Part shown: one piece after another, positions 1-64,000 of the stretch
Numbering within the stretch: position 1 is the stretch's first letter
How the letters are laid out: every line of letters starts with the position of its first letter
From: Alphaproteobacteria bacterium HGW-Alphaproteobacteria-4
GTDB lineage: Bacteria > Pseudomonadota > Alphaproteobacteria > Rhodobacterales > Rhodobacteraceae
Reading direction: 5' to 3'
Length of the DNA: 64,000 nucleotides
Assembly: GCA_002842855.1 (NCBI GenBank)
Contig: PHEE01000014.1
Span: 1 to 64,000, forward strand
The notes under the pieces: generated by a model
Seen by the model: the letters and a program-made list of their open reading frames with translations, nothing else
Databases searched by the model: none
What the model was told of the DNA's origin: nothing
Translations under genes and position numbers: made by a program

Positions 1-203
1 CCGGCGGTGTTCAGCTCGCGCAGGATCTGGTCGGCATAATTGCGCGAAACCCAGTCGCGCATGAAGCGGGTCGGCGTTTCGATGATTGCAGCACCATCGC
101 GCAATTCTGTCAGCGCAAGAGGTTCTATCCAGCAAGAAAAGTTGTTCGTACCCAAAACCCGGAAAAGCTCGCCACGCGCCTTGTCCCAGTATTCGCTCTG
201 CAT
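1..203 (-). CDS. dnaA: Chromosomal replication initiator DnaA, N-terminal fragment
   Basis: Only the first 67 codons are inside the window; the gene runs off the left edge. Translating the complement from an ATG at 203 gives MQSEYWDKARGELFRVLG, then FSCWIEPLAL and FMRDWVSRNYADQIL. This is the DnaA domain I pattern, which binds DnaB helicase and mediates self-association. The ATPase and DNA-binding domains are outside the window. The next gene upstream is rpsT in the same orientation, about 490 bp away. The long leader carries several GANTC sites (see the intergenic entry). The assignment rests on domain I alone plus the neighbouring rpsT. Confidence 0.85.
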   Translation of the reverse strand, partial: MQSEYWDKARGELFRVLGTNNFSCWIEPLALTELRDGAAIIETPTRFMRDWVSRNYADQILRELNTA

Positions 204-693
204 ATCCGCCGTCCCCGCCGCGCCACACCTGCGACCTCAGCACCGTCGGGAATCGGCAAACAACACCGCAGCGGGGAAGGTTGCATCAGGGCCAGCACCC
301 CAAACCTTTCCCGCCAATGCGGCGGCTTGACAAAAGACATGACGCTTTGGAGCCAGAAATATCCGGCAGCCAAAAGCCGTTACGGCTGACCAGCCCTGCG
401 GCCCGGCCTACCCATCGCATCGCGCTGCCTTGCAGCCTGGCAGTTCAAACGCGCCCCGGCGAAATCTGCCGAGTCGCGCAGCAATGCGTCATGTCCCCCA
501 GACGACGTGAATCGCCCGATCACGCTAGCAAGATGAAAGCGGCCTTCGCAACCAATCTTCACGCTTGACTCCGATATACCGCAGCGAATCTGGCGCAACA
601 GCAACAGAGGCGCTAAGCCATTGATTTCAGTTAAAAACAGAAAAGGGCGCTACCCGCAGGCGCGCCCTGTTCCAGCCGGAAAATGCTTTCAGA
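204..693. promoter_or_regulatory. dnaA-rpsT intergenic region with four GANTC sites
   Basis: About 490 bp without a convincing gene. It holds the dnaA promoter and leader (minus strand) and the rpsT terminator. Four GANTC sites, the CcrM target, are at 250-254, 509-513, 567-571 and 586-590. I found no TTATCCACA-type DnaA box. The open frames across it (for example 86-568 plus, 380-604 minus) have Arg/Pro/Ser-rich composition typical of antisense frames in GC-rich DNA and no recognisable domain, so I leave them out. In Caulobacter, dnaA transcription responds to GANTC methylation; applying that here is inference. Confidence 0.5.
631..668 (-). terminator. Rho-independent terminator of rpsT
   Basis: Read on the minus strand just after the rpsT stop: a GC stem (GGGCGC pairing with GCGCCC, positions 645-650 and 662-667) followed by TTTTCTGTTTTT. 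It is a classical stem plus U-run, and it separates rpsT from the dnaA leader. Confidence 0.7.
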
Positions 694-960
694 TCAGACA
701 GCCAGCGCCTTTACGCGGGCAGCCAGGCGCGACATTTTGCGCGCCACGGTGTTCTTGTGAAGAACACCTTTGGTCACGCCGCGCGCCAGCTCAGGCTGGG
801 CGGCACGCAGCGCGGCAGTCGCGGTATCGGCGCTGCCCGAGGACAGTGCTTCTTCGACCTTGCGCAGGAAGGTGCGGATACGCGAACGGCGCGCTTTGTT
901 TACATCATTGCGGCGCTCGTTCTGGCGTGCGCGCTTCTTGGATTGGGGCGTATTGGCCAT
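694..960 (-). CDS. rpsT: 30S ribosomal protein S20
   Basis: An 88-residue basic protein beginning [17 protein letters not shown], the S20/bS20 signature. It binds 16S rRNA during assembly of the small subunit. The length matches the family (about 85-90 aa), and a large share of residues are Lys/Arg. It lies between the enoyl-CoA hydratase gene and dnaA on the same strand, the usual place in Rhodobacterales, and is followed by its own terminator. The start ATG at 960 is unambiguous. Confidence 0.97.
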
Positions 961-1054
961 GAGTCGTTCTTCCGATTTCGGTAGGGTAATCCTGAAGCCG
1001 CGCTTCTATGCGCGACTCGAGGCCAAGTCAACGGGGCGGCACCAAGAAAAACCC

Positions 1055-1831
1055 CTAGCGGTCGCGGAACTGCGGCTGCCGTTTTTCGAGAAAGGCGCTC
1101 ATGCCTTCTTTCTGGTCGTCGGTCGAGAAAAGCGCGTGGAATATCCGGCGTTCAAACAGCACGCCTTCACGCAGCGTGGTTTCATAGGCGCGGTTGACAG
1201 CTTCCTTGACCACCATCGCGCTCAGTGCTGATTTTGCAGCGATCTTGCGGGCGGCTTCCATTGCTTCGGGAATCAGCTTGCCGACCGGCACCACGCGGCT
1301 GACAAGGCCCGAGCGTTCTGCCTCGGCGGCATCCATGAAGCGGCCGGTCAGGTGCATGTCCATCGACTTTGACTTGCCGACGAATCGGGTTAGCCGTTGG
1401 GTGCCCCCAATGCCCGCGACCACGCCGAGGTTGATTTCGGGCTGTCCGAACTTGGCGGTTTCAGACGCGATGATGAAATCGCACATCATCGCAAGCTCGC
1501 AGCCGCCGCCGAGCGCGTAGCCCGAAACGGCGGCAATGATCGGCTTGCGCACGCGCAGGATGGCATCGGCTTCAGTGCCGAAATAGTCCGAGGTGAACAT
1601 GTCTACAAAGGTCTTGTCGGCCATTTCCTTGATGTCGGCGCCCGCAGCGAAGGCCTTTTCCGACCCGGTGATGACGATCGAGCGCACCTTGTCATTTTCA
1701 TCGGCGGCTTTCAGCGCGTCTGCGAGTTCGCCCAACAGTTGCGAATTGAGGGCGTTGAGCGCTTCGGGGCGGTTGAGCCGGATCAGGGCGACATAGTCTT
1801 CGATCTCGACGATCAGGGTTTGATATGCCAT
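1055..1831 (-). CDS. Enoyl-CoA hydratase (crotonase family)
   Basis: A 258-residue crotonase. It hydrates trans-2-enoyl-CoA to 3-hydroxyacyl-CoA in fatty-acid beta-oxidation. Visible features: the oxyanion-hole segments AAGADIKEM (about 62-70) and GYALGGG (about 104-110), and the two catalytic glutamates in GGCELAM (E112) and [10 protein letters not shown] (E132), spaced 20 residues as in the mitochondrial enzyme. The length fits short-chain enoyl-CoA hydratases such as FadB1/EchA. It is co-directional with mutM (upstream) and rpsT (downstream). The exact chain-length preference cannot be read from sequence. Confidence 0.93.
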
Positions 1832-1890
1832 GTGCGATCCTTTCCAGAATTCCGGGGGCGAGTCCTAGCACTCGGCGGGCGATTATCAAG

Positions 1891-2742
1891 TCATCTCTGG
1901 CAGGCGGGGCAGTAGAAGCTTGACCGCCCGGCTTGGGCGATGCGCGCAATGGTGCCGGTGCAACCGGGGCGCGGGCAGGGCGCGCCCGCGCGGTCATATA
2001 CGCGGAAAGCATGTTGAAAATAGCCCAGCTCACCATCGGGCTGGCGGTGGTCGCGCAAGGACGAGCCGCCTGCCTCGATCGCTTCGGTGAGAACCTGCCG
2101 GATGACCGGCACCAGCGCCGCTGCCCGCGCCGCACTGATGCGCCCGGCCTTGCGACGGGGGTCAATACCTGCGCGGTGAAGCACTTCGCTGACGTAGATA
2201 TTGCCAAGTCCCGCCACGATGCGCTGATCAAGTAGCGCCGATTTGATCGGCGTGGCGCGGCCATGCAGGCGCGCGGCGAGGTAATCTTCATGGAAATCGT
2301 TACCGAAAGGCTCGGGGCCAAGATCGCGCAGCAGCCAGTGGCTCTCGGCTGCATCGGTGGGCACCAGGTCCATCGCGCCAAAGCGGCGCGCGTCGTTGAA
2401 AGTGATGCGCGCGCCTGCGTCCATATGCAGCACCACATGGTCATGTTTTTGTAGCGCGGGGTGTGGGTAGTGAAAGGCGCCCGGTATCGCGCCGGAAACC
2501 AGCATCCGCCCCGACATGCCAAGATGAATCAGCAGCGATTCGCCTGTGGAAAGGTCGGCCAGCAGGTATTTTGACCGCCGACGCAGGCCCAAAACACGCG
2601 CCCCGGTCAGCCGCGCGGCCATGCCCTCGGGCAGCGGCCAGCGCAGATCGGGGCGGTTGACCTCGGCGCGCGCGATCACATGCCGCTCCATTGCCGGGGC
2701 AAGACCCCTGCGCACGGTTTCCACCTCGGGCAGTTCGGGCAC
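1891..2742 (-). CDS. mutM: Formamidopyrimidine-DNA glycosylase (Fpg)
   Basis: 283 residues. A base-excision repair enzyme that removes 8-oxoguanine and formamidopyrimidines and cuts the strand by beta,delta-elimination. It starts [14 protein letters not shown], with the catalytic Pro2 and Glu3, has Lys58 in RRRSKYLL, and ends in the C-terminal zinc finger CPRPGC ... CPACQR (Cys 256, 261, 278, 281). The complete length is normal. It is divergent from ubiE, an arrangement common in alphaproteobacteria. The window also encodes MutY, the partner that removes adenine opposite 8-oxoguanine. Confidence 0.97.
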
Positions 2743-2823
2743 GCGTCTCTCCTTGCTGTTGTCGCATTGTCATGGCCGCTGCGCCGCCTATAAGGGGGGC
2801 ACCATTCAGGAACGGCAAGGCCC

Positions 2824-3576
2824 ATGACCGATAGCACACGAAACACCACGCATTTCGGCTTTCAGACCGTGAACGAGGGCGAAAAGGCCGGCATGGTGCA
2901 CGGGGTATTCACCCGCGTTGCCTCGAAATACGACATCATGAACGATCTGATGAGCCTCGGTATTCACCGGCTCTGGAAAGACGCGATGATGGATTGGCTG
3001 GCGCCACGGCCCGGCCAGCGGCTTTTGGACATGGCGGGCGGCACCGGCGATGTGGCATTCCGTTTTCTGGGCCGGGCGCCGGGGGCCACCGCAACCGTCT
3101 GCGACATGACCGAAAGCATGCTGACCGAGGGGCAGAAGCGCGCCGAGGCCGAAAACCTTGCGAGCCGTCTGGAATGGGTGGTGGCCGATGCGATGGCGCT
3201 GCCCTTTGCCGACAATTCCTATGACGTTTTCACCATGAGCTTTGGCATCCGCAACGTGACACGCATTGCCGATGTGCTGACCGAGGCGTTTCGCGTGCTG
3301 CGCCCCGGCGGGCGGTTGATGGTGCTCGAATTCAGCCAGCTGCCGAACCCGGCGCTGCAATGGCTTTATGACCGCTATTCGTTCAATGTGATTCCGCCCT
3401 TGGGCGCGCTGGTCGCGAACGACCGTGACAGCTACCAATACCTTGTCGAATCGATCCGCAAGTTTCCCGATCAGGAAAGCTTTGCGCGGATGATCCGTGC
3501 GGCAGGCTTTGGGCAGGTGAAATACCGCAACCTGAGCATGGGCATTGCGGCGCTGCATTCGGGCTGGAAAGTCTGA
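2824..3576 (+). CDS. ubiE: Demethylmenaquinone/ubiquinone C-methyltransferase UbiE
   Basis: 250 residues. A SAM-dependent C-methyltransferase of ubiquinone biosynthesis. The SAM-binding motif [10 protein letters not shown] is at about 67-76, and the family-typical [11 protein letters not shown] and [15 protein letters not shown] follow. The N-terminal [19 protein letters not shown] is characteristic of UbiE. It is followed one base later by ubiB, so the two are co-transcribed. The start ATG at 2824 gives the usual N-terminus TTHFGFQTV. Confidence 0.97.
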
Positions 3577-3577
3577 G

Positions 3578-5107
3578 ATGCGCGGCCCGCACAACCTCTG
3601 GCGGCTGATCATCACCGGCGCCACGTTTGAACGCTCGGGCGCCATGAAGGTGGCACTTGAAGCGATGGACGTGCCGCCGAGGCTGCGGCTTGTGGCCCGG
3701 GTGTTGGGCTGGCCCTTCGCTTGGCTGGGGCTGAAAGGCGACCCGGCCTTGCCGCCGGTGACACGGGCGCTGACCGCACTTGGCCCGGCCTACATCAAGT
3801 TCGGCCAAGTGCTTTCGACGCGGCCCGATGTGGTGGGGATTGAGCTTGCCGAACAGTTGACCGTGCTGCAAGACCGCCTGCCGCCGTTTTCGGTGGCTGA
3901 GGCCAAGGCTTCGGTTGCGGCGGCGCTGGGCCAGCCGGTTGACGCGATGTTTACCGAATTTTCCGAGCCCGTCGCTGCCGCCTCGATCGCGCAGGTGCAT
4001 TCGGCGCGTCGTATCGACACCGGCGCAAAGGTTGCGGTCAAGGTGCTGCGCCCCGGCATCGAGCGGGCTTTTCAGAAAGACCTCGACGCTTTTCACTTTG
4101 CCGCGCGGTTGATCGAGTTGGTCTCGCCTTCGTCGCGCCGCCTGCGCCCTTCGGATGTGATTGCGCATTTCGAAAGCGTGGTGCTGGGCGAGTTGGATTT
4201 GCGGATGGAGGCGTCTGCGGCGCTCGAGTTTTGCGCAAATACCGCGAATGATGCAGGTTTTGCCGCGCCGCGCCCGCACTGGGATTTGTCGGCGCGCCGC
4301 GTGATGACGCTCGATTGGGTCGATGGCATCGCGCTGGGCGATATCGAGGCGCTGCAGGCGGCCGGGCATGATCTGGTGCGGCTAAGCGAGCGGGTGCTGC
4401 AACTGTTCCTAAGCCACGCGCTGCGCGACGGCTATTTTCACGCCGACATGCATCAGGGCAACCTGAAGGTGGCGGCCAACGGCGACATCGTCGCCTATGA
4501 CTTTGGCATCATGGGGCAGATCGACGAATACACCCGCCGGGTTTATGCCGAGATCCTGATGGGCTTCATCCGCAAGGATTATCGCCGCGTGGCCGAAGTG
4601 CATTTCGAGGCGGGTTATGTGCCGCGCGATCGTTCGGTGGAAGATTTCGCACGCGCCCTGCGGGCCGTGGGCGAGCCGATCTTCGGCATGGACGCAAGCC
4701 ACATCTCAATGGCCCGCCTGCTGGCCTATCTGTTCGAGGTGACGGAACGGTTCGGCATGCAGACCCGCACCGAACTCATCCTGTTGCAGCGCACGATGGT
4801 GGTGGTCGAGGGGGTTTCGCGCTCGCTCAACCCGGCGCTGAACATGTGGGAAGTGGCAAAGCCCGTGGTCGGCACCTACATCCGCCAGAACCTTGGGCCG
4901 CGTTCGATGGTGCGCGATCTCGTGCGCACCGCAAGGGTGCTGGGACGGTTCGGGCCAAAACTGCCAGAGATCGTGGAGAACCTGCTTCGACAGCAGGTGG
5001 CAGCGCCACCGGAACTGCCGGCGCCGCGGCGCCGGCGCGATCTGGTTGCATTCCTTGCCGGGGGTGCGCTGGTGGGGGCGGGGGTGCTGCTGGCCGCGCT
5101 TTTCTAG
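3578..5107 (+). CDS. ubiB: Ubiquinone biosynthesis protein UbiB (ABC1/ADCK kinase-like)
   Basis: 509 residues, needed for ubiquinone biosynthesis as an atypical kinase/ATPase. Visible: the KxGQ-type segment IKFGQVLSTRPDV, the catalytic-loop-like HADMHQGN (about 288-295), and YDFGIMG in the place of DFG (about 306-312). The C-terminus is hydrophobic (VAFLAGGALVGAGVLL), a membrane anchor. I chose the ATG at 3578, one base after the ubiE stop, over an upstream in-frame ATG at 3545 inside ubiE. Its stop overlaps the convergent flgD stop by four bases (CTAG). In many relatives coaBC/dut follow ubiB; here the flagellar cluster begins instead. Confidence 0.95.
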   Translation: MRGPHNLWRLIITGATFERSGAMKVALEAMDVPPRLRLVARVLGWPFAWLGLKGDPALPPVTRALTALGPAYIKFGQVLSTRPDVVGIELAEQLTVLQDRLPPFSVAEAKASVAAALGQPVDAMFTEFSEPVAAASIAQVHSARRIDTGAKVAVKVLRPGIERAFQKDLDAFHFAARLIELVSPSSRRLRPSDVIAHFESVVLGELDLRMEASAALEFCANTANDAGFAAPRPHWDLSARRVMTLDWVDGIALGDIEALQAAGHDLVRLSERVLQLFLSHALRDGYFHADMHQGNLKVAANGDIVAYDFGIMGQIDEYTRRVYAEILMGFIRKDYRRVAEVHFEAGYVPRDRSVEDFARALRAVGEPIFGMDASHISMARLLAYLFEVTERFGMQTRTELILLQRTMVVVEGVSRSLNPALNMWEVAKPVVGTYIRQNLGPRSMVRDLVRTARVLGRFGPKLPEIVENLLRQQVAAPPELPAPRRRRDLVAFLAGGALVGAGVLLAALF

Positions 5108-5784
5108 GGTGCGTTTCGCGGCGCGCGCAAGGCCGTTACCGCATCGGTGCCCACCGTAGCGCCGCCTGCCAGAACCAGTGCGGTGCCACCCACGCCGCCG
5201 CGTGCCTCGGTGATGGTGCTGTAGGTTTCAACCATTTCGTTACTGAGCAAGGTGCCGTTGGCATCGTAGCTTTCAAGGTAGAAGCTGTATTTCCCCGGCA
5301 TGAATGCGGCGCCGGTGCTGGTGGTGCCGGTCCAGGTGATCGGGTCGGAAGAAACCGCCACGTTGCGGCGCTCAGCCTCTTGGCCTAGCGCATTCACGGT
5401 AACAAGCACTGCGCGGCTGGCACTTTGCGGCGGGTTTGGCGAAAGCGTTACGGGCGTTGCGCCATCATAAAGCACCGGCGCGGCCGCGCGCGCCTCCATG
5501 CCGACCCAGCTTGCGAATTGTGCCATGCCAAGCAGACCCATCTGCGCCGAGAGGCTTTCCAGAATCTGGTTGCTTTTGACCTGCTGTTCGACGCCCGAAA
5601 AGGTGGCCAACTGCACCGCATAATCCGAGCTTTCGATCGGGTTCAGCGGGTCCTGGTTCTGCATTTGTGTGGTCAACATCAGCAGGAAGGTCTGGAAATC
5701 GCTGCTGATCATTGCGGCGCTATCGGCGGCCTGCCCGGCGGCGGTGGCCGTGCCAGAGGTTTGGCCGGATATGGCATTCACCAT
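5104..5784 (-). CDS. flgD: Flagellar hook assembly (hook cap) protein FlgD
   Basis: 226 residues. FlgD caps the growing hook and is itself exported. The N-terminal FlgD domain shows the family signature FLLMLTTQMQNQDPLNP (about 33-49) followed by SSDYAVQLATFSGVEQQVKSN. The C-terminal half is a beta-rich FlgD Ig/tudor-like region. It is 12 bases downstream of fliK on the same strand, a frequent pair because FliK measures the hook that FlgD builds. The hook protein FlgE is not in this window. Confidence 0.95.
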   Translation of the reverse strand: MVNAISGQTSGTATAAGQAADSAAMISSDFQTFLLMLTTQMQNQDPLNPIESSDYAVQLATFSGVEQQVKSNQILESLSAQMGLLGMAQFASWVGMEARAAAPVLYDGATPVTLSPNPPQSASRAVLVTVNALGQEAERRNVAVSSDPITWTGTTSTGAAFMPGKYSFYLESYDANGTLLSNEMVETYSTITEARGGVGGTALVLAGGATVGTDAVTALRAPRNAP

Positions 5785-5796
5785 GGGGTTTTCCTT

Positions 5797-7854
5797 TCAG
5801 AGCCGGAGGTCAAGTCCACCCGCCGTGGGGGCGGTTGACCATTGGGGTGTTTGCGCCCGACCGGGGGCGGCAGGAGCGGCGGTGACTATCACTTCGGCCT
5901 CAGCATCGGATACCTGCGCTTGGGGGTCGGGGTGACCCTGCTGCGAGCGATCGCCAAAGCTGAAGGCAATGCTGGAATAGCCCAGTTCGCGAAAATCGCG
6001 GGCGAGGTGGTCGATGTTGCGCCGGATAAGCTCCAGCGTTTCGGACCGCTCGGCTAGCACCGAAACGGAAACGCCGTGTTCGGTCGTGGCAAGCGTCAGC
6101 CGGACGCGCCCGAGTTCTTCGGGCGCCAACGTCAGCTCCACCGGGCGATCAGGAAGGCGCATGACCACCTCGGAGAGCTGCCGGAGTACCGAAGCGGCGG
6201 TTTCGGCGCTGTGGCCCGGCTGGGCGAGGGGCGCGGTTGTGCCGCGATCACTTGCAAAGGAATGCGCTGCCTGTATGGGGGGCGCGTCGTCGAACCCTGT
6301 GGGGAACAACTCGGGATCTGGTGTTGCGCTCGCAACCGGTGCCGCGCCAATCGCAGCGTCTGCCTGCGCCGCACGAGGGCGAAGCGACGTGCTGTGTGGC
6401 GGGTCGGTAGCTGGGTCAGATGCAAGAACAGCGGCCGAAATGCTGGGCGAAGGTGCTGTGGCTGAAGATTTGCGCGCGGGCTGATCGGCGTCCGGGCGGG
6501 TTGGCGTAGCAACCAACGGCGCCGCCGATTCGGTCAGGGTGCGCGCGGCAACGGGTGCGTGATCGCGCGCGGCAGGGTCTGACAGGGGCTGCCCGGTGGG
6601 CGCGCTTGCGCCAGTTGGCTGCGCCGGCCTTGCGGGATGCTCGGGGTGCTGCGGCCCGGGCGCGACGGCCCCATTGGAAACGCGCACGCGAAGCGGGGCG
6701 TTGCCAGTCTGCGGCGGAGCCTCGCCAGGCGCAAAACGTGCGCGCCGGAGCGGCACTTCCGCATTGGTTTCAGTCAGGGGCAGGTCAGGCGGAACTCCAG
6801 CTTTTGTGGGCGTATGCGTATCGCCCGCAGTGTCGCTGTGCTGTTGCCAAAGGGCGCTTGCGGAATGCAACTGCCAACCTGTGTGGTTGCCGGTCGGTGG
6901 CGGGGCACCCGCACCCTGCTCGTTGCCCGGCGCGATCGCCGCACGCGGCGGCGTCGTTGCGATGATCTGATCGGTGCTCGCGAACCGCAACGGGCCTTCG
7001 CTTGGGCTGGGTTTGGGCATGCCATCTGGCCGTTTGTGCGTGAGCGAGGGCGCGGTGGCGTCAGGCGGTAAATTGCGTGGCGCTACGGCGAGGGGCCCAG
7101 GCTCGCCAGTCGGCGCGGCAAGCTCAGTCGATGACGGAGCATTCGCGTTTCTTGCGACCGGATCGACCACTTGGCCAAGCGGTGCACCCGGGTTGGCGGG
7201 TGTGTCTGGCGCGACGGCACGATCATGAAATGCCGACGCTAGTGCAACCTCGGTGCCGCTGGGGGCCGGCGCCCGGTCGGACGCGCTTTCCGCCGCGGCA
7301 AACGGGTTCGCAGGGGGCACCGCGGGCGGCTGGCCATCACGCGCACCGTAGGGTGGGGTGCTGGCCCAATGCTGCGGCAAGCCCGCAAGCATTTCGGGGG
7401 CTGCCGCACCAGAACGCGCATCCGGGAAATCAGAATTACCCTCGTGCTCCGCTAAAGCCGGCGCGGAAACGCCATTTGCGGATAGGTCTGCTTGTGCGGG
7501 TAGATCTGGCGATGCCTCGGCGCCATCAATCAGCCAGGGCCCGGCAAGTGCGGCAAACCGTAGCGCCGGGCTGTCTGGGTGTGGGGCAGCAATTACGGGC
7601 GGGGCGTGTGTAGCTGCGACATCGGTCTTGCCAGCTTTGGCCCGAAATACCTCAGCCGGTCGCGGCAAGAGCCTTTCGGCGGTGTTATCGCCGCGCGCAG
7701 CAGGCTCTGACGCCGCTGCGCCCTCTTGCGCGCGCAACGCGAGAAGCGAGGAAAATGCACCGTCTGCGTTCAGGCTGACATCCGTTGGCCCAACAGCAGT
7801 CTGTGGCATTACTGCGTGGAAATCGCTTCCTGCGAGCGCGTCCATGATCTGCAC
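5797..7854 (-). CDS. fliK: Flagellar hook-length control protein FliK
   Basis: 685 residues with a long Ala/Pro/Thr/Gln-rich low-complexity N-terminal region (about 40-540) that would act as the ruler. The conserved C-terminal Flg_hook domain follows at about 560-640: PVELTLAPEELGRVRLTL and ELIRRNIDHLARDFRELGY. FliK switches export specificity when the hook reaches its length by contacting FlhB, encoded at 18022-19107. Low sequence constraint in the N-terminus is typical of the family. It is co-transcribed with flgD. Confidence 0.92.
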   Translation of the reverse strand: MQIMDALAGSDFHAVMPQTAVGPTDVSLNADGAFSSLLALRAQEGAAASEPAARGDNTAERLLPRPAEVFRAKAGKTDVAATHAPPVIAAPHPDSPALRFAALAGPWLIDGAEASPDLPAQADLSANGVSAPALAEHEGNSDFPDARSGAAAPEMLAGLPQHWASTPPYGARDGQPPAVPPANPFAAAESASDRAPAPSGTEVALASAFHDRAVAPDTPANPGAPLGQVVDPVARNANAPSSTELAAPTGEPGPLAVAPRNLPPDATAPSLTHKRPDGMPKPSPSEGPLRFASTDQIIATTPPRAAIAPGNEQGAGAPPPTGNHTGWQLHSASALWQQHSDTAGDTHTPTKAGVPPDLPLTETNAEVPLRRARFAPGEAPPQTGNAPLRVRVSNGAVAPGPQHPEHPARPAQPTGASAPTGQPLSDPAARDHAPVAARTLTESAAPLVATPTRPDADQPARKSSATAPSPSISAAVLASDPATDPPHSTSLRPRAAQADAAIGAAPVASATPDPELFPTGFDDAPPIQAAHSFASDRGTTAPLAQPGHSAETAASVLRQLSEVVMRLPDRPVELTLAPEELGRVRLTLATTEHGVSVSVLAERSETLELIRRNIDHLARDFRELGYSSIAFSFGDRSQQGHPDPQAQVSDAEAEVIVTAAPAAPGRAQTPQWSTAPTAGGLDLRL

Positions 7855-7890
7855 GACCTTCTGCCGTTGATGCCGTGACCATGGCAGCAG

Positions 7891-7911
7891 GAGGTTACCG
7901 CTTCTTTACCG
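7891..7911. promoter_or_regulatory. Direct repeat TTACC-N6-TTACC between fliK and flgJ
   Basis: Two TTACC copies at 7895-7899 and 7906-7910, offset 11 bp (one helical turn), lie in the 102-bp divergent gap between fliK and flgJ. The offset equals that of CtrA half-sites (TTAA-N7-TTAA), but each half differs from consensus in its fourth base. This is a weak candidate operator. Confidence 0.25.
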
Positions 7912-7956
7912 GTTTCTGACCATATTCACCAAAATCGCCAAATTAGGAGCTTTTCG

Positions 7957-8247
7957 ATGCCCGAGCTTTTGCCGATCTCGCCCGCCCTTCGTGGCGAATC
8001 GCCTGCCGCTTCGCGAAACGCGGCGCTGCATAAGGCACTGACCGAGCTGGAGGCGGTGTTTCTTTCACAAATGCTGGAAGGCGCCGGCCTGGGTGAGGCA
8101 CGCGAAGGTTTTGGCGGCGGCGTGGGTGAGGAGCAGTTCGGGTCGTTCTTGCGGCAAGAGCAAGCGGGCCAGATGGCACGCGCAGGCGGTGTCGGGCTCG
8201 CAGAGGCAATGTTTGCCGCCATGGCGCGGGGCGCGCGCGATGAATGA
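7957..8247 (+). CDS. flgJ: FlgJ-like rod-binding protein (single domain)
   Basis: 96 residues matching only the N-terminal rod-cap domain of FlgJ: ALTELEAVFLSQMLEGAGL, then FGGGVGEEQFGSFLRQEQA. In enterobacteria FlgJ is about 310 aa with a C-terminal muramidase; that domain is absent here and the muramidase function is likely supplied by the transglycosylase at 21967-22716, as described for SltF in Rhodobacter sphaeroides. It overlaps the next gene by 8 bases. Single-domain FlgJ is usual in alphaproteobacteria, so this is not a truncation. Confidence 0.85.
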   Translation: MPELLPISPALRGESPAASRNAALHKALTELEAVFLSQMLEGAGLGEAREGFGGGVGEEQFGSFLRQEQAGQMARAGGVGLAEAMFAAMARGARDE

Positions 8248-8581
8248 TGCCCTCAAGACAGTCGAGCTGCTTGAGCGTCTGTTTGACCTGGAGCGTCACG
8301 CAATTCGCACCGGGGTCTTTGCCGCACTGACTGACCTTGCGGCCCGAAAGGAAGAGCTGGCAGACGGCCTTGAAGGCGCCCCGGCAGAAGCATTGGAGCG
8401 GCTTCGCGCGCGCGCCCAAGGTAATCAACGCCTGCTTGCCGCCGCGCTGAAGGGCGTGCGCGCAGCGCAGCGCCGCCTTGATTTGATCACCCGCGCAAGC
8501 CGCAGCCTGAGCAGTTATGATGCGCTTGGGCGGGCACGCACCGTTGCCTCGGGTGGCCCCAAGGTCGAGCGTCGCGCATGA
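8240..8581 (+). CDS. FlgN-like flagellar export chaperone (probable)
   Basis: 113 residues, mostly helical and charged, starting MNDALKTVELLERLFDLERH, followed by RKEELADGLEGAPAEALERL and the Arg-rich RAAQRRLDLITRASRSLSS. Size, helical character and position right after flgJ fit the FlgN family, chaperones for hook-filament junction proteins FlgK/FlgL. No single residue proves it. Start ATG 8240 overlaps the flgJ stop, suggesting translational coupling. The client genes flgK/flgL are not in this window. Confidence 0.6.
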   Translation: MNDALKTVELLERLFDLERHAIRTGVFAALTDLAARKEELADGLEGAPAEALERLRARAQGNQRLLAAALKGVRAAQRRLDLITRASRSLSSYDALGRARTVASGGPKVERRA

Positions 8582-8792
8582 CGGGTTTGATGAAAATTTT
8601 GGCGAATATCGGCCATCTTGCATGCCTGGCTTAGCGAGTTCTTAGAACTTGCGGCGCAAGTTCGCCCCACATCCCGAAGGATGGCGCGGCGCTTGGGCAA
8701 AGCCCCGATCCGCACCGGTCAGAAAGCCAAGAGCGCCCCAGACCCGGGGCTAGTGTAACCCGGCGCAAAGCGCCGACTGTAAAGGACATGTC
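8582..8792 (+). promoter_or_regulatory. Flagellin promoter/leader with two strong hairpins
   Basis: This 211-bp gap holds the fliC promoter and leader. An inverted repeat with 8-bp arms, GAACTTGC/GCAAGTTC, is at 8645-8652 and 8656-8663 with a 3-nt loop. A second perfect stem-loop, CGGCGC-AAA-GCGCCG, is at 8761-8775, ending six bases before the ribosome-binding site AAGGA (8782-8786; ATG 8793). I found no clear sigma-54 or sigma-28 promoter. FlbT is known to act on the flagellin 5' leader in Caulobacter, so these structures are candidate FlbT/FlaF targets (inference). Confidence 0.5.
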
Positions 8793-10013
8793 ATGTCAAG
8801 CATTCTGACGAACACCAGCGCCATGGTTGCGCTGCAAACCCTGAAGGGTATCAACTCGGGCCTTGCCAAGACCCAGGCCGAAATTTCGACCGGCAAATCG
8901 GTGGCTTCCGCCAAGGATAACGCCGCCGTCTGGGCAATCTCCAAAGTCATGGAGTCGGATGTGCAAGGTTTCAAAGGAATCTCCGACAGTCTCGCGCTGG
9001 GCGAATCGACCGTTGCCGTGGCCCGCAAGGCTTCGGAAACCATCACCGACTTGCTGACCAAGATGAAAGGCAAGATCGTTGCAGCACAGGAAGACAACGT
9101 TGACCGCGAAAAACTGCAAACCGACGTCGATGCGTTGGTCAAGCAGATCACATCTGTCGTTGGCGCGGCGCAGTTCAACGGCCTGAACCTGGTCGATGGC
9201 GCGATTTCAAGCGCTGACATCCTCGCCTCACTGGATCGAAATTCGTCGGGCACTGTTACCGCATCCTCGATCACGGTCACTGCCCAGAACCTTTCCACCG
9301 GCAGTTACGTGACCAACGACGTTTTCTCGGCTTCGACCGGGGGCACGATCTCGACTGACGCCGACACATTCGTTCTGGCGCTCGATCAGGGTGGCGGCTC
9401 GGATGACATTACCATCGCCGATGGCACCAACGCCTGGGCGGCCGGTGACAAGATTACCATGCGGATCGGCGACAAGACCGCGTCCTACACGGTTTCGACC
9501 AATGACGTTGCCAGCGGCGCCAACACTGTCGCCGACCTGATCGCGGTGGGCATGAAGAACTCGATTGATGCTTTGGGCATCAGCGGCCTGACGGTTGATT
9601 TTGACAGCGCCAATCCGGGGCAACTGGTCTTTACCAACGACGGCACCGCTGACCTGACCGTCAGCGGCCAATATGCCAACGCCTCGTCGGGCGGTCTTGG
9701 AGCTCTCGCCAGCATCGACGTTTCAAGCAGCGCTAACGCGACCACAGCGCTTGGCACGATCGAAACATTGATCGGCACGGCGGTTGACGCGGCAGCTTCC
9801 TTTGGTTCGGTTGAGGGTCGCATCGGGATTCAGGCTGAATTCATCTCGAATCTGTCCGACTCGATGAGGGCAGGGATCGGCGCACTGGTTGACGCCGACA
9901 TGGAAGAGGCCTCGGCCCGGCTGCAAGCGCTGCAAACGCAGCAACAGCTTGGTATTCAGGCGCTGTCGATTGCCAACCAGCAACCGCAGAACATCCTTGC
10001 GCTGTTCCGGTGA
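8793..10013 (+). CDS. fliC: Flagellin
   Basis: 406 residues. The conserved N-terminal D0/D1 region (MSSILTNTSAMVALQTLKGI, ... AEISTGKSVASAKDNAAVWAI, about 1-140) and C-terminal D1/D0 region (EEASARLQALQTQQQLGIQ, ending NILALFR, about 320-406) flank a variable Thr/Ser/Asp-rich middle that would be surface exposed. This is the filament subunit, exported by the type III apparatus encoded in the same cluster. The single flagellin gene is followed by a hairpin and then by flaF and flbT, its regulators. Confidence 0.97.
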   Translation: MSSILTNTSAMVALQTLKGINSGLAKTQAEISTGKSVASAKDNAAVWAISKVMESDVQGFKGISDSLALGESTVAVARKASETITDLLTKMKGKIVAAQEDNVDREKLQTDVDALVKQITSVVGAAQFNGLNLVDGAISSADILASLDRNSSGTVTASSITVTAQNLSTGSYVTNDVFSASTGGTISTDADTFVLALDQGGGSDDITIADGTNAWAAGDKITMRIGDKTASYTVSTNDVASGANTVADLIAVGMKNSIDALGISGLTVDFDSANPGQLVFTNDGTADLTVSGQYANASSGGLGALASIDVSSSANATTALGTIETLIGTAVDAAASFGSVEGRIGIQAEFISNLSDSMRAGIGALVDADMEEASARLQALQTQQQLGIQALSIANQQPQNILALFR

Positions 10014-10019
10014 CACCGC

Positions 10020-10046
10020 AGGGGGCGCCCAAAGTGGCGCCCCCAA
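10020..10046 (+). terminator. Hairpin after fliC
   Basis: GGGGGCGCC (10021-10029) pairs with GGCGCCCCC (10036-10044) around a 6-nt loop: a very stable 9-bp stem four bases or so past the fliC stop region. There is no U-run after it (AACCCC follows), so it may stabilise the flagellin mRNA 3' end or partially terminate before flaF. Confidence 0.55.
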
Positions 10047-10101
10047 CCCCACGCACGGCAAAGCCGTGATCTGAAGCACCAATGCACCGGAAGGATTTCC
10101 C

Positions 10102-10479
10102 GTGAACGCGACCACTTTGGCCAAAACGGCCTATTCCGCGCCTGGCCAGCCCACCCGCACCGCGCGCGGCACAGAATACGAGCTTTTTGCCCGCATCACG
10201 CACCGGCTCAAGGCAGCTGCGGCGCTTGGCGACGCGGGTTTCAGTACGCTCGCCCGCGCATTGCACGACAACCGCAAACTCTGGACCACACTTGCCGCTG
10301 ATGTTGCAGACCCTGGAAACCAACTTCCAGCACCCCTGCGCGCGCGCATATTCTACCTTGCAGAATTCACCACCCAGCATTCGCGAAAGGTATTGGCAGG
10401 CGGTTCGGGCGCCGAAGTGCTGGTCGACATCAACACCGCGATCATGCGTGGCCTCCGGCAGGAAGGAGGAGAGTCATGA
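10102..10479 (+). CDS. flaF: Flagellar biosynthesis regulator FlaF
   Basis: 125 residues with the FlaF family pattern: AYSAPGQPTRTARGTEYELFARITHRL near the N-terminus, then FSTLARALHDNRKLWTTLAADVADPGN and LAEFTTQHSRKVL. In Caulobacter FlaF is required for flagellin synthesis and works against FlbT. Its 3' end overlaps flbT by four bases (ATGA), so the pair is translationally coupled. Its position directly behind flagellin is the classic alphaproteobacterial order. Confidence 0.93.
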   Translation: MNATTLAKTAYSAPGQPTRTARGTEYELFARITHRLKAAAALGDAGFSTLARALHDNRKLWTTLAADVADPGNQLPAPLRARIFYLAEFTTQHSRKVLAGGSGAEVLVDINTAIMRGLRQEGGES

Positions 10480-10883
10480 CCGGTCTCGTGCTCAAACTCG
10501 CGCCAAAAGAGCGTGTGTTGATCAATGGAGCGGTGATCGAAAACGGCGAACGCCGATCACGCCTGGCCATCATGACGCCCAACGCCCATATTTTACGCCT
10601 GCGTGATGCGATCCACCCCGAAGAGGTCAACACGCCGGTCAGGCGCGTCTGCTACATCGCGCAACTCGTGCTCTCGGGGGACGCTGCATCTGACGAGGCG
10701 CACATGCAGCTTCTGCGCGGCATCGAGCAACTCAGCCAGGTGCTGACCGACCACGACAGTCGCGCACAACTCACGCTCGCCACCGCAGCGGTGCTCGACA
10801 ATCAGCACTACCAGGCGTTGAAGGCGCTGCGAAGCCTTTTGCCCCGTGAAGAGCGGCTGATGGCCGCCGCGGGCCACGCATGA
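10476..10883 (+). CDS. flbT: Flagellin mRNA regulator FlbT
   Basis: 135 residues: LVLKLAPKERVLINGAVIEN, then HILRLRDAIHPEEVNTPVRR and YYQALKALR-like KALRSLLPREERL, the FlbT family pattern. FlbT represses flagellin post-transcriptionally by binding its 5' leader and promoting mRNA decay. It overlaps flaF upstream and the DUF1217 gene downstream by four bases each. Confidence 0.93.
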   Translation: MTGLVLKLAPKERVLINGAVIENGERRSRLAIMTPNAHILRLRDAIHPEEVNTPVRRVCYIAQLVLSGDAASDEAHMQLLRGIEQLSQVLTDHDSRAQLTLATAAVLDNQHYQALKALRSLLPREERLMAAAGHA

Positions 10884-11701
10884 GCTTTTCGCCGGTCATC
10901 CCTTTCTCTGGCTACGCCGGGTGGAAGTTCCTTGGCCGGAGCATGCAAGCGCAACAGGCGGCTTTTGCCGCCTCTGCGACACATAAACGCGAAGAAGCCT
11001 ATTTCCGGCAGAAGATCGGCAGCATCAAGACCGCCGAAGATCTGGTGGCGGATCGGCGCCTGCTGAAGATTGCGCTTGGAGCCTTCGGTCTCGATACTGA
11101 CATTGGCAATCGCTTCTTCATTCGCAAGGTGCTTGAGGAAGGTACGCTCGATACCTCGGACCTTGCCAACAAGCTTTCCAACAAAAGCTATGCCGATTTC
11201 TCCCGCGCTTTCGGTTTTGGGGATTATGCGGTGCCGCGCACCGTGCTTTCGGATTTCCCCGACGAAATTCTTGCCGCCTATAGTCAGCGCCAGTTTGAGG
11301 CAGCCGTTGGTGTGGCCGACAACAGCATGCGGCTGGCGCTAAACGCACAGCGCGAACTTCCAAAGCTCGCCGCAAAAACCAGCAGCGAAATGACCAAATG
11401 GTTCACTGTGATCGGGTCCAAGCCACTTGCCGAGGTGGTGCGCACAGCCTTTGGCCTGCCGGCGAGCTTCAGCGCGTCGAATGTCGACGCCCAGGTTGCC
11501 AACCTGCGCCGCAAGTCTGAGGCGATGTTCGGCAGTTCGGACCCCAAGGTTTTCAGCGACCCTGCGAACATGGATAAGTTGGTGAAGATGTACCTGCTTC
11601 GCGCACAGTCTTTGGGCAGTTCCGCCACGCCACAATCAGCCGCGCTACAGTTGCTGCAATCGGCAGCATCCGCGCAGAGCGCGCTGTCGATCCGACTTTA
11701 G
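10880..11701 (+). CDS. DUF1217 family flagellar-cluster protein
   Basis: 273 residues: VIPFSGYAGWKFLGRSMQAQ at the N-terminus, then FRQKIGSIKTAEDLVADRRLL and DTDIGNRFFIRKVLEEG. These are features of DUF1217 proteins, found almost only in alphaproteobacterial flagellar gene clusters. There is no signal peptide or membrane segment. Function is not established; the repeated motif and location suggest an exported or axial accessory protein. It is coupled to flbT by an ATGA overlap, and its stop overlaps the convergent fliI stop (TTAG, 11698-11701). Confidence 0.8.
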   Translation: MSFSPVIPFSGYAGWKFLGRSMQAQQAAFAASATHKREEAYFRQKIGSIKTAEDLVADRRLLKIALGAFGLDTDIGNRFFIRKVLEEGTLDTSDLANKLSNKSYADFSRAFGFGDYAVPRTVLSDFPDEILAAYSQRQFEAAVGVADNSMRLALNAQRELPKLAAKTSSEMTKWFTVIGSKPLAEVVRTAFGLPASFSASNVDAQVANLRRKSEAMFGSSDPKVFSDPANMDKLVKMYLLRAQSLGSSATPQSAALQLLQSAASAQSALSIRL

Positions 11702-13029
11702 CCTGCAGGGGCGAGGCACTCGGCCAGGCGCACGAAACTCTCGGTTGAGGTGCCCGGCTCATCTTCCGCCAGAAACCCGTCGAGTGCAGTCCAGACCCGC
11801 AGGGCGGCATCGATCTGCGGGTCTGAACCCTCGGAATAAAGCCCCGCCTGAATCATCATTTCGGCTCGGTCATAGGCGCCCAAAAGCCGCCGCGCTCGGG
11901 TGATAAGGGCGTTTTCAGTCGCGGTCGCAGCCATAGGCAGTGACCGCGACACCGACCGAAGCAGATCGACCGCCGGAAAGCGGCCGCGCTCGGCGATAGA
12001 GCGATCGAGCACGATGTGGCCATCAAGCACCCCGCGCAGAATATCGGCAATCGGCTCTTCCATGTCGGAGCCGGCGACCAGAACCGAAAAGACAGCTGTA
12101 ATGTCACCAGAGCCCTCCAGCCCCGGCCCCGCGCGCTCGCCCAACGCCATGATCTGGTGTGCCGTTGATGGTGGATAGCCGCGCAAGCTCGGTGGCTCGC
12201 CACCGGCCAGCGCCACCTCACGGTGCGCCTCGGCGAAGCGCGTGACCGAATCGGCGAGGTAGAGGACATGACTGCCCCGATCGCGGAAATATTCGGCCAC
12301 GGCCATCGCCGCCCAAGCGCAACGTCGGCGCACCAGCGGTGAGAGGTCCGAGGTGGCAGCCACCACGACCGCGCGCGCCATGCCCTCGGGCCCGAGCACG
12401 CCCTCTACGAATTCGCGCAACTCGCGCCCGCGTTCGCCCACCAGCGCGATCACGACAACGTCGGCCGCGACACCGCGCGCGAGCTTGGCCAGTAGCGACG
12501 ACTTGCCGACACCGGACCCTGAAAACAGGCCGATGCGCTGGCCGCGGACCAGTGGCAAAACGGTATTGAAGGCACGGATGCCGGTTTCCAGCCGTTCGCC
12601 GAGGCGACGACGCTGCGCTGCCGGCGGCGGGCTCGCGCGCAGCGGCCGCTCTTGTTGACCGCGAAGGATGGGGCGGCCGTCGAGCGGCTGACCGAACGGG
12701 TCGATGATGCGGCCAATCCAGCTTGGGTCCGGGGCGATACCTGCCTGACCGACAAGCTCAACCCGGTCGCCAATGGCGATTCCATCGGCCGCGCCGTCTG
12801 CCAGAACGGCGACGTGCCCCGAATGCAGAGCCAGCACTTCGCCGCCAAGCAGCCGCGCGCCTTGCGTGTGCAGCGTCACCCGATCGCCCAATGCCGCGCG
12901 CGTCGATAGCCCGGTAACCAAGATGGTGCCGCCGCTGACGTCGCAAACCCGCCCGACCGGATGCGCCGGGCCCAGCCCCGCAATCTCGGCGCGCAACAGA
13001 TCGAATTCGGCGAATACCATTCTGGCCAC
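11698..13029 (-). CDS. fliI: Flagellum-specific ATP synthase FliI
   Basis: 443 residues. ATPase of the flagellar type III export apparatus, F1-beta-like. Walker A GLFSGSGVGKSSLL is at about 167-180; the Walker B region is VLYLADSVTRFAEA; the family-specific LRGYPPSTAH follows. It is transcribed alone on the minus strand, divergent from the rod operon; the shared gap carries a CtrA-like site. Its regulator FliH is encoded at 29246-29842. Confidence 0.96.
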   Translation of the reverse strand: MARMVFAEFDLLRAEIAGLGPAHPVGRVCDVSGGTILVTGLSTRAALGDRVTLHTQGARLLGGEVLALHSGHVAVLADGAADGIAIGDRVELVGQAGIAPDPSWIGRIIDPFGQPLDGRPILRGQQERPLRASPPPAAQRRRLGERLETGIRAFNTVLPLVRGQRIGLFSGSGVGKSSLLAKLARGVAADVVVIALVGERGRELREFVEGVLGPEGMARAVVVAATSDLSPLVRRRCAWAAMAVAEYFRDRGSHVLYLADSVTRFAEAHREVALAGGEPPSLRGYPPSTAHQIMALGERAGPGLEGSGDITAVFSVLVAGSDMEEPIADILRGVLDGHIVLDRSIAERGRFPAVDLLRSVSRSLPMAATATENALITRARRLLGAYDRAEMMIQAGLYSEGSDPQIDAALRVWTALDGFLAEDEPGTSTESFVRLAECLAPAG

Positions 13030-13055
13030 CCTTGTTCATGCAACGTTTTCTAAAT

Positions 13056-13080
13056 GATTCGCCCTTAAGCCTTGGTTTAT
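13056..13080. promoter_or_regulatory. CtrA-like half-site pair and GANTC between fliI and flgB
   Basis: TTAA (13065-13068), seven bases, then TTTA (13076-13079), against the CtrA consensus TTAA-N7-TTAA: one mismatch. A GATTC (CcrM) site is at 13056-13060. Distance fits a fliI promoter better (box 36-50 bp upstream of its ATG) than flgB (22-36 bp). Candidate only. Confidence 0.35.
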
Positions 13081-13100
13081 GGCTCGGAGGAGAAACCCCG

Positions 13101-13487
13101 ATGTTTGAAAAAGTTGCTATTCTGCAGATCGCACAGGCGATGGCCTCGCATGCCGCGCAGCGCCAGGGTGCCATTTCGCAGAACATCGCCAACGCCGATA
13201 CCCCCGGCTATGCCGCGCGGGATATCGCCCCCTTTGCCGAAGCTTATGCGGCCGCCACAGGCGCGGCGATGCGCGCCACCCGCCCCGAACATCTGGCGTC
13301 TGCGGGCGCTGCGCGCGCAGCAGTCTCGCTTCGCAGCGAAGCCGGCACCCCGTCGCCCAACGGCAATTCTGTTTCGCTCGAGGGCGAGATGGTGAAGGCG
13401 GTTGAGGTCAAGCGCCAGCACGACCTCGCGCTTGCCATCTACAAGACGTCGCTCGGCGTTCTGCGTAGTGGCCTCGGTCGCAGGTAG
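13101..13487 (+). CDS. flgB: Flagellar basal-body rod protein FlgB
   Basis: 128 residues, proximal rod subunit. The rod-protein signature QGAISQNIANADTPGYAARD is at about 28-47. I chose ATG 13101 because GGAGG lies 10-14 bases upstream (13087-13091) and the product starts MFEKVAILQIAQAM as in homologues; an upstream in-frame ATG at 13032 would add an atypical extension. First gene of the plus-strand rod operon flgB-flgC-fliE-fliQ-flgF-flgG-flgA-flgH. Confidence 0.94.
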   Translation: MFEKVAILQIAQAMASHAAQRQGAISQNIANADTPGYAARDIAPFAEAYAAATGAAMRATRPEHLASAGAARAAVSLRSEAGTPSPNGNSVSLEGEMVKAVEVKRQHDLALAIYKTSLGVLRSGLGRR

Positions 13488-13496
13488 GGGGCGAAT

Positions 13497-13889
13497 ATGG
13501 CCGATTTCATCAGCACTCTGGCACTTTCCGCCTCGGGCATGGCGGCGCAGGCGCAGCGGCTTCGCCATGTTTCAGAAAATATCGCCAACGCTGACACCCC
13601 CGGCTACCACCGCAAGACCGCCACCTTTGAGGAGGTGATTGCAGCGGGACAACGCACCGGGCGGGTTGAACTTGGCCCCGTGAAACTCGACCGGAGCGAG
13701 CTGACGCGGATCTACGATCCCGGGCACCCGCTGGCCGATGAAGGCGGCTACTACGACGGCTCGAATGTCGATCTGGTGGTCGAAATCGCTGACGCGCGCG
13801 AAGCGCAACGCAGCTACGAGGCGAATCTCAGGATGTTCGATCAGGCACGGCAAATGTCGTCAGCACTGCTCGATCTCCTGCGCCGATGA
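13497..13889 (+). CDS. flgC: Flagellar basal-body rod protein FlgC
   Basis: 130 residues. N-terminal MADFISTLALSASGMAAQAQ and HVSENIANADTPGYHRK, plus the C-terminal REAQRSYEANLRMFDQARQM typical of FlgC. It is a proximal rod component, exported without cleavage. Ten bases separate it from flgB and sixteen from fliE. Confidence 0.96.
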   Translation: MADFISTLALSASGMAAQAQRLRHVSENIANADTPGYHRKTATFEEVIAAGQRTGRVELGPVKLDRSELTRIYDPGHPLADEGGYYDGSNVDLVVEIADAREAQRSYEANLRMFDQARQMSSALLDLLRR

Positions 13890-13905
13890 ATAGAGGAGGT
13901 CCAGA

Positions 13906-14199
13906 ATGGACGTGCGAACCTCTCTTGCCGCGCAAAGCTATGCCCAGGCCCGCCCCGCGACGGCGCCGCGTCCCGCCGCTGGCGGGTCTGGTCAGAGCAC
14001 GCTTGGAACCCTTGCGAACGACTTTGCATCGGTCTTGCGCGAGGGCGAAAACACCGCCCGCGCCGCGATGACCGGGGGCGCCGATCCGCATGCGCTGGTG
14101 CAGGCGCTGGCCGCCACAGAACTTGCTGTCGAAACAGCGGTTACGGTGCGTGACAGGGTTGTCGAAGCCTATCAGGAAATTCTGCGGATGCCGGTGTAG
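13906..14199 (+). CDS. fliE: Flagellar hook-basal body complex protein FliE
   Basis: 97 residues. FliE links the MS ring to the rod. The C-terminal half carries the family pattern: DPHALVQALAATELAVETAV and VRDRVVEAYQEILRMPV. The N-terminus is low complexity and Ala-rich. Two bases separate it from fliQ. Confidence 0.92.
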   Translation: MDVRTSLAAQSYAQARPATAPRPAAGGSGQSTLGTLANDFASVLREGENTARAAMTGGADPHALVQALAATELAVETAVTVRDRVVEAYQEILRMPV

Positions 14200-14201
14200 C
14201 G

Positions 14202-14468
14202 ATGGAGCAGGCGATGTTTTTCGACACGCTGCGCCAGGGGCTGTGGATCGCCGTGATGATAGCGGCGCCCATGCTGGCGGTTGCGTTGGTCGCCGGGGTC
14301 TCGATTGGTCTTTTTCAGGCGCTGACCTCCGTCCAGGAAATGACCCTGACCTTCGTACCCAAAGTGGGCGCAATGCTCGCCGTTTTCTGGGTTTCGATGT
14401 CATTCATGTCGGAGTCACTGGTGGCCTTTTTTCGGCTTCAGATCATTCCACTGATCGGGGGGGGCTGA
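14202..14468 (+). CDS. fliQ: Flagellar export gate protein FliQ
   Basis: 88 residues with two membrane helices (about 15-38 and 50-75). The FliQ signatures are LVAGVSIGLFQALTSVQEMT and LTFVPKVGAM. It forms the export gate core with FliP (30120-30839) and FliR (19104-19883). Here fliQ is separated from fliP and fliR and sits inside the rod operon, a common alphaproteobacterial arrangement. Confidence 0.95.
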   Translation: MEQAMFFDTLRQGLWIAVMIAAPMLAVALVAGVSIGLFQALTSVQEMTLTFVPKVGAMLAVFWVSMSFMSESLVAFFRLQIIPLIGGG

Positions 14469-14471
14469 GCT

Positions 14472-15188
14472 ATGGACAACGCAATTTACGCCACCCTCAC
14501 GCGTCAATCCGGCCTGATGCGCGAAATGCAGGCGGTTGCAAACAACATCGCCAATGTCTCGACCAATGGTTTCCGCAAGGAGGGCGTGATATTTTCCGAA
14601 CATGTGGTCGCATTGGGCGGCGCCGAGCCGTCGCTTTCGATGGCAGATGCGCTCGGGCGCGTGGTCAACCAGGCGCAGGGTCCCTTGGCACAGACTGGCG
14701 GCACATTCGACTTTGCCATTGAGGGCGAAGGGTTTTTTCTTGTCGATACACCGCAGGGCCAGCATCTGACCCGCGCCGGTAGCTTTACGCCATCGCCCGA
14801 AGGCGAGCTGCTCTCGCTTGAGGGGCACCGCCTGCTGGATGCGGGCGGCGCGCCGGTTTTTGTGCCTGCCGATGCACGCGGCGTCACGCTGGCACAAGAC
14901 GGCACGCTTTCGGCTGAGGGGCGGCCATTGGCCGAAATCGGGCTGTTCATGCCCACCGATCCGAACGGCCTTGTGCATGTCGGCGGCACCCGTTTCGCTG
15001 CTTACGCGGGGGTTGAACCGGTCGAGACCGCGGTGATGCTGCAGGGATTTCTGGAAGAATCCAATGTCGACCCGGTCTCTGAAATCGCCCGTATGATTAC
15101 AGTGCAGCGCGCCTACGAAATGGGCCAGACCTTCCTTGACCGCGAAGATGAACGCATCCGCGGCGTCATTTCAACCCTTTCCCGATAG
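14472..15188 (+). CDS. flgF: Flagellar basal-body rod protein FlgF
   Basis: 238 residues. N-terminal rod motif MQAVANNIANVSTNGFRKEG, a central FAIEGEGFFLVDTPQG segment, and C-terminal SEIARMITVQRAYEMGQTFL. These are the FlgE/F/G family elements, with the shorter length and sequence typical of FlgF. It is a proximal rod component between FlgC and FlgG and is followed by flgG after nine bases. Confidence 0.94.
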   Translation: MDNAIYATLTRQSGLMREMQAVANNIANVSTNGFRKEGVIFSEHVVALGGAEPSLSMADALGRVVNQAQGPLAQTGGTFDFAIEGEGFFLVDTPQGQHLTRAGSFTPSPEGELLSLEGHRLLDAGGAPVFVPADARGVTLAQDGTLSAEGRPLAEIGLFMPTDPNGLVHVGGTRFAAYAGVEPVETAVMLQGFLEESNVDPVSEIARMITVQRAYEMGQTFLDREDERIRGVISTLSR

Positions 15189-15197
15189 GAGGCTGCC

Positions 15198-15983
15198 ATG
15201 CGCGCCCTGCAAATTGCCGCGACCGGAATGAGCGCTCAGCAGATGCGGGTCGAGGTCATTTCGAACAACCTCGCCAACATGTCGACCACCGGCTACAACG
15301 CGCGCCGCGCCGAGTTTGCCGACCTGCATTATCAGCAACTTACCCGCCCTGGCACGATTACCGCGAATGATGGCACTGTGGTGCCGACCGGCGTGCAGAT
15401 GGGCCTTGGCGTGCGGCCCTCGGCGGTGACGGTCAACCTTGCGCAGGGCACGCTTTCCGCCTCGGGGGGGGATCTCGACATCGCCATTGATGGGGCGGGC
15501 TATCTGGAGGTCACGATGCCGTCAGGTGCCTCGGGGTACACCCGAGACGGCGCGCTCAAGCGTTCGCCCGATGGCGAAATCGTCACATCGGATGGCTATC
15601 CTGTTGCGCCCGGCATCACCATTCCCGCCGACGCGAGCACACTTGCAATCAACGCGGCCGGTGAGGTCTACGCCTATTTTGCCGATCGCATACAGCCCGA
15701 GCTTCTTGGCCAGTTCAGCTTGGCGAATTTCAGCAATGACAAGGGGCTGGAAGCGATCGGCTCAAACCTCTTTCTTGAAACCTCCGGCTCGGGCGCGCCG
15801 CAGATCTCGAACCCCGGCGAAGATGGTGTGGGCACCTTGCGCCAGGGCTATCTGGAGGAAAGTTCGGTCGATCCGGTGCGCGAAATCACTGAGTTGATCA
15901 AAGCGCAGCGTGGCTATGAGCTGAACGCCAAAGTCATAACCGCCGCCGATCAGATGCTCGCGGCAACCACACAGGTGCGCTGA
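15198..15983 (+). CDS. flgG: Distal rod protein FlgG
   Basis: 261 residues, the standard FlgG length. MRALQIAATGMSAQQMRVEV and ISNNLANMSTTGYNARRAEF at the N-terminus, GYLEVTMPSG and TRDGALKRSPDG centrally, and VREITELIKAQRGYELNAKV at the C-terminus. It is the distal rod subunit. Its stop overlaps the flgA start by one base (TGATG). Confidence 0.97.
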   Translation: MRALQIAATGMSAQQMRVEVISNNLANMSTTGYNARRAEFADLHYQQLTRPGTITANDGTVVPTGVQMGLGVRPSAVTVNLAQGTLSASGGDLDIAIDGAGYLEVTMPSGASGYTRDGALKRSPDGEIVTSDGYPVAPGITIPADASTLAINAAGEVYAYFADRIQPELLGQFSLANFSNDKGLEAIGSNLFLETSGSGAPQISNPGEDGVGTLRQGYLEESSVDPVREITELIKAQRGYELNAKVITAADQMLAATTQVR

Positions 15984-16420
15984 TGCTGGGTCGTGAATTC
16001 TGGGTTCTGACTTTGCTTTTCCTCGCACTCGCGGGGTCGGGCAGGGCCGAAACGGTTGTCGCCACGCGGACTCTTCGGGCCCAGACCGTAATCGGCGCCG
16101 AAGATGTGGCCCTTGCCGCCAGCACGGTCGCGGGCGCGTTGATCGCGCTCGATGAGGCGATCGGCCAGGAAACCCGCACCGCGATCTACGCGGGCCGCGC
16201 AATCCGCGTTGACGACATCGGACCTCCCGCCCTGATCGAGCGCAACCAGATCGTGTCGCTGGTCTACCGCCGTGGCCCGCTATCGATCCTGGCTGAGGGC
16301 CGGGCGCTGGGTCGCGGCGGTGTCGGCGACAGCGTGCGTGTCATCAACATTGCGTCGCGGGCAACCGTTACCGGGCTGGTTGCGCCTGATGGCACACTTA
16401 CCGTTTTTACCCATGAATGA
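15983..16420 (+). CDS. flgA: Flagellar P-ring assembly chaperone FlgA
   Basis: 145 residues with a Sec signal peptide (hydrophobic LTLLFLALAGSGRA, about 8-21). The SAF/FlgA domain begins at AETVVATRTLRAQTVIGAEDV and ends GRGGVGDSVRVINIASRATVTG. It chaperones FlgI for P-ring assembly in the periplasm. FlgI itself is not in this window. Short FlgA lacking the N-terminal extension is usual in alphaproteobacteria. Confidence 0.93.
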   Translation: MLGREFWVLTLLFLALAGSGRAETVVATRTLRAQTVIGAEDVALAASTVAGALIALDEAIGQETRTAIYAGRAIRVDDIGPPALIERNQIVSLVYRRGPLSILAEGRALGRGGVGDSVRVINIASRATVTGLVAPDGTLTVFTHE

Positions 16421-16427
16421 GGTTCTC

Positions 16428-17153
16428 ATGCGCTGCGCCCTGATGTTGATTTCGATCCTGCCCGTCGCCGCTTGCGGCAACCTTGAAGAGGTTGGCCGTG
16501 CCCCCGCGCTCAGCCCGATCGAGTCGAGTGACGAATTCCGCGCCATGACCACCGCGTCACTTCCCACGCATACTGAACGCGGCGCGCCGAACAGCGAGGC
16601 CTCGCTCTGGTCCGGGTCGCGCGGATCTCTACTGGGTGACCGACGTGCCAGTCGGGCGGGCGACATCATGACTGTAGTGATTGAAATTGATGACAAGGCA
16701 GAAATTTCGAACAGCTCCGGCCGATCCCGAAACGGAGCCCAATCAATGGGCATCTCAGCGCTGTTGGGGCTGCCAGAGCGGTTGAACGAGATCCTGCCAA
16801 ACGGAATCGACCTGAACCCGGCGGTTTCGACCGATTCGACATCGACTTTCAGCGGCAACGGCTCTGTCTCGCGCAAGGAAAAACTGACACTGCGCGTCGC
16901 GGTGACGGTCATCGAGCGCTTGCCAAACGGCGTACTGCGCATTCAGGGCAGTCAAGAGGTGCGGGTCAACTTCGAGTTGCGCGAGCTGATCGTTACCGGT
17001 TTCGTGCGTCCCGAAGACATCAGCCGCCAAAACGAGATTACCTATGACAAGATCGCCGGCGCGCGCATTTCCTATGGTGGTCGCGGCCAGATTAGCGATG
17101 TGCAGCAGCCCAGGTACGGACAACAGATCTCTGACATCATCCTGCCGTTCTGA
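16428..17153 (+). CDS. flgH: Flagellar L-ring lipoprotein FlgH
   Basis: 241 residues from ATG 16428. A lipoprotein signal MRCALMLISILPVAAC with lipobox cysteine at residue 16. The conserved body has SLWSGSRGSLLGDRRASRAG, GDIMTVVIEIDDKAEISN, and the end GRGQISDVQQPRYGQQISD. It forms the outer-membrane L ring. I prefer 16428 over ATG 16413 because the lipobox then sits at normal distance and GAGG is seven bases upstream. Confidence 0.95.
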   Translation: MRCALMLISILPVAACGNLEEVGRAPALSPIESSDEFRAMTTASLPTHTERGAPNSEASLWSGSRGSLLGDRRASRAGDIMTVVIEIDDKAEISNSSGRSRNGAQSMGISALLGLPERLNEILPNGIDLNPAVSTDSTSTFSGNGSVSRKEKLTLRVAVTVIERLPNGVLRIQGSQEVRVNFELRELIVTGFVRPEDISRQNEITYDKIAGARISYGGRGQISDVQQPRYGQQISDIILPF

Positions 17154-17161
17154 GGCGCACC

Positions 17162-17656
17162 ATGGGTAAGATACTTCCCGCACTGCTTGCGCTGATCGGA
17201 CTAGGCGCCGGGCTTGGCGGCGGCTTCCTGCTGCGGCCGCACTCCGGCGAAACCGTTGTTTTGAACCCATGTGAGGCGCCTGAGTCTGCCGCTGCCGCAA
17301 ATTCGCATGCGGAGAGTTCCGACCTCGGCGCGCGCAATTATGTAAAGCTCGCCAACCAGTTCGTGATTCCGGTGGTCGAGTCGGGGCGCGTCGCGGCGCT
17401 CGTGATTGTGTCACTTACCCTCGAAATAAAGGCAGGGGGCAGCGAGGAGGTCTACGCGGTCGAGCCCCGGTTGCGTGATGCATTGCTGCAAGTGCTGTTC
17501 AACCACGCCAATACCGGGGGCTTTCGTGGCGCCTTCACCGAGTCTGGCAACATGGACGCGCTTCGAAAAGCGTTGCTGGAAGCGGCCAAAAAGACCCTTG
17601 GCGCGACCGTAACGAATGTCTTGATCGCCGATATCGTGCGGCAGGACAACGCCTGA
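17162..17656 (+). CDS. FliL-like flagellar protein, first copy
   Basis: 164 residues: one N-terminal membrane anchor (ILPALLALIGLGAGLGGGFLL, about 4-24) and a periplasmic domain with FVIPVVESGRVAALVIVSLT, EPRLRDALLQVLFNHANTGG and VLIADIVRQ at the end. This is the FliL fold pattern: membrane helix, linker, alpha/beta domain related to stomatin-like modules. A second FliL-like gene is at 27019-27507. Each differs in sequence, so they are ancient paralogues. Its stop abuts the convergent neighbour's stop in the palindrome TGATCA. Confidence 0.75.
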   Translation: MGKILPALLALIGLGAGLGGGFLLRPHSGETVVLNPCEAPESAAAANSHAESSDLGARNYVKLANQFVIPVVESGRVAALVIVSLTLEIKAGGSEEVYAVEPRLRDALLQVLFNHANTGGFRGAFTESGNMDALRKALLEAAKKTLGATVTNVLIADIVRQDNA

Positions 17657-18025
17657 TCACACCCGTCGCGCGCGCGCGGCCCGCAGCTTCGCGGTGAGGG
17701 AAAGATCGATTTTCTCCAGTGCGTTGGTGCGACCGAGCGCGAATACCGCGCGTGCCCGGCAGGTTTCGGCCACCTTTGCCGCCTCGGCCAGATCGCTCTC
17801 GATCGCACCGCGCCGCGCTTCGGTCCATTGGCAATAGCGATCCAGCTGCGCGAAGTCGGATGGCTCGGCGGTGGCCATGTTGACCAGCCGGGTTGCGGCC
17901 AAATTGGCAAGAACAGTGCGGATCGACCGTTCGCGTCGTGTTGCGATGGCAAGATCCTGCAGCGCGGCATCACGCCGGATCGCGGCGATAGCCTGCAGCG
18001 TGGTGAGTTTTTGGTTCTGGGTCAT
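17657..18025 (-). CDS. FliJ-like coiled-coil flagellar protein (tentative)
   Basis: 122 residues, almost entirely helical with many Ala, Arg and Glu. It has no cysteine-rich or enzymatic motif. Its size, helical nature and position as last gene of the flhA-fliR-flhB operon fit FliJ, the small coiled-coil stalk of the export ATPase complex, but sequence similarity to FliJ is not obvious by eye. It overlaps flhB by four bases, so it is translationally coupled to the export apparatus. Confidence 0.45.
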   Translation of the reverse strand: MTQNQKLTTLQAIAAIRRDAALQDLAIATRRERSIRTVLANLAATRLVNMATAEPSDFAQLDRYCQWTEARRGAIESDLAEAAKVAETCRARAVFALGRTNALEKIDLSLTAKLRAARARRV

Positions 18026-19107
18026 GTGCCGCGCCTTTCGCGGGCGCGCTGGCGGATGCGCTCGGCAAAACGGATGGCGGCGGCGACTGCCTTGAAATGC
18101 TCGGGCCGGATCGCATGGCCGATTTCAATCGTCGCATAGATCGCCCGCGCCGTGGGGGGGTCGGAGTGGACAGGAATCGCAGCCTCTGCGGCTCGTTCGC
18201 GGATGCGTGCCGCAATCTCGTCAACGCCCTTCGCGACGCACAGCGGCGCATTCCGGCTGCCGCGCTTCCACATAAGCGCGACGGCGTAGTGGGTGGGGTT
18301 GACGATCACGACATCGGCCTTTGCCACGTCCGAAAGCATCCGGTTCGTTGCAATGTCGATTGCGCGGCGTCGTCGCTGGCCCTTCATGTGCGGATCGCCG
18401 TCAGATTGCTTGAGCTCGTCCAGCAGTTCCTGCCGAGTCATGCGGTGGCGGCGCAGATGTTCGGCGCGTTGCCAGAGGTAGTCGATGGCCCCGATACAGG
18501 CGGCGGTCAGCAGCATAAGAAAAAGGAACTCGACGACCAGACTGCCTAGCTCCGATACCGCCATGCCCGGCGACACCGCTTGCGACATCACAATTCGCGG
18601 CATTCGGTCATAAAGGAAGACCCCGAGGATGAGTGAGATCACCGAAAGCTTCACGAAGCTTTTGCCAAACTCGAATAGTCCGCCGCGACCGAACTTTTGT
18701 TTTGCATTTCCCAGCGGACTGATTCGGCTAAGCTTTGGCATCAGCTTTTCAGGTGCGAATACAATAGCTTGCTGCGCCACCAGCGCGGCAAACACAAGCG
18801 CCGTCGGCAGCAAAAACCAGGGCGCGATATGCCATAATATCCCCGTCAAAAGCCCCCCCAGTGGTGAGGACTGCCCGCCGAGGAGCAAAGGCGCAATGCT
18901 GTCGGCCTGATCCAGCAGAACCATGGCCTCTGTTCCAAGACCGCGAAGGCTGAACAGCCCAGTCCCTGCAGCAGCGATCAGCAGGCCGCCATAGGCCGCC
19001 GCAACATTGACCTCGGCGGAGCGCACCAACTCGCCCCGCTTGCGCGCCTCGGCGAGTTTTCGTTCCGTTGGCTCGTGTTCGCGCTCGGTGTCGCTGTCCT
19101 GGCTCAC
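18022..19107 (-). CDS. flhB: Flagellar export switch protein FlhB
   Basis: 361 residues. An N-terminal hydrophilic TEREHEPTERKLAEARKRGE is followed by four membrane helices. The cytoplasmic domain carries the autocleavage motif NPTH (VIVNPTHYAVAL, about 269-272) and KGVDEIAARIRERA. FlhB switches substrate specificity from hook to filament in concert with FliK. It overlaps fliR upstream by four bases. Confidence 0.97.
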   Translation of the reverse strand: MSQDSDTEREHEPTERKLAEARKRGELVRSAEVNVAAAYGGLLIAAAGTGLFSLRGLGTEAMVLLDQADSIAPLLLGGQSSPLGGLLTGILWHIAPWFLLPTALVFAALVAQQAIVFAPEKLMPKLSRISPLGNAKQKFGRGGLFEFGKSFVKLSVISLILGVFLYDRMPRIVMSQAVSPGMAVSELGSLVVEFLFLMLLTAACIGAIDYLWQRAEHLRRHRMTRQELLDELKQSDGDPHMKGQRRRRAIDIATNRMLSDVAKADVVIVNPTHYAVALMWKRGSRNAPLCVAKGVDEIAARIRERAAEAAIPVHSDPPTARAIYATIEIGHAIRPEHFKAVAAAIRFAERIRQRARERRGT

Positions 19108-19883
19108 GGTGCTACCTCGAATGGGTTGGCAAGGATCCTCGACAGATCATGATGCCAAAGTGCCAGCCCCGCGGGAACGCAAAGCGCAAGCAACATAAGC
19201 CCGCCCGCAGTCAGGGCCGGTGCGCCGACGAACGCCACCATCAGTTGTGGCATGGCACGGTTGATGGCGCCGAGCGCGACATTATAGACCAGCCCCGCCA
19301 GGACAAAGGGCGCTGCAAGCGTAAAGGCGAGCGCAAATCCCTGGGCAACGCCCTCTACACCCCAATACCGAATGCTCTCGCCGCCTGGAAATTGGCCCGC
19401 GGGCATCGCTTCATACGACCCGATGAGCGCGGCCGCGAGCGAGATGTGCAACCCCAGCATGACCGCGAGAGCAAGCCCACCCCAAGTCAGCAAATGGCCG
19501 ATTGCTGGCTGCGGCTCGCCCGTGCCGCCGCCAAAAAGCTGGGCGAGCGACGTCGCCTGTGCTGCGATTGTCCCCGCGATCTGAAGTGCCAGTACCATCA
19601 AGCGCAAAATTGCCCCAAGCGCCAACCCGGCGAGCGGCTCGCTGGCGATGACCACCCCCGGCACCGTACCTTTGGCGAGCATCGGTGCGATGTCGGCGCG
19701 CACTGCGGGAAGCACTATCAAGGTGAAGGCAAGCGCAACGACCAACCGCACCCGCGCGGGAATTGCGGTTTCACCGAAAGCGGGCAAAAGCGCCATTGCG
19801 GCGCCAACGCGCAGAAACACGATGAAGCCGGCAAGCAGGCTTTCCGCACCTAACCCTATTAGATCGTATAGTAATTCGTTCAC
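19104..19883 (-). CDS. fliR: Flagellar export gate protein FliR
   Basis: 259 residues, strongly hydrophobic with about six membrane segments. Family elements: FIVFLRVGAAMALLPAFGE near the N-terminus, KGTVPGVVIASEPLAGLALG, and VYNVALGAINRAMPQLMVAF. It is a component of the FliPQR export gate. The gene overlaps flhA and flhB by four bases on each side. Confidence 0.95.
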   Translation of the reverse strand: MNELLYDLIGLGAESLLAGFIVFLRVGAAMALLPAFGETAIPARVRLVVALAFTLIVLPAVRADIAPMLAKGTVPGVVIASEPLAGLALGAILRLMVLALQIAGTIAAQATSLAQLFGGGTGEPQPAIGHLLTWGGLALAVMLGLHISLAAALIGSYEAMPAGQFPGGESIRYWGVEGVAQGFALAFTLAAPFVLAGLVYNVALGAINRAMPQLMVAFVGAPALTAGGLMLLALCVPAGLALWHHDLSRILANPFEVAP

Positions 19884-21967
19884 GCGGAGACCATTCCGAC
19901 CAGCGCCGGGCGCGCATCCGTTCCGATTTCCTCGAAACTCAACACGGGCGCCGCAACCCCCTTTGCACCCAGCACGGTCTTGACGAAGCGGCGCCGACGC
20001 GCCGACGTCACGACACCGGGAAAGACCCCGTTTTCCGCGACGCGCGCAAGCCGGTCAGCGACGTTCATCGCAAGCCGATTGAACTTGTCCGGCGGCAGCG
20101 CGATGTCGCCCGGTCCCCTATCGGTGGGCAGTTGGTAAGTCGCGAACATGTCCTCCCACTCGGGCGCGAGCTGTAGCAGCGGGATGGAGCCATCGGCACG
20201 CCGAAGTTCGGCCACCAGCTGAAACCCCAGTCGTTGACGCACATGTTCGCAGATAGCTTCGGCGTTTTGCAGCCCACGCGCTTCGGCGATTGCTTCGAGG
20301 ATCAGCGGCAAGTTGCGGATCGAGACCCGTTCTTCAAGCAGCAGACGCAGCACGGTCAGCAGAAGATCGACCGGCACCTTGTCGGGGATCAATTCGTCAA
20401 ACAGTTTGCGCGTGGTTTCTGCGCGGAATGGATCGGACAGGTTCACCGCTTCATCCAGCAACCGGCGCAGCGCGCGCAGGCTGAGAAGACGGCTGAAGTT
20501 GCGCTTGATGACCTCAAGCAGATGCGTTGCCAGAACTTCGGTGGCACCGACCACGGTTGAGCCTGCCATTGCCGCCTCTTCCTGCATCGCGGGCGCCACC
20601 CAGCGTGCGGCGGCGCCATAGACCGGTTCGCGCACGTCGTCACCGGGTGGCAGAAGGTCGCGGTTGTCGGCGATCAACGCAAGAACTCGGTCGGGCAGCA
20701 GCCTGTCGCACGCCTGCTCCACGCCCTGAATGCGAATGCGGTACTGCCCAGGATCAAGCGTGCTGTCGTCGGTCAGCCGGATTTCGGGCAGAATCAGCCC
20801 GAAGCTTGCGGCGACATGATTGCGCATGTTGGCAATGCGAGCATCGAGCCCGGTTGCAGGATCAAGCGCCATCGCCACCAGATTGGGTGCGAATTCGACA
20901 TGGATTTCATCAATGTCGAGCACGTCGCCCAACGAGCGGCGGCGTGGTGTTGTATCGGGCAGCGGCATCTTCATTGCCTCGCGTGCGGCAAGTCGGCGCG
21001 CCGTCCGGTCAACCAGTGCCGCAGTTACCCCCAACCCCGCCGCACCCGCTATGAAGGGCAGAAACGGCAGGCCGGGCACCAGCGCAAAGAGCGCCATCAG
21101 GACGGCGACCGTCGTCAACGCCGCCGGGTACTTGCCCAACTGTCGAAACAATTCGATATCGGCTGCGCCCCGCGCCCCACCGCGCGAAAGCAGCAATGCA
21201 GAGGCAATCGAAATAATGACCGCCGGGATCTGGCTAACCAGCCCGTCGCCCACGGTCAGGATCGAGTAGGTATCAAGTGCGCGGCCAAGCGGCATACCGT
21301 GTACGGTTACCCCGATGATCAACCCCATCACCAGATTGAGCATGGTGATCAGAAGCCCTGCCACCGCGTCGCCCTTGACGAACTTTGACGCGCCGTCGAG
21401 AGAACCGAAAAAGGTTGTCTCCGCCTGTTCGCGTTCGCGGCGTGACTTTGCTTCGGTGTGATCAATGGCGCCGGCGTTCATGTCGCTGTCGATCGCAAGT
21501 TGTTTTCCTGGCATCGCATCGAGCGCAAAGCGCGCGCCCACTTCGGCCATGCGCCCCGCGCCTTTGGTGATGACGATGAAGTTGACGATCAGGATGACGC
21601 CGAACACCACGAGCCCGATCAGGACAGAGCCACCCATGATGAAATTGGCAAACCCCTCGATCACCTCGCCCGCGGCGCTTGTTCCGGTGTGGCCTTGGCC
21701 GATTATGAGCTTGGTCGAGGAGATGTTGAGCGACAGCCGCAGCATCAGCGAGGCGAGCAAGATCGTTGGGAAAGCAGAGAAATCCAGCGGTCTCTCGATG
21801 AACAGCGTGACCGTGAAGATCAGGATGGCGAGCGCGAAAGAGGTGGCGAGCCCGACATCGAGTACCCATGCCGGCATTGGCAGGATCATCATCACGATCA
21901 CCGCCATCAGCGCCAGGGCAAGCAAGATGGTGGGGCGGAAGATGCTCTGGAGCGTAAGCAACGGCAT
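19880..21967 (-). CDS. flhA: Flagellar export gate protein FlhA
   Basis: 695 residues. The N-terminal half is membrane embedded with eight predicted helices (PTILLALALMAVIVMMILPM first). It contains the FHIPEP-family segments FSAFPTILLASLMLRLSLNI and GDAVAGLLITMLNLVMGLI. The cytoplasmic C-terminal half has LTDDSTLDPGQYRIRIQG and MAGSTVVGATEVLATHLLEV. It is the export gate nonamer that receives substrate-chaperone complexes. It overlaps fliR by four bases and the transglycosylase gene by one. Confidence 0.98.
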   Translation of the reverse strand: MPLLTLQSIFRPTILLALALMAVIVMMILPMPAWVLDVGLATSFALAILIFTVTLFIERPLDFSAFPTILLASLMLRLSLNISSTKLIIGQGHTGTSAAGEVIEGFANFIMGGSVLIGLVVFGVILIVNFIVITKGAGRMAEVGARFALDAMPGKQLAIDSDMNAGAIDHTEAKSRREREQAETTFFGSLDGASKFVKGDAVAGLLITMLNLVMGLIIGVTVHGMPLGRALDTYSILTVGDGLVSQIPAVIISIASALLLSRGGARGAADIELFRQLGKYPAALTTVAVLMALFALVPGLPFLPFIAGAAGLGVTAALVDRTARRLAAREAMKMPLPDTTPRRRSLGDVLDIDEIHVEFAPNLVAMALDPATGLDARIANMRNHVAASFGLILPEIRLTDDSTLDPGQYRIRIQGVEQACDRLLPDRVLALIADNRDLLPPGDDVREPVYGAAARWVAPAMQEEAAMAGSTVVGATEVLATHLLEVIKRNFSRLLSLRALRRLLDEAVNLSDPFRAETTRKLFDELIPDKVPVDLLLTVLRLLLEERVSIRNLPLILEAIAEARGLQNAEAICEHVRQRLGFQLVAELRRADGSIPLLQLAPEWEDMFATYQLPTDRGPGDIALPPDKFNRLAMNVADRLARVAENGVFPGVVTSARRRRFVKTVLGAKGVAAPVLSFEEIGTDARPALVGMVSA

Positions 21968-22716
21968 CAGTCCACCATCGGTGCGGCGGCCGCGGTCAGC
22001 AGCCCGCCGTGGCCAGCTGCGCCGCGCGGCACCAGTGAACCAAGGCCACCCGGATTACCGGGCTGAAGCAACGGAAAGCGGTTAACGCGCGGCGCGTCCG
22101 GTGCTTGCGCGCCGTATGCCGCAAGCACGATGTCCGGGATATCCAGAGGCGCGGAAATGCCCAGTCCCGGTGGTGGCGGCGTTGTGCTCGTCAGATTTGC
22201 CAGGATGCGTTCGAAACGTGCCGTGTAGCGATCAGCGTATTCCGGCGTGCGGGAATGGTAGGCGCCCGCCGCCGCGCTCCAATTTCCCTTTTCGGCATAA
22301 AGTTCGGCGAGCAGACGCGCGGCGTATTGTGCGTTCACGAGCGGGTCGAACATTTGCTCGATCGAGCCGAAATTCTGACCGTGCCACTTGTAGTTGATCT
22401 GAAAACATCCAACGTCGAAGCTTCGGGCGCCACGGCCAAACGCGGCGAGTGCATAGGCCGTAGCCTCGTCGCGGGTGTCGAACCAAGCGTCGTCACCCTC
22501 CATATTGACCGCCCAGGGCCAGGCGCGAAAGGCTCCCTCGAGGGTGCGGCCGGTTTCGGTCAACGATATTGCGCGCATCACCGCAATCGGGACGCCACTT
22601 TGCCGCGACGCGATTTGGGTGACTTGCTCACAAATCTCGCTATTCGCGAAATTTGCCGCGGCAGGGTGTGCGACTAGCAGGATCGCAGACAAAACCATTG
22701 CCGAGATACGCACCAT
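21967..22716 (-). CDS. Flagellar lytic transglycosylase (SltF-like)
   Basis: 249 residues. Sec signal MVRISAMVLSAILLVAHPAA with likely cleavage near residue 22, then an SLT domain: GVPIAVMRAISLTETGR with catalytic Glu54, VGCFQINYKWHG, and AAGAYHSRTPEYADRY. It would cleave peptidoglycan so that the rod can pass. In Rhodobacter sphaeroides SltF plays this role with a FlgJ that lacks a muramidase domain, exactly the combination seen here. I chose ATG 22716 (RBS AAGGGAAG upstream, signal peptide at once) over 22779. It lies between the 766-residue gene and flhA. Confidence 0.85.
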   Translation of the reverse strand: MVRISAMVLSAILLVAHPAAANFANSEICEQVTQIASRQSGVPIAVMRAISLTETGRTLEGAFRAWPWAVNMEGDDAWFDTRDEATAYALAAFGRGARSFDVGCFQINYKWHGQNFGSIEQMFDPLVNAQYAARLLAELYAEKGNWSAAAGAYHSRTPEYADRYTARFERILANLTSTTPPPPGLGISAPLDIPDIVLAAYGAQAPDAPRVNRFPLLQPGNPGGLGSLVPRGAAGHGGLLTAAAAPMVD

Positions 22717-22808
22717 CGGGATTCTTCCCTTGCCTTCAGGCGCATGTTGCGCCCAGTCGAAAGCTACGCTCGCAGGCATTGAGATTTGGTAACCAACCCT
22801 GGCAAAGC

Positions 22809-25109
22809 TCAGCGATCAGCATTTTCGGCGAGCGCAAGATCGAGCGCGGCGCGTGCGTTGCGGCTTTCGGCGAGGAGCGTTCTTGTGGCTGCGAGTGACC
22901 CTGGCGCGTCGGCCGCATCGCGGGCTTCGGTTGCGGCAAGGCCAAGGGCTTTGACCAGGGCCATTTGTGGTGGAGTTCCGAGCCGCATTACCTCTGACCA
23001 GTCGCCCGCGCTCCAAGCCTCGGCACCTGCCAGATCCAATGCCTCCAACAGCAAATATGCGCGCCGCGCAGCATCGTGGTCGCCGGTCAGCCGCAATGCA
23101 TCGGCCCGCGCCCGGGCGGCCTCGGTACCAGAAAGGCCGGCGATTTCGGCAAGCGCCGCAGCGCCATCTTGCTGCATGATCGCGGCGCGTGCGCGCAGCA
23201 GGCGCCCGGCATCGAACCGGACAGCCTTGGGGCCGAGCACTTGGCGCGCCTCGGCGGGAAAACCAAGGACCAGAAGGCGTTCGGCGGTCTGCAACTGCAG
23301 CGGCCAGTCGTTCTGCTGCAAGATCATTGATTTGCTGCGAAAATACTCGGTTACAAAGGTCACTTCGTCGGGTGTTGAAGCAAGCTGGCGCAGCAGTTCG
23401 GCGGTGGTTTGCGCGATGAACTCGGGCGACGCGCCCTTGGGCATACGCCCCAACGCATCAAAGGCACGCACGAATAGCCCAGATGCGCCGGCGGCCAAGA
23501 TGTGCGCGCGGGCCAGGGTGGCACCGTCAGGCGCTTCGCGATGCTCGAAAGCAAGCGCCGCCACCGCCTCAACCAAGGCAAGATCAATCGAGGCACCCGA
23601 AGCGAGAAGCGAGTCGACATATAGCGCCAACGCGCGCGGAGCGTCTGGTCCGTTCTCGGCAATGATCGGGCCGAGCGCTGCTGCCGCTTGCGTGTGCGCG
23701 CCGCGTGCCATGTCAATATCGGCGTCGATCAGGCCAGTCGTAGACTCGTGGTTTCCGGGCGCACGGGTGATGGCATCGCGCACGGTGCGGGCAGCCGATT
23801 CTGCGCCCAAGGTGATAAGTCGCTCAGCCAGACGCGGCCCTAGCAGTAGCCGCAAATTCAGAGGCAGCAGCGAGAAGCCGCGCAAAACGGCATCAGTGTT
23901 CCGGGCATCACCGGGTTTCAGCTCGCGGTTTGAAAGAATCGCCCAAAGAGCGGCGGGCGAATCGCAATCGGCCATCTGCGTCAGTCGGGCGCCGGTTGCA
24001 ACCGCCCTGTCATCGATCACGGCAGCCATCGCGCGCAGAACGTCGCTGTCGACGGGATCAACCGCGAACCCGTCGAGCAGAGCAGCAACCTCGGCGCCCA
24101 TGCCGAGTGCAAGATACAGGCGCGCAAGCGCCAGAACGGCATCGGGAGATGGCTTGTCGAACTCGCCCAACAAGGCCGTCTGCGCAGATCCGATTTGCAG
24201 CGCGGCCGGGTGATCACTTGCCCAGGCGCCGACATCGACGGCGGCAGCGGGCAGGCAGACCAGACCGACGGGATTGAGCTGCTGGGCGGGCGGGCCGCCT
24301 TTTGCATCGCGGTCGAATACGGTTTCGGAACGCAGCGCGATATGGTCCTCGGGCCTATTCGGCGTCGCTTCGTGCGGCGCGTCGTTCTGGGGCGTCGTTG
24401 TGGAAGCCAACTCGGCGACGGGCTCAGAGAGGTCGCCGGGCAATGTGATCGTGACCAAACCTTGGCTTGCCGCTCGGCTGAGCTGTGTGAGCAGGTGCCC
24501 CTCAGCTTCGGTGACGCGCGGGTCCCGGATTGATGCCGCACTTTCGGATGCCACGTGATCTGCGGCGCTGGTTTCGGCCGTCAGTGGCGGTGCGGAGCTC
24601 TGCCAATAGTTACCGAGAAAAGTGTCGATAAAAGGTGAGCGGGTCGGCAGGCGGAGCGGCAACGAGGGGCGGCGCGCAGGGTTGTTCAAAGGATCTTGCG
24701 CGCCCGGCGATTCGGGGCTGAGCGGTGCCTCAAAACGCGACCCGACAGGCGCTGTGCCCGATACCACGTCCAGCACGATCGTACCGGGTTTGATTTCAAA
24801 CGCGGAGGCGTAGGTTCCAGACGCAACCTTCAGAGCCAATGTTGCAGCGGCCGGAGCCGTGACATCAAGAATCCGACGGCGCGGAATGAGATCGAATACG
24901 CGCGCGAGGTCGAAGACAATTTCGGGACGGGCGAGTTGAAGAGAGTAGCCGTTTTCGGTTCGGCCCATCCGCCAATCTGTCGGCGCCTCCAAATTCAGCA
25001 CCAACCGCGAAAACGTCGCGTGCTCTCCCGATTTGACCAGCACCGTTTCGGCCTGCGCGGGCGCCGTTAACAGCATGAGAGCTGCCGCAAGGTGCAAGAT
25101 CAGATTCAT
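22809..25109 (-). CDS. Large exported protein of the flagellar operon, unknown function
   Basis: 766 residues; I do not recognise a named family. Signal peptide MNLILHLAAALMLLTAPAQA. Residues about 21-120 form a beta-rich AMIN-like module (FSRLVLNLEAPTDWRMGR, ARVFDLIPRRRILDVTAP, GTIVLDVVSG). A Pro/Ser-rich linker follows (about 120-260), then a long Ala/Leu-rich helical-repeat region (about 270-760) resembling TPR/Sel1-type solenoids. Its ATG overlaps the motA stop by four bases, the spot where motB often lies, but there is no OmpA-type peptidoglycan-binding domain. A periplasmic motor or stator accessory, functionally like rhizobial MotC, is conceivable but unproven. Confidence 0.7.
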   Translation of the reverse strand: MNLILHLAAALMLLTAPAQAETVLVKSGEHATFSRLVLNLEAPTDWRMGRTENGYSLQLARPEIVFDLARVFDLIPRRRILDVTAPAAATLALKVASGTYASAFEIKPGTIVLDVVSGTAPVGSRFEAPLSPESPGAQDPLNNPARRPSLPLRLPTRSPFIDTFLGNYWQSSAPPLTAETSAADHVASESAASIRDPRVTEAEGHLLTQLSRAASQGLVTITLPGDLSEPVAELASTTTPQNDAPHEATPNRPEDHIALRSETVFDRDAKGGPPAQQLNPVGLVCLPAAAVDVGAWASDHPAALQIGSAQTALLGEFDKPSPDAVLALARLYLALGMGAEVAALLDGFAVDPVDSDVLRAMAAVIDDRAVATGARLTQMADCDSPAALWAILSNRELKPGDARNTDAVLRGFSLLPLNLRLLLGPRLAERLITLGAESAARTVRDAITRAPGNHESTTGLIDADIDMARGAHTQAAAALGPIIAENGPDAPRALALYVDSLLASGASIDLALVEAVAALAFEHREAPDGATLARAHILAAGASGLFVRAFDALGRMPKGASPEFIAQTTAELLRQLASTPDEVTFVTEYFRSKSMILQQNDWPLQLQTAERLLVLGFPAEARQVLGPKAVRFDAGRLLRARAAIMQQDGAAALAEIAGLSGTEAARARADALRLTGDHDAARRAYLLLEALDLAGAEAWSAGDWSEVMRLGTPPQMALVKALGLAATEARDAADAPGSLAATRTLLAESRNARAALDLALAENADR

Positions 25110-25975
25110 GCTGCTTCCTGCTTGATTGCCTTCAGAGCCTCTTCAAGCTCGGAAAAGCTCGGCCGGATGTGGTGCGGGGTGTTCTGGCGGCCAACCTCGA
25201 TGCAAATGTTGGTGGCGTGGTTGTGCAGGTTGGCAACGAGCACTTCGCGGATCAACTTGTAGAAATGGCTGTCTTCCTCCACCACCGATTTGACCTTTTG
25301 CGCGAAGGGCCCGGCAAAGCCGTAAGCCATGAAGACGCCGAGGAAGGTGCCGACCAGCGCGCCACCAATCATCTCGCCCAGAATCTCTGGCGGCTGGTCA
25401 ATCGAACCCATGGTCTTGATCACACCAAGCACGGCCGCAACGATGCCGAGCGCTGGCAGGGCGTCGGCAATCGCCTGAAGCGCATGGCTGCCCAGCAATG
25501 CGTGATGAAGATTGGCCTCGAGCTGCTTTTCCAGCACCTCTTCCACCTGATGCGGGTCGTCGTAGTTCATCGAGGCGGAGCGCAAGGTGTCACAAATCAG
25601 CCCGACGGCCTCATGATCCTTGAGGATTTTCGGGTACTTGCCAAAAATGGCCGAGATCTCGGGCGATTCAATGTGTTCCTCAATCGCGACCGGGTTCTGC
25701 CGCGCAAGCCGGATCAGTTCAAACAGCAGGCACAGCAGATCGCGAAAATCGGCGGGCTTCCATTTTGTGCCCCCGAAAACTTTCAGGACATCTTTGAGCG
25801 TGTGCTTGATCGTGGCGAAGTCGCTCGAAATTACGAAAGCGCCGACCGACGAGCCGCCGATAATGATCATTTCGTAGGGCAAGGAATGCAGCACGATTTC
25901 AAGGTGCCCGCCCGCCAGCACAAAGCCACCAAAGACCATCACGAAGATGACGATAATGCCTATGATGCCGATCAT
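25106..25975 (-). CDS. motA: Flagellar motor stator protein MotA
   Basis: 289 residues, the usual MotA length. Four membrane helices: MIGIIGIIVIFVMVFGGFVL at the N-terminus and PALGIVAAVLGVIKTMGS plus MIGGALVGTFLGVFMAYGF in the C-terminal half. The cytoplasmic loop contains LFELIRLARQNPVAIEEHIE. MotA and MotB form the proton-driven stator; motB is not in this window. I chose ATG 25975, with GGAGG seven bases upstream, rather than the ATG at 26023. Confidence 0.96.
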   Translation of the reverse strand: MIGIIGIIVIFVMVFGGFVLAGGHLEIVLHSLPYEMIIIGGSSVGAFVISSDFATIKHTLKDVLKVFGGTKWKPADFRDLLCLLFELIRLARQNPVAIEEHIESPEISAIFGKYPKILKDHEAVGLICDTLRSASMNYDDPHQVEEVLEKQLEANLHHALLGSHALQAIADALPALGIVAAVLGVIKTMGSIDQPPEILGEMIGGALVGTFLGVFMAYGFAGPFAQKVKSVVEEDSHFYKLIREVLVANLHNHATNICIEVGRQNTPHHIRPSFSELEEALKAIKQEAA

Positions 25976-26035
25976 GCGCTTGCCTCCGTCATGACCCGAA
26001 GCTTTGCAGATCGGCGTTAACAATAGCTGTGCACA

Positions 26036-26650
26036 TCACTGAACCGGCGCATTCGCGTTGCGCCCGGCGATCAGCACGCTGATCGCGTAAGCGGCCTTTG
26101 GGTCGAGCCCGGCGAGTACCTGCGCCGCGGCGTCAGGCCGCATCCGCGAAAGGAACCCGGCGGCGAATTCAGGCGCCATTTCCGAAAAGAGAGCGGCGGC
26201 ATCCTTTGGTTTCATGTTTTCATAAAGCGTCACCAGCCGGGTAACATCGCCCTCGGCAGCGCCATCAGCAATGGCAAGTGTCGTTGCAAGCCTATCCTCG
26301 GCGGCGATCAGCTCGGCCAGTTTAAGATCGAGCTGTGTCTGCGCAAGGGCAACCGTTTGCGCGCGGCTCGCAAGTGCCTCTTCGCGCTTGGCGAGCGCCA
26401 TTTCTCGGCTGCGCAGTGCCGCAAGCAGTGCTGCCGATTCGGGCGGTGGCTCACAGGTTGTGGTGGGCGCAGGGGCTGTTGATGTGACGGAAACGGCAAA
26501 GGCCTGGCCCGCGGTTTCGCCAATCCGGATCATGCCCGACGAGGCCAGAAGAACTATGATGACCCACAAGGCGCCCGGCCTGCCCCATTTTTGTGCGCGC
26601 CTGGCCGGTGTGCGGTCGGGAGCCACCACAGCTGCGCCAGCACCGCTCAT
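26036..26650 (-). CDS. MotE-like flagellar protein (MgtE-N type domain)
   Basis: 204 residues. A membrane anchor (ALWVIIVLLASSGMIRIG, about 28-45), a coiled coil (ALRSREMALAKREEALASRA, about 78-97) and a C-terminal MgtE N-domain-like module: LYENMKPKDAAALFSEMAP, LSRMRPDAAAQVLAGLDP. This architecture matches the MotE/FliG-related proteins of alphaproteobacterial flagellar clusters; MotE of Sinorhizobium is a periplasmic chaperone for MotC. It is coupled to the upstream gene by an ATGA overlap and lies 60 bases before motA. Function here is inferred from architecture and position. Confidence 0.7.
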   Translation of the reverse strand: MSGAGAAVVAPDRTPARRAQKWGRPGALWVIIVLLASSGMIRIGETAGQAFAVSVTSTAPAPTTTCEPPPESAALLAALRSREMALAKREEALASRAQTVALAQTQLDLKLAELIAAEDRLATTLAIADGAAEGDVTRLVTLYENMKPKDAAALFSEMAPEFAAGFLSRMRPDAAAQVLAGLDPKAAYAISVLIAGRNANAPVQ

Positions 26651-27006
26651 TCCGCAGCCTCCAGATCTTCGTGGTGTATACGACGTCGCACCACCCGGAG
26701 CCGCCGGGCGCCTTGGCCGGGATCAGGCAGATCGTGCATGGACGCGAGCAGCAACTCCAGACGCTCCGCTGCGCTTTCGGAGCGTTCAGTAAGCGCCGTA
26801 AGCGTTTCGGCCGATGCACCGGCTGTACTTTGCGCCTTTTGCAGCGCCTTGGTCATGTCATCGACCTGCGCCGAAAGGACTGCGATTGCACCACCCATGC
26901 CTGTTTCAAGTTGGTTGAACCGGCTGAGCCGCTGCGCCAGCACCAGACAGTAGGCCATCGCCCCAATGGCGCCAGCACCCAGAAGAATGTCTGCAATGAG
27001 TTCCAT
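26647..27006 (-). CDS. Small membrane coiled-coil protein of the flagellar operon (DUF6468-like)
   Basis: 119 residues. One N-terminal membrane helix (LIADILLGAGAIGAMAYCLV), then a coiled-coil region (about 30-90) and a basic segment ARRLRVVRRR. I know proteins of this layout in alphaproteobacterial flagellar clusters under DUF6468; the assignment is by layout and context, not a search. It overlaps the MotE-like gene by four bases and follows fliL by twelve. Function unknown. Confidence 0.55.
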   Translation of the reverse strand: MELIADILLGAGAIGAMAYCLVLAQRLSRFNQLETGMGGAIAVLSAQVDDMTKALQKAQSTAGASAETLTALTERSESAAERLELLLASMHDLPDPGQGARRLRVVRRRIHHEDLEAAE

Positions 27007-27018
27007 GCCGCAGCCTCC

Positions 27019-27507
27019 TCAGTTTACCACGAATTCTGTCACCAACAGGTCACGCACGCGCCCCTCGCCAGTGACAATCTGAACCCGTCTCAGCATTTGC
27101 GCGCGCAAGCGGATCAGCGCACTTCTGTCTTCCAGCTCGGCAACCTCGACGGCACGCAGGTACCCGTTCAGCACATCCATGACGCGCGGCAGCAGCAAGA
27201 TCACTTCGGCTTGATAGGGCTTTGCAACCTCAAGCTGCGCCCGAAACAGCAGGTGCCGTGCGCCCGTTCCTGTTCCAAGCTGGATTACCAGCGGTTCCAT
27301 CGGCACGAAGGCGATGTCGGGCAGGGTCGCGACCACGACGCTTTCAGGGGCAACTGGCGCCGAGTCCGGAGCGGTAAGAATCAGCCCCGAATAGGCGGCA
27401 AAAAACCCTCCGGCGCCGAGCAGCAGCATTGCGCCAAGCCCGGCAAACAACGGCATTTTCGACTTCCTTGCAGGTGCGGCTTGCGCCGCGGGGTCATTCT
27501 CGGCCAT
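27019..27507 (-). CDS. fliL: Flagellar basal-body-associated protein FliL, second copy
   Basis: 162 residues from ATG 27507: a charged cytoplasmic start, one membrane helix (LFAGLGAMLLLGAGGFFAAYSG, which is split by family-typical glycines), then a periplasmic domain with FVPMEPLVIQLG, LLFRAQLEVA, RVMDVLNGYLRAVE, and the end VRDLLVTEFVVN. FliL supports stator function. I chose 27507, with GGGGA upstream, over ATGs at 27522 and 27552. It sits divergent from fliF, the usual FliL position, so this copy is the better fliL candidate than the one at 17162-17656. Confidence 0.88.
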   Translation of the reverse strand: MAENDPAAQAAPARKSKMPLFAGLGAMLLLGAGGFFAAYSGLILTAPDSAPVAPESVVVATLPDIAFVPMEPLVIQLGTGTGARHLLFRAQLEVAKPYQAEVILLLPRVMDVLNGYLRAVEVAELEDRSALIRLRAQMLRRVQIVTGEGRVRDLLVTEFVVN

Positions 27508-27549
27508 GGCATCCCCGCACATTCGGTTTGCCAGATATAGACCCAAGCT

Positions 27550-27568
27550 CACTAACCGATTGTTAAGC
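27550..27568. promoter_or_regulatory. CtrA-like box between fliL and fliF
   Basis: CTAA (27552-27555), seven bases, TTAA (27563-27566): one mismatch from TTAA-N7-TTAA; read on the minus strand it is TTAA-N7-TTAG. It lies 45-60 bp upstream of the fliL ATG and 57-72 bp upstream of fliF, well placed for either divergent promoter. CtrA control of flagellar operons is established in several alphaproteobacteria. Confidence 0.45.
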
Positions 27569-27623
27569 GCAATCGGGCATTGATCGGGGGACGACGGGCA
27601 GAAGCCCGCGCAACTGGAGGTGC

Positions 27624-29246
27624 GTGTTGCAGCCTTTGATTGGCCTCTGGATGGCGCTTGATATGCGCCGCCGCGTCATCGTTTCGGTGGCGACGCTTGC
27701 GGTGTTTGCTGCAGTTTTGGGGCTGTCCGGGCTTGCCGCGAAACCAACGATGGCACTGCTCTACGCTCGGCTTGAAGGTACCCAGGCGGGCGACGTTGTG
27801 GCCGCACTCGATCAGCGCGGTGCCGCATACGAGGTGCGGGGTGACGCGATCTATGTTGAATCAGCCAGACGTGACGAGTTGCGCATGATGCTGGCGGGCG
27901 AAGGCCTGCCCGCAACTGGCGGCGCCGGATACGAGCTTCTTGATTCGCTGTCGGGATTCGGGACGACATCGCAGATGTTCGACGCCGCCTACTGGCGCGC
28001 GAAAGAGGGAGAATTGTCACGGACGATTTCGACGAGCCCGCTGATCCGCTCGGCGCGCGTGCATATTGCCAACCCGACCGCGCAACCTTTCCGAAAAGAG
28101 CTGCATCCCAGCGCATCTGTGATCGTCACAACCGTGGCAGGCGGGCTTTCACCATCTCAGGCCAAAGCACTGAAATATCTCGTCTCTTCTGCGGTATCTG
28201 GAATGACGCCCGACGATGTTGCGGTGATTGATGCGATTGGCGGCCTGATTGCCTCGGGCGAAGAGCCTGCCTCGGGCCCTGGCGGCGATACGCGCGCGCT
28301 GGAACTGAAAAGGAATGTCGAGCGGCTGCTTGAGGCGCGGGTTGGATATGGCAACGCGGTGGTCGAGGTTTCGGTCGAAACCGTGACCGAGCGTGAGGCA
28401 ATCACCGAACGCACTTTCGACCCGACAAGCCGCGTGGCGATTTCGACAGAGACGCAGGAGCGCAGCAATTCCACGTCCGATTCGGGCAAAGGCGCGGTGA
28501 CTGTCGCCTCGAACCTTCCGTCAGGCGCGGGGGCTGCCGGCGATACCTCGCAAAGTCAGCAGAGCGAAACCAGTGAACGCATCAACTTCGAAGTGTCCGA
28601 AACCACCCGTGAGGTGCTGCGTACCCCCGGCGCTATCAAGAGGTTGAGTGTGGCTGTGCTGGTGGATGCGGTGCAGATGACTGCGGCCGATGGCGCCCCA
28701 AGCACCGAGCCGCGCGCCGAAGAAGAACTTGCAGCCTTGCGCGATCTGGTCGCTTCGGCTGTCGGCTTCGATGCTGCGCGCGGCGACGTCATCACGCTCA
28801 AGTCGTTGCCTTTTCAGCCTGTGGCGCGGGTGGGTGAATCGATCGAGGCGGGTTTCCTATCGACCCTCGCCATTGATGTGATGGCGATTGTCCAGATGGC
28901 TGTTCTGGCGGTCGTCGCGCTGGTACTGGGTCTGTTCGTCCTGCGTCCGATCTTCACCCGGCCATTGCCGTCGCGCGTGGTCGAACTTCCTGCGCCAGCG
29001 CGCGGAGCTGGTGCAGACCCGGCGCGCGCACTGACTGGCGTCATCGACGATGAAAGCTATCTGCCGAGCGACCTGCCGGTCATTTCCGGATTTGACATGG
29101 CAATGCCGATGGCCAGCGGCGATTTCGGCGGCGCATCGGATTCCAACGATCCGGTGGCGCGGCTGAAGAAACTGATCGCCGAGCGGCAGGACGAGTCGGT
29201 CGAGATTCTGCGTAGCTGGATGGAAGATCACGGAGAGCATGTCTGA
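27624..29246 (+). CDS. fliF: Flagellar MS-ring protein FliF
   Basis: 540 residues. First membrane helix at about 19-37 (VIVSVATLAVFAAVLGLSGL). The YscJ/FliF periplasmic region carries ALLYARLEGTQAGDVVAALD and YWRAKEGELSRTISTSPLIR. The second helix lies at about 412-432 (AIVQMAVLAVVALVLGLFVL), followed by a cytoplasmic tail ending VEILRSWMEDHG, where FliG would bind. Start is non-ATG: GTG 27624 or, three bases on, TTG 27627. GGAGG ends at 27620, so TTG has the better spacing (6 versus 3). The family is clear; only the start is uncertain by one codon. Confidence 0.96.
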   Translation: MLQPLIGLWMALDMRRRVIVSVATLAVFAAVLGLSGLAAKPTMALLYARLEGTQAGDVVAALDQRGAAYEVRGDAIYVESARRDELRMMLAGEGLPATGGAGYELLDSLSGFGTTSQMFDAAYWRAKEGELSRTISTSPLIRSARVHIANPTAQPFRKELHPSASVIVTTVAGGLSPSQAKALKYLVSSAVSGMTPDDVAVIDAIGGLIASGEEPASGPGGDTRALELKRNVERLLEARVGYGNAVVEVSVETVTEREAITERTFDPTSRVAISTETQERSNSTSDSGKGAVTVASNLPSGAGAAGDTSQSQQSETSERINFEVSETTREVLRTPGAIKRLSVAVLVDAVQMTAADGAPSTEPRAEEELAALRDLVASAVGFDAARGDVITLKSLPFQPVARVGESIEAGFLSTLAIDVMAIVQMAVLAVVALVLGLFVLRPIFTRPLPSRVVELPAPARGAGADPARALTGVIDDESYLPSDLPVISGFDMAMPMASGDFGGASDSNDPVARLKKLIAERQDESVEILRSWMEDHGEHV

Positions 29247-29842
29247 TGGCGCTGCCGTTCAAGCTCGAGGCCTTCGACACCGGTGAATCAGCCGACGAAG
29301 CGGTGCAGATGAACCTCACCGACCTCGAAGAAGCAAAACTCGCGGCCTTCGAAAAGGGATATAGCGCCGGTTGGGAAGACGCCGTGGCCGCGCAGGAGGG
29401 CGAGACGGCCAAGATGCGCGGCGAACTCGGGCGCAATTTGCAGGCGCTGTCGTTCACCTATCATGAGGCGCGCGGCCATGTGCTGCGCGCGCTTGAGCCG
29501 CTTTTGCGTGACATGGTGGTCAAGGTGCTGCCGACTGCCGCGCGGGAAAGCGTGGCGGCGGTGGCGCTGGAGCATCTTCTGCCCATGGCCCAGCAGATTG
29601 CGGACGCGCCGATGACCGTGGTGGTCAATCCGCACAGCCGGGAAACGGTCGAGGCGATGTTGCGCGCACATGTGGCCTTCCCCATCCAGTTCAACGAGGA
29701 GCCGTCGCTCAGCGATGGACAGGTCTATCTGCGTTTTGGAGAATCAGAGACGCGTATTGATCTGGATGGTGTCATCTCCGCAATCGCAGGCGCCATTTCG
29801 GCGTTTTTTGATCTTGAGAATGTGGAGATAAAAGATGGATAA
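29246..29842 (+). CDS. fliH: FliH-like flagellar export ATPase regulator
   Basis: 198 residues. An acidic N-terminus with LAAFEKGYSAGWEDAVAAQE (the FliH/YscL entry segment), a helical middle, and a C-terminal domain with LPMAQQIADAPMTVVVNPHS and DGQVYLRFGESETRIDLDG. FliH binds FliI and docks it to the export gate. It overlaps the fliF stop by one base and fliN by eight. Members of this short alphaproteobacterial FliH type are often annotated only as hypothetical. Confidence 0.8.
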   Translation: MALPFKLEAFDTGESADEAVQMNLTDLEEAKLAAFEKGYSAGWEDAVAAQEGETAKMRGELGRNLQALSFTYHEARGHVLRALEPLLRDMVVKVLPTAARESVAAVALEHLLPMAQQIADAPMTVVVNPHSRETVEAMLRAHVAFPIQFNEEPSLSDGQVYLRFGESETRIDLDGVISAIAGAISAFFDLENVEIKDG

Positions 29843-30119
29843 CCTATCCGGGCCCGGCACGCCGTCTGCAAACCCCTTCACGCAGGTTCCCATCGAGATC
29901 ACGATTTCGGTCGGCAAGGCGCGGCCGCTGGTCCGCGAACTCTTGCGGCTGAAGCGAGACGCGATCCTGCCGCTCGACCGGCGGGTCGATGACCCGGTGG
30001 AACTCTATGTTGGCGACAAGCTGATTGCGCGGGGCGAGTTGACCGAGCTGACCGGTGATCAGGCGGGCCAGCTCGCGGTGCGCCTGACCGAAGTCGCCGA
30101 CCTGCAGAACGGCCTCTGA
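29835..30119 (+). CDS. fliN: Flagellar motor switch protein FliN
   Basis: 94 residues, a single SpoA domain: VPIEITISVGKARPLVRELL, LDRRVDDPVELYVGDKLIAR and GELTELTGDQAGQLAVRLTE. FliN is part of the C-ring that sets rotation and docks FliH. The partner switch proteins FliM and FliG are not encoded in this window. Confidence 0.93.
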   Translation: MDNLSGPGTPSANPFTQVPIEITISVGKARPLVRELLRLKRDAILPLDRRVDDPVELYVGDKLIARGELTELTGDQAGQLAVRLTEVADLQNGL

Positions 30120-30839
30120 ATGCGCTGCGCGCTGCTCCTGCCGCTCTTGCTGCTGGCGCTGCCTGCCGGGGCGCAGGAAATCACACTTTCGCTTGGCGAA
30201 GGCGACAGCCTTGCCGGCCGCACCATGCTTACCATCGCGCTTCTGACCGTTCTGAGCCTCGCGCCCGGTCTCGCGATCATGGTGACGTGCTTTCCGTTCA
30301 TCGTCACGGTGTTATCGATCCTTCGGCAGGCGATCGGGTTGCAGCAATCGCCGCCGAACATGCTGATCGTCAGCCTGGCAATGTTTCTTACATGGTTCAT
30401 CATGGAGCCGGTGCTTACAGATGCCTGGGTTAACGCTGCCGCACCGCTGATTGACGGGACCATCGACATCCCCACCGCCTTCGATCTGGGAGCGGTGCCG
30501 TTTCGCGGCTTCATGGCGCAGCGTATCGACCCGGATACATTCACCGCGTTGCTCGCGCTGCGCCCCGAACCTGCGTATGACGGCGCGATCGAGCAGGCGC
30601 CTTTGTCAGTGCTCGTGCCGTCATTCATGCTTTCCGAAGTTTCGCGCGCCTTCGAGATCGGGTTTTTGCTTTATCTTCCATTCCTGATCATAGATTTGGT
30701 GGTTTCGGCCGTTCTCATGTCGATGGGCATGATGATGGTGCCTCCTGCTGTGGTGGCGCTTCCCTTCAAGCTCGCTTTCTTTGTGGTGGCCGATGGCTGG
30801 ACACTGGTTTCCGGGGCCTTGGTGCGAAGTTACTTCTGA
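30120..30839 (+). CDS. fliP: Flagellar export gate protein FliP
   Basis: 239 residues. An N-terminal signal-like segment (ALLLPLLLLALPAGAQEITL) and four membrane helices. Signatures: LSLAPGLAIMVTCFPFIVTV, LRQAIGLQQSPPNMLIVSLA, SFMLSEVSRAFEIGFLLYLP and MSMGMMMVPPAVVALPFKL. It is core of the FliPQR gate. The ATG follows the fliN stop immediately. Last gene of the flagellar cluster; flgI, which often follows in relatives, is absent here. Confidence 0.97.
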   Translation: MRCALLLPLLLLALPAGAQEITLSLGEGDSLAGRTMLTIALLTVLSLAPGLAIMVTCFPFIVTVLSILRQAIGLQQSPPNMLIVSLAMFLTWFIMEPVLTDAWVNAAAPLIDGTIDIPTAFDLGAVPFRGFMAQRIDPDTFTALLALRPEPAYDGAIEQAPLSVLVPSFMLSEVSRAFEIGFLLYLPFLIIDLVVSAVLMSMGMMMVPPAVVALPFKLAFFVVADGWTLVSGALVRSYF

Positions 30840-30859
30840 CCGCACCGGCGCCGCCACGC

Positions 30860-31423
30860 CTAGCCCTGCGCGCGCAGAAGGGTGATCGTGGTGCTGCCAT
30901 AGCGGCGCTGATCGAGAAGCGCGAAGCCCACGGGTGGCGCCGGGGACGCAGCTTCCTCCCAAACCACGAAAGCACCCGGTGCCAGCCAGCCGCCTGCGCG
31001 GCATGACGCAAGCGCCAGTTCCCCCAGCCCCTTGCCGTAGGGCGGATCGAGAAATACGAGCCCGAAGGGCGCACCGTGGTTTGCCCCCATGTTTCGGGCA
31101 TCGTGCCGCAAGGTCTTGGTGGTTTCGGCCGCGCGCATCAACCCGACATTGCGCTTGAGCAGCGTTAGCGCCGCAAAGCCGTTATCGACAAACACCGCCT
31201 CAGCCGAACCGCGCGACAAAGCCTCAAGCCCGAGCGCCCCGGTGCCCGCGAAAAGATCAAGCACCCGAGCGCCTGGAATGGGGTTTCCGTGGGTGCCATT
31301 GATCAGCAGATTGAAGATGCTTTCGCGCACCCGGTCCGAGGTGGGCCGCAACTGCGCTTCGGCATCGCCCTCGCCAACTTCGGCTAGCTTCAGTCCACGA
31401 AACGCGCCCCCGATGATCCTCAC
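30860..31423 (-). CDS. rsmD: 16S rRNA (guanine966-N2)-methyltransferase RsmD
   Basis: 187 residues, starting MRIIGGAFRGLKL, typical of RsmD. SAM-binding motif VLDLFAGTGALGLEAL at about 54-69 and catalytic motif IV FLDPPYGKG (DPPY 126-129). It methylates G966 of 16S rRNA. Four bases overlap with the upstream flavoprotein gene. It marks the right border of the flagellar cluster, convergent with fliP. Confidence 0.95.
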   Translation of the reverse strand: MRIIGGAFRGLKLAEVGEGDAEAQLRPTSDRVRESIFNLLINGTHGNPIPGARVLDLFAGTGALGLEALSRGSAEAVFVDNGFAALTLLKRNVGLMRAAETTKTLRHDARNMGANHGAPFGLVFLDPPYGKGLGELALASCRAGGWLAPGAFVVWEEAASPAPPVGFALLDQRRYGSTTITLLRAQG

Positions 31424-32616
31424 AGCAGTGCCTTGAGATCGGTTGCGGGGTCGGCCACAGCTTGCGCCGCCGGGCTGCGGCCGGATTCGATTAGCCGCTT
31501 TCCGACCATATAGGCACGCGCGTCGTTCAATGCGTCTACCGCAAGCAGGGATTCACCGCGGAAATACCAGACCGAGTATCCTTCGGCGCGGCGGGTTATG
31601 ATGTGATCGTAACCGGCGCTAAGCCCCGCAATCTGCAGCTTCATGTCGTATTGATCCGACCAGAACCACGGTTTTGGCACATAGGCGCGCCCGGCATCCA
31701 AGATATTGGTTGCCACACATTCGGCCATGTCAATCGCGTTGCCCACACTTTCCAGCCGCAGCCGCCCGCCCGCGTAGGGGAACGAGGCGCAATCGCCCGC
31801 AGCCCAGATGAAGGGGTCGGAAGTGCGGCCACGGGTGTCAACCGCGATGCCATTGTCGATTGCCAGACCAGCGGCTTCGGCGAGCCCCGTTTCCGGGCTA
31901 ACACCAATTCCGACGATCACCAGATCGGCGGGCAAACTGCGCCCGTCCGCAAGCTCGACCGAATGCACTGATCCTTGGCCTGCGATTCTGGTAATGCCGA
32001 CGCCTTCGATGATACTGACCCCATGCGCCACATGCAGGGCTCGGATCGCGTCGGCGGTCTCGGCGCTTGCAACGCGGCCCAAAATGCGTGGGGTGGCCTC
32101 GACGAGCACGACCGAAAGCCCCAACTTGCGCGCAACTGCGGCGGCCTCCAGCCCGATATAGCCGCCGCCCACCACCACCAGTCGCGCATCGTGCTGAAGC
32201 GCAGGCGCTATGGCATCGATGTTGGCGAGATTGCGCACGACATGCACGCCCGAAAGCTCGCCACCAATGCTGGCTGACAAGCGGCGCGGGGCCGCCCCGG
32301 TGGCCAAAACGAGATTGTCATAGGGCACCGTCTCACCGCCAAACCGCACGGCCCTGGCGGCGCGATCAATGGCCTCGACGCGTGCGCCCAGCCGCAGCTC
32401 AATCCGCTGTTCGGCCCAGAATTCGGGCGAACGCAGCAGCAGCCTCTCAAGCGGCATTTGGCCAAGCAGATAGGCCTTTGAAAGTGGTGGCCGCTGATAG
32501 GGGGCAATTGGCTCTTCCCCCAGTATCGTGATTGCGGCATCGTAGCCCGATATGCGCAGCTTGGCAGCCAAAGATGCGGCCGCCTGGCCTGCGCCAACAA
32601 TCACCACGCCAGCCAT
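31420..32616 (-). CDS. FAD-dependent NAD(P)H oxidoreductase (ferredoxin reductase-like)
   Basis: 398 residues from ATG 32616 (GGGAG upstream). Two Rossmann motifs: VIVGAGQAAASLAAKL at the N-terminus for FAD and VVVGGGYIGLEAAAVA for NAD(P)H near residue 150. FIWAAGDCASFPY (about 270-282) is the second FAD motif, and the C-terminal reductase domain includes YDMKLQIAGL. This matches the putidaredoxin/rhodocoxin reductase (BphA4-like) group, which passes electrons from NADH to a [2Fe-2S] ferredoxin. No ferredoxin or P450 gene is next to it. The 766-bp-distant AlkB would need a rubredoxin reductase, but linkage cannot be shown. Confidence 0.85.
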   Translation of the reverse strand: MAGVVIVGAGQAAASLAAKLRISGYDAAITILGEEPIAPYQRPPLSKAYLLGQMPLERLLLRSPEFWAEQRIELRLGARVEAIDRAARAVRFGGETVPYDNLVLATGAAPRRLSASIGGELSGVHVVRNLANIDAIAPALQHDARLVVVGGGYIGLEAAAVARKLGLSVVLVEATPRILGRVASAETADAIRALHVAHGVSIIEGVGITRIAGQGSVHSVELADGRSLPADLVIVGIGVSPETGLAEAAGLAIDNGIAVDTRGRTSDPFIWAAGDCASFPYAGGRLRLESVGNAIDMAECVATNILDAGRAYVPKPWFWSDQYDMKLQIAGLSAGYDHIITRRAEGYSVWYFRGESLLAVDALNDARAYMVGKRLIESGRSPAAQAVADPATDLKALL

Positions 32617-32694
32617 TGCTCTGCTCCCACTGGTCAATTCCGGTCCGGACCCTATATCTGGGGATGACAAAAACGCAACGCGAGAGGATGCACC

Positions 32695-33183
32695 ATGACG
32701 ATTTCCGTAGGCGACACTTTGCCCGCCGCCACATTCCTGCAAATGGGTTCCGCTGGCCCCGAGCCGGTTGATCTGGCGCCGCGCCTGGCCGGGAAAAAGG
32801 TCGTGATCTTTGCAGTTCCCGCAGCGTTTTCAGGCACCTGCACCAATGCACATGTGCCCAGCTTTATCCGTACAAAACCGTTGTTCGAAGCAAAGGGCGT
32901 ATCCGAGATCATCTGTGTTGCGGCCAACGACCCGTTCGTGATGAAGGCTTGGGGTGAAAGCACTGGCGCAGCGGCTGCGGGGCTGACCATGCTTTCCGAT
33001 GCAGACGGTAGCTTTGCGCAGGCGCTGGGTCTGAGCTTTTCCAACCCCGCCACCGGTTTGCTCAACCGCTCGCAACGCTATTCGATGTTGGTCGAAGATG
33101 GCGTGGTCAAGGTGCTACGGCGCGAGGTGAAGGGTGGTACCTGCGAGATTTCGGGCGGCGAAGCCCTGCTGGCGGAAATCTAG
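32695..33183 (+). CDS. Peroxiredoxin (Prx5-like, AhpC/TSA family)
   Basis: 162 residues. Peroxidatic Cys49 in PAAFSGTCTNAHVPSF, the Prx5 group pattern. A further motif is VAANDPFVMKAWGES. The only other Cys is near the C-terminus (GGTCEISGG), a possible resolving residue. It reduces hydrogen peroxide and alkyl hydroperoxides. No fused glutaredoxin domain. Divergent from the flavoprotein gene. Confidence 0.93.
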   Translation: MTISVGDTLPAATFLQMGSAGPEPVDLAPRLAGKKVVIFAVPAAFSGTCTNAHVPSFIRTKPLFEAKGVSEIICVAANDPFVMKAWGESTGAAAAGLTMLSDADGSFAQALGLSFSNPATGLLNRSQRYSMLVEDGVVKVLRREVKGGTCEISGGEALLAEI

Positions 33184-33193
33184 ACCTTGCCAA

Positions 33194-33241
33194 TGGCGCG
33201 CCTGTAGCCCGGGCGCGCCGTCCGCCGTCCGCCGTCCGCCA
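33194..33241 (+). repeat. GGCGCGCC inverted repeat and 7-bp tandem repeat
   Basis: Just past the peroxiredoxin stop, two copies of GGCGCGCC (33195-33202, 33212-33219) can form an 8-bp stem with a 9-nt loop; a U-run is missing. Directly after it, GCCGTCC is repeated three times with a partial fourth (33217-33240). The rest of the 271-bp gap up to 33454 shows no gene. Confidence 0.6.
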
Positions 33242-33430
33242 GTGCGGCACTTTGCGCTTTGGGTTCGGCACAAGGAATTCGGGCAGGCGCATGGTCGCGC
33301 CATAGGCCGCTTTGACAGCGGCGCGTCCCCTTCTGGGCCTTCTGGCATTTGATGTGCATTTGCTTGTGGCACTGCGGATTTGATCTAGCGGAAACCTTCG
33401 CCGTCAACGCGCCCGCCGGATTGCTGCGAT

Positions 33431-33456
33431 GCAGCATAGAAATGCTGCGCAGCATC
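33431..33456 (-). terminator. Hairpin at the end of the GNAT-like gene
   Basis: GCAGCAT (33431-33437) pairs with ATGCTGC (33442-33448) around a 4-nt loop; the 14-bp perfect palindrome ATGCTGCGCAGCAT (33442-33455) overlaps the stop of the minus-strand gene. No clear U-run follows, so the termination role is tentative. Confidence 0.3.
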
Positions 33457-34621
33457 AGTCAGATTTTTTCCGCTGCCGAAACGGGCCTAGCGCGGTCAGC
33501 GCTGCGATCTCGCGCTCAGTATCGCGGCGTTCTTGCTCCAGAAAGTGCGCAACCGCCCTGCCAAAGCCTGGGTCTGCTAACCAATGCAGTGAATGCACAG
33601 CCGCTGGCAGATAGCCCCGCGCAAGTTTGTGCTCGCCCTGCGCCCCGGCCTCGACACGGCTGAGCCCGTGCGCAATCGCCCAGTCTATTGCTTGATGGTA
33701 ACAAAGTTCAAAATGCAGGCTCGGGTGTTCCTCGATCGCACCCCAATAGCGCCCGTACAGCGCGTCGCGCCCGATGAAGTTAAGCGCCCCGGCAACCCAA
33801 CGCCCCTCCCGTCGCGCGAGCACCATCAGCACATCGGCATTGAGCGCCATTGCAGCACTGAAAAACGCATGGGTCAGATATGGCCTGCCCCATTTGCGCG
33901 CCCCGGTATGCTGGTAAAACGCCCACATCGCGTTCCAATGCTCGGGCAAGATATCGTCGCCTGTCAGGGCTACTATTTCGCCCCCAAAGGACGCAGCCTC
34001 GGCGCGCTCCCGGCGCAGCGCCTTGCGCTTGCGTGACGTGAGATCGTCCAGAAAGTCGGAATAATGGCTGTAGCCGCGGTTGCTCCAGTGGTATTGCGTC
34101 GTGAGCCTGCTCAGGTAGCCCGCGTCGGCGCCCGCGGCCGCTTCCGGCGCGGTGCAAAACGTCACATGCGCCGACGAAAGCCCCGATCTTTCGGCCAGCA
34201 CCCTAAGCGCCTCAAGAATGCCCGCGCGCCCGGCGGCCTCCTGCCCAGGCCTGGCCAGTAACCGCCGCCCCGTCACCGGGGTGAACGGCACCGCAACCTG
34301 TAGTTTCGGGTAATAGTGCCCACCTGCGCGTTCAAGCGCATCGGCCCATCCGTGGTCGAAGATGTATTCGCCCTGCGAGTGGCCTTTAACATAAAGGGGT
34401 GCAACGGCCAGGGTATTTCCCTCGTCACGCAGAATCAGCGGGCGCGGCTGCCAGCCTGTACCACCGCCGACAGACCCGGAGGATTCAAGCAGGGCGAGAA
34501 ACCGATGCGTGGTGAAAGGGTCAACGGGTTGCCCTCCGGTCGCAGTTTCCGGGCAGGCGCAACTATTCCACTCATCTTCAGAAATTTCCGAAACTGACGA
34601 AAGTATGGTCACCTCAGACAT
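33455..34621 (-). CDS. GNAT-fold protein, peptidogalycan-synthesis-like (DUF482)
   Basis: 388 residues from ATG 34621. Segments such as FTTHRFLALLESSGSVGGGT, YYPKLQVAVPFTPVTGRRLL, KRKALRRERAEA, and ALYGRYWGAIEEHPSLHFEL match the DUF482/COG3146 family, which has two GNAT-like halves and is annotated as predicted N-acyltransferase. Substrate is unknown. An upstream in-frame ATG at 34735 would run into the gdpD gene, so I reject it. It is the last gene of a minus-strand run after ridA and gdpD, 17 bases behind gdpD. Confidence 0.8.
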   Translation of the reverse strand: MSEVTILSSVSEISEDEWNSCACPETATGGQPVDPFTTHRFLALLESSGSVGGGTGWQPRPLILRDEGNTLAVAPLYVKGHSQGEYIFDHGWADALERAGGHYYPKLQVAVPFTPVTGRRLLARPGQEAAGRAGILEALRVLAERSGLSSAHVTFCTAPEAAAGADAGYLSRLTTQYHWSNRGYSHYSDFLDDLTSRKRKALRRERAEAASFGGEIVALTGDDILPEHWNAMWAFYQHTGARKWGRPYLTHAFFSAAMALNADVLMVLARREGRWVAGALNFIGRDALYGRYWGAIEEHPSLHFELCYHQAIDWAIAHGLSRVEAGAQGEHKLARGYLPAAVHSLHWLADPGFGRAVAHFLEQERRDTEREIAALTALGPFRQRKKSD

Positions 34622-34638
34622 ATCTGATTCCTGCGCGG

Positions 34639-35409
34639 CTACGCATGCTTCGCCGCAGCATAACCTTCGAAGGTAATGTTGTCGGCGACCCGTCGTGCCT
34701 GTGCTTCGGCCTCGGGCGAGCGGATTGTCCAACACAGCACCGCCGCGCCTCTGGCTTTCAACTCTGCCACCCGCGGCCGTGCCAGATCTGCGGCTTCATG
34801 CGAAATGAACGAGGCACCGACCCGGTCGTAATCGCGGATGTCGCGCAGGTGGTCGCAGACCGCGCCAAGCAATTCTGGGTAGTCCTCCGGCAGATACGCA
34901 GCAGTTGTCAGCCCCACCGCAACATCTGGCGCCGCCGCGCGAAAAGCTGCGACCGAATGGGGGTTGAATGACATTACCGCCACCGGCCCCGCGTAACCGC
35001 GCAGCGCCGCGGCCACCGCAGTTTCCAGCGCGCCAACTTCCGGCCCGTTGGCCCCGCTCTGATCCTTGATCTCGATAAGCATTGGCACGCGACCCGCAAC
35101 CTCGGCCAGCACGCGCGCAAGCGAGGGCACCCCCTCACGCCCGCCCAGCAGCGGCAGGTCCGCCAACGCTTTGGCGCTCAGGTCAGTGATCTTGCCGGTC
35201 TTTCCCGTCAACCGCTCCAACGCATAGTCATGAAACACCATTGGCACCCCATCCGCCGACGGTTGAATGTCCAATTCAATGCCATAACCTGCATTAATCG
35301 CTGCACGGACAGCCTCGATCGAGTTTTCGGGGCGACCCTCGCCGCGATTGTGATAGGCCCGGTGCGCCAGCGGAATGCGCAGGAAATCGGGGTGAAGCGC
35401 AGGCATCAT
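34639..35409 (-). CDS. Glycerophosphodiester phosphodiesterase family protein
   Basis: 256 residues. GDPD active-site elements: AHRAYHNRGEGRPENS at about 16-31, GIELDIQPSADGVPMVFHD with metal-binding Glu/Asp and catalytic His, and MLIEIKDQSG. It hydrolyses glycerophosphodiesters to glycerol 3-phosphate and an alcohol. No signal peptide, so probably cytoplasmic. Its ATG overlaps the ridA stop (ATGATG/TGA), suggesting coupling; a second ATG three bases on is equally possible. Confidence 0.9.
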   Translation of the reverse strand: MMPALHPDFLRIPLAHRAYHNRGEGRPENSIEAVRAAINAGYGIELDIQPSADGVPMVFHDYALERLTGKTGKITDLSAKALADLPLLGGREGVPSLARVLAEVAGRVPMLIEIKDQSGANGPEVGALETAVAAALRGYAGPVAVMSFNPHSVAAFRAAAPDVAVGLTTAAYLPEDYPELLGAVCDHLRDIRDYDRVGASFISHEAADLARPRVAELKARGAAVLCWTIRSPEAEAQARRVADNITFEGYAAAKHA

Positions 35410-35870
35410 GCAACCTCGAAAACAGCGTCGATTTCCACCGCCACTCCGCGCGGCAGCGACGGTGCCGAGACTGCGGCGCGCGCGTGCCTTCCGGCCTCGC
35501 CAAACACTTCGACCATCAGGTTCGAGCAACCGTTCACCACTTCGGGCTGATTTGTGAAATCGGAGGTGGAGTTCACGAAACCGACAAGCTTGACGACCCT
35601 CAGAACCCGGTCGAGATCGCCGCCGCAGGCGGCGCGCGCCTGTGCCAGCAGCGCAAGCCCGCATTGCCGCGCGGCCAAGGTACCCTCGGCAACGCTCAGG
35701 GATTCGCCAAGACGACCCGTGATCAATCCATCAAGACTCTGGCTGATCTGCCCCGAGATGAACAGAAGATTTCCACTCAATACGTAAGGCACATAGTTGG
35801 CTGCAGGTGCCGGCGCCGTCGGCAACAGGATGCCAAGCTCGTCAAGCCGCGCCTCGATCTTTCCGCTCAT
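35406..35870 (-). CDS. RidA family protein (YjgF/YER057c/UK114)
   Basis: 154 residues from ATG 35870 (GGAGAA upstream). NYVPYVLSGNLLFISGQISQ and the signature RHARAAVSAPSLPRGVAVEI with the conserved arginine in ARAAVSAPSLPRG. The length (about 150) puts it in the longer RidA-like subgroup. RidA proper deaminates reactive 2-aminoacrylate from PLP enzymes such as threonine ammonia-lyase (ilvA at 59957 here); that role is only suggested. Sits between smc and gdpD. Confidence 0.88.
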   Translation of the reverse strand: MSGKIEARLDELGILLPTAPAPAANYVPYVLSGNLLFISGQISQSLDGLITGRLGESLSVAEGTLAARQCGLALLAQARAACGGDLDRVLRVVKLVGFVNSTSDFTNQPEVVNGCSNLMVEVFGEAGRHARAAVSAPSLPRGVAVEIDAVFEVA

Positions 35871-35948
35871 ATCAGTTCTCCGGGTATCTCTCGCCACGCC
35901 TTGCTGCGCAGCATTTCAAACGAAACGTCATGCCGCAACGCAGCGAAA

Positions 35949-38900
35949 TCAAGCAATCATCGCCTCGGCCCGCTTAAGATCAACGCTCACCAGTTGGCTC
36001 ACGCCCTGCTCTACCATGGTCACGCCAAACAGCCTGTCCATACGCGCCATCGTCACCGCGTGATGCGTAATGATCAAGAAGCGGGTATCGGTGCGGCGGG
36101 CCATTTCGTCCAGCAGGTCGCAAAAGCGCGTCACGTTCGCGTCATCAAGCGGGGCATCAACTTCGTCGAGCACGCAGATCGGTGCCGGGTTTGCAAGGAA
36201 CACGGCGAAGATCAGCGCCATCGCGGTCAATGTCTGCTCGCCACCCGACAACAGGCTGAGCGTCGAGAGTTTCTTGCCGGGCGGTTGGCACATGATTTCA
36301 AGCCCCGCCTCAAGCGGGTCGTCCGATTCGACGAGCAGCAGATTGGCTTCGCCACCGCCAAAAAGATGCGTGAAAAGCAGCCGAAAGCTTTCGTTCACCT
36401 GCTCGAATGCGGTCAAAAGCCGCTCGCGCCCCTCGCGATTAAGGCTACCGATCCCCGCGCGCAATTTGCGGATCGCTTGTTCCAGATCGGCTTTCTCTTG
36501 CACCAGCGAATCGTGCTCGGCCTGAACGGCACGCGCGTCGTCTTCGGCAAGAAGGTTCACCGCGCCAAGCGCTTCGCGCTGGCGGCGCAGCCGCGCGACA
36601 TCGGTTTCAAGCGCTTCGGCATCGGGCAGCCTTGCAACATCGGCGCCAAGACTGTTCAGCAAAGCCGCAGGCGATAGGTCGGTCTCGTCGTGAATGCGTG
36701 CTTCTGCGGAGGCGACTGCCGCAAGCGCGGCATCGCGACGGGCGGCGGCGGCGGCGCGTGTTTCTCGTGCCTCGCTTGCTGCTCGCTCGGCATCGCGTTC
36801 GGTCTCAGAGGCAGCACGCAACGCGGCATCAGCGGCAGCCAATACGTCGGAAGCCTGCGCCCTGCGCGCCTCGGCCGCGCTGACCGCTTCGGCGAGTTGC
36901 GCGCGCCGGGCGGCAAGCTCCGAAGGAAGCGCGATAGCACCCACCAACGCCGCTTCGGCTTCGGACCGACGCGCGGCAAGCTCGGCGCCACGCTTTTCGG
37001 CGGTGTCGAGCCGAAGCCGCCAACCGGACATCTCCTTGACGATTTCTTGCCTGCGGCGCAACCGCGCCTCGCCCTCGCGCCGCAAATCCTCATGCGTAGA
37101 ACGTGCGGCGAGCATGCTGACCCGCGCCGCTTCAACCGAAAGTTTGGCGCGTTCAACCGCACCACGCGCCAACCCAAGATCGGGCAGCGCCGCCAGCGCC
37201 GCCTCGGCTTGCCCCTGACGTTCGCGTGCCGCCATGGCCTCTTGCGCGTGGCGCGACTGCGCCTGTTCGGCCGATTCCAGCCTGCTGCCCGCAATCGAGC
37301 GGTCCGCCTCGGCGCGGCTAAGTGCGCGGCTTGCCTCGGCCAGCGCGCGGTCGGCCTCGCGGCGCGCCTCACGTGCGGCTGCGTCGGCGCGGCTCGCTTC
37401 GGCTAGTGCGTGTGTCAGCGCCTCATGTGCCTGCCCGGCGCCAATCGCGCGCGCGGCGACGTCCTCCAGATCGCGCTTCAATTCAACCAGCCGGTTGAGC
37501 TGCTGCAAACGCAGCGCTGTTGCCGAGGGCGCGTCTTCAGCCGCCGCGCGCAGCCCATCCCATCGCCAGAGGTCGCCCTGAAGCGAGACGAGCCGTTGCC
37601 CTGGTGCCAACAACGGCTGCAATTGCCGCCCGGTGGCGCGGTCAGGCACCATGCCGATCTGTGCAATTCTCCGTGCAAGCAGTTCGGGCACGCGCACCTG
37701 CGCTGCCAGCGGTAACGCCCCCTCGGGTAGCGGTTGCGGCTGCGGATAGTCGGGCAACGCGGCCCAACCTGTGCCCGAATCGCCTGTGGCCTCGGGGGCG
37801 CGCAGGTCATCTGAAAGCGCCGCACCCAGCGCCAGTTCGTAGCCCTTGTTCACCTGCATCCGGTCAAGAACCTGTTTGCCGCTTCCGGCCTCGCGTTCGA
37901 CCAGCCGCGCCAGCGCAGCTACCTGCGCCCGCAGCGCGCCCGCTTCGCCCTCGGCCTCCGCTCGGGCAGCGCGGGCGCGCGACTCGCGCTCCTGAACTGC
38001 GGCGCGGGTATCTTCGGCGGCAAGCAGCGCTGCTTCGGCGGTGTGAGCGCGCGCCTCCGCTTCGCGGCGCTCTGCTTCGGCCTGGGCGTGATCATGCCCG
38101 GCGCGGGCCAGCGCCGCCCGGGCATCCATTGCCGCGGCCGTGGCGCGGGCGGCTTCGGCCTCGCCGCGCGCAGCCGCAGCGTGGAGGTCGGTCAACAAGC
38201 GCTCGCCCGATTGGTGGCGCGCCGCAAGTCGTGCTGCGTCCTCGGTTAACTCTGCCAGATCCGCCTCGCGCGCCTGCAACGCCTGCGCGGCCTCTGCTGC
38301 CCTAACTGCCGCCGCCGCAAGGTGGGCCTCTTGGCCGTCGCCAGCCTTGACGATCTGACCTTGCTCCCACTCCAGTTGCGCGATGGTTTCGAGCGCGTCG
38401 CGGTTCAACCCATCCTCGCGCTCGGCATCTTGCGTCAACCGTTCGATCTGCGCCCTGAGTTCGGCTATGCGCGCTTGCGCTTCGGCCTCCTGCGCCCCCA
38501 ACGCATCGCGCTCGATCATCAGGCGTTGCAGAATGGCACCCGCGACCGTCGCGGCTTCGCGCAAAGGTGGCAAAGCCTCCTCGCGCGCGGCTCGGGCGCG
38601 CACCGCCCCGCGCGCAGCAGCTTCGGCGCGCCCGGCCGCGAGGTTATCGGCAGCAAGGGCCGCATCCGTTTCAGCACGCAGCGCCTCGGCATCGCGCCAG
38701 CGAATATAAAGCAACGCTCCCTCGGCGCGGCGCAACTCGGCCCCTATCTCGCGGTAGCGCGCAGCCGCGCGGCTTTGCCGCTGTAGCGCTGCGAGTTGCT
38801 GCGCGAGTTGCTCAACCACGTCATCAACCCGCAACAGGTTCGACTCGGCGGCGCTCAGCTTCAGTTCGGCTTCATGTCGGCGCTGATACAGCCCGGAAAT

Positions 38901-39407
38901 ACCCGCGGCCTCTTCCAATATCCGCCGCCGTGCCTTGGGCCTTGCGTTGATCAGCTCTGCGATCTGCCCCTGGCGCACAAGCGCGGGTGAATGCGCCCCG
39001 GTTGACGCGTCGGCGAACAACATCTGTACGTCACGCGCGCGTACCTCGCGCGCATTGACGCGATAGGCCGAACCCGAATCGCGGGTGATGCGCCGCACGA
39101 TTTCGATCGTGTCAGCTTCATTGAACCCGGAAGGCGCCAGCCGTTCGCTATTATCGATAGCAAGCGAAACCTCAGCAAATGCCCTAGCCCCGCGCGATGC
39201 GGCCCCCGCAAAGATCACATCCTCCATGCCCTCGCCGCGCATCACGGTCGGGCGCGTCTCGCCCATCACCCAACGCAGCGCTTCCAGCAGGTTCGACTTG
39301 CCGCAGCCGTTTGGCCCGACAACACCGGTCAGCCCGTCATGAATGACGAGGTCGGTCGGGTCGACAAAGCTCTTGAAACCGTTGAGGCGAAGCCGAGTGA
39401 ACCGCAA
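35949..39407 (-). CDS. smc: Chromosome segregation protein SMC
   Basis: 1152 residues. Walker A GPNGCGKSN is at about 31-39 after LRFTRLRLNGFKSFVDPTDL. Two long Ala/Arg/Glu-rich coiled coils surround a hinge at about 500-620 (QVNKGYELALGAALSDDLRA). The C-terminal head has the signature LLSGGEQTLTAMAL and Walker B CVLDEVDAPLDDANV. It compacts and organises the chromosome with ScpA/ScpB, which are not in this window. Start is TTG 39407: AAGGGG lies eight to thirteen bases upstream and the product begins exactly where homologues begin. The open frame extends 150 codons further with non-conserved sequence, which I reject. Confidence 0.96.
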   Translation of the reverse strand: MRFTRLRLNGFKSFVDPTDLVIHDGLTGVVGPNGCGKSNLLEALRWVMGETRPTVMRGEGMEDVIFAGAASRGARAFAEVSLAIDNSERLAPSGFNEADTIEIVRRITRDSGSAYRVNAREVRARDVQMLFADASTGAHSPALVRQGQIAELINARPKARRRILEEAAGISGLYQRRHEAELKLSAAESNLLRVDDVVEQLAQQLAALQRQSRAAARYREIGAELRRAEGALLYIRWRDAEALRAETDAALAADNLAAGRAEAAARGAVRARAAREEALPPLREAATVAGAILQRLMIERDALGAQEAEAQARIAELRAQIERLTQDAEREDGLNRDALETIAQLEWEQGQIVKAGDGQEAHLAAAAVRAAEAAQALQAREADLAELTEDAARLAARHQSGERLLTDLHAAAARGEAEAARATAAAMDARAALARAGHDHAQAEAERREAEARAHTAEAALLAAEDTRAAVQERESRARAARAEAEGEAGALRAQVAALARLVEREAGSGKQVLDRMQVNKGYELALGAALSDDLRAPEATGDSGTGWAALPDYPQPQPLPEGALPLAAQVRVPELLARRIAQIGMVPDRATGRQLQPLLAPGQRLVSLQGDLWRWDGLRAAAEDAPSATALRLQQLNRLVELKRDLEDVAARAIGAGQAHEALTHALAEASRADAAAREARREADRALAEASRALSRAEADRSIAGSRLESAEQAQSRHAQEAMAARERQGQAEAALAALPDLGLARGAVERAKLSVEAARVSMLAARSTHEDLRREGEARLRRRQEIVKEMSGWRLRLDTAEKRGAELAARRSEAEAALVGAIALPSELAARRAQLAEAVSAAEARRAQASDVLAAADAALRAASETERDAERAASEARETRAAAAARRDAALAAVASAEARIHDETDLSPAALLNSLGADVARLPDAEALETDVARLRRQREALGAVNLLAEDDARAVQAEHDSLVQEKADLEQAIRKLRAGIGSLNREGRERLLTAFEQVNESFRLLFTHLFGGGEANLLLVESDDPLEAGLEIMCQPPGKKLSTLSLLSGGEQTLTAMALIFAVFLANPAPICVLDEVDAPLDDANVTRFCDLLDEMARRTDTRFLIITHHAVTMARMDRLFGVTMVEQGVSQLVSVDLKRAEAMIA

Positions 39408-39632
39408 ACAGATACCCCTTGCCCCGGAGTGAGTCTCCGGCACGAAATCTTTCGCGCGATGGGCGCGCCTGTCAACCGCCAGACGCGAGATATGGAGGTA
39501 GCCGGGCGGATATCCACAAGATATGTGTGCGCCGGTTCTGATGTCAGCTATTCCACCGACTCCCGATTCGTCGGGCTTGCGCGGCGAAGGATCGGCGCTA
39601 GGCTCGCGCAACCCATGCCGCAGGAGCATTGC
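39408..39632. promoter_or_regulatory. smc/lrgA divergent region with GANTC sites
   Basis: 225 bp shared by the smc (minus) and lrgA (plus) promoters. GANTC sites at 39431-39435 (inside the hairpin CCGGAG-N5-CTCCGG, 39424-39440), 39558-39562 and 39565-39569; the last two lie inside the inverted repeat CCGAC...GTCGG (39557-39575). A CcrM-methylation-sensitive smc promoter is a possibility. Confidence 0.4.
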
Positions 39633-39989
39633 ATGATCCCCGCACTTGTAACCCTTCTGGTGTTTCAACTTTTCGGCGAAGTGGTCACACGCGGCCTTGG
39701 CCTGCCACTGCCCGGCCCGGTGCTTGGCATGGTTGCACTGGTGCTGACAATGCTTGCTTTCCCGAAACTCGCGGCTGCGGTGCGGCCGACTGCGCAAGGG
39801 TTGCTTGCGCATCTGTCGCTCCTGTTTGTTCCCGCCGGGGTAGGTGTCGTGGCGCATCTGGGTGTGCTGCGCCAGGAAGGCGCGGCGCTGATGCTGGCGT
39901 TGATCGTCTCAACTGTGGCCGCAATTGCGGTGGGCGCCCTCACATTTACTGCGGTGGCCCGCCTTGCCGAGGGGCGCAAGAATGGCTGA
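39633..39989 (+). CDS. lrgA: CidA/LrgA family membrane protein
   Basis: 118 residues with four hydrophobic helices. Family motif LGLPLPGPVLGMVALVLTML at about 20-39 and LLFVPAGVGVVAHLGVL. CidA/LrgA proteins are holin-like and affect murein hydrolase export and cell lysis in Gram-positives; in proteobacteria the role is unclear, and glycolate/metabolite transport has been suggested for related plastid proteins. I chose ATG 39633 (AGGAG six bases upstream) over 39615. Overlaps lrgB. Confidence 0.88.
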   Translation: MIPALVTLLVFQLFGEVVTRGLGLPLPGPVLGMVALVLTMLAFPKLAAAVRPTAQGLLAHLSLLFVPAGVGVVAHLGVLRQEGAALMLALIVSTVAAIAVGALTFTAVARLAEGRKNG

Positions 39990-40698
39990 TGCGGCCCTGA
40001 TCTGGAGCTACCTGACGCGCGAGCCGCTCCTGTGGCTCACCGCCACGCTGATCGCCTATTGGGTGGGCGACGCGGCGTTTCGTGCCAGCGGCCGCAAGCC
40101 CTACGTCAACCCTGTGCTGATTGCGGTTGCAGCACTTGCATTGGTGCTGAAAGGAACGGGAACCCCCTACGCAACCTATTTCGAAGGGGCGCAGTTTGTG
40201 CACTTCATGCTTGGCCCGGCGACCGTCGCGCTTGCACTTCCGCTTTATACAAACCTCGCCCAGGTGCGCCGCGCCGCCTTTCCCATGCTTGCGGCACTTC
40301 TGGCCGGGTCGCTGACGGCAATTCTTTCGGCATTGGCGATTGCGCGCGCACTTGGGGTAGACGCCTCGGTGCTTTCAGCGCTTGCGCCAAAGTCCGCTAC
40401 CGCCCCCGTCGCAATCGGCATTGCCGAGCGCATGGGCGGTTCACCAACCCTTGCGGCGGTGCTGGTTCTGACCACCGGCATCATCGGCGCCGTGGTGGCT
40501 ACGCCGTTGCTCAACCTGCTGCGCATAACGGATTGGCGCGCCCGCGGTTTTGCCACCGGTGTTGCGGCACACGGCATCGGCACGGCGCGTGCCTTTCAGG
40601 TGAACGAGACCGCAGGCAGCTTTGCTGGCATCGGCATGGGGCTGAACGCGGTGCTGACCGCGCTGATCGCGCCGCCACTGCTCGCGCTCTTTTTGTGA
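39982..40698 (+). CDS. lrgB: LrgB family membrane protein
   Basis: 238 residues, about six to seven membrane helices. LrgB signatures: MLGPATVALALPLYTNL, SVLSALAPKSATAPVAIGIA and GFATGVAAHGIGTARAF. It partners with LrgA; the genes overlap by eight bases. Its stop lies in the 12-bp palindrome ATGCAATTGCAT (40698-40709) upstream of accD. Confidence 0.93.
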   Translation: MADAALIWSYLTREPLLWLTATLIAYWVGDAAFRASGRKPYVNPVLIAVAALALVLKGTGTPYATYFEGAQFVHFMLGPATVALALPLYTNLAQVRRAAFPMLAALLAGSLTAILSALAIARALGVDASVLSALAPKSATAPVAIGIAERMGGSPTLAAVLVLTTGIIGAVVATPLLNLLRITDWRARGFATGVAAHGIGTARAFQVNETAGSFAGIGMGLNAVLTALIAPPLLALFL

Positions 40699-40762
40699 TG
40701 CAATTGCATTTCGCCCGCCGCGGGGCTATTTCAACCCGGCGCGGCGGTAAGGGGCACTGACC

Positions 40763-41659
40763 ATGAACTGGATCTCGAACTACGTCCGACCCAAGATCAA
40801 CTCGTTGTTTTCACGCCGCGAGGTGCCCGAGAATCTCTGGTCCAAGTGCCCCGAGTGCGGCACCATGCTGTTTCACCGCGAGCTGAGCGACAACCTCAAC
40901 GTTTGCACCTCTTGCGAACACCATATGCCAATCACCCCGCGCGAACGTTTCGCGGCGCTGTTTGATGGCGGTATCTTCTCCGAGGTTGAGGTGCCGTTGC
41001 CGGTTCCCGATCCGCTCGCCTTTCGCGACCAGAAGAAATACCCCGACCGGTTGAAAGCGGCGCAAAAGGCCACCGCCGAGCCCGAGGCGATGCTGGTGGC
41101 CGAGGGCGAAATTGGCCGCACCCCGATCATCGCCGCCGCACAGGATTTCGCCTTCATGGGCGGCTCGATGGGCATGTATGTCGGCAACGCCATCATCGCC
41201 GCCGCCGAACGCGCAATCAAGCTCAAGCGCCCGCTCGTGCTGTTTTCAGCAGCGGGTGGCGCGCGCATGCAAGAAGGCATCCTCAGCCTTATGCAGATGC
41301 CGCGCACAACGGTTGCGGTGCAGATGCTGAAAGAGGCAAGCCTGCCCTATATAGTGGTTCTGACCCACCCAACGACCGGTGGCGTGACCGCATCCTATGC
41401 CATGCTGGGAGACGTGCAGATCGCCGAGCCCAACGCGCTCATCTGTTTCGCTGGCCCGCGCGTAATCGAGCAAACCATCCGCGAGAAATTGCCCGAGGGC
41501 TTTCAGCGTGCGGAATACCTTCTCGATCACGGTATGCTCGATCGGGTCACCCACCGTAAGAAGCTGCGCGAAGAACTGACAACGATCCTGCGCATGCTCA
41601 TGCTACAGTCCCCCGCAATCGTGGCCGACCTGCCCGCCCCCAGCCCCACCACCCCCTGA
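40763..41659 (+). CDS. accD: Acetyl-CoA carboxylase carboxyltransferase subunit beta
   Basis: 298 residues. N-terminal four-cysteine zinc finger [12 protein letters not shown] ... CTSCEHH (Cys 29, 32, 48, 51), then the crotonase-like carboxyltransferase core with [16 protein letters not shown] and [20 protein letters not shown]. It transfers carboxylate from biotin to acetyl-CoA to give malonyl-CoA, with AccA (not in window). Followed by folC, the usual accD-folC order, though a terminator lies between them. Confidence 0.97.
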
Positions 41660-41711
41660 AACTGCCTTGGTCCAAATATCCTCGGGGGGTGAATTGCGCG
41701 TCAGCGCAAGA

Positions 41712-41736
41712 GGGGGGCAGACGCCCCCCCTTTTTC
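41712..41736 (+). terminator. Rho-independent terminator of accD
   Basis: GGGGGGC (41712-41718) pairs with GCCCCCC around a 4-nt loop (41723-41729), followed by CTTTTT. It stands between accD and folC, so part of folC expression may depend on read-through or its own promoter. Confidence 0.75.
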
Positions 41737-41752
41737 AGCCGGAGCCGCCGCA

Positions 41753-43024
41753 ATGCCCCAGCCATCCGACGAAATCCTGACCCGGCTTCTGGCGCTGCAT
41801 CCGAAGATAATCGACCTGACACTTGACCGGGTGGAGCGTTTGCTTGCCGCGCTCGGCCACCCCGAGCTTTCTTTGCCCCCGGTCGTCCACATCGCGGGCA
41901 CCAACGGCAAGGGCTCGACGCAGGCAATGCTGCGCGCGGGAATGGAGGCGGCGGGTAGACGCGTGCATGCCTATACCTCGCCCCATCTCGCGCGATTTCA
42001 CGAACGTATCCGCCTTGCGGGCGAGATTATCCCAGAGCCGCAGTTGGCGTCGCTTCTGGAAGAGTGCGAACAGGTCAATCTTGCGCATCCCATTACCTTT
42101 TTTGAAATCACTACCTGCGCCGCCTTCCTCGGCTTCGCCCGCACCCCCGCCGACTTCACTTTGCTCGAAGTCGGTCTCGGTGGCAGGCTCGACGCCACCA
42201 ATGTGCTGCCCCGTCCAAGGCTCACCATCATCACGCCGGTCTCGATCGACCATCAGCAATATCTGGGCGACACGTTGCCCGAAATCGCAGCTGAAAAGGC
42301 GGGTATTCTCAAGCGTGGCGTCCCCTGCGTGGTTGGCCCGCAAGAAAATGACGCGCTTGAAGTGATCACCGCGCGGGCAACACGTCTCGGTGCCCCGCTC
42401 CTTGTGCACGCTCAACACTGGCAGGTTTTCGAAGAGCGCGGGCGACTGATCTTTCAGGACGAAACCGGCCTGCTTGATCTGCCGCTGCCCAACCTTCCCG
42501 GTCCGCACCAAATTCAGAATGCAGGCGCTGCCCTTGCAGCACTTCGCCACCTTGGCTTTGACAGTGCCGCTTGCGAAGCGGCTGTCACCCGCGCCGACTG
42601 GCCCGCCCGGATGCAGCGCCTCCGCCAGGGCCAGTTGGCCGAGGCCGCGCCAGACGCCGAGCTCTGGCTTGATGGTGGCCACAACCCCGCGGGCGGGCAG
42701 GCACTTGCCGCCACGCTGGCACGAATGCCGCGGCGGCCAACCCATCTGATCGTCGGCATGCTCAACACCAAGGACATTGCAGGCTACCTGCGCCCCCTTG
42801 TGGCGCAGGCCGCAACCCTGACCGCCGTCTCGATACCGGGCGAGGCCAACACGCTCACCGCCGAGCAGACGCAGGCCGCCGCGCGCGCAGCCGGAATCGC
42901 CGCCAGCACCGCTGAATCCGTGCTTGCCGCAGTCAAAATGATAACCGCCACCGAGCCACGTGCCCGCATCCTCATCTGTGGTTCGCTCTATCTCGCAGGT
43001 GGGGTACTGCGCGAAAACGGTTAG
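41753..43024 (+). CDS. folC: Folylpolyglutamate synthase / dihydrofolate synthase
   Basis: 423 residues. P-loop HIAGTNGKGST at about 46-56 and the Mur-ligase-like body with SPHLARFHERIRL, FEITTCAAFLGFA and the late DGGHNPAGGQALA. It adds glutamate to dihydropteroate and folates. Convergent with zapE; the two stops overlap in TTAG. Confidence 0.96.
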   Translation: MPQPSDEILTRLLALHPKIIDLTLDRVERLLAALGHPELSLPPVVHIAGTNGKGSTQAMLRAGMEAAGRRVHAYTSPHLARFHERIRLAGEIIPEPQLASLLEECEQVNLAHPITFFEITTCAAFLGFARTPADFTLLEVGLGGRLDATNVLPRPRLTIITPVSIDHQQYLGDTLPEIAAEKAGILKRGVPCVVGPQENDALEVITARATRLGAPLLVHAQHWQVFEERGRLIFQDETGLLDLPLPNLPGPHQIQNAGAALAALRHLGFDSAACEAAVTRADWPARMQRLRQGQLAEAAPDAELWLDGGHNPAGGQALAATLARMPRRPTHLIVGMLNTKDIAGYLRPLVAQAATLTAVSIPGEANTLTAEQTQAAARAAGIAASTAESVLAAVKMITATEPRARILICGSLYLAGGVLRENG

Positions 43025-44112
43025 CGTTCCATGGCCCAGTCAGCCGCCTGAATCTCGCGCAAGCGGCTGGCGGTGCGGGCAAACTCGAAGGTTCCTTCAC
43101 CCTCAACATAAAGTCGTTCCGGAACATCCGCCGCCGAACAGATCAGGCGTAGCTTTGCCTCATAGACCGCGTCGATCAGCGTGACAAAACGCTTGGCCTC
43201 GTTGAAATTGGCCGCTGACAGAAGCGGGATTTCATCGATCATCAATACCCGAACGGCACCTGTCAGCGCCAGAAAATCGGCTGGCCCGAGAGGACGCGTG
43301 CAAAGTTCCCAGAAACTCGCCCGGACAACGCCGGCGTGGTGACGCTCCAGCACCAGTTCGCGCCCCAAAAGTGGCAGCCGCAGCGCGGTGCCGGGGTCGG
43401 CACCGGTCAAATCATCCCACATAGCCTGCATGGCCCGCTCGGCCGCCGCATCTGCCGGGGTGAAGTAAACCTGCGCCCCGGCCAGCCGATGCTGTCGATA
43501 ATCGGTCTCGGCTTCCAGCTCGCACACCGCCAGCCGCGCGCGCAGCAGTGCGATGAAGGGTAGAAAAAGCGCGCGGTTCAGCCCGTTGAGATAGAGGTCT
43601 TCGGGTGCCCGGTTCGAGGTTGTCACCACCACCACACCCAGATCTGTCAGGTATTGGAACAATCGCCCCACAACCATTGCATCGGCGATGTCGCTGATCT
43701 GCATTTCGTCCAGACATAACAGCCGGACCTGTGCCGCGATTGACTCGGCCATCGGGCGGATCGCATCTTGCACCTCGGTCTTTCGAAGCTCGTGCAGGCG
43801 GCCCTGGACCTCTTGCATGAAGCTATGAAAGTGCACGCGCCGTTTGGCCGGAGCGGCGACATGGGCAAAGAAAAGGTCCATCAGCATCGACTTGCCGCGC
43901 CCGACCCCGCCCCAGAGATAGACGCCTTTTTCAGGTTGAACCACGGTTGCGCGCCCCAAAAGGCCGCGCAACCCCGCAATGCGACGTGGCGGCGACTCGA
44001 GCGCCTGCCGCACCGTTTCAAGCAGCGGCAAAGCGGCGCGCTGTGCGGGATCGGCGCGCAATTCGCCTGCCGCCACTTTTCCATCATAAATTTCGGTCAG
44101 ACTTTGTCTCAT
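43021..44112 (-). CDS. zapE: Cell division protein ZapE (AFG1-like ATPase)
   Basis: 363 residues from ATG 44112. Walker A WGGVGRGKSMLMDLFF at about 67-82; HFHSFMQEVQGRLHELRKTE; Walker B LLCLDEMQISDIADAM; VTTSNRAPEDLYLNGLNR. ZapE is an AAA-type ATPase that destabilises FtsZ polymers. The length is normal. The upstream open frame to 44394 overlaps the divergent DUF4170 gene and is not conserved in character, so I reject it. GGAGG lies close to the ATG. Confidence 0.94.
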   Translation of the reverse strand: MRQSLTEIYDGKVAAGELRADPAQRAALPLLETVRQALESPPRRIAGLRGLLGRATVVQPEKGVYLWGGVGRGKSMLMDLFFAHVAAPAKRRVHFHSFMQEVQGRLHELRKTEVQDAIRPMAESIAAQVRLLCLDEMQISDIADAMVVGRLFQYLTDLGVVVVTTSNRAPEDLYLNGLNRALFLPFIALLRARLAVCELEAETDYRQHRLAGAQVYFTPADAAAERAMQAMWDDLTGADPGTALRLPLLGRELVLERHHAGVVRASFWELCTRPLGPADFLALTGAVRVLMIDEIPLLSAANFNEAKRFVTLIDAVYEAKLRLICSAADVPERLYVEGEGTFEFARTASRLREIQAADWAMER

Positions 44113-44202
44113 GCGCCTCCGATAGCGCGGCCTGCGCGCCTTGAGAACCCCGCTCGCATCGCATAGGTTCGCGCCGTCACCGCAACCTTTCACGGAGATC
44201 AG

Positions 44203-44448
44203 ATGACCCAGCGACTTCACCTCGTATTCGGCGGCGAATTGGTCGACCCCGTACATACCGAGTTCAAGGACGTCAGCAAGATCCATGTCGTGGGTGTTTT
44301 CCCCGATTACGCCAGCGCCTATGTGGCCTGGAAGGCCAACGCCCAACGCACCGTTGACGATGCGCATACCCGCTACTTTCTCGCGCATCTGCATCGCCTG
44401 CGCGACGAGACCGAAGCGGCAAGCCCCACCGAGGAGTTGGGTGGCTAA
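44203..44448 (+). CDS. DUF4170 family small protein
   Basis: 81 residues: MTQRLHLVFGGELVDPVHTE, FKDVSKIHVVGVFPDYASAY and AWKANAQRTVDDAHTRYF. This matches the DUF4170 family of alphaproteobacteria, function unknown. There is no signal peptide. It precedes waaA and lpxK by twelve bases, an association that recurs in Rhodobacterales and hints at a link to lipid A synthesis. Confidence 0.85.
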   Translation: MTQRLHLVFGGELVDPVHTEFKDVSKIHVVGVFPDYASAYVAWKANAQRTVDDAHTRYFLAHLHRLRDETEAASPTEELGG

Positions 44449-44460
44449 GCGCTACCGATC

Positions 44461-45711
44461 ATGCCTCGCTCACTTGCCCTTTGGCTGCATTTGCTGACGC
44501 ACCGCGAAGCTGTGCCGCAGGCGGATGACGTGTCGTTGCCGCAAGTAACGCGACCGGCGGGCGCTATGATCTGCGTCCATATTGCTGCGCTGGAGGCACA
44601 GCCCGCTGCGCTGTTTCTGGTGCGCGCAATCCTGCGCCTGCGGCCGGGCATTGGTATTGTCGTGACAGGGGCAAACTCGGGCGTTGCCTTACCCGCAGGT
44701 GTCATGGCGACGTGCGCGCCAGCGGGAACAATATCGGCGGCGCGCGCATTTCTGGCTGCCTGGAGCCCCGATTTGGTGCTTCTCGTGGGGGCGCCGAAGC
44801 CGAAAACAATGCCTACTGCGTTGTTGATCGAGGCAGCGGCGCAGAATGTGCCGCTATTGCTTGTCGAGTCGCGTTTCGCTGCGCCGGGCGGTGCGCGGCT
44901 GCCGTGGTTCTGGCCGCGCGCGGTACTGCGCGCGCAGTTGGCGTGCTTTCAACGCATTCTGGTGCCCGATCAGGCGAGCGCTGCGTGGCTCGCGCGGCTC
45001 GGGGCAGCACTTGATCGTGTTCACACATCGGGCAGCATCCGCGAACCAGTAGAACCCCTTCCTTGCACCGAGGCCGAACGTTCGGCGCTCGCCCGGCAGC
45101 TGCATTCGCGACCGGTCTGGTTTGCGGTAGCTGTTCCCGAGGCCGAAGAGGCGACGGTGCTCGATGCACACGAAAAGGCGCTTATGCGCGCGCATAGGAT
45201 GCTTCTGATCTTGTTACCAAAAACGCCCGATCGTGCCGAGCAGATTGCCGCGGCAGTCGAAGCGAGGGGGCACAGAGCGGCGCGTCGCACGCTTGAGGAA
45301 GAACCCGAAGACGATGTTCAGGTGCTTGTTGTTGAAGATGAAAGCGAGCTTGGGCTCTGGTATCGGCTGGCGCCTGTTACATGGATGGGTGGCACCATGA
45401 TTCCGGGCGAAACATCGCGCTCGCCCCTGGAACCTGCAGCGCTCGGGTCCGCCATCGTGCACGGCCCTGCCATCGCTGCGCATGGCGCTGACTATGCCAG
45501 GCTCGCCGAAGCAGGCGCAAGCCGCGTAACGGGCACACCCGCAGCGCTGGCCGATGTCGTGGTCGAGCTGATCGCGCCCGACAGGGTGGCTGCATTGGCT
45601 CACAATGCATGGCAGATGATTTCAGGTGATGCGGGCGTGGCCGAACAAATGGCGCGGCAGGTGCTTGCAGATATGGATGAAGCCGCAGCGCATGCCGGGG
45701 TGCGCGCATGA
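44461..45711 (+). CDS. waaA: 3-deoxy-D-manno-octulosonic acid (Kdo) transferase
   Basis: 416 residues. GT-B type glycosyltransferase pattern: an N-terminal half with [20 protein letters not shown] and VLLVESRFA, and a C-terminal half with [20 protein letters not shown] and [17 protein letters not shown], the WaaA Kdo-site signature. It attaches Kdo to lipid IVA. The sequence is divergent in its N-terminal part, lacking the usual WaaA start. Overlaps lpxK by four bases, and this pairing supports the call. Confidence 0.85.
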
Positions 45712-46706
45712 TACGCGCGCCGCTTTTCTGGTTTACCCCGCCAGACCGACCGGCGCTGGCTGCGCGTCTTCTCGCGCCGCTTGGTGCGGTTTACGCGGCG
45801 GCGACAGCAAGGCGGCTTCGACGCGGCGGCGCGGGTTTTGTGCCGGGGGTTCCGGTGATCTGCGTCGGCAATCTGAATGCAGGTGGCACCGGTAAAACGC
45901 CAACGGTGATTGCGCTGGTGCAACTTCTGGCGGAACGCGGGGTGACGGCACATGTGGTAAGCCGTGGCCACGGTGGGCAGTTGACCGGGCCGGTGCAGGT
46001 TTGCGAACGTGCGCATTCGGCGGTCGATGTTGGCGACGAGCCGCTGCTGCTTGCGGCGTTTGCTCCGACATGGGTGGCGCGTGATCGCGCGGCGGGCGCC
46101 GCGGCGGCGGTGGCGGCTGGGGCGCAGGCAATCGTGCTTGACGATGGGCACCAGAATCCGGGCCTTCACAAAGACCTGTCGCTGGTGGTGGTCGATGCTG
46201 CGCGAGGTTTTGGCAATGGCCGCTGCCTGCCGGCGGGGCCGTTGCGCGAGCCGGTGCCGGTGGGTCTGGCCCGCGCCGATCTGCTTCTCTCTGTCGGTTC
46301 CGCCGCAGCGCAGGCAGGCTTTTCGACAGTTTGGGGCAAGAATATCGCGGTCCCCCGCCTGACCGGAGCGCTGGAGCCTTTGGAAACCGGCATGGATTGG
46401 CAAGGGCTGCGCGTGCTTGCTTTCGCGGGCATCGGGCACCCGCAAAAGTTCTTTTCCACCTTGCGCTTGCTGGGTGCCGAATTGTTGCGCGGCGAAGCGC
46501 TGGAGGACCACCAGCCGTTCAGCCACGCGCTGCTGACCCGTCTGGAGGTCGAAGCGCGTTCGCTGGGCGCGCAGATGGTGACGACCGAAAAAGACGCGGT
46601 GCGGCTTCCCGCAACCTTCCGGCCCAAAGTGCTGGTTCTGCCGGTGCGCTTGCAGATGGACGACACAGCGCCACTTGACGCCGCACTGTTGCGGCTGGGT
46701 CTTTAA
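45708..46706 (+). CDS. lpxK: Tetraacyldisaccharide 4'-kinase LpxK
   Basis: 332 residues. Starts [16 protein letters not shown], then the Walker [13 protein letters not shown] at about 54-65, [34 protein letters not shown], and the late [15 protein letters not shown]. It phosphorylates the 4' position of the lipid A precursor at the inner membrane. Stop TAA overlaps the convergent CoA-transferase stop in TTAA. Confidence 0.96.
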
Positions 46707-47839
46707 CGCCCGAGTTCGGCGCGCACTTCGGCGTCGTGCTCGCCCAAGGTGGGCGAGGGGCGGACGAGCGCCAGTTCGGCCCCCGAAAACCGCACCGGCA
46801 GCCGAACGCCCGGCACTCCGCCCGGCGTAATCTGCATGCCGCGTGCGACGATTTGCGGGTCGGCAAAAACCTCGGCCATGTCGTTTATTGGCCCGGCGGG
46901 AACGCCTTCGGCCTCGCAAGCTGCCAGCAGGTCCGATTTCGTCCAGATTTGCGTTACCGATGAAATCCGCTTGGTTAGATCGCCGCGGTTCTTGATACGG
47001 TCGGAATTGGTGATGTATTCGGGTGCGAGCGCCAATTCCGGTAGATTCAAGAGTTTGCAAAGCCGCTGATATTGCGCGTCATTTCCGGTAGCGAGGATCA
47101 GGTGTCCGTCGGCGCAGGGGAACACCGCATAGGGCACAAGGTTCGGGTGCGCGTTGCCGAGCCGCTGCGGTGCATCGCCGGTGGCGAGGTAATTCATCGC
47201 CTGATTCGCCATCACTGCCGCCGCCACATCAAACAGCGCCATGTCGATGTGCTGGCCCTCGCCGGTCGCCGCCCGCTGGTGCAGTGCCGCCAGAATCGCA
47301 GTGCTCGCATAAACGCCGGTGAACACATCCACCACCGCCACGCCCACCTTTTGAGGCTGGCCGTCAGGCTCGCCGGTCACGCTCATCAGCCCCGACATGC
47401 CCTGGATGACGTAGTCATACCCTGCCCGCTCGGCGTAGGGGCCATCCTGCCCAAAACCGGTGATCGAGCAGTAGATCAGCCGCGGGTTCAACGCGCGAAG
47501 GCTTGCATAATCAAGCCCGTATTTCGTAAGGCCCCCGACCTTGAAGTTTTCGATCACCACATCGGCGCGCGCCACCAGATCGCGCACGAACGCTTGGCCC
47601 TCGGGCGTGCGAAAATCACAAACGACCGAGCGCTTGCCCCGGTTGGTGGCGTGAAAATAGGCCGCTGCCTTCTCGCCCTCGCGGGTGATGAAAGGTGGCC
47701 CCCACCGGCGGGTATCATCGCCCTCGGGCGCCTCGACCTTGATCACATCGGCGCCAAGGTCGGCCAGCATCTGCCCGGCCCAAGGGCCGGCCAGAATCCG
47801 CGCAAGTTCAAGCACCTTCAGCCCGGCAAGTGGCGTCAT
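46703..47839 (-). CDS. CaiB/BaiF family CoA-transferase
   Basis: 378 residues of the class III CoA-transferase family: [60 protein letters not shown] and [12 protein letters not shown], the region that carries the catalytic Asp. It moves CoA between carboxylic acids; substrate not readable. Located two bases behind the dsbA-like gene in the minus-strand run dciA - dsbA - this gene, so probably co-transcribed with them. Confidence 0.92.
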
Positions 47840-47841
47840 GC

Positions 47842-48516
47842 CTATTTCGCCAGTTCCGCGTCAAGGATGACCTTGAGCGCGTCATAGCCCATGTTCGAAT
47901 ACTTCACGCCGTTGACAAATAGCGTTGGCGTGGCGTTCACGTCATCGGTGGTGGCGCGGGTCTGGAAGGTGGCAACCATCTGTTCGGCGCGCGCATTGTC
48001 GGTAAGGCACACGTTAAGCGCCTCTTGCGTCATGCCAGCCCTGAGCCCGATCTTGATCAGGTTGGCCGCAACCGTCGCGTCGGCGCCATCGCCGATCCAG
48101 TCGCGCTGGGTTTCATAGATCACGTCGGTGACCGGGTAATATTTCGCAGGCCCGTCGCAATTGGCTACCATCGCGGCCATCAGACCAAAGCGGTCGAAAT
48201 ACACTTCGCGGTGGATGAACTTCACCAGACCGGTGTCGATGTAGTTGGCCTTGAGCTGGCCAAAAACCGTGTCATGAAAGTTGGCGCAATGCGGGCAGGT
48301 GTACGAGGCGTACTCGATCAGCGTTACCTTGGCCTGCTCATTGCCCAAGATCACGTCGGGCAGAAGTTCTGTCGATGCGGTGCCGGTTGTTTGGGCGACG
48401 GCGGCGAGCGAAAACTCGGAGTTGGATGCGGAAGGCTGGGCCAGCCACCACCCGCCAGCCGCCACGGCGGCGGCGGCGGCAACGCCCAGCATCATGATCG
48501 GGGTAGCTTTTGCCAT
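47842..48516 (-). CDS. DsbA-family thiol:disulfide oxidoreductase
   Basis: 224 residues. N-terminal signal or anchor ([20 protein letters not shown]), then a thioredoxin-like fold with active site YTCPHC (Cys74, Cys77), VILGNEQAKVTLIEYASY, and cis-Pro segment NATPTLFVNGVKYS. It acts in periplasmic disulfide formation. In many alphaproteobacteria mutY - dciA - dsbA - smc are contiguous; here smc lies about 10 kb away and a CoA-transferase follows instead. Confidence 0.92.
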   Translation of the reverse strand: MAKATPIMMLGVAAAAAVAAGGWWLAQPSASNSEFSLAAVAQTTGTASTELLPDVILGNEQAKVTLIEYASYTCPHCANFHDTVFGQLKANYIDTGLVKFIHREVYFDRFGLMAAMVANCDGPAKYYPVTDVIYETQRDWIGDGADATVAANLIKIGLRAGMTQEALNVCLTDNARAEQMVATFQTRATTDDVNATPTLFVNGVKYSNMGYDALKVILDAELAK

Positions 48517-48519
48517 GGG

Positions 48520-49074
48520 TCAGCCTTTCTGAGGGTTGGAATCGGTTTGGCCGCGGCGCGGCACTTGCTTGGCGCGGGATAATACGTTCTGCCCCAGCAT
48601 CGCAAGGGCGGCGCGCAGGTTGGGGTCGGAAACCGCCGATACGGCCGCCTCTGCGCGGCGAACCGCCACTGGGTCGGGGGCGGGCGGCTCGGGTTTAGGG
48701 GCGGGGCCAAAAGCCGCCTGCCCCTCGGCAAAGCCGATGGGTGCGGTCTGAGTCAGCAAGATGCGGGAAATCGCGTTATAGCCATAGCAGGCGTTCACAC
48801 GCTCGCGGATATGATCCAGCTGCATCTGCACCACCGGCGCCAAAGGGCCAATCGTCAGCAGCGTCAGCGTGGCACCAAGACCACCCTTGCCGTAACCTAC
48901 TTTGACAGGGCGCGTATGCGCTGCAATTTCTTCGCCCACCACCTCGGGCCAATGCGTCAACAAGCGCGCCACGGTGAAGCCGCGCGTTTCGCCTGCCTTG
49001 CGCACGGGTTCGCGCACCAAACTGCCGGTCGGCTCGAAGCCGCGCATCCGGCGCTTGTGGGGCGAAAGTGTCAT
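48520..49074 (-). CDS. DciA/DUF721 family protein
   Basis: 184 residues. N-terminal basic segment and the DUF721 core: ARLLTHWPEVVGEEIAAHTR, ATLTLLTIGPLAPVVQMQ, and NACYGYNAISRILLTQTAP. DciA proteins assist loading of the replicative helicase DnaB in bacteria without DnaC; whether this Rhodobacterales member does so is inference. The C-terminal third is Pro/Ala-rich linker. Divergent from mutY. Confidence 0.82.
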   Translation of the reverse strand: MTLSPHKRRMRGFEPTGSLVREPVRKAGETRGFTVARLLTHWPEVVGEEIAAHTRPVKVGYGKGGLGATLTLLTIGPLAPVVQMQLDHIRERVNACYGYNAISRILLTQTAPIGFAEGQAAFGPAPKPEPPAPDPVAVRRAEAAVSAVSDPNLRAALAMLGQNVLSRAKQVPRRGQTDSNPQKG

Positions 49075-49155
49075 CGCGGGCTTTCCCTTTTTGCGCGGTC
49101 ATTCTAGGCAGGTTACGCGGTTTTGCCAGCCCATTGCCGCGGGGAGCCATAAAGA

Positions 49156-50223
49156 TTGCGTGACGGAGCAGAGGCGGAACTCGGGCAGGCGTTGCTGGCG
49201 TGGTATGATCGCCATGCCCGTATTTTGCCGTGGCGTGTTGCGCCGGCGGCGCGTGCCGCGGGCGCGCAACCAGACCCCTATCAGGTCTGGCTTTCCGAGG
49301 TGATGCTGCAGCAAACCACCGTCGCCGCCGTGCGCGGCCATTTTGCGCGCTTCACCGCCGTCTGGCCAGATGTGGCAGCGCTGGCCGCCGCCCCGGATGC
49401 CGAGGTGATGGCCGCGTGGGCGGGGCTTGGCTATTACGCCCGCGCGCGCAATCTGCTGGCTTGCGCGCGGGCGGTTGTGGCTGACCACGGTGGCCGCTTC
49501 CCGGCCACCAGTGCCGGGATGCGCAGGTTACCAGGCATTGGCCCCTACACTGCCGCCGCGATTGCCGCGATTGCCTTTGATGAACCCGCGACCGTGGTCG
49601 ATGCCAATGTCGAGCGTGTGGTGTCGCGGATTTTTGCAGTGCAAACGCCGCTGCCCGCGGCCAAACCCGCGCTGACCGTGCTTGCCGCGCGCCTGACGCC
49701 CGCGCGCCGCCCCGGTGACCATGCACAGGCGATGATGGACCTCGGCGCCACGATTTGCACCCCCCGGGCGCCCAATTGCGAGGCTTGTCCGATCGCCGTG
49801 TTTTGCGTGGCGCGCGCCAAGGGCGTTGCTGCGGCACTGCCATTCAAGGCTGAAAAACCGGCCAAACCCACACGCCTCGGCATCGCATACGTTGCCCGCC
49901 GCGAAGATGGCGCACTGCTGCTGGAACGGCGTCCGCCGCGCGGGCTATTGGGCGGCATGCTTGGCTGGCCGGGGTCGGATTGGGGTGATAACCCGGCGGC
50001 TGCGCCGCCCCTTGCCGCTGATTGGCGCGAGGTGCCGGGCGAGGTGCGCCACACCTTCACGCATTTCCATTTGCGCCTGCGGGTCTGGCTGGCCGAGGTG
50101 GCCACGGGTGGCAACCCGGAACGTGGTCACTTCACCCCGCCAGCCGAGTTTGACCCTGGCGCCCTGCCAACACTGATGCGCAAGGTCTGGCGCCACGCGC
50201 AAGCCACCCTTGCGGCTCGATAA
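49156..50223 (+). CDS. mutY: A/G-specific adenine glycosylase MutY
   Basis: 355 residues. Catalytic Glu48 in VWLSEVMLQQTTV, the helix-hairpin-helix LPGIGPYTAAAIAAIAF, catalytic Asp in VVDANVERV, and the [4Fe-4S] cluster cysteines C201, C208, C211, C217 (CTPRAPNCEACPIAVFC). The C-terminal domain is MutT-like. It removes adenine mispaired with 8-oxoguanine. Start is TTG 49156: an in-frame TAA at 49150 rules out anything upstream, and GGGAG lies ten bases before it. Confidence 0.96.
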   Translation: MRDGAEAELGQALLAWYDRHARILPWRVAPAARAAGAQPDPYQVWLSEVMLQQTTVAAVRGHFARFTAVWPDVAALAAAPDAEVMAAWAGLGYYARARNLLACARAVVADHGGRFPATSAGMRRLPGIGPYTAAAIAAIAFDEPATVVDANVERVVSRIFAVQTPLPAAKPALTVLAARLTPARRPGDHAQAMMDLGATICTPRAPNCEACPIAVFCVARAKGVAAALPFKAEKPAKPTRLGIAYVARREDGALLLERRPPRGLLGGMLGWPGSDWGDNPAAAPPLAADWREVPGEVRHTFTHFHLRLRVWLAEVATGGNPERGHFTPPAEFDPGALPTLMRKVWRHAQATLAAR

Positions 50224-50311
50224 CCCGGGCGCATCTGCCGCAGGTCATGTCAATTGCGTCTGATCGTCGCTCGGCTATCATCCGCGCGTTTTCGCTACCC
50301 CGGAGGGACCG

Positions 50312-51454
50312 ATGTCTACCCGCGAAGAAATCCGCCGCCCCGCCCGCGCTTTGCCATTCTGGCTGTCGCTTGGCATGGTGCCGCTGGCCATTCTTGGCGC
50401 CACTGTCGGCGGCTGGACCGTGATCTTGCTGCCGGTCTATGGCTGGGTGGCGGTGACGGTGCTCGACGCGATCCTGGGGCGCAACGAAGACAACCCCGAT
50501 GTGGAAACCCCCGAGGCAGACCTGTTCTGGTATCGCCTGATCACCATGATCTGGTTTCCTGTGCAGTTTGTCACGATCTTCGGCATGATCTGGTGGGTGA
50601 CCCATACCGACCACCTGAACGCGCTGGAAACCATCGTGCTGTTCTTCGGCGTCGGCGTGATTTCGGGCACGGTGGGCATTGTCTACAGCCACGAGCTGTT
50701 TCACCAGAAGAACAAGCTGGAAATCGGGTTGGGCGATCTGCTGCTTTCGACCGTGTTCTACGGGCACTTTCATACCGAGCACCTGCTTGTGCACCACTGG
50801 TATGTTGGCACCCCGCGTGATGCCGCGACCGCGCGCTATAACGAGGGGTTCCATCGCTTTTTCTGGCGGGTGCTGCGCGATTGCCCGCGCTCGGCGTGGC
50901 ATGCCGAAAAGCTGATGCTGGCGCGCGCCGGGCGCAGCATGTGGCACCGTTCCAACCCGTTCTGGCGCTACGGCGCGCTGCAACTGGTGATGATTGCGCT
51001 GGCGATCTACCTCGGCGGCTGGGTGGGGCTGGCGCTGTTCGCCTTTCAGGGCTTCATTGCAATCTGGCAGCTTGAGTTGACCAACTACGTTGAGCATTAC
51101 GGCCTGACGCGCGAACACAAGGGCGAGGGCAAGTATGAACATGTGTTGCCGCGCCATAGCTGGAACGCCAGCCACATGGCCTCGAACTGGCTGCTGATCA
51201 ACCTGCAACGCCATTCCGACCACCACTACAAACCCGACCGCCGCTTTCCCTTGCTGCAAACCTACACCGATGAGGAAGCCCCCCAATTGCCTTATGGCTA
51301 CCCGGTCATGACCACGCTGGCGATGATTCCGCCGCTGTGGCGGCGACGGATGAACCCGCGCGTGCGTGCGTGGCGCAAGAAGTACTACCCCGAGATCACC
51401 GACTGGTCGGCCTACAACAAGGGCACCAACCCGATGCCTGCGGGGTCGGTCTGA
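50312..51454 (+). CDS. alkB: Alkane 1-monooxygenase (AlkB-like)
   Basis: 380 residues, membrane di-iron hydroxylase. Histidine boxes: HELFH (127-131), HTEHLLVHH (154-162), and HSDHH (301-305), plus the AlkB motif NYVEHYGL (258-265). Five to six hydrophobic helices. It hydroxylates terminal carbons of n-alkanes using electrons from rubredoxin. No rubredoxin or rubredoxin reductase gene is adjacent and there is no fused rubredoxin domain. Followed by a strong hairpin terminator. Confidence 0.95.
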   Translation: MSTREEIRRPARALPFWLSLGMVPLAILGATVGGWTVILLPVYGWVAVTVLDAILGRNEDNPDVETPEADLFWYRLITMIWFPVQFVTIFGMIWWVTHTDHLNALETIVLFFGVGVISGTVGIVYSHELFHQKNKLEIGLGDLLLSTVFYGHFHTEHLLVHHWYVGTPRDAATARYNEGFHRFFWRVLRDCPRSAWHAEKLMLARAGRSMWHRSNPFWRYGALQLVMIALAIYLGGWVGLALFAFQGFIAIWQLELTNYVEHYGLTREHKGEGKYEHVLPRHSWNASHMASNWLLINLQRHSDHHYKPDRRFPLLQTYTDEEAPQLPYGYPVMTTLAMIPPLWRRRMNPRVRAWRKKYYPEITDWSAYNKGTNPMPAGSV

Positions 51455-51513
51455 ACCCGGAAGCCGCGCCGTTGAGTCGCGTGGAATGACCCGCGCGAAA
51501 GGCGTAGAATTTG

Positions 51514-51552
51514 CTCGCGGCGCCGAATGCCGGCGCCGCGAATTCTCTTCTT
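51514..51552 (+). terminator. Strong hairpin after alkB
   Basis: A 10-bp stem, CGCGGCGCCG (51516-51525) pairing with CGGCGCCGCG (51531-51540), with a 5-nt loop, followed by AATTCTCTTCTTC. The tail is pyrimidine-rich rather than a pure U-run. It ends the alkB transcript and lies in the 113-bp gap before the lipoprotein gene. Confidence 0.55.
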
Positions 51553-51567
51553 CGCGAGGAGGTGCGG

Positions 51568-52074
51568 ATGTTCGGGAAATTGATGGCGACACTTGCGGTT
51601 GCCGCAATTGTTGCGGGTTGCGCGACGACAGCAGAGGTGGCGGTGCCGTTCAATGCGGCCGAAGTTGCCTATATCAATCAGAGCGGACCGGCAAAGGTAA
51701 GCGGTCAGGGCTTCACGCGTCTGTCCAACGGTGCCGTGATCACCTGCGCCGGCACCAAGGCGGAGCTGGTGCCCGCTGGTCAGTATGCCAAAGAACGTAT
51801 TGCGGCGATCTACGGCAATGTCGGCGGCGGGACCATGTCCGTTTCGCAGCCGATGCCCAGCATAAGCGCGCCGTCTGAATACGCGACGATGCGGCGCACG
51901 ACAGTCTGCGATGCCTCGGGCAACTTCGAATTCGCCGGGGTAGCCAATGGCGACTACTATGTCATGACCGTCGTGCAATTCGTTCGCGGTCAGGGCTTCG
52001 CCCCCGAGGGCAATCGGCTGGTCAGGCTGGTGCGTGTCGCCGATGGCAAAAGCCTCCGCGTGGTCATGAACTGA
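51568..52074 (+). CDS. Putative lipoprotein of unknown function
   Basis: 168 residues. Lipoprotein signal MFGKLMATLAVAAIVAGC with lipobox cysteine at about residue 18. The C-terminal half (TVCDASGNFEFAGVANGDYY) resembles a carboxypeptidase-regulatory-like beta domain. I do not recognise a named family. Start ATG 51568 with GAGGAGG just upstream. Convergent with ccrM. Probably attached to a membrane facing the periplasm. Confidence 0.75.
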   Translation: MFGKLMATLAVAAIVAGCATTAEVAVPFNAAEVAYINQSGPAKVSGQGFTRLSNGAVITCAGTKAELVPAGQYAKERIAAIYGNVGGGTMSVSQPMPSISAPSEYATMRRTTVCDASGNFEFAGVANGDYYVMTVVQFVRGQGFAPEGNRLVRLVRVADGKSLRVVMN

Positions 52075-52081
52075 GCGGAAG

Positions 52082-52110
52082 AAAAAACCCCGCCGTTCTT
52101 CACGGCGGGG
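52082..52110 (-). terminator. Rho-independent terminator of ccrM
   Basis: CCCCGCCGT (52088-52096) pairs with ACGGCGGGG (52102-52110) around a 5-nt loop; on the minus strand it is followed by TTTTTT (52082-52087). It ends the ccrM transcript and probably also works for the convergent lipoprotein gene. Confidence 0.85.
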
Positions 52111-52162
52111 CAAGGCGGTGCCAGCGGGCGGGCCGCGCAGCACTGGCGATTTCGGGTAGGTA

Positions 52163-53362
<1,200 letters not shown>

Positions 53363-53366
<4 letters not shown>

Positions 53367-53998
53367 TGGGTTAGAGAAATATCTTGATACAAGATGTTGT
53401 GCACCGGCTTGAATGAACGCCTATGGTGTGGGGTGACGCCCAGATTTCGCAGCGCCGTGAGATGGTCGGGCGTGGGATAGCCTGCGTTTTTTTCCCAACC
53501 ATAGCCGGGGAATTGTTGCGCCAAATCCACCATCAGCGCGTCGCGCGCCACCTTCGCGATGATCGAAGCGGCGGCAATCGAAAGGCTGCGCGTGTCGCCC
53601 CGCACAATACATTCGGCGCTGGCTGCCAGGCCGCCAGGCATCCGGTTGCCGTCGATCAGGGCATGGTCGGGGGCAAGCGCAAGCGCCGACAGCGCCCGGC
53701 GCATTGCCAAATGCGAAGCCCGCAGGATGTTGAGCGCATCGATCTCTTCGACGCTCGCATGCGCCACCGCGCAATCGGCGCTGGCCCAGATCTCGGCAGC
53801 CAGCGCTTCGCGCCTTGAAGCGCTGAGCGCCTTGCTGTCGTTCAGTCCGGGGGGAATGTTGCCCGGGTTCAGCACTACGGCGGCGGCGGTGACCGGGCCG
53901 CAAAGGGGGCCGCGGCCGACCTCATCGACCCCGGCGATGCGGAACAGGCCGCGCGCTTGCGCCGCGGCTTCGAATGCATAATCGGGCTTGGTTTTCAT
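53363..53998 (-). CDS. rnhB: Ribonuclease HII
   Basis: 211 residues. Active-site motif GVDEVGRGPLCGPV with Asp25 and Glu26, later LIDGNRMPGG and SIIAKVARDALM. It cleaves RNA in RNA/DNA hybrids and at single ribonucleotides in DNA. It lies directly upstream of ccrM on the same strand; the rnhB-ccrM order is common in alphaproteobacteria. Confidence 0.96.
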
Positions 53999-54034
53999 GT
54001 GACGATGAAAGCCGCAAAGGCGACGTCAGCGCAA

Positions 54035-54064
54035 CGCAAAAAGGCGGGGGCATCGCCCCCGCCC
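54035..54064 (-). terminator. Rho-independent terminator of the exported-protein gene
   Basis: GCGGGGGC (54044-54051) pairs with GCCCCCGC (54055-54062) around a 3-nt loop; on the minus strand CCTTTTTGCG follows. It ends transcription of the gene at 54113-54595 before rnhB. Confidence 0.75.
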
Positions 54065-54112
54065 CCGCCCGCCGCAGGCGCACTGCTCAACAACACGCGG
54101 CGTTGGAAACCG

Positions 54113-54595
54113 TTAGCGGCGCGCCACCTTGAAACCGGCATCCGCAAGGCACGCGGTGCCGTAAACGCGCTGGGTGCCCCAATCGGTGCGGATGTCAAAG
54201 GCGCAGTTCGAGGGCAGGCGGGCGGTGAACCCTTCGTCGCGCAGGCATTGTGCCGAAACCACTTCGCGGTTGCCGGAATTCAGGCGCACGGAGCGCAGGC
54301 AGGAGCCCGGCAACCAGGTGGTGCGGTTTTCCCAACCGTTGTTGCCATGGCCGTTCCAGCCGTTGTTGCCCCAGTTGTTGCTGGGCGGCGGCGCGCGGCG
54401 TGGTTGCGGTTGCGGTTGCGGCTGCGGGCGTGCGTTGCCCTTGTTGGCGTCATTGATGACCGCGCCAAGCACCGCCATGCCGAGCAGCACACCCAGAAAC
54501 TCGCGCCCGTTCTTGTCAAGCGCGGCGGCAGGGGATGCGGTGATGCCGGTCAGCGCGATGGCGGCGGCGGTGGTCAGGGCGATCATACGTTTCAT
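54113..54595 (-). CDS. Exported protein with Pro-Gln and Asn/Gly/Trp-rich linker, unknown function
   Basis: 160 residues from ATG 54595. Signal peptide MIALTTAAAIALTGITASPA and hydrophobic FLGVLLGMAVLGAVI, then a linker with PQPQPQPQP and NNWGNNGWNGHGNN. The C-terminal domain has four cysteines (CLRSVRL, AQCLRDEGF, NCAFDI, ACLADAGF), likely two disulfides. No named family recognised. Similar small exported proteins occur in Rhodobacterales, but this is from memory, not a search. Confidence 0.75.
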   Translation of the reverse strand: MKRMIALTTAAAIALTGITASPAAALDKNGREFLGVLLGMAVLGAVINDANKGNARPQPQPQPQPRRAPPPSNNWGNNGWNGHGNNGWENRTTWLPGSCLRSVRLNSGNREVVSAQCLRDEGFTARLPSNCAFDIRTDWGTQRVYGTACLADAGFKVARR

Positions 54596-54690
54596 ATCTG
54601 CGGTTCCTCGTGGGGGCGTCTGGCTGGCAGCGCCGGTTGCGATGAAGGTGCTATTGAATATCAACCCGGCTTTGGCGCAATCTCGCAACT

Positions 54691-54975
54691 ATGAAAACGC
54701 TCATCGCCCTCGCATTGCTGGTGGCAGCCGCCAGCCCCGCCCATGCTGCCTGTTATGCCGATTACAAGGCCAAGCAGGACGCCCCCCTGCGGCTGCACTA
54801 CGGTGTGGCCGAGCTTTCCGACGCCGCCTGCGGGTCGGCGCAGGCCGCTGCGGCGGCGCTTGCGCCCCGCCTTGCGCAAAACGGCTGGACGCTGCTCAAC
54901 ATTCTCTCCATCTTCGGACCCGAAGGGCTGGAGCAGAGGAAAGACAGTGCCGGGTCGAATTACCTCCGTTACTGA
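54691..54975 (+). CDS. Small exported protein, unknown function
   Basis: 94 residues with a signal peptide (MKTLIALALLVAAASPAHAA). The mature part contains CYADYKAKQDAPLRLHYGVA and PRLAQNGWTLLNILSIFGPE. I see no known family. Its 3' end overlaps the next gene by 29 bases (54947-54975), pointing to translational coupling with the membrane winged-helix protein. Confidence 0.75.
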   Translation: MKTLIALALLVAAASPAHAACYADYKAKQDAPLRLHYGVAELSDAACGSAQAAAAALAPRLAQNGWTLLNILSIFGPEGLEQRKDSAGSNYLRY

Positions 54976-55651
54976 CAGCCTGCGCAGCGGCAGCCGCGCG
55001 GTGGTCTGGGGCATTGGCGCCGTTGTGGCCATACTCGCCGCTGCGGCGGTGGGCCTGTTCCTGTCGCTTCCCGATGCAAATGCCTTCAACGCACGTGTTG
55101 AGCGCATCTTCATGGAAAACGACGCGCTTACCGGCGCAGGCGAGGTGCGGTTGCTCGAGGTGCTGGCGCAATCTGGCACCTCGTTTTCCGAGGTGTTGTC
55201 CAGCTACCGTATCATCATCTTCATTCTGTTGCTTTTCGCCGCAGCGCTGCTTATCGCGGCGCTGGTGTTTCTGTTGATGATCGTGGCGCTCAACCGCCGA
55301 ATGGTCGAGATTCAGCGCGCCGGTATCGAGGTGCGCAGCCTGACCATCGCGCGCGCCGAAAACGCGGTGATCCTGAACGACATGGCATTTACCCTAACCC
55401 CGGCCGCGATCGAAACGCTGGCGGTGCTGGCCGAGGCGCGGATGGATGACGACGTGCTTTCGGGGGCCGAGATCGAGGCAGTGATTTCGGGTCGCTCCGC
55501 CGCCGATTGCGACGAATCGGCAGGTGCCACGCGCATCAAACGGCTGCGCGATGCCTTGGGCAACCAGTTGGTGACCGAACTTCTTGTGCGCAACATTACC
55601 CGCAAGGGGTACATGCTCGCCGTCGACAAATCCGCGATCCGGATGACCTGA
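54947..55651 (+). CDS. Membrane protein with C-terminal OmpR-like winged helix
   Basis: 234 residues from GTG 54947 (GAGGA six bases upstream). Two membrane helices, about 21-41 and 89-115, enclose a periplasmic loop of about 47 residues. The cytoplasmic part (116-234) ends in a Trans_reg_C-like winged helix: TLTPAAIETLAVLAEARMDD, RIKRLRDALG and RNITRKGYML, which follows the OmpR-type pattern LT..E..lL / vhIsrLRkkLg / rG.GY.L. This is a ToxR/CadC-type idea with reversed order (membrane part N-terminal). No receiver domain. The target and signal are unknown. Longer open frame upstream is in another gene's frame and is rejected. Confidence 0.7.
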   Translation: MPGRITSVTDSLRSGSRAVVWGIGAVVAILAAAAVGLFLSLPDANAFNARVERIFMENDALTGAGEVRLLEVLAQSGTSFSEVLSSYRIIIFILLLFAAALLIAALVFLLMIVALNRRMVEIQRAGIEVRSLTIARAENAVILNDMAFTLTPAAIETLAVLAEARMDDDVLSGAEIEAVISGRSAADCDESAGATRIKRLRDALGNQLVTELLVRNITRKGYMLAVDKSAIRMT

Positions 55652-55659
55652 CAGCGGGC

Positions 55660-55735
55660 TGGTGACCCCGGATGGATTCGAACCATCGACCTGCCGCTTA
55701 GGAGGCGGCCGCTCTATCCCCTGAGCTACGGGGCC
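55660..55735 (-). tRNA. tRNA-Arg (anticodon CCT)
   Basis: Minus strand from 55735 to 55663, with an encoded CCA at 55660-55662. Acceptor stem GGCCCCG pairs with CGGGGTC (one G-U), D arm AGCTCAGGGGATAGAGC, anticodon loop with CCT in GCCTCCTAAGC, and T arm with GGTTCGAATCC. It decodes AGG. It lies just past the stop of the winged-helix gene, on the opposite strand. Confidence 0.93.
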
Positions 55736-55840
55736 AATTGCGCCTTAATGCGGGCAATCGGCGCTGCGCGCAAGCAGGGTTGCGGGTTTTTACCAAGCAA
55801 GAAAGTTGCGCAATATGATGCCGCGGTTACCATTCTTTCC

Positions 55841-55856
55841 GCGTTAGCGATAACAT
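55841..55856 (+). promoter_or_regulatory. GntR/LacI-type operator upstream of the LacI-family gene
   Basis: GTTA (55843-55846), GCGA, TAAC (55851-55854): an inverted repeat matching the GntR-type operator ATGTTA-N4-TAACAT in all but the leftmost bases. It lies about 80 bp before the regulator's GTG start, so it is probably an autoregulatory site. A second GGTTACC half-site is at about 55825-55831. Confidence 0.5.
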
Positions 55857-55933
55857 CATGGGACGCAGATACTTGCACTGGCGAAAGCTTTGGCGCTAAG
55901 CATGAAGAAACCCCAGCTTGAAAGGTTCGCCGC

Positions 55934-56965
55934 GTGACTCGCACCCCGCTCGACCCCCGCCGACCACTTACGCTGCGCGACGTATCCGAAGCCTCGGGCG
56001 TTTCGGAAATGACCGTCAGCCGGGTGCTTCGCAACCGTGGCGACGTGTCTGATGCCACCCGCGCAAAAGTGCTCGAGGCCGCGCAGAGGCTTGGCTATGT
56101 GCCGAACAAGATCGCGGGCGCGCTGGCCAGCCAGCGCGTCAACTTGGTTGCGGTCATCATCCCATCGCTTTCGAACCTCGTTTTTCCCGACGTTCTCGGC
56201 GGCATTTCCGAGGTGCTGGAGGATACCGGGCTGCAACCGGTTGTCGGGGTGACGAAGTATTCGCCGCAACGCGAAGAATCGATTCTGTACGAAATGCTTT
56301 CGTGGCGTCCCTCGGGCGTCATTATCGCGGGGCTTGAACACACGCCCGCTGCGCGCTCGATGCTGGAAAACGCTGGCATCCCGATTGTCGAGATCATGGA
56401 TTCCGATGGCAAGGGTGTAGATTCGGTGGTGGGTATCTCGCACCGCCGCGCCGGGCGCGAGATGGCGGCCGCGATCGTGGCTGCGGGCTACAAGCGGATC
56501 GCATTTCTTGGCACCAAGATGCCAGATGACCACCGTGCCCGAAAACGGCTGGAAGGGTTTATCGAAGGTCTGGCGAAAGCGGGTCTGGAGCTGGTGGATT
56601 CAGTCTTTTATTCCGGTGGGTCAGCGCTCTTGAAGGGGCGCGAGATGACAAAGGCGGTTCTGAAGCGCCATCCGGAAATTGATTTTCTGTATTACTCCAA
56701 TGACATGATCGGCGCGGGCGGGCTGCTGTGGTGCCTTGAAAATGGCTACGATGTGCCGGGCAAATTGGGGCTGGCGGGGTTCAACGGGGTTGATCTGCTC
56801 GACGGTTTGCCGCGCAGACTGGCGACAATGGATGCCTGCCGCCATGAGATCGGCATCAGGGCCGCTGAGATCATCGCCGGGCGCAGCCATTCGGGGCAAA
56901 TCGGCGGCGAGGTGGTGGAACTTACGCCGGTGCTGCAACCGGGCGACACAATTCGAAAAAGATAG
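55934..56965 (+). CDS. LacI-family transcriptional regulator (GntR-like)
   Basis: 343 residues from GTG 55934. The N-terminal HTH is LTLRDVSEASGVSEMTVSRV and LRNRGDVSDATRAKVLEAAQ (about 12-51), then hinge IAGALASQRVNLVAVIIPS and a periplasmic-binding-like effector domain with DFLYYSNDMIGAGGLLWCLE. Overall it resembles GntR/IdnR gluconate repressors; the effector is not certain, and no sugar-metabolism operon is adjacent, so it may regulate remote genes. Confidence 0.9.
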   Translation: MTRTPLDPRRPLTLRDVSEASGVSEMTVSRVLRNRGDVSDATRAKVLEAAQRLGYVPNKIAGALASQRVNLVAVIIPSLSNLVFPDVLGGISEVLEDTGLQPVVGVTKYSPQREESILYEMLSWRPSGVIIAGLEHTPAARSMLENAGIPIVEIMDSDGKGVDSVVGISHRRAGREMAAAIVAAGYKRIAFLGTKMPDDHRARKRLEGFIEGLAKAGLELVDSVFYSGGSALLKGREMTKAVLKRHPEIDFLYYSNDMIGAGGLLWCLENGYDVPGKLGLAGFNGVDLLDGLPRRLATMDACRHEIGIRAAEIIAGRSHSGQIGGEVVELTPVLQPGDTIRKR

Positions 56966-57032
56966 GGCGCTTTCCGCCCCATTCTGGCCCTTGGCCCGTT
57001 CACCCGAGGGTGCCTTTCAAAGAAGAAGCCGA

Positions 57033-57557
57033 TCAGGCTTTCGGTCGGAAGGCCTTGATGCGCGCCGGGTCGGTATCGATGCGGCCTGCGCCGATCAGAT
57101 CGAGGCAATAGGGCACAGCGGCGAAAACGGCATCAAGACAGGTGGCGATGGCCGCGGGTTTGCCGGGAAGCGTGATGATCAGGCTTTTGCCCGCGATGCC
57201 AGCGCTCTGGCGAGACAGGATGGCGGTCGGTACTTCGCGCAAGCTTGCGCGGCGCATTTCTTCGCCAAAACCGGCGAGCTCCTTTTCAACCACGTCTGCA
57301 ACTCCCTCGGGGGTTTCGTCGCGGGGTGCGGGGCCGGTGCCGCCGGTGACAAGAATCAGATCGGCACCCTCGGCAACAAGTCGGCGCAGCGTCGCGGCGA
57401 CGCTGGCGCGGCCATCGGGGATGATGTCGCGGGTGATGGACAAAGGCGAAGTCACCACACCGCCTAGCCAGGCTTCAGCTGCCGGGCCGCCCTTGTCCTC
57501 GTATTCACCGCGGCTGGCGCGGTCGGAAACGGTGACAATTGCGGCCCGCGCCGTCAT
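57033..57557 (-). CDS. mog: Molybdopterin adenylyltransferase MogA
   Basis: 174 residues. MogA/MoaB fold with [40 protein letters not shown], and [20 protein letters not shown], closely parallel to E. coli MogA. It adenylates molybdopterin in molybdenum cofactor synthesis. Its ATG overlaps the argG stop by four bases, an unusual but small operon with arginine synthesis. Confidence 0.93.
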
Positions 57558-58780
57558 TTCTTTACCCGCGCGTTGCGCGTGGCGATCAATTTCAGGCGCA
57601 GCGCGTTGAGATGGATAAAGCCTGCGGCGTCTTTCTGGTCATAGGCGCCGGCGTCGTCTTCAAAGGTCACATGGGCCTCGGAGTACAGGCTGTTTTCGGA
57701 CCAGCGCGCAACGGTGCGCGCGGCGCCTTTGTAAAGCTTGACCCGCACGGTGCCGCTGACATGTTCCTGGCTCTTGTCGATCAGCGCTTGCAGCATTTCG
57801 CGTTCAGGCGAATACCAAAAGCCGTTGTAGATGAGTTCGGCATAGCGCGGCATGATCGAATCCTTGAGATGCCCCGAGCCTGCATCAAGGGTTATCTGCT
57901 CGATACCGCGGTGCGCCTCAAGCAGGATCGTGCCGCCGGGGGTTTCGTAGATGCCCCGCGATTTCATACCGACGAAGCGGTTTTCGACCAGATCAAGTCG
58001 GCCGACACCATGCTTGCCGCCAAGCTCGTTCAGCCTAGTCAGAATGGTGGCGGGCGACATCGCCTTGCCGTCGATTGCCACCGCGTCGCCCCGCTCAAAG
58101 GTGATCTCTACCATCTCGGGCGTATCGGGTGCGTCTTCCGGGTTTACCGTGCGCTGATACACATAATCGGGCGCCTCGTTCGCCGGGTTTTCCAGCGCCT
58201 TGCCCTCAGACGAGGTGTGCAGCAGATTCGCATCGACCGAAAAGGGGGCCTCACCGCGTTTGTCCTTTGCGATCGGAATCTGGTTCGCTTCGGCAAACTG
58301 CAACAACTTGGTGCGCGAGGTCAGATCCCAAAGCCGCCAAGGGGCGATGACCTGAATATGCGGGTTGAGCGCATAGGCGCAGAGCTCAAAGCGCACCTGA
58401 TCATTGCCTTTGCCAGTTGCGCCGTGCGCCACCGCATCGGCGCCGCATTCTTCGGCGATGCGCACAAGATGCTTGGAAATAAGCGGGCGCGCAATTGAAG
58501 TGCCGAGCAGGTAGAGCCCCTCATAAAGGGCATTGGCGCGGAACATCGGAAACACGAAATCGCGCACGAATTCTTCGCGCACGTCGATGATGTGGATGTT
58601 CTCGGGCTTGATGCCCAAAAGCAGCGCTTTCGCCCGCGCCGGTTCCAGTTCCTCGCCCTGACCAAGGTCGGCGGTAAAGGTCACCACCTCGCAGCCATAT
58701 TCGGTTTGCAGCCATTTCAGGATGATAGAGGTGTCTAGGCCGCCCGAGTAGGCGAGCACAACTTTTTTGGGTGCGGACAT
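57554..58780 (-). CDS. argG: Argininosuccinate synthase
   Basis: 408 residues. PP-loop [16 protein letters not shown] at about 10-25; [34 protein letters not shown]; the C-terminal half carries [14 protein letters not shown]. It joins citrulline and aspartate with ATP. The usual length of the short argG group. Upstream is an exported low-complexity protein on the same strand, 107 bp away. Confidence 0.98.
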
Positions 58781-58849
58781 GGGGGCCTCTGCGCAAAGGG
58801 TTCCGATTTCGGGTCGGTTTATTGGGTTTTGCGCAGGGCGGCAAGGGTG

Positions 58850-58884
58850 CGTGCCGGGGCGGCACCCAGCGCCGCCCCGGCCAG
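58850..58884 (-). terminator. Hairpin after the low-complexity exported-protein gene
   Basis: An 11-bp perfect stem, GCCGGGGCGGC (58853-58863) pairing with GCCGCCCCGGC (58871-58881), loop of seven. It directly follows the stop of the minus-strand gene at 58888; no U-run is seen, so it may end or stabilise that transcript before argG. Confidence 0.5.
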
Positions 58885-58887
58885 CGA

Positions 58888-59769
58888 TCAGTAGGTAACT
58901 GCCGGCGGCAGGCCTTCGCCCGACCCGGCTGCCTCGGCCTCGACGAGGCCCAGTTGCGCACGCAGGAATGCAAGGGCTTCGGGCGAAAGCGCGCGCCCAT
59001 TGGTGGCGGCAAGAAGGGCCTCGGCCTCGGCAGCCTCGGCGGCCGCTTGCGCGGCGGCTGCTTGCGCCGCAGCGTCTGCTGCGGCAATTGCCGCGGCGTC
59101 GGCGGCCAGAATCTGATCCGCCAGCGTGGCAATTGCTTCTTCGTGCCCAAGGGCGTCGGAAAGTTCGGCGGTGAGCGCCGCAAGATCTTCCGCATAGGTC
59201 AACGAGGCCGAATCAAGCGCGTTGATATCGGCTTCGATGGCAGCCGAGGTGCGGCCCGCGTAGGTATCGAGCAACGCCTGGCGTTCAGCTTGCAGCAGCA
59301 GCAACGCGGCCTCGGCATCCGCGGCATTGGCGGCAGTTTTGCCGGCCAAAGCTGCAACGGCCAGCGCTTCGCCAACCGCGACCCGATAGGATTCGATCCG
59401 GCCTACCTGGCTTTTGGGGGCGGCGTTGGCAAAGGCCTGGGCGCTGGCATGATAGGCATTTAGCCCCTTGAGTTCCGAGGCCATTGCCCCGGTGTCGGAC
59501 TTGCCGCCACGGTTGCCGCTGTTGCCTCTGTCCTCAGCGGCGCCATTGCCGCCTCGGTTGCCGTTGTCGCCACTGTTCCCTTGTGCACCGGTGGGTTCCT
59601 CGCGCTCGGGCCGGTTGCCCCGATCTGCGCCATTGTCGCCTTTCGCCTCGCTTTTTTCATTTTTGGCAAATGCAGGGCCGGCGCCGAACACAGTGCCGGG
59701 CAACGTTGGCATCATCATGAGCGCCGCAACTGCGGCGGCAATCGAAAATCTGGCTAAGACAAGCTTCAT
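58888..59769 (-). CDS. Exported Gly/Asn-rich, Ala-rich protein of unknown function
   Basis: 293 residues. N-terminal signal ([20 protein letters not shown] with a long hydrophobic region to about residue 33). Then a low-complexity segment (about 38-95) with [14 protein letters not shown] and repeated GN-R-GG units ([20 protein letters not shown]), and an Ala/Glu/Leu-rich helical part (about 100-290), including nearly pure Ala/Glu/Ala stretches. I recognise no family. Collagen-like or surface-exposed structural roles are conceivable but cannot be shown. Confidence 0.7.
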
Positions 59770-59956
59770 TACAAACCCCCATAAGGTTTTTCATCCGGCG
59801 GCGCGGCCGCTCGGCGTCTTTCATGCAGCATCTCTGGGGCAGAACTGTGGCAAAGGGCACCCATTCTTTTTCGTGCAGGCGAAGAACCGCCGCGCGCGCC
59901 GCTTGACAGCCGGGCCTGAAACTGGCGCAAGGGCTGCACCCAGACAGGATCGCGCC

Positions 59957-61204
59957 ATGACCCGTTTTTCAGATGCAGCGCTTGCCGCAACCGCCGCGCT
60001 GCGTGCAGTGTTCGACCCCACGCCGTTGCAGCGCAACGACCATTTGTCGGCGCGCTATGGTGCCGAGATCTGGCTGAAGCGTGAAGACCTTGCCCCCGTG
60101 CGCAGCTACAAGCTTCGTGGCGCTTTCAATGCGATGCGCAAGGTGCGCGCAGCAAACCCTGGGCAGGGGCATTTTGTCTGCGCGAGTGCCGGAAACCATG
60201 CGCAGGGCGTGGCCTTTGCCTGCCGTCATTTCGGGGTGCGGGGGACCATCTTCATGCCGGTCACCACGCCACAGCAGAAGATTGACAAAACCCGCACCTT
60301 TGGTGGCGATGCCATCGAAATCGTGCTGACAGGCGACTACTTCGACCAAACCCTTGCTGCGAGCCAGCGGTTCTGTGCCGACGTGGGTGCGCAGTATCTT
60401 TCGCCGTTCGATGATGCGGACGTGATTGAGGGGCAGGCCTCGGTGGCCGTGGAAATGCTGGACCAACTTGGCCGCGCACCCGATCTGGTGATCTTGCCGG
60501 TTGGCGGGGGCGGGCTTGCGGCTGGGGTGACAGGCTATTTGCGCGAGGCGGCGCCCGCGGTCGATTTCCGCTTTGTCGAACCTCTGGGCGGCGCAAGCCT
60601 TGCGGCAGCCCTGGCAGCGGGTGCACCGGTGACGCTAAAGAAGGTCAACAGTTTCGTTGATGGTGCCGCCGTCGCCCGGATCGGTGCATTGCCGTTTTCG
60701 CGCCTTGCTTGGGTGCGCCCTGATCAGGTGCTGCTTGCGCCCGAGGACCGCATTTGCATCACCATGCTGGAAATGCTGAACGTCGAGGGCATCGTGCTTG
60801 AACCCGCCGGCGCGCTCTCGGTCGATGTACTGCCCGAACTTGCGGCAGAAATCGTTGGCAAGACCGTGGTCTGCGTCACTTCGGGGGGAAACTTTGATTT
60901 TGAACGGTTGCCCGAAGTCAAAGAGCGCGCGCAACGATTTGCCGGGTTGAAGAAATACTTCATTCTGCGCATGCCGCAGCGCCCCGGAGCGCTGCGCGAG
61001 TTTTTGGCCATGCTTGGCCCCGAAGATGATATTGCCCGGTTCGAGTACCTCAAGAAATCAGCGCGCAACTTTGGATCGGCGCTGATCGGCATCGAAACCA
61101 AGGCCGCGGAGAATTTCATCGCGCTGACCAGGCAACTCGACTCGGCCGGTTTCAGTTACCGCGACATTACCGATGACGAGGCGCTGGCCGAGTTTCTGGT
61201 TTAG
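59957..61204 (+). CDS. ilvA: Threonine ammonia-lyase (threonine dehydratase)
   Basis: 415 residues from ATG 59957. PLP lysine K52 in KREDLAPVRSYKLRGAFNAM, ASAGNHAQGVAFAC, LPVGGGGLAAGVTGY, and a C-terminal regulatory ACT-like domain from about residue 330 (LKKYFILRMPQRPGALREFL). It makes 2-oxobutyrate from threonine for isoleucine synthesis. The open frame continues 163 codons upstream through an unrelated region, which I reject. Convergent with the Hpt gene; stops overlap in TTAG. Confidence 0.95.
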   Translation: MTRFSDAALAATAALRAVFDPTPLQRNDHLSARYGAEIWLKREDLAPVRSYKLRGAFNAMRKVRAANPGQGHFVCASAGNHAQGVAFACRHFGVRGTIFMPVTTPQQKIDKTRTFGGDAIEIVLTGDYFDQTLAASQRFCADVGAQYLSPFDDADVIEGQASVAVEMLDQLGRAPDLVILPVGGGGLAAGVTGYLREAAPAVDFRFVEPLGGASLAAALAAGAPVTLKKVNSFVDGAAVARIGALPFSRLAWVRPDQVLLAPEDRICITMLEMLNVEGIVLEPAGALSVDVLPELAAEIVGKTVVCVTSGGNFDFERLPEVKERAQRFAGLKKYFILRMPQRPGALREFLAMLGPEDDIARFEYLKKSARNFGSALIGIETKAAENFIALTRQLDSAGFSYRDITDDEALAEFLV

Positions 61205-61545
61205 GCAACGCGGCTGCCGCCAAGCGCACAGAACTCGCCCACCCGTGCCATGAATGCCTCTTTCGAGGCGCCATAGATGGCGATCACTTCTGTTACATTC
61301 ACCTCCGCGCCCCGCCCCGCAGCAGCTTTGCGCTCGCCTTCCTGACAGGCAGCGCCGAAGGCGACAAACCCAAGGTTCCACGCGCTGCCCTTGAGAAAAT
61401 GCAGGGCGTCTTCAAGCTTTTCGGGCTGGGCGCCGAGGCGCATCACCACTGCTTCGACCTCGTCAAGAAACAGCTCCAGCACCTCCGCAAAGCCATCTTC
61501 GCCGATCTCGTCGCGCAGTTCCGTTATGCGTGCCCAGTCAATCAT
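61201..61545 (-). CDS. Hpt (histidine phosphotransfer) domain protein
   Basis: 114 residues from ATG 61545 (MIDWARITELRDEIGEDGF). A single Hpt four-helix bundle with phospho-accepting His49 in ALHFLKGSAWNLGF. No kinase or receiver domain is fused. It lies divergent from the receiver-phosphatase gene next door, so the pair may share a phosphorelay. The upstream in-frame start at 61641 overlaps the promoter region and is less likely. Confidence 0.88.
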   Translation of the reverse strand: MIDWARITELRDEIGEDGFAEVLELFLDEVEAVVMRLGAQPEKLEDALHFLKGSAWNLGFVAFGAACQEGERKAAAGRGAEVNVTEVIAIYGASKEAFMARVGEFCALGGSRVA

Positions 61546-61695
61546 CGCAATCTCCACCAACCGAAAACCTTCACCGCATGCGACGCTAGACGCGATACCT
61601 TGCCGAATGCTTAAACGGCGAATTTGTCGGAAGTTCACCACACGTTAAGTGCCGCAGGGTTAGCGTCGGTGCGTTGCAGAGTTCAGGGTGATTTC

Positions 61696-62979
61696 TTGCC
61701 GCAAACGCCGAACAGTGCGCCGGGGCTGCCGGGCGCCGCGCTGGAAACCCAGGGCCGCCGGGTTCTGGTTGTCGATGACAGCCGGATGCAGCGCCGCATT
61801 CTGGCCGCGCAACTGGCGCGGGCGGGCTACAAGGTGCTTGAAGCCGCGACCGGCGAAGAGGCGATGCAGATATGCGCCAGCGCCCCGGTCGATCTGATCC
61901 TGTCAGATTGGGTCATGCCCGGCATGTCGGGCCTCGATTTCTGCCGGGCTTTCCGCGCCATGCCGCGTGATGGCTACGGCTATTTCATTCTACTCACGTC
62001 CAAGACCGAAAAGGGCGAGGTGGCGCAAGGCCTGCAAAGCGGCGCTGACGATTTTCTCGCCAAACCCGTCAACGGCGATGAGCTTCGCGCCCGCCTGGCG
62101 GCAGGCGAGCGCATCTTGCGCATGGAAGCGGAACTCAAGGCAAAGAACCGTTTGGTCAGCGCCACGCTGGATGAACTGCAGCGCGTCTACGATTCCGTCG
62201 GCCGCGACCTGTGCGAAGCGCAGAAACTTCAGCAAAGCCTTTTAAAGGAACGCCACCGCAGCTTTGGCAGTGCCGAGGTGTCGCTTTTGCTGCGCCCTTC
62301 GGGCCATGTCGGCGGCGATCTGGTCGGGTATTTCCCGATCAACGCGCGGCGCGTCGGCCTGTTTGGCATCGACGTTTCCGGCCACGGAATAACTTCGGCG
62401 CTGATGACGGCACGGTTGGCAGGCTATCTTTCAGGCTCGTCTCCCGAACAGAATATCGCGCTGGTGCAGACCGAATACGGCATCTATGACGCCCGGCCGC
62501 CGCATGAACTTGCCGCCTATCTGAACTCTCTCGTGCTAGAGGAAATGCAGACCGAAAGTTATTTCACGTTGATCTACGCCGATGTCGATCTGATCAACGG
62601 CAAGGTCGAGATGGTGCAGGCCGGGCACCCGCACCCGGCCGTGCAGCGCGCGGATGGGACGGTCGAATATCTGGGTCGGGGCGGCTTGCCCGTGGGGCTT
62701 ATCGAGGGCGCGGAGTTTGACAGTTTTTTCACGACGCTTCAGCCCGGCGACCGGCTGTTTCTGATGTCGGACGGTATCACCGAGGCAGAAGACCAGCGCG
62801 GCACGCTTCTTGGCGAAACCGGATTGCGCGAAATCATGGTGCGCAGCGCAGCGCTGCGAGGCGAAGCATTTCTCGAGAGCCTGATGTGGGACCTGAACGC
62901 GTTCGCCGGAGGGGACTTGGGCGACGATGTCTCGGCGGTGTTCTTCGAGTATGATGGCGCTAAGGAAAACGTGGGTTAG
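61696..62979 (+). CDS. Response regulator with PP2C/SpoIIE-type phosphatase output
   Basis: 427 residues if TTG 61696 is the start (AGGG with seven-base spacing; in-frame GTG 61669 and TTG 61624 are alternatives). N-terminal receiver: RRVLVVDDSRMQRRILAAQL, phospho-Asp in LILSDWVMPGMSGLDF (about residue 71), Lys in DDFLAKPVNG. A short coiled coil follows, then a PPM phosphatase domain: VGLFGIDVSGHGITSALMTA, QAGHPHPAVQRADG and LMSDGITEAEDQRG, including metal-binding aspartates. It resembles RbaY of Rhodobacter capsulatus, which acts in an anti-sigma partner-switching system; no anti-sigma genes are adjacent, so that is inference. Confidence 0.85.
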   Translation: MPQTPNSAPGLPGAALETQGRRVLVVDDSRMQRRILAAQLARAGYKVLEAATGEEAMQICASAPVDLILSDWVMPGMSGLDFCRAFRAMPRDGYGYFILLTSKTEKGEVAQGLQSGADDFLAKPVNGDELRARLAAGERILRMEAELKAKNRLVSATLDELQRVYDSVGRDLCEAQKLQQSLLKERHRSFGSAEVSLLLRPSGHVGGDLVGYFPINARRVGLFGIDVSGHGITSALMTARLAGYLSGSSPEQNIALVQTEYGIYDARPPHELAAYLNSLVLEEMQTESYFTLIYADVDLINGKVEMVQAGHPHPAVQRADGTVEYLGRGGLPVGLIEGAEFDSFFTTLQPGDRLFLMSDGITEAEDQRGTLLGETGLREIMVRSAALRGEAFLESLMWDLNAFAGGDLGDDVSAVFFEYDGAKENVG

Positions 62980-63029
62980 CAGGCCCCTGCGCGGGGTGTC
63001 ATCCCAGACAGACACGCGCTGCAAAGTGT

Positions 63030-63473
63030 TCAGACCTGCCCAAGGGCCACTTGCATAAAGTGCCGGTCACCGGCGTTGCCGAGTATTGCGGCGGCGGCAT
63101 CGGCCCTTAGCCAGACCGCGCGATGGCCCGGCTCGCTCGGCTGCGCCAGGCGGCGGGTCGGGCGGGCAAGGTAGATTGTGCAGATCTTTTCCGCCCAGCG
63201 GTCGTATTCGGGCATGTAGGCAAAACGGCGGAAGGCGCCAATGCGGCGGGGGGCGGCAATACCCCAGCCAGTTTCTTCGAACACCTCGCGGCGAAGCGCG
63301 CGCAGCGGGCTCTCGCCCGGGTCGATGCCGCCGCCCGGCAATTGATACTCTGCGCGCGGCTCGGCCTGATGTGTCAGCAAGACGCGGTTACCAAGCAAGA
63401 GCACCGCATAGGCGCCGGCCCGCAACCGATAGATTTGCCCGCGCCGGACCGGCTCGCCAAATCTGCGGATCAT
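63030..63473 (-). CDS. Nudix hydrolase
   Basis: 147 residues. The Nudix box runs from GGGIDPGE to REVFEETGW at about 48-71 (the full GX5EX7REUXEEXGU consensus, with catalytic glutamates). N-terminal VLLLGNRVLLTHQAE typical of the fold. It cleaves nucleoside diphosphates linked to another moiety; the substrate cannot be told. A Trp/Arg-rich tail is not unusual. Confidence 0.88.
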   Translation of the reverse strand: MIRRFGEPVRRGQIYRLRAGAYAVLLLGNRVLLTHQAEPRAEYQLPGGGIDPGESPLRALRREVFEETGWGIAAPRRIGAFRRFAYMPEYDRWAEKICTIYLARPTRRLAQPSEPGHRAVWLRADAAAAILGNAGDRHFMQVALGQV

Positions 63474-63561
63474 GCATTTCCCCTTGGCAGCGCGGCGTCA
63501 GCCCCCATATAGGCGCGGTATGCCAGCCCTTGGCGTGCAATGAAACCCCCGAGGCCCTCAC

Positions 63562-64000
63562 ATGATCACGCAATTGCCGACCGAATGGGACGACACTGTC
63601 CTGCCTTTTCAGCTTGACCACGCCGATGTGCGCGGTCGCGTGGCGCGGCTTGACGGCGTGTTGCAGGCGGTGTTGGCGCAGCATGCGTACCCGCCCGCGA
63701 TCGAGGCTTTGGTGGCGGAGGCGGTGCTTTTGACCGCGCTGATCGGTCAGGCCATAAAATTGCGATGGAAGCTCAGCCTGCAAATCCGCGGCAAAGGCCC
63801 GATCCGCATTATCGCCACCGATTACTACGGCCCCGGCGCAGCGGGCGAACCCGCACGCATTCGCGGCTGGGCGAGTTTCGACGCCGAAAGGCTCGATCCT
63901 GCGGCAGACCCGTTCAGTCAGATCGGCGAGGGCTATTTTGCCGTGCTGATCGATCAGGGTGAGGGCAGCGCGCCCTATAACGGCATCACGTCGCTTGCCG
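63562..64000 (+). CDS. hslO: Redox-regulated chaperone Hsp33, N-terminal part
   Basis: The gene starts at ATG 63562 and runs off the right edge after 146 codons. N-terminal Hsp33 pattern: LPFQLDHADVRGRVARLDGV, LVAEAVLLTALIGQAIKLRW, and GPIRIIATDYYGPGAAGEPA. The C-terminal zinc-binding cysteines that make the chaperone redox-sensitive are outside the window. GAGG lies a few bases before the ATG. Confidence 0.9.
   Translation, partial: MITQLPTEWDDTVLPFQLDHADVRGRVARLDGVLQAVLAQHAYPPAIEALVAEAVLLTALIGQAIKLRWKLSLQIRGKGPIRIIATDYYGPGAAGEPARIRGWASFDAERLDPAADPFSQIGEGYFAVLIDQGEGSAPYNGITSLA

Follow-up and report, generated by a model that had tools for sequence, protein, structure and literature searches.

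The window, by which we mean the whole stretch of 64,000 nucleotides that was analysed, contains a cluster of flagellar genes on its minus strand. They are transcribed in the order fliL, pflI-like gene, motE, motA, motK, sltF, flhA, fliR and flhB, with fliR recognised by its homologues alone. fliL (27019..27552) is followed by the pflI-like gene (26647..27006, weak match to DUF6468) and by motE (26036..26650), which encodes a putative E-ring protein with MgtE_N and weak FlbB matches and a single cysteine, Cys66. Next comes motA (25106..26023, TIGR03818, E 6.9e-108), the true start of which is likely at 25975. The gene studied here, motK, occupies 22809..25109 on the same strand and encodes, from an ATG start, an exported protein of 766 residues. 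Its start overlaps the motA stop by the four bases ATGA (25106-25109), and it is followed by the gene of the lytic transglycosylase SltF (21967..22779, SLT domain, E 2.9e-05). The first-pass annotation, made from the sequence alone, had reported this overlapping frame, the transglycosylase gene next to it and a MotE-like gene two positions upstream; all three were confirmed, motA being the gene in between. A MotB_plug search of the whole genome gave one place only, on contig 52 (G000:C52), outside the window.

The N-terminus of the protein reads by eye as a signal peptide (residues 1-20, 25050..25109, cleavage after AQA), as had been proposed. Behind it lie an AMIN beta-sandwich domain (residues 20-124, 24738..25052), a linker (about residues 125-284, 24258..24737) and a TPR-like helical solenoid (about residues 285-721, 22947..24257). 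Pfam returned a weak TPR_19 match (E 0.067) and no family name for the protein, and searches of NCBIfam and, with the single sequence, of the PDB gave no match.

Two further features were noted around the gene. A plus-strand frame of 475 residues opposite motK (22786-24213) was considered as a second, antisense gene and set aside as a probable shadow ORF, the coding DNA here being rich in GC. A CtrA-like site with one mismatch lies on the plus strand in the gap between fliL and fliF (27552..27566) and is suggestive by its position alone; the window holds three such matches where 2.58 are expected, a number not above chance. In C. sphaeroides a CtrA site has been placed upstream of fliL2 (PMC10954123).

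Relationship to MotK of the Fla2 flagellum

MotK was described in 2024 as a protein of the Cereibacter sphaeroides Fla2 flagellum; the gene order there is fliL-pflI-motE-motA-motK, and the protein is reported to be exported and periplasmic, with an N-terminal AMIN-like fold and a TPR-like remainder (PMC10954123). The gene order in the window is the same. For comparison at the sequence level we used locus L200, where synteny with the window extends from fliL to flhB. Judged by protein lengths, L200 presumably comes from C. sphaeroides or a closely related bacterium: its MotE has exactly 185 residues and its MotK 652 residues from the first ATG (684 from a GTG in the longest frame), both being the published C. 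sphaeroides sizes. The window protein is 33% identical to the L200 MotK over 548 columns (E 3e-58, with the identity of L200 deduced as above), and the two MotE proteins are 49% identical over 168.

The position of the gene, the similarity to the L200 sequence, an AMIN-like domain, TPR-like helices and a signal sequence recognised by eye thus all coincide in the window protein, which by sequence, fold and gene order is a member of the MotK family of the Fla2-type flagellum. We put the probability that it is MotK, with a role in rotation, at roughly 0.93. The first-pass annotation had stated that no function could be named and had seen in the gene a candidate for an undescribed motor component. 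Neither view holds, since the gene is an orthologue of MotK, which was published in 2024 and binds MotE and MotB2 in C. sphaeroides (PMC10954123); its analogy with the rhizobial MotC/MotE pair, on the other hand, was right. Relatives of MotK in Paracoccaceae and Roseobacteraceae had also been noted already (PMC10954123), and because the family is known, the find as such is of ordinary interest. The window gene, to which no model in Pfam or NCBIfam gives a name, can now be called motK, placed in a family and assigned a role that is open to testing.

The partner protein MotE differs in its cysteines. The only cysteine of the L200 MotE is at position 49, in agreement with the published C. sphaeroides MotE, for which a 29-residue signal and Cys20 are given (PMC10954123). 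In the BLAST alignment, Cys66 of the window MotE is displaced by one column from the L200 dimer cysteine. Since 20 of 78 MotE relatives (longest frames) contain no cysteine, a disulphide dimer cannot be universal there.

Predicted structure

The AlphaFold model of the window MotK was calculated with 69 relatives as input, 11 of 80 loci having been left out (cut off, or start-setting motif unmatched), and has a mean pLDDT of 86.3. It consists of nine strands at residues 22-117, a linker of mostly low confidence, the solenoid at about 285-721 and a last helix at 738-765. The AMIN domain (residues 20-124) modelled alone, with 54 of 70 rows, reaches a pLDDT of 96.1. In VIA-align, its best match is PilQ (3jc8; Z 11.7, rmsd 3.0, 99 aligned), followed by AmiC (4bin; Z 11.4, rmsd 2.3, 98 aligned). 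After these come a protein of Synechocystis (5h3k; Z 10.6) and another two PilQ entries; small heat-shock proteins score Z 8.2 and less, below all of these. The N-terminal domain of PflA scores Z 7.5. Foldseek with the domain alone returned AmiC and PilQ mixed with small heat-shock proteins at similar E values, none below 0.001; as VIA-align separates the two groups, the comparison of folds confirms the domain as AMIN. PilQ was the only PDB sequence matched by a profile of the domain (E 0.0061). Among 30 relatives, the Pfam models AMIN and AMIN-like gave matches at E <= 0.1 in only 2 and 6, respectively, and the assignment therefore rests on the fold comparison. The structure prediction that had been suggested as a check of the first-pass annotation thus yielded both the AMIN-like beta domain and the long helical-repeat region that the annotation had read from the sequence, in a confident model.

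The solenoid gives unspecific TPR-like matches to many TPR proteins. When Foldseek was run with the whole model, the top PDB match was 9hmf_K from the C. jejuni motor scaffold (E 3.4e-05, 912 columns), a chain that we take to be PflA from its length and from the listing of chain L as a TPR protein. The two structures superpose poorly (TM 0.14, rmsd 38.7), and a TPR protein of the eukaryotic anaphase-promoting complex (APC/C) follows with a match just 20-fold weaker (E 6.8e-04). In VIA-align the whole model found TPR, PPR and similar solenoids among the 50 matches listed; PflA was not among these 50, which is uninformative either way. Due to the poor superposition and the close second match, the link to PflA comes mainly from the domain order, the AMIN part and the published papers.

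Cys285 and Cys382 (codons from 24257 and 23966) are invariant in alignments of 30 and 70 rows and align with cysteines in the L200 MotK. Judging from these alignments, they are a candidate disulphide in a protein expected to be periplasmic.

Occurrence in the order and in the class

In a sample of 244 genomes of the order, all labelled as the window's family and including the window's own genome, a single-sequence search found a MotK match in 174 genomes and in 84 of 101 genera. MotK thus occurs in most sampled genomes of the order, and the frame in the window is not a chance ORF. Of the same 244 genomes, 204 have a MotE match and 213 an FlhA match. To relate MotK to MotE, matches to a MotE profile built from 21 rows were divided into strong and weak ones at a boundary set by hand, where the E values leave a gap from 1.5e-45 to 1.2e-27. 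Of the 179 genomes with a strong MotE match, 173 also have a MotK match and six do not; none of the 25 with a weak match only has one, nor does any of the 31 without FlhA. In one further genome, G160, MotK is matched marginally and MotE not at all. Because the sampled genomes share ancestry, this co-occurrence shows an association but does not count as independent evidence; divergent MotK proteins may also have escaped a search made with one sequence. The 25 genomes with weak MotE matches (E 3e-14 to 1e-27, e.g. G006, G048 and G185) may have a MotK that has diverged or a flagellar system of a different type.

The survey of gene neighbourhoods, another check suggested beforehand, covered the best 80 of 236 relatives from a scan of named genomes. 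The order fliL-pflI-motE-motA-motK is kept in 73 of these 80 loci, some of the others lying on short contigs, and MotA is found in the same locus as motK in 78.

Outside the order, a MotK profile had matches in 114 of 387 genomes of the class, 4 of them in the window's family; many of these matches are short AMIN proteins, which are probably amidases. The listed matches to E about 1e-10 provided a distant sample of 39 long-frame matches from 23 families as labelled (G614 was left out), and ten of the listed matches with frames of less than 640 residues were chosen by hand as controls. The long frame was found again in 37 of the 39 loci (not in L165 and L176), and in 33 of these 37 a MotE match lies upstream on the same strand, at distances of 57 to 4525 bases. 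Two of the ten controls (L191 and L199) have a MotE match and L193 has the pair of genes described below, and all three are therefore possible short relatives of MotK. Two AMIN matches are seen in a number of the distant proteins. In a profile-profile comparison, the distant solenoids and those of the order align over 430 columns with a probability of 99.9 (E 8e-36), to which shared TPR character may contribute.

Two MotB-like genes stand before the motK-like frame, usually right next to it, in 28 of the 39 regions with a long frame (e.g. L151:6310-7733) and in two of the ten controls (L193 and L199), and a CheZ-like gene precedes the pair in 22 of the 28. The profiles used for these counts were seeded, after inspection, from five of the same loci (four for CheZ). 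According to Pfam searches with three pairs, the copy nearer motK has MotB_plug and OmpA domains in all three, and the farther copy has MotB_plug alone, above the cut-off in two of three. The proton-binding aspartate of MotB is present in the nearer copy of all 29 full-length pairs; in the other copy it is replaced in all 29, by Ser (18), Gly (6) or Ala (5). No MotA match was found at the pair in the 29 genomes searched. Elsewhere in the genome there is a MotA match in 28 of them, exactly one in 25 of the 28, and in 27 it stands beside another MotB. Literature searches listed no paper on such a pair, which is no proof of novelty, and a hybrid or accessory stator unit is a possible explanation for it.

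A tentative reading, to which we give less than even odds, joins these observations. MotK would then be the Rhodobacterales branch of a class-wide motor module motE-cheZ-motB'-motB-motK, in which an aspartate-less and an aspartate-bearing MotB, without a motA of their own, might form a wall-anchoring or hybrid stator unit with MotE and an often two-AMIN MotK; in Rhodobacterales the MotB pair would have been lost and motK would have come to lie behind motA. What is new is modest: MotK-like genes occur in the 23 alphaproteobacterial families sampled, as a rule downstream of motE and in many cases downstream of two MotB-like genes in tandem. As a preprint has searched alphaproteobacteria with MotC, MotK and CC_2058, the class-wide occurrence of MotK may already stand in its tables (PMC11870540).

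Role in the motor and comparison with known systems

C. sphaeroides motK mutants are reported to be paralysed, yet flagellated, with filaments retained and a similar amount of hook protein (PMC10954123). In the same work, MotE and MotB2 are the binding partners of MotK, MotK-sfGFP localises to the flagellated pole in dependence on MotA2 and MotB2, and the loss of MotK leaves MotE severely reduced and MotB2 stability without evident change; peptidoglycan binding is deduced there from the fold. In a review (PMC13023049) and a preprint (PMC11870540), MotE is taken to be the likely E-ring protein (FlgY, FlbB), and MotK, MotC and CC_2058 are regarded as corresponding to PflA, the spoke protein of Campylobacter.

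By analogy with the C. sphaeroides homologue, the AMIN domain of the exported window protein would touch the peptidoglycan, the linker would supply reach, and the TPR-like solenoid would be an arm with two binding partners: MotE, presumed to form the E-ring around the MS-ring, and MotB, in its periplasmic part. As a PflA-like spoke, the protein could position the stators around the rotor and favour the open, wall-anchored MotB; loss of motK would be expected to paralyse the flagellum and leave assembly unaffected. On this analogy, the most likely function of MotK is that of a periplasmic spoke, anchored to the cell wall, which binds both MotE and MotB and serves to recruit or activate stators, and we consider the spoke geometry itself probable. 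The first-pass annotation had suggested that the protein might connect the stator or rod assembly with the cell wall. The motor role and the stator link are probable by comparison with C. sphaeroides; the rod part of the suggestion is not supported by the work on that species, whose mutants are still flagellated.

TPR proteins often have assembly roles. MotK could instead act on the stator or on MotE as a chaperone or stabilising factor and be no structural part of the motor; MotE of S. meliloti was itself first interpreted as a chaperone of MotC (PMC10954123, PMC13023049). The severe reduction of MotE in C. sphaeroides lacking MotK would agree with this. However, the lack of an evident change in MotB2 stability in the motK mutant and the MotA2- and MotB2-dependent position of MotK-sfGFP at the flagellated pole speak against it, and we regard it as very improbable. 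Hardly credible is an undescribed rod or cell-wall remodelling component that works with SltF: sltF is the next gene after motK in the window, as it is in the order patterns of 46 of the 80 loci (best 80 of 236), and cell-wall amidases contain AMIN domains, but C. sphaeroides motK mutants keep their filaments and a similar hook protein amount, Pfam at E up to 1 finds no amidase domain in the window MotK, the remainder of which is a helical solenoid, and in 13 of the same 80 loci flhA comes next after motK, with no SltF match.

MotK can be compared with several named proteins. The AMIN domains of AmiC (4bin) and PilQ (3jc8, 4av2, 4aqz) have the fold of MotK residues 20-124 (Z 10-12); the amidase part of the former and the secretin part of the latter are absent from MotK. 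Sinorhizobium meliloti MotC resembles MotK as a periplasmic TPR protein that is a partner of MotE and required for rotation (PMC10954123, PMC13023049). Compared by description, it is unlike the window MotK in being given without an AMIN domain (PMC13023049) and in having its gene downstream of motB (PMC10954123); in the window, motA precedes motK, and MotB was found on another contig. Caulobacter crescentus CC_2058 has an N-terminal AMIN fold and adjoins the motE homologue CC_2059 (PMC10954123, PMC11870540); its mutant is reported as Mot-, and by the paper's account it is not similar to MotK in BLAST (PMC10954123). C. sphaeroides Fla2 MotK (Q3IY86) has the gene order, signal sequence, AMIN fold and TPR-like helices in common with the window protein (PMC10954123). 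It is shorter, with 652 versus 766 residues, and close to its C-terminus it is predicted to be disordered and proline-rich, whereas in the model of the window MotK the helices run on to residue 721.

C. jejuni PflA (9hmf chain K as read here, 9leq_A) consists of an AMIN-like beta-sandwich, a loop and a long TPR solenoid in the same order as MotK, and its partner is the E-ring protein FlgY, which the papers call a homologue of MotE (PMC11870540). PDB searches with the window MotK gave no sequence match to PflA; the same succession of AMIN domain, loop and TPR solenoid is found in the window protein, and the MotK sequence family is thereby tied to the E-ring and spoke architecture of Campylobacter.
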